Positions 1 to 22,195 of a stretch of DNA of 22,195 nt are shown one piece after another. Every line of letters begins with the position of its first letter. Position 1 is the first letter of the stretch. Below the pieces are notes generated by a model, which ran no database searches, was not told the origin of the DNA, and was given only the letters and a program-made list of their open reading frames with translations. The translations under genes and the position numbers were made by a program. Origin of the DNA: a virus; the IMG/VR virus record IMGVR_UViG_3300020057_000165, positions 1 to 22,195 of that record; one strand, written 5' to 3'.

Positions 1-754
1 GAGAAACATAAGTACAAAATGTTGCGCCGTTAACGGGAACTCCTTCATCGGTAGCAGCTGGTAGAATTCCCGGAAAAATAATTAGTTCATCCATCCACCC
101 TTGAAATGCTTCATTAGAAACCCCGTTGTTTTGAGAAGAGTTTCCTCCGACGGATAAAGTAACGCTGTGTGGATTGGGATAATTATCGGCAACGCTATTT
201 ACAACTGAACCATATATTTCAGAATTAACTTTAAAAGTATAATTATCTCCTGCTTTACTAACCTCTATTACATACCATTCGTTAAGATTTGGGATAAAAG
301 TATTCGTGCTCTTAATCTCAGTTGCAGCGGGAGCCCCTGCCCTAAAAGAAAAAGCAAGGTAACGAGGAGTACCTCCTGCCGGAAAAGCAGACCTTGAAAA
401 TGTCACAAAACTAAAAGCATTCTGAAACCAAGAAGCAAAAATTTCCGTAATCACTTGCGTCGGATCAGAATATTCTTGCCACTTAACTCGTGTTCTTATT
501 GTCCACCCATCAGCCCCTAACCAAAGAGAATTCCCAAAATCGGCGCTTGGGTTTACATTCCATCCGGCAACAGCACCCGCAGCCACTGGATCTGGAAAAT
601 ACGAAGAAGAAGAGCCAACAGCCGGATCATCCGTGCTTAATACAGCCCCACCCTGTCGAGTCACGGCACGGGCATAGCTAGAACTATCAACTGTTGTCGT
701 CTGACCATTTGTTCCTTCAAACATAAGATGTAAAAGATAAGGACTCGCTGGCAT
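1..754 (-). CDS. LamG/concanavalin-A-like protein, partial (C-terminus beyond window)
   Basis: An open frame runs from an ATG at 754-752 to the window's left edge (about 251 codons, no stop), so the gene is cut. Its start overlaps the stop of the nozzle gene (TAATG), which implies translational coupling. The protein opens MPASPYLLHLMFEGTNG and later contains NEWYVIEV and GWMDELIIFPG. These match the usual end of LamG-like (concanavalin-type jelly-roll) domains, where 'W..v.v' strands precede 'G.iDel.i'. The family commonly binds carbohydrate or cell-surface ligands. From its position after the nozzle I infer a tail-associated or receptor-binding protein. No signal peptide or membrane segment is seen. 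The LamG call is by motif only. Confidence 0.7.
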   Translation of the reverse strand, partial: MPASPYLLHLMFEGTNGQTTTVDSSSYARAVTRQGGAVLSTDDPAVGSSSSYFPDPVAAGAVAGWNVNPSADFGNSLWLGADGWTIRTRVKWQEYSDPTQVITEIFASWFQNAFSFVTFSRSAFPAGGTPRYLAFSFRAGAPAATEIKSTNTFIPNLNEWYVIEVSKAGDNYTFKVNSEIYGSVVNSVADNYPNPHSVTLSVGGNSSQNNGVSNEAFQGWMDELIIFPGILPAATDEGVPVNGATFCTYVS

Positions 755-3165
755 TAAGGAACCTCGAATAAAGAAAAGGTACTAGAAGATAGAACTAAAA
801 CATTGTATTCGTTACCATTAAGCTGGTGCGTCCCAACAACGGTGTCAATTCTTACCCTATCTCCGTTGACTAAGCCATGTCCGGCGGCCGTTATTACTAC
901 GGGACTCGACAAAGAGATGCCCGTAATGGTGATAGGATTGTCCAATGTAAGGCTACAATCAACACGAACGGGATCCCATTCGTATTTAAAATTCTCATCG
1001 GTAAAGTATTCTACGAATCTTTTAGTGGCCGATCCGATTCTGCGATTAACAATGACCCAGATTTGGTCAGCGGCACCCTCCTGCTGAATAATAGCAATGC
1101 TCTCAAAACTACCTGTTCCGCTGGCTCCGTCGCACGATACCGTTGCTCCGGCTACTATCCTAAACCACCCATTGACTTCTTGACGAACGTTTCTTGTTAA
1201 AACAGCAATCTGGCCATCACTGCGAACGATCCAGATGCGGTCATTTGGCGATTGCTGGCTGTCAAGATCGTAAGCTCCACCCAATTCGTGGCTTCCTCTA
1301 CCGGGTATATTTGTTGGAATTGGCGCATTTAGAATATGGTCGGCCATAAGTGTTGTGTCAACGGCGTCAACGGAGTCCACGTCAAACTGATAGCCTGACT
1401 CAAGAAATCTCTGTAAGTCGTTTTTTACATAATATGTGTAATTAAGCATGCGTTTTGCCTGAATATCGGCAGACCCGACAAATGTTTCACGTGGAGCATT
1501 GACATTGTCTGGTGTTATTGGCAATCCTTGGTTTCCGGAACCCACAACAAACACGCCACCGGTCGTTCCAAGCTGTAAACCTTTAGGACTAGAGGACAAC
1601 CACCGAATGGAAACAACGGTGTCCGCGTTTAACTCTTCGTCGATGGCGTCATCGTCGGTAGCCCCTTCTTTAAATAGCTCATAGGCGTACGGGACGCTTC
1701 CCCAAACCCCTCCTGGCTGGTATGTCGTATTTGCAAAATACAGCCTTCCTTCGTGGAATGTGCAATGCTTAGGATACCCACGTACTGCGCTCCACGAGCC
1801 TTCCGCCCATAAAAAATATGCGCTTGTTCCACCTATCGTTCCGGCAACCCCGTCCTCGTCTGTTTCCACCGTTCCTGTTACTTGGGTGGAACTCGTAAAG
1901 ACTGTGATTCGGACAATCCCGGTATTAACTTTCCAAAGAGAATTGACATGCCCTGCCTGAAAAATTGCAGTAGATGCCGTTAAGACTGTTGTCCCTGTTG
2001 CACTTGATGGCGTGATCGTGGTTGCCCCAATATTATCATCGAGGAATGGCCCGCCTTTAAAGTTGACCTCAGCCTGCGTGAAGGTAGTGGCATTTGTTCT
2101 CTGCAACTTACGCACGGTGTATTGTCCAGTTGTCAGATACATGGTGTCAGCATTTTGGGTGGTTCTGATATTGTTTAAATACGTGTTAGCAAAAGGGGTG
2201 GCTAATTCTATCGGGGAAGAATCGGAAAATGCAGATGTCTCTGGGGTAAAGTTAGCAATTATTGATTCTCCGACCACAATTTGGAGCTCGTCAATCCAGC
2301 CATTCATTACATAGGAACCGTTGGCGGTCATAGCGCCAATGTCGAGAGCAACTGCTCTGGCGGTCAATGGATCGGCATCAACAGCGGTTGCCCCCTGCTG
2401 AACACCGTCTAAGAATAATCTAAAATTGCTTCCGTTGCGACTAACAGCCACGTGATACCAAGTATTAATTGCTATGGTTACGCTAACCGACATATCAACC
2501 ACGTTCCCGGAATCATAGTCTCTAAAGCGAAGTGACGTACCCTCAAATCCGAAATAAAGATAGCTACCACCGCCAGATACTCTTCCCAGGATCATATTGT
2601 TTCCAGATGTGTTGTTAAGCCTTACCCAAGCCCTAATTATAAAATCACTTGAGCCGAAATCCCAATCCGGAGAATCTGCGTAAGAAATATAATCGCCGGT
2701 GCCGTCGAACATAGCAGAAGCGCCACCAAACTTTGACTGCGCGGTGTCTATCTGAACATTGCCGGTTGCAACCCCGTTTCCGTGAGCTGACCCGGAAGAA
2801 TCCGGGAAAGTTGTTGCGGCATCGACACCGTTAAAATGAGTCTGTAGTTTTATGTTTGGATTAACCGCCGCTAGTTGTCCTCCGTCGGTGTAAAATCTAA
2901 AATAAAGATGACCAGCCTCAATAATATAATTTTGCTCTGTTGAATACTGAAACTTAAGAAGACGTGATCGGATCGAGCTTGTCTTGGTATCGGCAACGTA
3001 TCTCGTGCCGGGACGAAAGAGCACGCCACCTAGCTGATAGATAATAAAATTCTCCAAGGTCTCCGATGAGTTCGAGTATTTAGAAATATCAAAACGCCCA
3101 GCTGCCCGCGGACTTATCTCGCCATTGGTGAAATTATTAATGATCTGGTCTGGTTTCATTCCCAT
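754..3165 (-). CDS. Tail nozzle / tail tubular protein B-like, with inserted LamG domain
   Basis: 803 aa. The N-terminus (NNFTNGEISPRAAGRFDISKY, then TLENFIIYQLGGVLFRPGTR, residues about 11-55) carries the signature of short-tail nozzle proteins of the T7 gp12/'phage stabilisation' type: 'f..GEisP...gR.D..kY...c..leNf......G...rRpGtr'. Residues about 107-312 are a LamG-like insertion (FDGTGDYISYA, NTWYHVAVSRNGSNFRLFLDG, GWIDELQI). The C-terminal 50 residues (VVITAAGHGLVNGDRVRI...HQLNGNEYNV) resemble the beta-barrel repeats annotated in phages as 'E1 FCCH-like', which also occur in the adaptor gene. It lies downstream of a secreted-protein gene with 4 bp between. No good ribosome-binding site precedes ATG 3165; the third codon is also ATG, so the start could shift by two codons. 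Confidence 0.82.
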   Translation of the reverse strand: MGMKPDQIINNFTNGEISPRAAGRFDISKYSNSSETLENFIIYQLGGVLFRPGTRYVADTKTSSIRSRLLKFQYSTEQNYIIEAGHLYFRFYTDGGQLAAVNPNIKLQTHFNGVDAATTFPDSSGSAHGNGVATGNVQIDTAQSKFGGASAMFDGTGDYISYADSPDWDFGSSDFIIRAWVRLNNTSGNNMILGRVSGGGSYLYFGFEGTSLRFRDYDSGNVVDMSVSVTIAINTWYHVAVSRNGSNFRLFLDGVQQGATAVDADPLTARAVALDIGAMTANGSYVMNGWIDELQIVVGESIIANFTPETSAFSDSSPIELATPFANTYLNNIRTTQNADTMYLTTGQYTVRKLQRTNATTFTQAEVNFKGGPFLDDNIGATTITPSSATGTTVLTASTAIFQAGHVNSLWKVNTGIVRITVFTSSTQVTGTVETDEDGVAGTIGGTSAYFLWAEGSWSAVRGYPKHCTFHEGRLYFANTTYQPGGVWGSVPYAYELFKEGATDDDAIDEELNADTVVSIRWLSSSPKGLQLGTTGGVFVVGSGNQGLPITPDNVNAPRETFVGSADIQAKRMLNYTYYVKNDLQRFLESGYQFDVDSVDAVDTTLMADHILNAPIPTNIPGRGSHELGGAYDLDSQQSPNDRIWIVRSDGQIAVLTRNVRQEVNGWFRIVAGATVSCDGASGTGSFESIAIIQQEGAADQIWVIVNRRIGSATKRFVEYFTDENFKYEWDPVRVDCSLTLDNPITITGISLSSPVVITAAGHGLVNGDRVRIDTVVGTHQLNGNEYNVLVLSSSTFSLFEVP

Positions 3166-3169
3166 AGTT

Positions 3170-3697
3170 TTAAGTTATTATTGTAACGTTGTTGGATGAA
3201 ATAATAATATATCCGTTTGTGGCATCTAAAAACACCATGGTCACTGAGTCGCCGACAGCATCAAACACGACAGAACTAAATCCGAGCTTTGTTGTGGGCG
3301 TCAAAGTAAATGTCCCACCCGACCAAACCTCTGTGATTGTTATAGTGATGACCTTGCCAAGGATTGCATCCGTAAGGGTTCCGTTTGCTAAAGAAGGATC
3401 TCCGGAAATAGACTTTCGCACAAAAGCGTAGCTTCCTGAAACAGCCGTCTGTCCGGAAGTCATTGATGTCGCCCCGCCGTTAGCTAGGCCGGCGCTTAAA
3501 AGAAAGTAACTTCCATAATCTGTTAGTTGCCCTGTGGGAACGCGAACATCGACACATTTTTGATTAGAAACTGATCTCGCTTGATCTTCTAAGGTAATGC
3601 AGAAGTCGCGCGTTCCGGTCGTAGAATTATATTTAGACCCTGCAAAGCAATCGCTGTATTGAAAAAATAGGATTAAGAAAATAATAATTTTCAACAT
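3170..3697 (-). CDS. Secreted hypothetical protein, paralogue of the 6034-6531 gene
   Basis: 175 aa. The N-terminus MLKIIIFLILFFQYSDCFAG is a typical Sec signal peptide (Lys, hydrophobic core, cleavage after CFA). The mature part is beta-rich and low in charge. It aligns by eye with the product of 6034-6531: 'GLANGGATSM....FVRKSIS' against 'GYGNGGGTSM....VVRKAIS', and 'GKVITITIT...GTFTLTPTT...FDAVGDSVTM' against 'GQLITIRIT...GTFLLRPTT...FDGVDDSVTL'. The two are therefore paralogues. It sits between the adaptor and nozzle genes. The start codon has no visible ribosome-binding site and lies 3 bp after the adaptor stop, so coupling is likely. Function is unknown. A signal peptide is unexpected for a virion protein; an exported protein acting on the infected cell surface is one inference. 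Confidence 0.75.
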   Translation of the reverse strand: MLKIIIFLILFFQYSDCFAGSKYNSTTGTRDFCITLEDQARSVSNQKCVDVRVPTGQLTDYGSYFLLSAGLANGGATSMTSGQTAVSGSYAFVRKSISGDPSLANGTLTDAILGKVITITITEVWSGGTFTLTPTTKLGFSSVVFDAVGDSVTMVFLDATNGYIIISSNNVTIIT

Positions 3698-3700
3698 ATT

Positions 3701-4867
3701 TTAAAGTGGATGCCATGTCTGAGGGTTGGTCACATATTTTTCGCCGGTCATCATTTCCGTTTCCCATTGATCTTGGATCGGCTGGTCCGGTGTTCCCTGC
3801 GTCGAATCAACAGAAACAGCAGAAGGTAAAACCACGTCTAGATACATCCGCATCAACTGCTCTGACTTTGTCGTCGAGTTGGTGATAGCAAATGCGATCT
3901 CTGCCGCGAGCCGTGTAGATAGCGCTTGAGTAAACTTAGGAAAATATTTTGTCGTGTCGGTGACAAGTGCGGTGTATCTTAATTTGAGATCTTTCGAGTC
4001 AGCAATTATTTTATCGTCTTCGATTTGGAGCAACCCACCATAACTATTGCTTTGAGCGATTGGCTTAATAAAGTCAGCCGGCTTTTGATAAACAACCACA
4101 GCCCCCGAGTCTGTCGTTGCCAATTTTCCTGCCTTTAGAATTTGGCCTCCGGAAGTGTAAACCCCATAAGCCAAACCGTTTACATTAACCGCGGCGGTTG
4201 TATCTAAAGAAAACGTGTTTGCTGTGGCGTCGTCAACGATATAGAAATTCCCGTTGAGTTGGGTCATTCCAAGTACGCCTTGAATATAAACCCAATCGTC
4301 GTCAATAAATCCGTGAGCCACCGAAGTAATAACGACCGGATTAGCCGCGGTCGCCACGGTGATTAGAATAAGCGTTGTGTCATTCGCCAAGTAAATCTGT
4401 CCGCCTGCTGTATAAGCCGTGTAAGCATCCCCATCAATATCGACACCCGTGTCTTGATTAACAATTGCAAAGGTTGTGCGCGTGGCGCTTGTAACCACAT
4501 AGAAATTATCGTTAAGCTGTGTCATCCCAGATACCCCAACGATTTTTATTCTGTCTCCGTTGGCCAAGCCATGATCTGCGGATGTTATAACAACTGGCTC
4601 ATCGGCGGTCGCCGCGGTGATTGATGCAGGTGCATAAATTCTTTGATTAATTGTGCGCGTTACGTCGTCCGGAACAACAGCAGTTAAAGCCAGTCTCTTT
4701 TGCGCAAACGTCCACGGATGTTCAGATAAGACTTCTTTTAAAATTTCGTCGTATACCGCATTGATTGCGACGGCTTCTTGGGATCCCTCTTGAGTAAAAG
4801 AGGTTATCGGGCGGGCGCCCATCTTTTGCAGAGCCATATTAGCGATGACTAATTTATTGGCAGCCAT
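3701..4867 (-). CDS. Tail tubular protein A-like adaptor (gatekeeper) with two FCCH-like repeats
   Basis: 388 aa. Residues 1-60 (KLVIANMALQKMGA, YDEILKEVLSEHPWTFAQKR) match the start of T7 gp11-type adaptor proteins, which form the ring joining portal to nozzle. Residues about 290-360 (LKLRYTALVTD, FTQALSTRLAAEIAFAIT) match that family's C-terminal helical part. Between them, residues about 82-250 hold two tandem copies of a roughly 80-residue beta repeat: 'PVVITSxxHG......I.GV.GMTQLN.NFY.V..A...TF....' then 'Y.AYTxGGQI'. These resemble phage 'FCCH-like' repeats and probably form decorations on the tail tube. AAAGGAG lies at a good distance before ATG 4867. The start overlaps the end of the upstream membrane-protein gene by 14 bp. 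Confidence 0.85.
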   Translation of the reverse strand: MAANKLVIANMALQKMGARPITSFTQEGSQEAVAINAVYDEILKEVLSEHPWTFAQKRLALTAVVPDDVTRTINQRIYAPASITAATADEPVVITSADHGLANGDRIKIVGVSGMTQLNDNFYVVTSATRTTFAIVNQDTGVDIDGDAYTAYTAGGQIYLANDTTLILITVATAANPVVITSVAHGFIDDDWVYIQGVLGMTQLNGNFYIVDDATANTFSLDTTAAVNVNGLAYGVYTSGGQILKAGKLATTDSGAVVVYQKPADFIKPIAQSNSYGGLLQIEDDKIIADSKDLKLRYTALVTDTTKYFPKFTQALSTRLAAEIAFAITNSTTKSEQLMRMYLDVVLPSAVSVDSTQGTPDQPIQDQWETEMMTGEKYVTNPQTWHPL

Positions 4868-5936
4868 GGTTTCTCTCCTTTATCATAAAAATACAATAAG
4901 CTACAAATGCGACTAGGATTAGAACCGTCTGGATTTGCCTATCTGGAAAATGAACCAGAGAATTAGCGATGATCATAACCAAACCCGCAACACAATTAAT
5001 CAATCCCAGCCCTATCAGCTTCGACAAGAGTATTGCAATACCCGTTACCGCCAAGACAATGCTAAGAAAACCGGCCTCAAAGTAAAGCTGGATAAAGAAA
5101 TTGTGTGCTGTCTTCCACGGGAACGATGTTGGCATATTGCTTTTTATAGGAAAAATATATTTAAAGGAGCCGATACCCCATCCTGTTAAAGGCCGTTGAT
5201 TTGCCAGTTCAATTGCTTTGGCCCACACTCCGGCCCGCCCAAGATTGCTTAGGTTGCGTTCAAATTTATGTTGAGACACCCCAAAAGCAACAAAAACAAT
5301 TCCAGCAACGGCAAGAATAATTAAAGCTTTTTTCTTGGACTCATTAAAGGCAATGGATAGCCACCCGGCAAAGCCACAAGCTACGCCCCAAACCGAAAGG
5401 CAGATAACGCTAGCTAGCAAGGAAAATATTAAGTTAAGGCGGGAGCATGAAATAAGGAATGCGGATAAAACGACAAACATTGAGGCTGTCTGCATGGACT
5501 GGCCAATCAATCCTACGTAAACAGCATTTGTCATCCCGAAGTTATTAATAGGATCTCTCCCGAAGCATTGCATAGTCAGCATAAGAACATTTAAGAAGAG
5601 GATCGCCAAAAGGCATTTAAAGACTGGACTCCAATCCTTGATTTTAGTACACAGGATAAAGAAATAGCATATCGCAATCAAAGAAAAATAAGAAACAAAG
5701 GCCAGAAAAGGTGAAAATGCCAGAAAGCAGTTAATAAATCCGCCGACGGCAACGATCTTAACCACTAAATTTGTGTTTATGAATAGTGTTAGAAAACCAA
5801 AAAAACCAGAAACTAAAACCATCCACGGCCACAAATCATTAAGCACTGGTACTGAAAAATTAACGACTGGGATCGTCGCAAAAAAAGCAATTATAAATCC
5901 AACAAGGTACGGAATTATTTTTTCCATGATGAGCAT
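4854..5936 (-). CDS. O-antigen ligase/polymerase-like (Wzy/WaaL family) membrane protein
   Basis: 360 aa with about ten hydrophobic segments. Around residues 224-290 comes a polar stretch with the family hallmarks: GRAGVWAKAIE (Arg234), RPLTGWGIGSF (about 249-258) and AHNFFIQLYFEAG (His278), then further membrane segments. This Arg...GxG...HN..lq...E.G arrangement is characteristic of the Wzy/WaaL polytopic glycosyltransferases, which polymerise or ligate lipid-linked O-antigen on the periplasmic side of the inner membrane. It is embedded in the phage late operon between a secreted protein and the tail adaptor. By analogy with the Wzy of phage D3 it may alter host O-antigen to block superinfection; this is inference. 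It is slightly shorter than many host homologues (about 400). No clear ribosome-binding site precedes ATG 5936, and ATG 5927 is an alternative. Confidence 0.75.
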   Translation of the reverse strand: MLIMEKIIPYLVGFIIAFFATIPVVNFSVPVLNDLWPWMVLVSGFFGFLTLFINTNLVVKIVAVGGFINCFLAFSPFLAFVSYFSLIAICYFFILCTKIKDWSPVFKCLLAILFLNVLMLTMQCFGRDPINNFGMTNAVYVGLIGQSMQTASMFVVLSAFLISCSRLNLIFSLLASVICLSVWGVACGFAGWLSIAFNESKKKALIILAVAGIVFVAFGVSQHKFERNLSNLGRAGVWAKAIELANQRPLTGWGIGSFKYIFPIKSNMPTSFPWKTAHNFFIQLYFEAGFLSIVLAVTGIAILLSKLIGLGLINCVAGLVMIIANSLVHFPDRQIQTVLILVAFVAYCIFMIKERNHGCQ

Positions 5937-5946
5937 CTTGTGGGAA

Positions 5947-6023
5947 GAAAGACCCGGGCCTGAACTCCCGAATCTCCCTTCCCACGAGAGAAAGACACGG
6001 GCCTCATTTCCCGAATCTCCCTC
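5947..6023 (-). repeat. Imperfect tandem repeat, two units, 43-bp period
   Basis: The gap between the O-antigen-ligase-like gene and the secreted-protein gene contains two copies of a 34-bp stretch: 5947-5980 and 5990-6023. Each has GAAAGAC, CGGGCCT and TCCCGAATCTCCCT in order, and about 29 of 34 positions match. On the transcribed minus strand each copy gives CGGG...CCCG able to form a short stem, followed by GTCTTTCT. They could act as weak terminators or RNA-processing sites, or be a simple duplication. No ORF of note is seen here. Confidence 0.6.
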
Positions 6024-6033
6024 CCTTCCAAGA

Positions 6034-6531
6034 TTATTGGATCGTTACCGATCTACCGTCAACAACATACCACGCAGAATCCCACAACAATGTCACGCTG
6101 TCATCAACACCGTCAAACGCGATTGTCGTGTAATCCGAGCTTGGCGTTGTAGGACGTAGCAAAAACGTCCCAGAACCTGCACGGGCAGTAATTCTAATTG
6201 TTATTAATTGGCCTTGGTAAGAACCAGCCACCAAGGATCCAGCTAACCCAACCGTTGTGCTAATGGCTTTACGAACAACCGAATTCCCGACCGGAACCAC
6301 TGTATCGGTGTCGATCATAGACGTACCGCCACCGTTACCATACCCAGCCAGCATCAGGTTGAATGTTAATGTGCTACCATCGCTTGAGATCGCATTCCCA
6401 GCGTTACGGAAATTAAGATCTGTCGCGGTTCCTGCACCAGCGCCGTCCTTCTTTACACCGACCGCGGCAAAAGAGGGAGAGGCGAGAGTCAGCATCAAAA
6501 CCGCCAACAATAATACTTTGATTTTTCTCAT
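6034..6531 (-). CDS. Secreted hypothetical protein, paralogue of the 3170-3697 gene
   Basis: 165 aa from ATG 6531, chosen because GGAG sits 6 nt upstream (6538-6541) and because this start yields a clean Sec signal peptide: MRKIKVLLLAVLMLTLASPS then FAA before the likely cut. An upstream in-frame start would bury that signal. The mature protein is small, Gly/Thr/Ser-rich and predicted beta. It shares several blocks with the 3170-3697 product (GNGGGTSM, VVRKAIS, ITIRIT, GTFLLRPTT, DDSVTL). It follows the candidate decoration gene after a hairpin-bearing gap and precedes a tandem repeat and the O-antigen-ligase-like gene. Function is unknown. Export to the periplasm or surface of the infected host is the simplest reading of the signal peptide. 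Confidence 0.78.
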   Translation of the reverse strand: MRKIKVLLLAVLMLTLASPSFAAVGVKKDGAGAGTATDLNFRNAGNAISSDGSTLTFNLMLAGYGNGGGTSMIDTDTVVPVGNSVVRKAISTTVGLAGSLVAGSYQGQLITIRITARAGSGTFLLRPTTPSSDYTTIAFDGVDDSVTLLWDSAWYVVDGRSVTIQ

Positions 6532-6555
6532 TGTCTTCTCCATTTTTATTTTAAG

Positions 6556-6580
6556 AGGTCGTGACATTTTGTCACGATCT
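6556..6580 (-). other. Intergenic hairpin between decoration and secreted-protein genes
   Basis: TCGTGACA (6559-6566) and TGTCACGA (6570-6577) form a perfect 8-bp inverted repeat around a 3-nt loop, extendable by two or three pairs with one mismatch. On the minus strand it lies just upstream of the ribosome-binding site of the 6034-6531 gene. There is no U-run directly after it, so it may be an RNA-stabilising or attenuating structure, or an operator, rather than a strong terminator. Confidence 0.55.
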
Positions 6581-6587
6581 CCATGCC

Positions 6588-7019
6588 TTAATCGTGTGTG
6601 TAAAGAATAACCAGAGTAATAACGCCCGCAGTAGCGGTCGCCCCACCCGTGGTTAAAACGATTTGCAAGTCGTTCGTTCCGGTAGCAACATAACCGCGTC
6701 CTGACAACAGGGTCAATGCGTTTGCCGTTTGAAGACCCGTGCTCGCAGATGCGTAGCGGGTAGCAGACCCGTCATCACCAATCGAAGCGGTCAACGACAC
6801 TTGTGCCGTAGAAGACGACATCAAAATCGCTAGAATTGTAGATCCGTCCGGTAACGCATTGTTACCGAAAATGATGGTACTGCCGGACAATTCTACCCCG
6901 GTTAGCGTGATCTTGTCCACGTTGCATTTAACGCGACCATCGATCCATCCTTGTGGCTGGACGTTTGTCAGCCCACCAGCAGCGGCTGCTGCTGCAACTA
7001 GCCCTGAATATTCAACCAT
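6588..7019 (-). CDS. Candidate capsid decoration / minor head protein
   Basis: 143 aa, starting at ATG 7019 with AGGAGG at good spacing. Composition is rich in Gly, Ala, Thr, Ser and Val with alternating hydrophobic residues, as in an all-beta structural protein. No signal peptide, transmembrane segment or catalytic motif is seen. It begins MVEYSGLVAAAAAAGGLTN and ends VITLVILYTHD. I do not recognise the family. Its position directly after the major capsid gene, with an equally strong ribosome-binding site, is where decoration or head-stabilising proteins are usually encoded, so the call rests on context and composition only. Confidence 0.5.
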   Translation of the reverse strand: MVEYSGLVAAAAAAGGLTNVQPQGWIDGRVKCNVDKITLTGVELSGSTIIFGNNALPDGSTILAILMSSSTAQVSLTASIGDDGSATRYASASTGLQTANALTLLSGRGYVATGTNDLQIVLTTGGATATAGVITLVILYTHD

Positions 7020-7055
7020 GATAAAACCTCCTGTTTAATAACATTTTTATTAACA

Positions 7056-7080
7056 ACTTATTAACAGACTGTTAATAAGT
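7056..7080 (-). terminator. Perfect 11-bp hairpin just after the capsid stop codon
   Basis: ACTTATTAACA (7056-7066) and TGTTAATAAGT (7070-7080) are perfect inverted repeats with a 3-nt loop, one base downstream of the capsid stop (7084-7082, minus strand). The following minus-strand bases (TGTTAATAAAAATG) are AT-rich but not a classic U-run. It could be a leaky terminator or 3'-end stabiliser that raises capsid mRNA relative to downstream genes. The half-site TGTTAATAA recurs just after it. Confidence 0.55.
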
Positions 7081-7081
7081 A

Positions 7082-7960
7082 TTAAGCTTCGGCGCAAGCC
7101 ACTTCCACAATGCGGGACTCTTCCAAACGAGTTGCACCCATAACTAAGCGCATGTAAACCTGCCACGCATAGTTTTTGTCTGCGCGTTCCGTAATGCGAC
7201 CTTCGGCTTCTTTCATAACAGCCAACTGAATGGCTTTTTTCTGCCAGAAATAGCACAAGCGGAAACCAGACGCATTGGTAAGTAAGCGTTCACTTCTCTT
7301 AAAACGGAAACCAACCCATGTGTTAACTTCACCCTGAACCAACGCCTTAACGGTGTTGAAGTCAGAGCTGGTCACTTCGGTCGTGTTTAAGAGGTCTTCT
7401 AACTGCTTGGCACCAATAACAGCGCAACGATCTTCATTATCGACTTCGGCCAAGTTTAACAACGTGGCAGCACGCAAGACTTTCGCCTTGGTCAAACCAG
7501 TGTTAGACCCACCACCGCCGTATGTAACAGCGACCTTTTGGTTGGAATCGAATACCGTTGCGGTTCCACCGGCAGCGCCAGCGTATGCAGTTCCGCCCAT
7601 AGCAGAAATAATAATGTCATCTTTCTGGCGATTGGCAGCGGCGCGCTTGGCTTGCATGTAGACAGACTTAGGATCAACTAACATCTGGAGAGCATCAGAA
7701 GGGTCTTCCAACGTGTTGGAAACGAAATAGCGCGGGGTGACCATGCGCAGACGGTGATCTGGAACCATAATTGGCGTGTCGGCATAACGAGTCATGATTT
7801 CAATAAAATCATCACTGCCGTATTGATTATAAAACTTGCGATCCCCACGAAAATCATAGTCAACCATAACGCAATCGCTGGCTCGAGAGTCAGACTGTTG
7901 CGCTAACATTGAAACTGTATCTTTGTATTGTTGGACAAATGCGATACTTGGAGCGGCCAT
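7082..7960 (-). CDS. Major capsid protein
   Basis: 292 aa from ATG 7960, chosen because AGGAGG (7967-7972) lies 6 nt upstream; a start 24 bp earlier would place that site inside the gene. The sequence begins MAAPSIAFVQQYKDTVSMLA, has an N-terminal region rich in charged and aromatic residues (DYDFRGDRKFYNQYG), a Gly/Ala-rich loop (TYGGGGSNTG) and ends ESRIVEVACAEA. FVQQYKDTVSMLAQQ, followed by 'F.R......VMKEAEGRITERADKNY..QVYM.MGATRLE', resembles the 'phage capsid family' seen beside T7-like portals. Gene order (scaffold, small gene, capsid) and strong translation signals support the call. About 130 non-coding bases lie upstream; I see no convincing promoter there. Confidence 0.85.
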   Translation of the reverse strand: MAAPSIAFVQQYKDTVSMLAQQSDSRASDCVMVDYDFRGDRKFYNQYGSDDFIEIMTRYADTPIMVPDHRLRMVTPRYFVSNTLEDPSDALQMLVDPKSVYMQAKRAAANRQKDDIIISAMGGTAYAGAAGGTATVFDSNQKVAVTYGGGGSNTGLTKAKVLRAATLLNLAEVDNEDRCAVIGAKQLEDLLNTTEVTSSDFNTVKALVQGEVNTWVGFRFKRSERLLTNASGFRLCYFWQKKAIQLAVMKEAEGRITERADKNYAWQVYMRLVMGATRLEESRIVEVACAEA

Positions 7961-8091
7961 AATAAACCTCCTGTTTAAAACCATTAAAAAACTGATTTTG
8001 GTAACTTAAACAGTTGTCCATTGCTGGGCCGTTTGTTGCGGAAATGTGGGGCCGTTTTAGAGGTTGTCCCTAAGAGCTTTGAATCTGCGCT

Positions 8092-8319
8092 TTAGCTTCG
8101 CGTCTTCTTCGACTGAGGCACAACATTTGATTGTTGTGTTCTCTCAGCCGCAGCTTCTTCGAGTGGCTTAACGACAAATTCAGTCCACGCAATTTCTGCG
8201 CGCCGAATCGTAACATCTTGTTCAATTTGTGTCTTAGAAGCTATCGTAATGAAAGGTTCAAGACATTTCAAGCGTAATTCAATATATTCTTTAGGTGTCA
8301 AGCCGTATAGGTTTGTCAT
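8092..8319 (-). CDS. Small hypothetical protein between scaffold and capsid
   Basis: 75 aa, charged and probably helical: MTNLYGLTPKEYIELRLKCL at the start, a Glu/Ala-rich middle and a polar basic tail (SNVVPQSKKTRS). The start is 11 bp after the scaffold stop, with a modest purine-rich site (AGAGAG). No known motif is recognised. Its place in the head block suggests a head-assembly accessory, but nothing in the sequence proves this. Confidence 0.6.
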   Translation of the reverse strand: MTNLYGLTPKEYIELRLKCLEPFITIASKTQIEQDVTIRRAEIAWTEFVVKPLEEAAAERTQQSNVVPQSKKTRS

Positions 8320-8330
8320 TATTTATCTCT

Positions 8331-9233
8331 CTATTGTTGTTCCGGCGGATATGCTCTTTCGTATAAACGCATTCTTTCTTTTATCCCAGCGGCACGGTTA
8401 GGTGATTTCTCGTCGTTAACTGGATGACTTGGATCATTTTTCATTGATTCTAATTTTGCTTTTGCCTGATCTGGCGTTTCGTTTCCGCCGGAATTATCTC
8501 CGCCACCGTTTTCGATGACAATAGAATTAATAGAGTCCTCGCCCATCTTTGACACTAATCGACCAAGCATCCCCAAAATAATAGGATCATTGCCGATTCC
8601 GTCAACGCCACCCATTCGCGTTAAAGCATCTTCACCACCAGCTTTTAAAACAGCTTTGGCGACCCGCGATTTTGTTGCTTCGTAGTTGGCTCCCCACTCT
8701 TTACGCAATGAATTCTCCGTGCTCTGCATAAACTCTTTTTCTAAACGATCATTCTCGACGGCGGCATTGCTTAAAGCCTCAATGTAATCTTTATTTAAAC
8801 CATCTGCTTGCTTCTGGCTTAATCCGTGCTTGTGCGCAAGTCTTTGATACCCGCCAATACTTTCCGGCGTTATGCTTATTGATTTATGCAAATTCTCGAC
8901 GGGAGATAGCTTGTAGCCTTCCGCCTTTTCTGGACGCCCTAATTGATTGTGGAATTTATCAACATCTTCTTGCTTGGCATTATCCGGCGGAACTAAAATA
9001 CCTTTTCGTCCGATCATGTCCTGCTGACTTTTATAACTCTTATAAAAATCATCGGGGCTTTTAAAATCTCTTAAGCTAGGATCATTGGCGGCTTCGTCCG
9101 GAAAAACATCAATCCAATCGCGCCCACTGTCGCCCTGAGGCGGATTCTGATTATTGTTTCCTTCATTCCCCGTCGTAGGAGCTTCTTTATTTTCCGATCC
9201 TTCTGGTGCCATGTATCCTTCGCCTTCAATCAT
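8331..9233 (-). CDS. Capsid assembly scaffolding protein
   Basis: 300 aa from ATG 9233 (AAAGGG upstream); a TTG 27 bp earlier is possible but poorer. The protein is acidic, polar and low in hydrophobic content, with Asn/Gly/Pro/Gln-rich ends, as expected for a scaffold. The block DWIDVFPDEAANDPSLRDFK, then FYKSYKSQQDMIGRKGILVP and FHNQLGRPEKAEGYKL (residues about 40-110), is the recurrent pattern of podophage scaffold proteins. The C-terminal region is helical and basic (GIKERMRLYERAYPPEQQ), where scaffolds usually contact the coat. It lies between the portal-side genes and the capsid gene. The scaffold would guide procapsid assembly and then leave the head. Confidence 0.78.
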   Translation of the reverse strand: MIEGEGYMAPEGSENKEAPTTGNEGNNNQNPPQGDSGRDWIDVFPDEAANDPSLRDFKSPDDFYKSYKSQQDMIGRKGILVPPDNAKQEDVDKFHNQLGRPEKAEGYKLSPVENLHKSISITPESIGGYQRLAHKHGLSQKQADGLNKDYIEALSNAAVENDRLEKEFMQSTENSLRKEWGANYEATKSRVAKAVLKAGGEDALTRMGGVDGIGNDPIILGMLGRLVSKMGEDSINSIVIENGGGDNSGGNETPDQAKAKLESMKNDPSHPVNDEKSPNRAAGIKERMRLYERAYPPEQQ

Positions 9234-9247
9234 AGAGATGCCCTTTC

Positions 9248-9409
9248 TTATTTGCCCCAAGTATAAATATCGTTTAAAGCTTCATTCTTCTTTTGTCCAG
9301 ATTTTTTTATTTCGTCCATAGCTGACGATTTCTTTCCCTTAGCATTCATAATCGCACGGGCTTGTTTTTCGGTATATCCATCTCTTATCAAATCTTCTTT
9401 AGTCTTCAT
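9248..9409 (-). CDS. Small basic hypothetical protein (53 aa)
   Basis: An ATG at 9409 begins a 53-aa ORF (MKTKEDLIRDGYTEKQARAI...NDIYTWGK) that overlaps the end of the upstream gene by 11 bp and stops 15 bp before the scaffold ATG, filling an otherwise empty gap. The upstream GGAGGTCAGGCTAT gives it a GGAGG site at workable spacing. The protein is Lys-rich and helical. 'DLIRDGYTEKQARAIM' looks like a short helical hairpin. No function is assigned. Tight packing in the late operon and the ribosome-binding site are the reasons to call it. Confidence 0.6.
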   Translation of the reverse strand: MKTKEDLIRDGYTEKQARAIMNAKGKKSSAMDEIKKSGQKKNEALNDIYTWGK

Positions 9410-9680
9410 ATAGCCTGACCTCCGGCGGTGGTTGTTGATAGTTAATTTGTGATTCTATGTGGAAACAAAGTCTCTGCATACCTAAATTAAAATAAACTGC
9501 GTGAGGCTCCGAAATAAAATGTCCGTCCATTGTCAATGCTGCGCTTGCCTCCCGAAATGCTCGATACTTAATATCTTGCAGGCACTGCAATCCGCTTGTG
9601 GTAGAAAATGTATTTTTATATAATTGCGCACGCTGTTCGTCGGTCATGTTCGCTAATGCTTCTACCTCGGCACTATTCAT
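9399..9680 (-). CDS. Small hypothetical phage protein, possibly Bbp19-like
   Basis: 93 aa. The core (FSTTSGLQCLQDIKYRAF ... YFNLGMQRLCFHIESQI) loosely follows the layout of Bbp19-type phage proteins: 'F.t..G..vL.dl......' then 'a...G.r.l...I...l'. Such genes often lie near the portal and capsid in podophages. The resemblance is weak and by eye. It starts 1 bp after the upstream stop. Ribosome binding is marginal (AGAAAG), so translational coupling is likely. Confidence 0.55.
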   Translation of the reverse strand: MNSAEVEALANMTDEQRAQLYKNTFSTTSGLQCLQDIKYRAFREASAALTMDGHFISEPHAVYFNLGMQRLCFHIESQINYQQPPPEVRLYED

Positions 9681-9681
9681 T

Positions 9682-10341
9682 TTATTTCTTTCTGTTTTCT
9701 TTTAATTCTTCGCGGCATTTCTCGCATTTTCCCACATACTTATCGCCCTCTAGCATAAGAGCAACGGTCTCACCGCAGACACATCTTTTTGTTATTTCAA
9801 AGACCTGCTTGCGCGGAGCTCCGCGAACCGCTTTGCGAACCAGCTCGATTTCGTCCGGGAATGCCGGCATCCTAATTAGACTGTTCGCCTTATCATCTAA
9901 TACCTCGTAGCATACAACGGCACTTTTCTCTTTGAGTATATTGATAACGCGATACTCTTGCCCTTTAAGAAGATTAAATATTGGGTCTGCCCCATCTGAA
10001 TGATTGAACTTAACGCATTTAACAATATCTTCACGCTCTATCACATTATGGTTTTCCGCTTGTGGTGCTTTGACTGGCTCTTCTGGAATAACACAAATGT
10101 TGGTACCAACACATCCAACGCACTCGGCAGAGTCTTCCTTATTCACAAAATCCTCAATCATCTTAATATCTTCGGTGATTTTGATTTGCCTGATCTCTTT
10201 ATATAAATCGGATATTCTCTTGTTCGCCGAATACGGAACGCGTATCACCTTCCCGCTTTCAGATGTAACGACTAGAACAACAAGCGTAGGTTTACCGTCT
10301 GCTGACAAAAATCCATTGTCTTCGCAAAGCTCTATTTTCAT
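9682..10341 (-). CDS. Hypothetical protein with C-terminal zinc ribbon
   Basis: 219 aa from ATG 10341, which overlaps the upstream stop as ATGA and has AAAGGG upstream. The N-terminal 40 residues form a beta-rich segment (KPTLVVLVVTSESGKVIRVP). The centre contains Cys pairs (CVGCVGTNIC) and a compact barrel-like region (FNLLKGQEYRVINILKEKSA). The last 50 residues hold CVCGE...KCEKC, a CxC/CxxC zinc-ribbon arrangement, and end in a basic tail. Zinc ribbons usually bind nucleic acid or proteins. I do not recognise the family, and its place in the late operon does not settle its role. Confidence 0.62.
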   Translation of the reverse strand: MKIELCEDNGFLSADGKPTLVVLVVTSESGKVIRVPYSANKRISDLYKEIRQIKITEDIKMIEDFVNKEDSAECVGCVGTNICVIPEEPVKAPQAENHNVIEREDIVKCVKFNHSDGADPIFNLLKGQEYRVINILKEKSAVVCYEVLDDKANSLIRMPAFPDEIELVRKAVRGAPRKQVFEITKRCVCGETVALMLEGDKYVGKCEKCREELKENRKK

Positions 10342-10757
10342 TTTATTGATCCCTTTGGATATTCTTCCGGATTGGATTCCATTGTTTTCTTTAGCTCTTC
10401 CTGTGCGCGGATGAAGTCCTCGGGCTTGTAGACTTCCGGCCAATGACAAAACTTTCGATAATCAATCCCGTGCTTGCGAAACAATTCTCTGCGTAAATCA
10501 AGCTCTCCCGAGGAGTCCTGCAAAATCAAATCTTCGATTTCCATCAAGACGTTTTCGGCCTCTTGCTCCACGGCACCCATTGGAATATTCTCTTGGCGTG
10601 CCCACGCGAAACCTTTTTTTAATTGGGAAATTGATCGGTGGATAATGTCAAACTCGACGAGCTTCATGGACTCAGGCCTATAAACCATGGTCTGAACCAT
10701 GCGAAGGAGGGTGTAAACATTAATGGATTTTGGGATACTTCTTATTCGCTTTTGCAA
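10338..10757 (-). CDS. Hypothetical late protein downstream of portal
   Basis: 139 aa, charged and mainly helical (ISQLKKGFAWARQE, EQEAENVLMEIEDLILQDSS, EDFIRAQEELKKTME), with no membrane segment or known motif. The start is uncertain: a TTG at 10757 lies 5 bp after the portal's first stop and has GGGAAA upstream, whereas the first in-frame ATG (10700) lacks a ribosome-binding site. Its end overlaps the next gene (ATGA). Position suggests a head or assembly accessory. Confidence 0.6.
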   Translation of the reverse strand: MQKRIRSIPKSINVYTLLRMVQTMVYRPESMKLVEFDIIHRSISQLKKGFAWARQENIPMGAVEQEAENVLMEIEDLILQDSSGELDLRRELFRKHGIDYRKFCHWPEVYKPEDFIRAQEELKKTMESNPEEYPKGSIK

Positions 10758-10762
10758 AACTA

Positions 10763-12397
10763 TTATTTCCCAGCTGATGCAGCCATGGCTGAATTCTTCT
10801 CAGCTTCGGATCCGCTCTTGGCTATATCCGCCACAGCCGACCCTGCCTGCATGGTTTGAAGGAGTTGATTCTGCTCTTCTCGATGTTTGCGCATCTGATC
10901 GACATCTGCGTCCCCTCGCAAGATTTCCGGGGTAACCCCACGAATGCGGTGCAGGACTGACAGAGTTTTGTCTTCGTCGATCTTATCGTACACTCCCGGG
11001 ATGATTTGTCCAAGGCTTGCCACGTCGCCCAAGAAATTCTGTATCTCTCTTATTTCGGATTGCTGCTGTGCTCTTGCCAATTGAGACAGATAAACAAGCT
11101 CATAAGTTTCGTCAAGCAGTTCTTCGGGGACTGCGGGAAACCCTGACGACGTATCTCGACGGCCCATGCTGATCAATCGGATTAACATCTTGCCAAGCGT
11201 CCTGTTGTCGCGATTAACAACCGGCCCTAATAAAGCCATGTCCTGAGATATTCTGTGTTGCACCTCAATAACCGGCATCTGTTTTGTGATGTCGTCGAAT
11301 GATCTAAACAAATTCACAAACATCCCTCGCTCAATCTTGCCGGCAATATATTCGATCAAATCTTTGCCTATATCAATGCGTCCATTGCTGACCGGTAAAA
11401 GCTGAATAGCATCGTTAGGGGTTTTGGCGTCACGGTAATTCATCGCGCCGGGATTAAGATTAAGTGGCAGTACAAGACCGCGGCTCGGCATCATATAAGC
11501 CGGATCGGCTTGCTTCATCGCTCCACGGATCACGGTGCGAGACATTGCGTTAATCAATTTGACCCACGGAAAAATGTCCATAGCGGCCGATGATCCGTTT
11601 GGATCACTCGAGTCTTTATAGAAGACGGAGGAGAAATACGGCATCTCAATAAACCCGCTCTCTGCAATCTTCTGTTTGTCTTTTTTGTTGATCCAGAGCG
11701 ACTTATAGGGCATGTTTGCGGCGTCTTCTTTGTCCGTCTCTCGGTCAAAGCGCTCGCCCACATAGTGGACGAACTCAAATTCTTGGTGCGGTTTATTCTC
11801 GAGCGATTCCAGCACAGACTTGCCAGCATTCCTGCCCCAAAGCTTGAAAGCCTGCCGGGCCGTAAGAGGGAAATTGCGATACAGTGCGATCAATTCGCCG
11901 TTAGCATCAACGACACGATTGACTTGACCGACCGGGATGTCGTTATATTTAACAAAGTCTTTGTCATCATCCAACATTGAGAAGGTGCCAGTCCCGAAAA
12001 TAAGCTTGCCATGAAACCACTCCGGGGCCACTTCGTAAAAGTTTGAATCCTTTAGCGTAGCAAAAGCCCAATCCTCAACGTCATGAGCAAATGTTTTAGC
12101 AATCTCGCTGTCTTTAATTTTTTTATTTTGGTACTGGTATCCGAACCATCTAGAGGAGGGATTTGTTAGGTAAGTATTAAAGCCCGCGGAAGTCTCGCGT
12201 GCCGAGATGATTGCTGTTGAGTCGTAGAGAAAATTAAACTTAAGCTGTTCCCCCGTTATCTTCATGGTGTTGATCCATGCCTTGCGAGGGGTAAAAAAGT
12301 CAGCCAAGTCTTGGCAATAGCTTCGATAATTGGAGTTCTGGTTGGTCAAGAATTCATTGTCGATCAAAATCTCTTTGACTTCATTCTCTGATGTCAT
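10763..12397 (-). CDS. Portal (head-to-tail connecting protein, T7 gp8-like)
   Basis: 544 aa, the usual length for this family (about 500-550). Family-typical segments include 'YRSYCQDLADFFTPRKAWI' near the N-terminus, 'YDSTAIISARETSAGFNTYL' with 'TNPSSRWF' (about 60-90), 'FGTGTFSML', a mid-protein 'GSSAAMDIFPWVKLINAMSR', and late 'PVIEVQHRISQDMALLGPVV' and 'ELVYLSQLARAQQ'. These correspond to the head-tail connector portals of T7-like podoviruses, which form the dodecameric DNA channel at one capsid vertex and dock the terminase and tail adaptor. The C-terminus is polar and Ala/Ser-rich. Two adjacent stop codons end the gene. It is followed by small genes and then the scaffold, the canonical order. 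Confidence 0.92.
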   Translation of the reverse strand: MTSENEVKEILIDNEFLTNQNSNYRSYCQDLADFFTPRKAWINTMKITGEQLKFNFLYDSTAIISARETSAGFNTYLTNPSSRWFGYQYQNKKIKDSEIAKTFAHDVEDWAFATLKDSNFYEVAPEWFHGKLIFGTGTFSMLDDDKDFVKYNDIPVGQVNRVVDANGELIALYRNFPLTARQAFKLWGRNAGKSVLESLENKPHQEFEFVHYVGERFDRETDKEDAANMPYKSLWINKKDKQKIAESGFIEMPYFSSVFYKDSSDPNGSSAAMDIFPWVKLINAMSRTVIRGAMKQADPAYMMPSRGLVLPLNLNPGAMNYRDAKTPNDAIQLLPVSNGRIDIGKDLIEYIAGKIERGMFVNLFRSFDDITKQMPVIEVQHRISQDMALLGPVVNRDNRTLGKMLIRLISMGRRDTSSGFPAVPEELLDETYELVYLSQLARAQQQSEIREIQNFLGDVASLGQIIPGVYDKIDEDKTLSVLHRIRGVTPEILRGDADVDQMRKHREEQNQLLQTMQAGSAVADIAKSGSEAEKNSAMAASAGK

Positions 12398-12403
12398 GCG
12401 TGC

Positions 12404-12880
12404 TCACAGGGTAGGTCGTATTTTCTTAGATACGTGCGTGTCGAAATTATCATAACCTAATATTTTCATAAACCGTAAACGTTTTTGTGTTTCTTTCCCA
12501 ACAGCAAAGCCGTAAACAATCCTATTAATCTTTGTTGATGCAAAAAAATGCTCAACTGCAAGGATGATCCTCGGGGTTAATCTGCGATATTCTTTTTTTA
12601 CAAAAAGAAACATCACACACAACATCACCTCGTCATTATAAGTGCAACCAAAGACTGTACCGCCGATACCGCAAATCGCCACGTTATCTTTCTCAATAAT
12701 GACAATTCCTTCGCTTATTAATAATTCCTGCAAGCTTTTCTTTGTCTTTTCGCAATCAATCAATAAATCGCCATCATACTCGTCGACAAAATTAAAGAGC
12801 GTCGAAAGATCGTCCGTCCTGCCAAGGCGAACCGTAAGCTTATTGTCCGACCAATGTTTTTGTTCCAACCGTAGCCCCAA
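12404..12880 (-). CDS. GNAT-family acetyltransferase-like protein
   Basis: 158 aa. The layout is that of GNAT proteins: an N-terminal 'VRLGRTDDLSTLFNFV' helix, a beta segment 'NVAICGIGGTVFG', the central 'MLCVMFLFVKKEYRRLTPRI' (where the acetyl-CoA-binding V-x-x-x-[RQ]-x-x-[GR]-[IL] loop is expected) and a C-terminal 'RLRFMKILGYDNFD' resembling the usual '..fyeklGF'. A canonical Q/R-x-x-G-x-G/A is not obvious, so activity is uncertain. Such genes often sit between terminase and portal in podophages; the substrate is unknown. The start is unsure: TTG 12880 overlaps the upstream gene by 41 bp and no in-frame ATG is nearby. Confidence 0.62.
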   Translation of the reverse strand: MGLRLEQKHWSDNKLTVRLGRTDDLSTLFNFVDEYDGDLLIDCEKTKKSLQELLISEGIVIIEKDNVAICGIGGTVFGCTYNDEVMLCVMFLFVKKEYRRLTPRIILAVEHFFASTKINRIVYGFAVGKETQKRLRFMKILGYDNFDTHVSKKIRPTL

Positions 12881-13100
12881 TCATGCCAGCTGTTTTATTT
12901 GTATCTCCTCCATTAAGAAAACTAACGCGGCGTCTGCGCTCGAGGTCTTTTCTTGCACCTTCTTCTGCCGATACAACAGACGGAGCCACCGGCAAAGGAG
13001 CTGGAGCCGGAGGTTTCTTCGTTTGAAAAAGTTTTCCTATTGCTTGCCCGATCCCAAATCCCCCCAGCAATGTACCGGCAACTTTTCCGACTGAACCCAT
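12840..13100 (-). CDS. Small Gly/Ala/Pro-rich phage protein upstream of portal
   Basis: 86 aa with AAGGGGG before ATG 13100. The N-terminal 25 residues are Gly-rich and mildly hydrophobic (VAGTLLGGFGIGQAIGKLF), followed by a Pro/Ala linker (KKPPAPAPLPVAPS) and a basic segment (ARKDLERRRRVSFLNGG). Short proteins with an 'RRR....ILTG'-like tail recur next to terminase and portal genes in podophages. Their role is not established. A virion-internal or membrane-interacting role can be imagined from the N-terminus, but this is inference. Confidence 0.6.
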   Translation of the reverse strand: MGSVGKVAGTLLGGFGIGQAIGKLFQTKKPPAPAPLPVAPSVVSAEEGARKDLERRRRVSFLNGGDTNKTAGMIGATVGTKTLVGQ

Positions 13101-13117
13101 AAAATCCCCCTTATTTA

Positions 13118-14668
13118 TTATTCCATTTTTCCATATCTTGGCAACTGTTGACCACCGTGATAGACATCATTGTCCATTTTCCCATATTGTGGCATCGGGT
13201 TTCCGCGATCGGCATAAGTATGATCTTGGATGTTCTGGCTAAATGCCCACTGCAACATCTTATAACAATCGCCTCTGCCCGGTGATCTTTCGAGTCGTTC
13301 CTTTAAATCTTCTTTTGGTTCGATTTGAATAAGGCCCTGCTTGTTTTCATAGTATTCTTCTTCCATCAAGTCTTCAATCAATTCTTGATCTTTTTCATCC
13401 ATGCTACATTTCCCTGCCAGTCCTCTTTCCTGAGTAATAAATGATGCCTCGGCGCGCAGGTTGGCATACATCGGTCGCTTTCTCCCGTCGGGAAGCTCCT
13501 CAAAAAATGTGCTTTGGCCTGATCCGTGGAATTTTAATATTTCTATTCCCCGCAAATACTCCTCCGGCAAATTATTACATTCTTGGTAATCTCGGATTCC
13601 TAGGCCATCGCAATCAAAAATAATAAATGATCCTCTTATCTTTTTGCACATCTCAACCGCCTTGTGCGCTACCTCTGTGGGAGTCATTATTGTGCGCGTG
13701 AATGTTTCCATTACCTCGCCACCCTTGCCCGCCATGATGACGTTGTCGTCAACGCCTTCGCCCGCGCTATCTACGGAGACGCCGGCATCTACACTATAGC
13801 CTGCAAGTAATCCGCGACGTTCTTTTGTGTGATTAATCCACGACTGGTTGAATGTGTTGGATAACGCATTGTCTGGTATTTGGCCTAATACGCGTCCGAC
13901 CCACCGAGGATCACTCTCTCCCCACTTGCGTCTTTTATCTTCGACCCAGTCGTATGTTGCAAGGCCGGGAACAACAATCTTTCGCTGGAGATAATTAGGG
14001 TTCTCCAAGCACGAAAAGTGGAAAACTATATTGTTTTGCTTATCGCGCAACATCTTGGCAAATGCTCCCTTGGCCCGGGTAGGGTTGCCAATAAAGATGC
14101 GCAAAGAGTTTTCTGCCGTCGATACCGCGTCAATCTGGTCAAAGATGCTGTCTTCTACGGCCTGAGCTTCGGTCACGATAACACACATGTTAGTGGCCGC
14201 CCGCAATCCCTGGAACTTACCACCACCGGACTCGGCTGCGGCTCCGGTATCTTTGGTTGCAAACCCTAAAAGGAACCAGTCCTCTCGCCTTATCTCGATA
14301 TATGGATCAGTGTAGGGCTTGCCCCAGAGCTTGATTTTCTTGTTGTTGAAGCGCGCAAGCGTCTCGGCCCACATGATCTTTTTTACTTGGCGGTCTGAAG
14401 GGGCGGTAAGTATAACCTTCGAGGGGATAAAGCAGTCTAAGAACCAGTTGGCTATACAGGAGCAGATGAAGTCTTTACCAAGCGCATGCCCGGAGGCAAT
14501 ATATATAGGCTTGTGCTCTTTAATGGCCCGACTTAAGGAATCAATAAGGTCTAATTGTAGTTTCCAGATTAATTTAACGCCTAAACATTCGGTGAGATAC
14601 TTGCGAGGATTTTCTTTCCAGTATTCGGTAAGCTGTAGCGTTTTCTCGGCGATTGTATTATGCGACAA
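13118..14668 (-). CDS. terL: Terminase large subunit
   Basis: 516 aa. The ATPase half shows Walker A ASGHALGKD (about 58-66), a Walker B-like MCVIVTEAQ (about 161-169) in which the first acidic residue of the usual DE pair is Thr, and the coupling motif GNPT (about 194-197). The nuclease half shows SVDAGVSVDSAGEGVDD (Asp near 294), FIIFDCDGLG (Asp 352/354) and ERSPGRGD with a late Asp, the RNase H-like triad. The enzyme pumps DNA into the procapsid and cuts concatemers. The start is a TTG at 14668 with GGTGAT upstream, overlapping the terS stop; no earlier in-frame start fits. The C-terminus carries a duplicated PQYGKMD / PRYGKME motif. Confidence 0.93.
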   Translation of the reverse strand: MSHNTIAEKTLQLTEYWKENPRKYLTECLGVKLIWKLQLDLIDSLSRAIKEHKPIYIASGHALGKDFICSCIANWFLDCFIPSKVILTAPSDRQVKKIMWAETLARFNNKKIKLWGKPYTDPYIEIRREDWFLLGFATKDTGAAAESGGGKFQGLRAATNMCVIVTEAQAVEDSIFDQIDAVSTAENSLRIFIGNPTRAKGAFAKMLRDKQNNIVFHFSCLENPNYLQRKIVVPGLATYDWVEDKRRKWGESDPRWVGRVLGQIPDNALSNTFNQSWINHTKERRGLLAGYSVDAGVSVDSAGEGVDDNVIMAGKGGEVMETFTRTIMTPTEVAHKAVEMCKKIRGSFIIFDCDGLGIRDYQECNNLPEEYLRGIEILKFHGSGQSTFFEELPDGRKRPMYANLRAEASFITQERGLAGKCSMDEKDQELIEDLMEEEYYENKQGLIQIEPKEDLKERLERSPGRGDCYKMLQWAFSQNIQDHTYADRGNPMPQYGKMDNDVYHGGQQLPRYGKME

Positions 14669-15191
14669 TTAGATCACCGTCCATCGCCGCTGGTGTCGCC
14701 GTAACATCTATTGTCTTACTTGTTTGATCGTCGACCTTGCTGTAGTTGTTAACGATGTTTAGCACTTGGATATGCAGTGCATCTGTTTGCTTTATTTCTG
14801 TTTTGTCTAACCGTCCTGTCAACTCACAAATGACCTGTAAGTATTTATGACGAGCCATCCAATCCGGGACGTCGACGAAGTCTTTAGTCATTGAGTGCGC
14901 GTCTTTCATGCCCTCGCCGTCTTGAGCAATAACATTGCACGAGATAACTTTATTAGCTTCTAATCCTTTAAGCGCATGATCGGCCAAAGCCTCGTCGGTT
15001 AACCCTTTACGATGAAATACCTCGCGCAATCCGCCTTGTTCTGCGCTCTTGAATTTGCGATACCCCTCCGACGCCGTGCCGTGAGAATATCCTGCCGCAA
15101 TAGCCGAGTTATATATATCCATGCCCAGCATACGATTCTTCCTGTATGTCTGGAGCCTAACATTTAGTGCATGTATTTTTCTTTTGGCCAT
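14658..15191 (-). CDS. terS: Terminase small subunit
   Basis: 177 aa from ATG 15191; a TTG 18 bp earlier is possible. An N-terminal DNA-binding-like helical segment (MLGMDIYNSAIAAGYSHGTA, about residues 25-45) matches the 'A....GYs..tA' pattern of small terminases. It is followed by 'DEALADHALKGLEANKV' and a C-terminal 'WMARHKYLQVICELTGRLDK' that recurs in this family's oligomerisation region. It recognises phage DNA and recruits TerL. The direct overlap with terL supports the call. It is the first gene of the minus-strand operon, immediately beside the divergent control region. No clear ribosome-binding site precedes the ATG. Confidence 0.82.
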   Translation of the reverse strand: MAKRKIHALNVRLQTYRKNRMLGMDIYNSAIAAGYSHGTASEGYRKFKSAEQGGLREVFHRKGLTDEALADHALKGLEANKVISCNVIAQDGEGMKDAHSMTKDFVDVPDWMARHKYLQVICELTGRLDKTEIKQTDALHIQVLNIVNNYSKVDDQTSKTIDVTATPAAMDGDLIVA

Positions 15192-15194
15192 AAA

Positions 15195-15241
15195 TTTATA
15201 TTTATCCAAAAGTTGACTTACGTCAACAATTTTATTAGTAT
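15195..15241. promoter_or_regulatory. Divergent control region: operator-like palindrome with embedded -35 boxes
   Basis: GTTGACTTACGTCAAC (15212-15227) is an inverted repeat with 6-bp arms. Rightward it supplies TTGACT (15213-15218), 17 bp, then TAGTAT (15236-15241), a plausible sigma70-type promoter for the HTH gene. Leftward its other arm supplies TTGACG, but the candidate -10 sequences toward terS are weaker or badly spaced (AT-rich 15195-15203). A regulator bound to the palindrome would cover both -35 boxes. The same GTTG-N8-CAAC pattern recurs at 15473-15488. Confidence 0.6.
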
Positions 15242-15248
15242 CTTACGT

Positions 15249-15452
15249 ATGTATAGCAATCTCAACTACAAAGGCCCGAAGAAATTTGTCTGGCGCATAC
15301 GGATACTTGCCTATTTGCGCACACATAATATTGATCAAAATAAATTTGCCTCATCCCTAAGGTGCAGTAAATACCGCGTCTCCAAGTGGATGAATGTTAA
15401 GTGTCAGCCTAGCCTCGTCTATCAACGATCAATGATAGATATGGGTGTCTGA
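15249..15452 (+). CDS. Small HTH regulator, Cro/CI-like
   Basis: 67 aa from ATG 15249. After a basic N-terminus (NYKGPKKFVWRIRIL), residues about 20-60 follow the XRE/Cro helix-turn-helix pattern: 'LRTHNIDQNKFASSLRCSKYRVSKWM' corresponds to 'l...gl.q..lA..lgvs...vs.w', followed by 'PSL....SMIDMG', like the usual 'P....l..la..lg'. It is short, as Cro proteins are. The predicted -10 ends at 15241, so transcription would begin about at the ATG, and no ribosome-binding site is present: a leaderless mRNA is likely, as for lambda cI. It lies between two operator-like elements and so probably regulates both arms. Whether it represses or activates cannot be read from the sequence. Confidence 0.68.
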   Translation: MYSNLNYKGPKKFVWRIRILAYLRTHNIDQNKFASSLRCSKYRVSKWMNVKCQPSLVYQRSMIDMGV

Positions 15453-15472
15453 TATATTTTTTTGCCCACACA

Positions 15473-15502
15473 GTTGACGTTCGGCAACTCTTGTGATATG
15501 GT
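15473..15502 (+). promoter_or_regulatory. Early rightward promoter with second operator-like element
   Basis: TTGACG (15474-15479), a 17-bp spacer and TATGGT (15497-15502) form a sigma70-type promoter upstream of the first rightward gene (ATG 15528, AGGGGG before it). The -35 is inside GTTGACGTTCGGCAAC (15473-15488), the same 16-bp GTTG-N8-CAAC frame as the palindrome at 15212-15227. This suggests control by the HTH protein encoded between them. Confidence 0.62.
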
Positions 15503-15527
15503 CTTAATAACAACAAGGGGGCGTTAA

Positions 15528-15791
15528 ATGGACAATACGATCAAGATTAAGTTTCAGGGTCTAAACTACATCATTATAGAGTATCCACTTGGCCAGCTCG
15601 AAAAGGTGTGCGAGTGCGGGTGGCATGGTACGCATTACTACGACCTTACTAATCATGTATGCCCACGTTGCAATGTATCCTTCCGTAAGACTTGCCCTGC
15701 AAACCCCCTAGTAAAACCGTTACCCTACACGTATAGCGACCAATGGGTTTATCGTGTAGACAACCCTACTAATGGAGGATATGAAAAATGA
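15528..15791 (+). CDS. Small zinc-finger-like early protein
   Basis: 87 aa with an AGGGGG ribosome-binding site. A cluster of metal-ligand residues lies at about 28-49: CECGWHGTHYYDLTNHVCPR followed by C, i.e. CxC...H...H-x-CPxC, a zinc-ribbon layout. The rest is unrecognised. The C-terminal segment YSDQWVY recurs in the next protein as YSDQWVF. It is the first gene after the putative early promoter, and its stop overlaps the next ATG (ATGA), indicating an operon. The metal-binding call is by motif only. Confidence 0.65.
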   Translation: MDNTIKIKFQGLNYIIIEYPLGQLEKVCECGWHGTHYYDLTNHVCPRCNVSFRKTCPANPLVKPLPYTYSDQWVYRVDNPTNGGYEK

Positions 15792-15982
15792 AAATACATT
15801 ACAAAGGCATGACGATTAATCAGCAATACATTGATCCGACATATAGCGACCAGTGGGTTTTTGGTACTAAAAGCGGGCGCATGGGGTATGGCGTTGTTGG
15901 ATTATGCTTAGCCGACCTGCTTACCGTCGCCGATGCTAGGACAATGATTGACAAGTTTGTGTCGGGCAAAATCAGACTATAA
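15788..15982 (+). CDS. Small early hypothetical protein
   Basis: 64 aa, overlapping the preceding gene by 4 bp, with GGAGGATATGAAAA upstream giving a good ribosome-binding site. It contains YSDQWVF (residues about 19-25), shared with the end of the upstream protein, then LCLADLLTVADARTMIDKFV. No known domain is recognised. Confidence 0.6.
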   Translation: MKIHYKGMTINQQYIDPTYSDQWVFGTKSGRMGYGVVGLCLADLLTVADARTMIDKFVSGKIRL

Positions 15983-16008
15983 CCAACATCAAGCGGTGAG
16001 AAAATAAA

Positions 16009-16293
16009 ATGAAGCTATATTACACGGCGCCACCCGATGAATGCTTCGAGGAACTCAAAACCAAGTGTGTTGATATATGGCAATCTTATGATGACGAGCA
16101 TGGATACGCCACATCAAAGATCAATGTGGTAAAGGGCATTAATAATTTCCGCGACAATTTTATGCACCTTGTAGCTATGTTCGACATGCGTAATCAAACC
16201 AAGCTCGCTTCCCTTTTAAGTCCTGAAACTAGACTGTGTGTCAGGGAAAGGATGCATGACGGTGGCCAGCCCGATATTTATAACCCGTTTTAG
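16009..16293 (+). CDS. Early hypothetical protein
   Basis: 94 aa, mostly helical and charged (DECFEELKTKCVDIWQSYDD, NNFRDNFMHLVAMFDMRN), preceded by GGTGAG at suitable spacing. No signal peptide, membrane segment or known motif is seen. It follows the previous gene by 26 bp in the same early operon. Confidence 0.6.
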   Translation: MKLYYTAPPDECFEELKTKCVDIWQSYDDEHGYATSKINVVKGINNFRDNFMHLVAMFDMRNQTKLASLLSPETRLCVRERMHDGGQPDIYNPF

Positions 16294-16310
16294 GAAAGAA
16301 AGGACACGAA

Positions 16311-16433
16311 ATGATCATCGTTTTTTTGAGTTTATTATTTCTTTGTGCCATTGCAACCTTTCTTTTTGGACTTTCCGGCTTTCTGATTTCATTCGGTCTT
16401 ATTGTTGTTTTTATTTGGGCTCTTCTTTACTGA
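16311..16433 (+). CDS. Very small hydrophobic membrane protein (40 aa)
   Basis: A 40-aa ORF with AAGGA 8 nt before ATG 16311. It is almost entirely hydrophobic: FLSLLFLCAIATFLFGLSGF, then LISFGLIVVFIWALLY, i.e. one long or two short transmembrane helices and no charged residue. The leader GAAAGGACAC-GAAATGAT closely matches that of the next gene (GAAAGGACAT-AAAATGAT), supporting real translation. Small membrane peptides of phages can be holins, superinfection-exclusion factors or toxins. Nothing here selects one. Confidence 0.6.
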   Translation: MIIVFLSLLFLCAIATFLFGLSGFLISFGLIVVFIWALLY

Positions 16434-16450
16434 TGGAGAAAGGACATAAA

Positions 16451-16597
16451 ATGATACAACACATCATTATCCCAGAAAATATGAAGGACAATTACATGGC
16501 ACGGTGCATCCTTGAGGCATACGAGACTGCGACCAATAAATATATAGATAAATTAAACAACAATGACGATAAAGAGACAATGCCGAGGGCGTCCTAA
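16451..16597 (+). CDS. Small early hypothetical protein (48 aa)
   Basis: 48 aa from ATG 16451, chosen for the GGAGAAAGGACAT leader. It begins MIQHIIIPENMKDNYMARCI and is otherwise a charged helix (NKYIDKLNNNDDKE). An in-frame extension upstream would run back through two other genes and is rejected. No function is recognised. Confidence 0.55.
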   Translation: MIQHIIIPENMKDNYMARCILEAYETATNKYIDKLNNNDDKETMPRAS

Positions 16598-16626
16598 TGG
16601 CTCACGGCAAATAATGGAGGTTGCAA

Positions 16627-17313
16627 ATGGAAAATAAAACAGCTATCCCTCATGTTTACACCGCGATTGGAGACGTTTCCGAAATGCTTTCCATCGAAGG
16701 CATCTCTAAGTCACACAAAAATAGCCAGCAAGGGTATTCTTTTCGGGGTATTGATGATGTTTACAACGCACTAGCCCCTCTTTTAACCAAGGCAAAGCTG
16801 TGTATCCTACCAACGGTTTTGGATCGCATAGTAGTCGAAAGAGAATCCAAGTCTGGTGGAGCGTTGTTTTACATAACCGTTAAGATGGACTTTGCTTTTG
16901 TCAGCGCAAAAGATGGATCATCGCATCATGTTGTTATGTTTGGAGAGGCTATGGATAGTGGCGACAAAGCAACAAACAAGGCCATGTCGGCGGCCTATAA
17001 ATATGCATGCATGCAAGCTTTTTGCATTCCTACGCAGGGCGATAATGATGCCGACAAAACAACATACGAAGTACAAGCCACGACATCAGTTGCCACACCC
17101 AATAAGATCACCGCAAACAGGATGCTGACTGACGAACAGGAGGAAATTATTAACCTAGGAAAGAAAGCTTTCAAAGGCGTGCAACTACCCTTTCTTGCAT
17201 GGCTTTATACAAGCTTCTTAACTAATGACGTAACGAAACTAAGTAAAGAGCAACTCGCCAAAGCTAAAGGCTATTTAACCGATGCAATAATAGCGCAAGA
17301 TCAACAGCCATGA
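16627..17313 (+). CDS. ERF-family single-strand DNA annealing recombinase
   Basis: 228 aa from ATG 16627 (GGAGG 6 nt upstream). The first 145 residues match the ERF family closely: 'YSFRGIDDVYNALAPLLTKA' (about 37-56, like 'Y.y....v...l.p.l...gl'), 'VKMDFAFVSAKDGS', 'MFGEAMDSGDKATNKAMSAA' then 'YKYACMQAFCIPTQGDND' (about 104-141, the family's most conserved region). The C-terminal 80 residues are a linker and a small helical domain. ERF proteins (P22 Erf type) bind ssDNA and anneal complementary strands in phage recombination and genome circularisation. The partner nuclease follows immediately, overlapping by 4 bp, as in other phage two-component recombination systems. Confidence 0.92.
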   Translation: MENKTAIPHVYTAIGDVSEMLSIEGISKSHKNSQQGYSFRGIDDVYNALAPLLTKAKLCILPTVLDRIVVERESKSGGALFYITVKMDFAFVSAKDGSSHHVVMFGEAMDSGDKATNKAMSAAYKYACMQAFCIPTQGDNDADKTTYEVQATTSVATPNKITANRMLTDEQEEIINLGKKAFKGVQLPFLAWLYTSFLTNDVTKLSKEQLAKAKGYLTDAIIAQDQQP

Positions 17314-17906
17314 ATAAACCTATGCTAGTTAAATTTCACGCAGAAGGACATCGCTATTTTGACGAGAAAGACAACGAGTTGCCGTCCGTTTCGATCATCT
17401 TGGAGTCCGCAGGCGTCAGTGATTTCTCAATGATAAGAAAAGACGTTTTGGATCGCGCTCAACGATTCGGGACTGCGTTTCATCGAGCCGCGCATCTTTT
17501 GGAGATGGGAGAGCTAGGGTTTTATGACGAAAGAATGGAGCCATGGATAACACAGTTGAAAAAATTCTTAATTGCCGCAAGTCCCGAATGGTCTGCTATG
17601 GAAACTTGTTTGGGGTCAAAGATGGGTTTTGCCGGAACCCCAGACAGGATCGGGAAAGTATTCACAAGCCAGTCAGCGATTTTAGATTTTAAGAGTGGCG
17701 CATATACTCCAGCTCATGGGTTGCAGACAGCGGCTTACAAAATCCTTGCCGAAGAAAACGGCGGGCAAAAGATCAAAAACAGATTCACCGTCTACTTTGA
17801 CGCTAAGAGATACAACGTAATGGAAAACAAAGACAAAAATGATGAGAGCGTTTTTATGTCAATGTTGAGAACCTATCAATGGAAAAAACAGAGAGGGATT
17901 ATCTAA
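17310..17906 (+). CDS. PD-(D/E)XK exonuclease (RecB/Cas4-like)
   Basis: 198 aa. Motifs appear in the expected order: 'FGTAFHRAAHLLEMG' (His 58, the helix with conserved 'G...H'), 'GFAGTPDRIG' (Asp 112), 'AILDFKSG' (Asp 126, Lys 128; the D-x-K core) and 'HGLQTAAYKIL' (about 136-146, the 'Q...Y' helix). These define the RecB-like/Cas4-like PD-(D/E)XK nuclease fold. Beside an ERF annealing protein it is probably the 5'-3' exonuclease that makes ssDNA for annealing, the equivalent of lambda Exo. No CRISPR array or cas gene is present, so a Cas4 role is not indicated. It overlaps genes on both sides by a few bases. Confidence 0.85.
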   Translation: MNKPMLVKFHAEGHRYFDEKDNELPSVSIILESAGVSDFSMIRKDVLDRAQRFGTAFHRAAHLLEMGELGFYDERMEPWITQLKKFLIAASPEWSAMETCLGSKMGFAGTPDRIGKVFTSQSAILDFKSGAYTPAHGLQTAAYKILAEENGGQKIKNRFTVYFDAKRYNVMENKDKNDESVFMSMLRTYQWKKQRGII

Positions 17907-18598
17907 TGATTACTAATTCTGAAATGACAGAAATGAAAAATGAAGTTATCTCCGTGGTCGACGAAGCACAGACGTACAACATCAAAACGCAAGATGATTA
18001 CAACCGATTGAGTGGATTTTTGCTTGGCGTTAAAGGACTGCAGAAAAAAGTATGCGATGCTTTTGACCCGATTTGTGACGCGGCGCACAAGGCGTGGAAA
18101 ACAGCGGTCGCTCAACGCAAAGAGCAACTTGATCCACTTGAGCAGGCAGAGAAAATTCTAAAGTCTCGTGGCGTTGAGTTTTTAACCGAGCAGGAGCGCA
18201 TCCGCGAAGAAGCGGAACGTAAAGCCCGCGAAGAAGCGGAAGCCGCGGAACTCAAGCGCAAGGCAGAACTAGAAGCACAAGCAAAAAGACATGAAGCCAA
18301 CGGGAACATTGAAAAAGCCGAAGCCCGTCGCGAAGCCGCCGAGCAGGTCTTTATCGCCCCGCGTCCGGTAGTTGCAGCGATCCAAAAGGCCGAAGGTCAG
18401 TCAATTAAAGAAACCTGGAGCGCGGAAGTAACAGACATAAACGCATTAGTTAAGGCTGTCGCTGAAGGTCGGGCACCGATCAGCTTTATTAAGGCCGATG
18501 AAGTGGCCCTAAATAAGCAAGCCAAGTCAACAAAAGACAATTTCCCAATCCCGGGCGTTAAATTCTTTTCAACTCGGACAATGTCGGTAAGGGTTTAA
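17906..18598 (+). CDS. Coiled-coil protein of the recombination cluster
   Basis: 230 aa from ATG 17906, which overlaps the nuclease stop (TAATG) and has GAGAGGG upstream. Residues about 10-80 are helical (LSGFLLGVKGLQKKVCDAFD, AAHKAWKTAVAQRKEQ). About 90-150 are a highly charged Glu/Ala/Arg coiled coil (RIREEAERKAREEAEAAELK onward). The C-terminal 70 residues form a compact domain ending 'NFPIPGVKFFSTRTMSVRV'. This architecture and the 'IPGVKF' ending are common in phage proteins encoded next to annealing proteins and exonucleases. Function there is not settled. By context it takes part in recombination or replication. Confidence 0.7.
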   Translation: MITNSEMTEMKNEVISVVDEAQTYNIKTQDDYNRLSGFLLGVKGLQKKVCDAFDPICDAAHKAWKTAVAQRKEQLDPLEQAEKILKSRGVEFLTEQERIREEAERKAREEAEAAELKRKAELEAQAKRHEANGNIEKAEARREAAEQVFIAPRPVVAAIQKAEGQSIKETWSAEVTDINALVKAVAEGRAPISFIKADEVALNKQAKSTKDNFPIPGVKFFSTRTMSVRV

Positions 18599-18670
18599 TC
18601 TTGCTTCTGATCGAAAACCATAAGGAAGATAAAAATAAACCTATGCCCCGCGTCGGCTTATAAGCCCTCT

Positions 18671-18706
18671 TGTTGGCCGTTTCCCCCTAAAGGGGCCGGG
18701 GCAACA
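18671..18706 (+). other. Intergenic RNA hairpin candidate
   Basis: TGTTG (18671-18675) pairs with CAACA (18702-18706), and CCCC (18684-18687) with GGGG (18692-18695) around a TAAA loop, with an internal loop between. The 12-bp palindrome GGCTTATAAGCC lies just upstream (18655-18666). The 124-bp gap has no gene. The structure could end or buffer transcription of the recombination operon, but no U-run follows. Confidence 0.45.
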
Positions 18707-18722
18707 CATTAAAAGGAAAGCC

Positions 18723-19064
18723 ATGATCGAAAAAGACGATGAATCAATATCTCAAGTGCTAATAATGGTGCTTATGAGCATCGTTATTTCGGCTCTTATC
18801 TATGCCATTTTTGTAACGAATAGTGTGGCTCACGTTGGTGAATCAAAAAATAAAGGAGGCTCTAATTTTACGGCATTGTCCAAGTCAGTAACATACATCC
18901 AGCTGGACAAAATCTCCGAACAAACCATTGATGCTCGCAAAAGAAGCCAGAAAGCTTTAAGCAAAGAGCGCATACAGGAGCTTTTTGATCAAGCGAAGGA
19001 CGTTTTAAGGGGGAGCTCAGACGTTGGTTCAACCGTCTTTTGCTCAAGCACGACAATTAATTAA
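18723..19064 (+). CDS. Membrane-anchored hypothetical protein
   Basis: 113 aa with AAAGGAAA before ATG 18723. An acidic N-terminus (MIEKDDESIS) precedes one hydrophobic helix at about residues 11-31 (VLIMVLMSIVISALIYAIFV), then a polar helical part (KISEQTIDARKRSQKALSKE, IQELFDQAKDVL). The topology is probably N-in with the helical domain outside the inner membrane. This fits a spanin-like protein in outline, but no lysozyme or holin gene is adjacent. A role alongside the secreted protein that follows is equally possible. No family is recognised. Confidence 0.6.
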   Translation: MIEKDDESISQVLIMVLMSIVISALIYAIFVTNSVAHVGESKNKGGSNFTALSKSVTYIQLDKISEQTIDARKRSQKALSKERIQELFDQAKDVLRGSSDVGSTVFCSSTTIN

Positions 19065-19087
19065 CCAACAACCAAGGAGATTCCAGG

Positions 19088-20452
19088 ATGAAGAACAAAA
19101 TTTATGCCACTTTACTATGTTTTGTACTATCCGCATCACCGCTTTTTGCAAATACCGTTACTCTGCCAACCACCGGAACAACTACTTTTATAGGTCAAGC
19201 ACCCAATGATCGAGCAGGGAATATCGTAAACGTTGGCGACGTTGACGGCGATAGTGTCCCGGACGTACTTATCGGTGCTTATAACGCAGCGGGTGGGGGA
19301 AAAGCATACCTTATTTTTGGTAAAGCTTCCAAGTTTCCCCCCGTAGTTAATCTTTCGTCGGTCGGAACGACCACGAGAGGCGTTGTTTTTACCACCGGCA
19401 ATTCCACCGGGCGCGCATTGGCGGCGGCTGGTGACATTAACAATGACGGATTAGCCGACTTTGTTATTGGTACGGGCAACTGGAGAGCTGGTGCGGGTTT
19501 TTACATAGTATCCGGCAGCAGAAATTTTCCGACATCCGTGGACTTAAGGGTGGCTGTGCCTGGAGTAAATAGTGTTTTTTATTCAGGGCCTCTGCCTAAT
19601 AAAATCGTTGTTGCCGACATTAACCGCGATGGATTAAGTGATATTGTTTGCGATGCGCAATTTGATTCGAGCGTGAGGATTTTTTATGGAGATAAATTGC
19701 TAACCAGTGGATCGGTTTCTGCAGTTAATGATTCTTACTATGACGGCGTTAAAGCGACAAAACTGGTCACAACTAACAGTTCTGGATTTTCCAATCCCAA
19801 TATAGCCGATGTGAACAGAGACGGGATTAACGATGTTCTCTTTTCTGTCAACGGTAAAGGGTATGTTTTATTTGGGAAAGCAGGGTCTTTGGGATCTATC
19901 GTATTGGCTACTGACTCTTATTTTGACGGTGTCAAAGGTTTTAAAATCTCCGGAGCAAACAATGATTCTTACTATCTGAATATTGTTGGCGACATAAATA
20001 AGGACGGTTATCTTGACATCGGCGTATCTAATAGCCGAACCGCGATCATTCTCGGTCGCGCTATATGGCCGGCTGCGGTTGATCTTTCCCAGCTAAACGG
20101 GACTAACGGGTTTTTAATTTCTTCGGAGAGTGCCATATACAGCGTTATGGCCGCCGGCGATTATAATAGCGATGGAATAAGCGACATTGCATTAACAAAT
20201 ACGTGGAACAATGGTGCCATTGACATTGTTTACGGCAGATCAATATGGCCGGCAAGTTATACTGTTGGTGCTCCATTGCCAAGCGAAGGTGTGCGGTTCC
20301 TTGGAGAGTCAACGGCTAAAGCACTGTCCTTTGAAGGTGTGAGTTCCAATTTGTACGGTGGGGAATCATGCCCACGGGTTCAATCGTATTTATTTTCGGC
20401 AACGGGGAACAACTTTACCGTTGGACGTGCTTATATTCAAGACATTCAATAG
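19088..20452 (+). CDS. Secreted FG-GAP/VCBS beta-propeller protein
   Basis: 454 aa with AGGAG before ATG 19088. A clear Sec signal peptide (MKNKIYATLLCFVLSASPLF then AN) is followed by six calcium-loop repeats: GDVDGDSVPD (about 50-59), GDINNDGLAD (115-124), ADINRDGLSD (176-185), ADVNRDGIND (240-249), GDINKDGYLD (301-310) and GDYNSDGISD (357-366). Several are followed by 'vlfG' strands (AYLIFGKA, GYVLFGKAG, DIVYGRS). This is the integrin-alpha/FG-GAP propeller pattern, usually extracellular and involved in adhesion or ligand binding. No C-terminal sorting, autotransporter or membrane anchor is visible. Host-envelope-type genes like this are unusual in phage arms. It is probably a moron-like accessory gene whose product acts outside the infected or lysogenic cell. 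Confidence 0.85.
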   Translation: MKNKIYATLLCFVLSASPLFANTVTLPTTGTTTFIGQAPNDRAGNIVNVGDVDGDSVPDVLIGAYNAAGGGKAYLIFGKASKFPPVVNLSSVGTTTRGVVFTTGNSTGRALAAAGDINNDGLADFVIGTGNWRAGAGFYIVSGSRNFPTSVDLRVAVPGVNSVFYSGPLPNKIVVADINRDGLSDIVCDAQFDSSVRIFYGDKLLTSGSVSAVNDSYYDGVKATKLVTTNSSGFSNPNIADVNRDGINDVLFSVNGKGYVLFGKAGSLGSIVLATDSYFDGVKGFKISGANNDSYYLNIVGDINKDGYLDIGVSNSRTAIILGRAIWPAAVDLSQLNGTNGFLISSESAIYSVMAAGDYNSDGISDIALTNTWNNGAIDIVYGRSIWPASYTVGAPLPSEGVRFLGESTAKALSFEGVSSNLYGGESCPRVQSYLFSATGNNFTVGRAYIQDIQ

Positions 20453-20489
20453 ATAAGGAGCGGCCTCAAACGGGTTCCCCAATCCGTCA

Positions 20490-20533
20490 AGCGGGAGTAA
20501 AGGTTTTACATTTTCCCCTTTACTCCCCCCGCT
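20490..20533 (+). terminator. Strong hairpin after the FG-GAP gene
   Basis: AGCGGGAGTAAAGG (20490-20503) pairs with CCTTTACTCCCCCCGCT (the 3' arm lies within 20515-20533), giving about 14 pairs with a small bulge and a T-rich loop. It lies 38 bp after the stop. No U-run follows, so it is not a textbook intrinsic terminator, but stem strength and position suggest transcription end or 3' protection. Confidence 0.6.
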
Positions 20534-20556
20534 ACCCCAAAAGAACAGGAGGTCAA

Positions 20557-20585
20557 TTGGCATAAAAAAAAGGTTTAATTTTAAT
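20557..20585 (+). promoter_or_regulatory. Promoter of the secreted beta-sandwich gene
   Basis: TTGGCA (20557-20562), 17 bp, TTTAAT (20580-20585): each box matches five of six sigma70 consensus positions. A start near 20592 would leave a short leader containing AGGGAG before ATG 20607. The site lies just after a hairpin, isolating this gene as its own transcription unit. Confidence 0.65.
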
Positions 20586-20606
20586 AACAATCTAGGGAGA
20601 AATAAA

Positions 20607-21227
20607 ATGAAAAAACTCATGATTATGTTGATCGCCACAGTCGCCTTTGTCGGCATTGCGCGCGCAGAAGAGTTTCCGATCCAAGTAACAATACCAGCGG
20701 CGACATCTGTCAAGTTCATTGTTTCCGATGTTAAGGGTTCACCGCCTGTGTTTACAGCACACGTCGGAAACTTCCTAAACTTCGACCAGAACAATGGTGG
20801 GATGAAATTTGTCGCTGGCCCTAACGTCTGGTTAGGTCAAGGGTTTTTCGCCATTGATCTATCTCCGGCAAACGGAAATGACCCCGCTCCCGGGAATTAC
20901 CAGTCGGTCACGTTTTCTTATGGCGGTCAAATTGTTCCGGCCGGCCAAGCTCCGGCGGAAGGATTAAATAAGCGCGCCACACTAACAGCTGTGCGCGTTA
21001 ATTCTAATCAAACCGAGTCGGTCTTGCGCAACGGTGCGCTTGGTGCGGCAACTGCAGCTTTGGGTAATGCAGACATCACAGGCGGATTTTTGCGCGTGTA
21101 TGTCGGTACAGCTACAGGAGAAGTCGTAAATGGTATCCCCACAGTTCCGGGTACTGTTCCTTTTACCAACGCTGACAAAGCTGGCGTATATCAAGGCACG
21201 TTAACGATCAGTGCGACCTTGACGTAA
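20607..21227 (+). CDS. Secreted beta-sandwich protein (DUF4402/fimbrial-like)
   Basis: 206 aa with TAGGGAG before ATG 20607. It has a Sec signal peptide (MKKLMIMLIATVAFVGIARA then EE). The mature part is beta-rich with few charges and one calcium-like or polar loop (NFDQNNGG). It closes with 'AGVYQGTLTISATLT', the ending typical of secreted immunoglobulin-like domains such as DUF4402 and spore-coat-U-like fimbrial proteins. That resemblance is by C-terminal motif only. It has its own promoter-like site and is bracketed by hairpins on both sides, the arrangement of a phage moron expressed independently of the lytic programme. Function is not known; a cell-surface or pilus-like subunit is a reasonable guess. 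Confidence 0.72.
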   Translation: MKKLMIMLIATVAFVGIARAEEFPIQVTIPAATSVKFIVSDVKGSPPVFTAHVGNFLNFDQNNGGMKFVAGPNVWLGQGFFAIDLSPANGNDPAPGNYQSVTFSYGGQIVPAGQAPAEGLNKRATLTAVRVNSNQTESVLRNGALGAATAALGNADITGGFLRVYVGTATGEVVNGIPTVPGTVPFTNADKAGVYQGTLTISATLT

Positions 21228-21236
21228 ACCTTTAAA

Positions 21237-21258
21237 CGGGGAGGGGAAACCCTCCCCG
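21237..21258 (+). terminator. GC-rich hairpin with GAAA tetraloop
   Basis: CGGGGAGGG (21237-21245), loop GAAA, CCCTCCCCG (21250-21258): a perfect 9-bp stem 9 bp after the stop of the secreted beta-sandwich gene. No U-run follows. The position and very stable stem support a role in transcript ending or protection, and it separates the moron from the repeat-cassette array. Confidence 0.65.
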
Positions 21259-21321
21259 AGCATTATCATAAGCCGAAAGGACAACGTGGGCGAGGTCAGT
21301 TTAACCGTCGGAAGGAGTAAG

Positions 21322-21513
21322 ATGATAGCTGTCATTGGGAACATAAATGTACTTCCGAGTTTGAGGTTTGGGTTGGGGTCGTTGTCGATGTCGGGGTCGA
21401 GGTCGTGGTCGGGGTCGAGGTCGAGGTCGAGGTCGAGGTCGAGGTCGAGGTTGTGGTTGGGGTCGATGTCGTTGTCGAGGTCAATATTGGGTTCAAGGTC
21501 AATTTCAGCTTAA
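21322..21513 (+). CDS. Cassette copy 1: MIAVIGN-leader Ser-Arg repeat protein
   Basis: 63 aa from ATG 21322, with GGAAGGAG 5 nt upstream. An in-frame GTG at 21286 with AAAGGA before it is an alternative start, but the ATG coincides with the beginning of the conserved leader. The leader MIAVIGNINVLPSL is followed by alternating Ser-X (SLSMSGSRSWSG, then a run of Ser-Arg and a more varied end, RSISA). Partners of Ser are R, G, W, M, L and I. The reading frame is supported because the other copies keep the leader peptide with synonymous changes. Such Arg/Ser polymers are basic and disordered, and could bind nucleic acid or membranes; function is unknown. I do not recognise the family. Confidence 0.62.
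   Translation: MIAVIGNINVLPSLRFGLGSLSMSGSRSWSGSRSRSRSRSRSRLWLGSMSLSRSILGSRSISA
21379..21510 (+). repeat. Hexanucleotide tandem tract, consensus GTCGNK
   Basis: Six perfect GTCGAG units (21414-21449) are flanked by degenerate units (GTCGTT, GTCGAT, GTCGGG, GTCGTG, GTTGTG). Most variation falls in the fifth and sixth bases. The unit length of six keeps the reading frame when copies are gained or lost. Confidence 0.85.
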
Positions 21514-21554
21514 TAATCAAGGACGGTTTAACCGTCGGAAAGAGCAGATATCAT

Positions 21555-21935
21555 ATGGGGATTAAGACGTGGTTTGAGAATTTGTTTAGAATGGAAGAAA
21601 ACACAAAGCAACCAGCACAAAAGAAATTAACACAAAAGAAACCAACACAAAGGAAACCAACACAAAAAGAAATATCATTCTTCGACTCCATGGTCGGAGA
21701 GAAATTCTTCCTTAGAACTGTAACGTATCACATGACAGGACGAGTTTCGGAAGTTATGGGGTCAATAATTAAGTTCGAGGATGCGGCGTGGATTGCTGAT
21801 TCCGGTCGATTTATGAACGCTATAAAAGACGGGAAGTTAAGCGAAGTGGAACCCGTTGGAGTTGCATATCTAAACATGGAGACCGTTGTGGACTTTTTCC
21901 CGTGGGTTCATGATTTGCCAAAGACGCAGAAGTAA
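21555..21935 (+). CDS. Conserved-looking 126-aa protein inside the cassette array
   Basis: 126 aa from ATG 21555, preceded by the shared box TTAACCGTCGGAAAGAG. Residues 1-18 are amphipathic (MGIKTWFENLFRMEE). Residues about 19-38 are a Lys/Thr/Gln/Pro tandem repeat (KKLTQKKPTQRKPTQKE). From residue 40 a compact domain begins: FFDSMVGEKFFLRTVTYHMT, GRVSEVMGSIIKFEDAAWIA, DSGRFMNAIKDGKLSEVEPV, and the end VVDFFPWVHDLPKTQK. The 'RTVTYH.TG.V', 'AAWIADSGRF' and 'WVHDLP' blocks look like signatures of a small beta-barrel-like family. I have a weak, unverified memory of similar unnamed proteins beside low-complexity repeat ORFs. The stop is 1 bp before the ATG of cassette copy 2, so the two are probably coupled. 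Confidence 0.75.
   Translation: MGIKTWFENLFRMEENTKQPAQKKLTQKKPTQRKPTQKEISFFDSMVGEKFFLRTVTYHMTGRVSEVMGSIIKFEDAAWIADSGRFMNAIKDGKLSEVEPVGVAYLNMETVVDFFPWVHDLPKTQK
21611..21670 (+). repeat. Four 15-bp in-frame tandem repeats
   Basis: Four consecutive 15-bp units based on ACCAACACAAAAGAA encode P/L-T/A-Q-K/R-K repeats in the N-terminal linker of the 126-aa protein. Units differ by one to three bases. Like the hexamer tract, gain or loss of a unit would keep the frame. Confidence 0.8.
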
Positions 21936-21936
21936 A

Positions 21937-22110
21937 ATGATAGCCGTCATTGGGAATGTAAAGGTACTTCCGAGGTTGATGCGTAGGTCGAGGTCTGAGT
22001 CAATGTCAGGGTCGAGGTCGAGGTCGAGTACGAGGTCGTGGTCGTTGTCGTGGGCGAGGTCGGTGTCGGGGTCGAGGTCGAGGTCGATGTCAAGGACAAT
22101 GTCACTTTAA
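21937..22110 (+). CDS. Cassette copy 2: MIAVIGN-leader Ser-X repeat protein
   Basis: 57 aa. The leader MIAVIGNVKVLPRL aligns with copy 1 (two conservative replacements and several synonymous changes). It is followed by Ser-X repeats (RSRSESMSGSRSRS, WSLSWARSVSGSRSRSMS) and the shared tail and stop. The start is 1 bp after the stop of the 126-aa protein. The preceding bases (GAAGTAAA) resemble the tail of copy 1's ribosome-binding region (GGAGTAAG), so homology extends just upstream of the ATG even though the TTAACCG box is absent. Partners of Ser include R, M, G, W, L, V and one E. No longer perfect repeat run remains, suggesting an older or less recently expanded copy. Confidence 0.6.
   Translation: MIAVIGNVKVLPRLMRRSRSESMSGSRSRSSTRSWSLSWARSVSGSRSRSMSRTMSL
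21983..22107 (+). repeat. Second hexanucleotide (GTCGNK-type) tract
   Basis: Degenerate GTCGAG-related units fill copy 2 (GTCAGG, GTCGAG, GTCGTG, GTCGTT, GTCGGG, GTCGAT). One disruption (GTCGAGTACGAGG) locally breaks the unit order but keeps the reading frame. CGTGGGCGAGGTC at 22049-22061 is repeated exactly upstream of copy 1 at 21285-21297. Confidence 0.75.
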
Positions 22111-22144
22111 TAATCAAGGACGGATTAACCGCCGGAGGATAAAA

Positions 22145-22195
22145 ATGATAGCTGTCATTGGAAATATAAATGTACTTTCGAATCCGATTTGGAGG
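22145..22195 (+). CDS. Cassette copy 3: leader only, cut by window end
   Basis: ATG 22145 with GGAGG (22134-22138) upstream and the shared TTAACCGCCGGA box. The 17 visible codons read MIAVIGNINVLSNPIWR: the first eleven residues follow the leader and the next residues diverge. The Ser-X tract, if present, lies beyond the window. Confidence 0.6.
   Translation, partial: MIAVIGNINVLSNPIWR

Follow-up and report, generated by a model that had tools for sequence, protein, structure and literature searches.

Known Wzy_C systems

Wzy_C enzymes move lipid-linked glycans in the periplasm, and include WaaL, Wzy and the protein O-oligosaccharyltransferases (O-OTases), which share the domain and cannot be distinguished by it (PMC3643930). 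Among the protein-specific O-OTases TfpO, TfpM and PglS, the gene often lies beside that of its acceptor (PMC12645811; also PMC3643930), and PglL_A and Wzy_C_2 are missing from TfpO and TfpM (PMC12645811). Phages are also known to carry Wzy proteins, with those of Acinetobacter K127/K58 and the Wzy-beta of P. aeruginosa D3 serving lysogenic conversion (PMC9241936, PMC13228068, PMC4815439); the Acinetobacter genes, wzy1Ph and wzy2Ph, are prophage conversion genes situated near a depolymerase gene, towards the prophage end. The enzyme family, and phage Wzy proteins as prophage conversion genes, are already known, while the fixed pairing of such an enzyme with an exported protein, the occurrence of the pair across unrelated phages, and its location in late operons are new. 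In the literature searched, no description was found of a conserved, transferable exported-protein and Wzy_C pair in late phage operons.

The phage and its late genes

The window, i.e. the whole stretch of DNA analysed here, is a 22,195-base IMG/VR virus record in its entirety, has no end repeats, and is probably a piece of a podophage genome. Its portal, capsid and tail genes group it with relatives of Pelagibacter phage HTVC010P, with a capsid identity to named phages of no more than 45%. The structural genes lie on the minus strand and include the portal (12397..10763), the major capsid protein (MCP; 7984..7082, PF19821, HTVC010P-related), a tail tubular protein A-like gene (4867..3701) and a second tail protein (3165..754). 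Among them, flanked upstream by a conserved 143-aa gene that follows the capsid gene (7019..6588, minus strand) and downstream by tail tubular A, sits a pair of genes encoding a Sec-exported protein and a Wzy_C enzyme.

Both tail tubular A (3701-4867) and the next tail protein (754-3165) carry inserted E1_FCCH-like and Laminin_G-like domains, and the tail tubular A of relatives is shorter than that of the window.

The enzyme

The enzyme gene (5936..4854, minus strand), which has an ATG start and a stop codon at 4856-4854, encodes a 360-aa polytopic membrane glycan transferase of the Wzy_C superfamily. Its end overlaps the start of tail tubular A (4867) by exactly 14 nt (4854..4867, minus strand), a probable case of translational coupling. 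PF04932 (Wzy_C) is the sole Pfam family to match, at 42.6 bits (curated cut-off 31.7; E 6.8e-11). The same domain is matched by 33 of 34 phage homologues (E <= 0.01), none of which matches PglL_A (PF15864) or Wzy_C_2 at that threshold. A profile built from 21 phage homologues found a single match among solved proteins, WaaL of Cupriavidus metallidurans (PDB 7tpg, E 2.7e-6), and the AlphaFold2 model, built on the homologue alignment (pLDDT 89.9, pTM 0.90), likewise retrieved 7tpg in Foldseek (2.5e-5, probability 1.00, TM 0.51), with no other PDB protein scoring below 1e-3. FtsW and RodA ranked next with weak scores. No match below 1e-3 was obtained in BFVD, where an Arthrobacter phage Faja protein appeared at 3e-2, and PHROGs gave no match for the window enzyme.

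With WaaL (7tpg/7tpj), the enzyme shares the Wzy_C domain, the R...W...PxxGxG...AHN...x9-G block, and a matching multi-helix predicted fold, although identity is 14% and global superposition is poor (TM 0.51, rmsd 10.5). Unlike WaaL, it is phage-encoded, lies outside an LPS locus, and is paired with an exported protein. Across the 34 diverged phage homologues, which are 13-41% identical to the window protein, R234, G252, H278 and G289 are invariant, and W238, G254, A277 and N279 almost so. The enzyme's H278-N279-x9-G289 aligns with the corresponding block of 7tpg, and the periplasmic-loop Arg and His of WaaL (E. coli R288 and H338 types) are kept as R234 and H278, which with N279 make up the catalytic-block residues. 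No invariant equivalent was found of the first Arg (E. coli WaaL R215 / PglL R224), in a part where the alignment is loose. The enzyme is under purifying selection, with a dN/dS of 0.08-0.16 where divergence permits measurement; the comparison of the window with its near-identical relative L002 is unusable, having too few changes. Together, these findings fit an active enzyme maintained by purifying selection.

These results bear out much of an earlier reading made from the sequence alone, which had described a Wzy/WaaL-type gene with conserved Arg and His blocks, situated amid the structural genes of a late operon and overlapping a tail gene by 14 bp. Its assignment agrees with the above-cut-off Wzy_C match and with WaaL as the closest solved relative, in both profile search and structure prediction; the blocks correspond to R234 and H278; MCP, portal and tail proteins flank the gene; and the overlap is confirmed by the coordinates. 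Three other identities were considered and rejected: an unrelated transporter is ruled out by Wzy_C being the sole Pfam match and WaaL ranking first in the fold search; membership of the SEDS proteins (FtsW/RodA) is disfavoured by fold scores weaker than those for WaaL and the lack of a SEDS Pfam match; and PglL proper by the missing PglL_A and Wzy_C_2 domains.

The exported partner

The gene directly upstream of the enzyme, which did not feature in the sequence-only reading, encodes a small beta-rich protein of 177 aa (6567..6034, minus strand) with a Sec signal peptide ending LASPSFAA. A second Sec-exported paralogue of 175 aa (3697..3170, minus strand) follows tail tubular A, and is also found in L006 and L079. 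The partner model (pLDDT 76, pTM 0.53) weakly resembles phage tailspike domains (CBA120 TSP4, 2.9e-5, TM <0.5) and the Pa223 capsid spike. Partners fall into C-terminal types: those of type B end in a conserved W/F-T/S-D-G-G-A/S-like peptide, and among those of type A, to which the window's partner belongs, no C-terminal Ser/Thr is shared and the ends vary, that of the window being SVTIQ. In several relatives (L028, L031, L032, L057-59, L086, L087) a partner protein is present but the enzyme is not, so the partner has a role for which the enzyme is dispensable.

Giant exported proteins of 1153-1222 aa, which share the partner's N-terminal region, occupy the same head/tail slot in three enzyme-less relatives (L057:7461-10922, L058:7367-10957, L059:4414-8082).

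Distribution of the pair

Scans with a capsid alignment and with the enzyme turned up relatives in many metagenomic phages. The window's gene arrangement recurs in L002, a second, near-identical contig (99%), and in about 20 related podophage contigs a diverged enzyme fills the same slot, always directly before the tail gene, so that the gene is kept at this locus in related phages well beyond chance. Neither outcome named as refuting the sequence-only reading, a profile match to an unrelated transporter family or loss of the gene from all close relatives, was thus observed. Among 45 non-redundant loci that are complete between capsid and tail tubular A, 19 carry the enzyme together with an sp-family exported protein, one carries it with a different exported protein, and eight have the sp-family protein but no enzyme. 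The remaining 17 were called automatically as having neither gene, and in two of these (L037 and L051) an sp-like exported protein can be made out on reading the sequence. HTVC010P and MW202510 are without the enzyme gene, and tblastn found neither enzyme nor partner in named phages.

The pairing extends well beyond this slot. A rule-based test scored the gene directly upstream of the enzyme as Sec-like in 32 of 34 non-redundant loci, drawn from phages with several unrelated structural backbones; for the other ORFs of these loci the tally was 34 of 237 (Fisher 7e-21). L084 and L149, which the rule missed, carry signal peptides that are evident on inspection, giving 34/34. For cellular homologues, the upstream neighbour is Sec-like in three of 20. 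Scans with enzymes of the second clade recovered the same pair in additional phage backbones: before the portal (L098/L131, L132), after unrelated capsid-type genes (L134, L139-143, L145, L146, L152), and beside a DNA polymerase, away from structural genes (L150/L151).

The capsid tree does not keep the enzyme clades apart: they alternate on it, with at least 10 changes required by their labels. The C-terminal type of the partner nevertheless matches the enzyme clade in 20 of 20 leave-one-out tests, as well as in L098, a backbone outside the training set. This interleaving, combined with the matching of types, implies that the two genes were exchanged together. Judged by such comparisons, enzyme and partner form a two-gene module that moves among phages. 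Joint transfer is explicable by adjacency alone, but the constancy of the exported protein in unrelated settings is not, and the two proteins probably work as a pair. A recent transfer of the enzyme from the host is disfavoured, as none of the Omnitrophota relatives sampled groups within the phage clades, in a split that is weakly supported (77/80) and with one phylum sampled.

Hairpins between partner and enzyme

Two tandem RNA hairpins (6025-5986 and 5985-5940, minus strand) separate the partner and enzyme genes, and contain the most stable 60-nt stretch in the window, ranking first of 4427 (-60.2 kcal/mol over 121 nt for the region, z -4.9). In eight of ten window-type loci, no other 60-nt stretch of the locus is as stable as the hairpin in this gap. 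Rfam gave no match for it, and no such hairpin lies between partner and enzyme in the second-clade loci. It is not an enzyme-specific element, as relatives without the enzyme often carry a hairpin of similar kind ahead of the tail genes.

In phage T7, the T-phi terminator sits in the corresponding place, between gene 10 and gene 11. Like T-phi, the window hairpin is strong and separates head and tail blocks; unlike T-phi, it additionally separates the exported protein from the enzyme, and a clear U-tract is missing in several examples. By analogy, the window-type hairpin is probably a T-phi-like attenuator before the tail block. Such an attenuator would place the partner among the plentiful products of the head block and the enzyme among the scarcer ones of the tail block, an arrangement that would fit a substrate and its enzyme.

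Strong gene-boundary hairpins ahead of the tail block were also seen in the capsid-to-tail region of L012, L031, L032, L040, L050, L058, L059, L067 and L071, so that a probable T-phi counterpart occurs throughout the lineage.

Host and lifestyle

Several observations point to Omnitrophota as the likely host phylum. An enzyme-less relative (L087), on a contig of an Omnitrophota MAG (G001:C27), adjoins radical-SAM-type and other bacterial genes and is apparently a prophage in Omnitrophota, and an enzyme-bearing phage contig was binned in a different Omnitrophota genome. Relatives of the window's 206-aa secreted protein (20607-21227, plus strand) turned up in 22 of 193 Omnitrophota genomes and in 0 of 200 from the phylum of the Methylococcaceae MAG. 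Cellular relatives of the enzyme occur in 169 of the 193 sampled Omnitrophota genomes.

A search of nine related virus records of up to 48.6 kb, which are possibly fragments, yielded no tyrosine integrase, making lysogenic conversion less likely. A Wzy gene of lysogenic conversion would also be expected in a temperate phage and outside the late operon, whereas the enzyme gene overlaps a tail gene. The sequence-only reading had set this gene apart from phage Wzy proteins of lysogenic-conversion loci, a contrast that the published cases uphold (PMC9241936, PMC13228068, PMC4815439). The Acinetobacter and D3 proteins resemble the window enzyme in being phage-borne and of Wzy type, and differ in that the latter lies among late head and tail genes and has an invariant exported partner.

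What the pair may do

The window enzyme is a member of the Wzy_C family and is paired with an exported protein; its catalytic activity, donor, protein acceptor and expression levels, and the benefit to the phage, we infer. Given the constant exported-protein gene upstream, a protein acceptor is at least as likely as host LPS. Our preferred reading, to which we assign a probability of roughly 0.42, is that the enzyme is a phage-encoded periplasmic O-OTase that modifies its exported partner. The gene lies directly beside that of an exported protein, as with TfpO/PilO, TfpM and PglS, and it shares with TfpO and TfpM the lack of PglL_A and Wzy_C_2; a dedicated O-OTase is favoured because this adjacency and these missing domains match the TfpO/TfpM pattern. 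Unlike TfpO and TfpM, whose acceptor is a pilin with a C-terminal Ser/Thr, the enzyme is phage-borne and its partner is no pilin, and a candidate acceptor only. Four points weigh against the O-OTase reading: PglL_A, the one protein O-OTase sequence signature, is absent from the enzyme; the partner is also found alone in several relatives; physical adjacency alone would co-transfer the two genes; and type A partners have no obvious common acceptor residue in their sequences.

If the enzyme is such an O-OTase, the head-gene block would yield much Sec-exported beta-rich protein late in infection, and the tail block, past the hairpin attenuator, little enzyme. The enzyme would pick up undecaprenyl-pyrophosphate-linked host glycan in the periplasm and move it onto the partner. 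Either the glycosylated partner or the depletion of host glycan precursors could then change the surface of the infected cell, with less re-adsorption or superinfection as a result. More broadly, and tentatively, the pair may constitute a portable periplasmic protein O-glycosylation system, in which a late exported tailspike-like protein and a dedicated oligosaccharyltransferase using host lipid-linked glycan are common to unrelated phages of Omnitrophota, and possibly of other hosts.

The protein O-OTase reading is favoured over O-antigen remodelling for superinfection exclusion, which is somewhat less probable. Here, a late O-antigen or capsule ligase or polymerase would alter the host-surface glycan, blocking superinfection or freeing progeny, with the exported protein an independent receptor blocker or helper. 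The enzyme's place in the WaaL superfamily, with WaaL its closest solved relative, speaks for such remodelling, as do the known phage Wzy proteins that alter host polysaccharide (PMC9241936, PMC13228068, PMC4815439) and the cellular relatives in Omnitrophota, which indicate that such substrate pathways exist in the likely host phylum. Those known cases are, however, prophage conversion genes, whereas this is a late gene with no tyrosine integrase in related records, and remodelling leaves the constant exported partner and the matching of types unexplained. The interpretation of the sequence-only reading is thus partly supported: its superfamily assignment, the late structural position and the contrast with conversion genes hold, and host LPS is a candidate acceptor.

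It is unlikely that the partner is a periplasmic regulator, which inhibits or redirects a host polymerase or ligase, or sets chain length, while the phage enzyme substitutes, in the manner of D3 Wzy-beta and its inhibitor. The invariant pairing and type matching would be expected of such an arrangement, and an inhibitor accompanying phage Wzy has been reported in P. aeruginosa, with another proposed in Acinetobacter (PMC13228068), but the partner, which is soluble, exported, beta-rich and weakly tailspike-like, is neither a small membrane peptide nor a two-helix membrane protein of the Wzz kind. That the pair is hitchhiking cargo, tolerated in a head/tail slot that is a recombination hotspot and having no role in the lytic cycle, is very improbable; slot contents do vary (empty, an exported protein alone, a giant one of 1150-1220 aa, or the pair), but the enzyme is under purifying selection (dN/dS 0.08-0.16), its catalytic block is invariant, and the same pair occupies other genomic slots in unrelated phages. 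Least probable of all is a non-enzymatic membrane protein keeping the Wzy fold, for example in superinfection exclusion or lysis, since the low identity among homologues that would suit it (13-41% to the window protein) is countered by conservation of precisely those periplasmic-loop Arg and His residues that are important in WaaL and PglL (PMC3643930).

Were the enzyme to glycosylate its partner, phages would own a periplasmic glycosylation system, with a possible new strategy of superinfection exclusion or surface cloaking, and a source of small substrate-specific oligosaccharyltransferases. The pair also offers a handle on phages of Omnitrophota, a phylum that is almost uncultured.

Other features of the window

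A GNAT-like acetyltransferase gene (12880..12404, minus strand), with a weak PHROG match, lies between portal and terminase, and a secreted FG-GAP-repeat protein of 454 aa is encoded at 19088-20452 (plus strand). Hexanucleotide tandem repeats, GTCGAG and AGGTCG, occur at 21384-21482 and 21985-22095, and are open on both strands, giving SR/GR/EV-rich ORFs.
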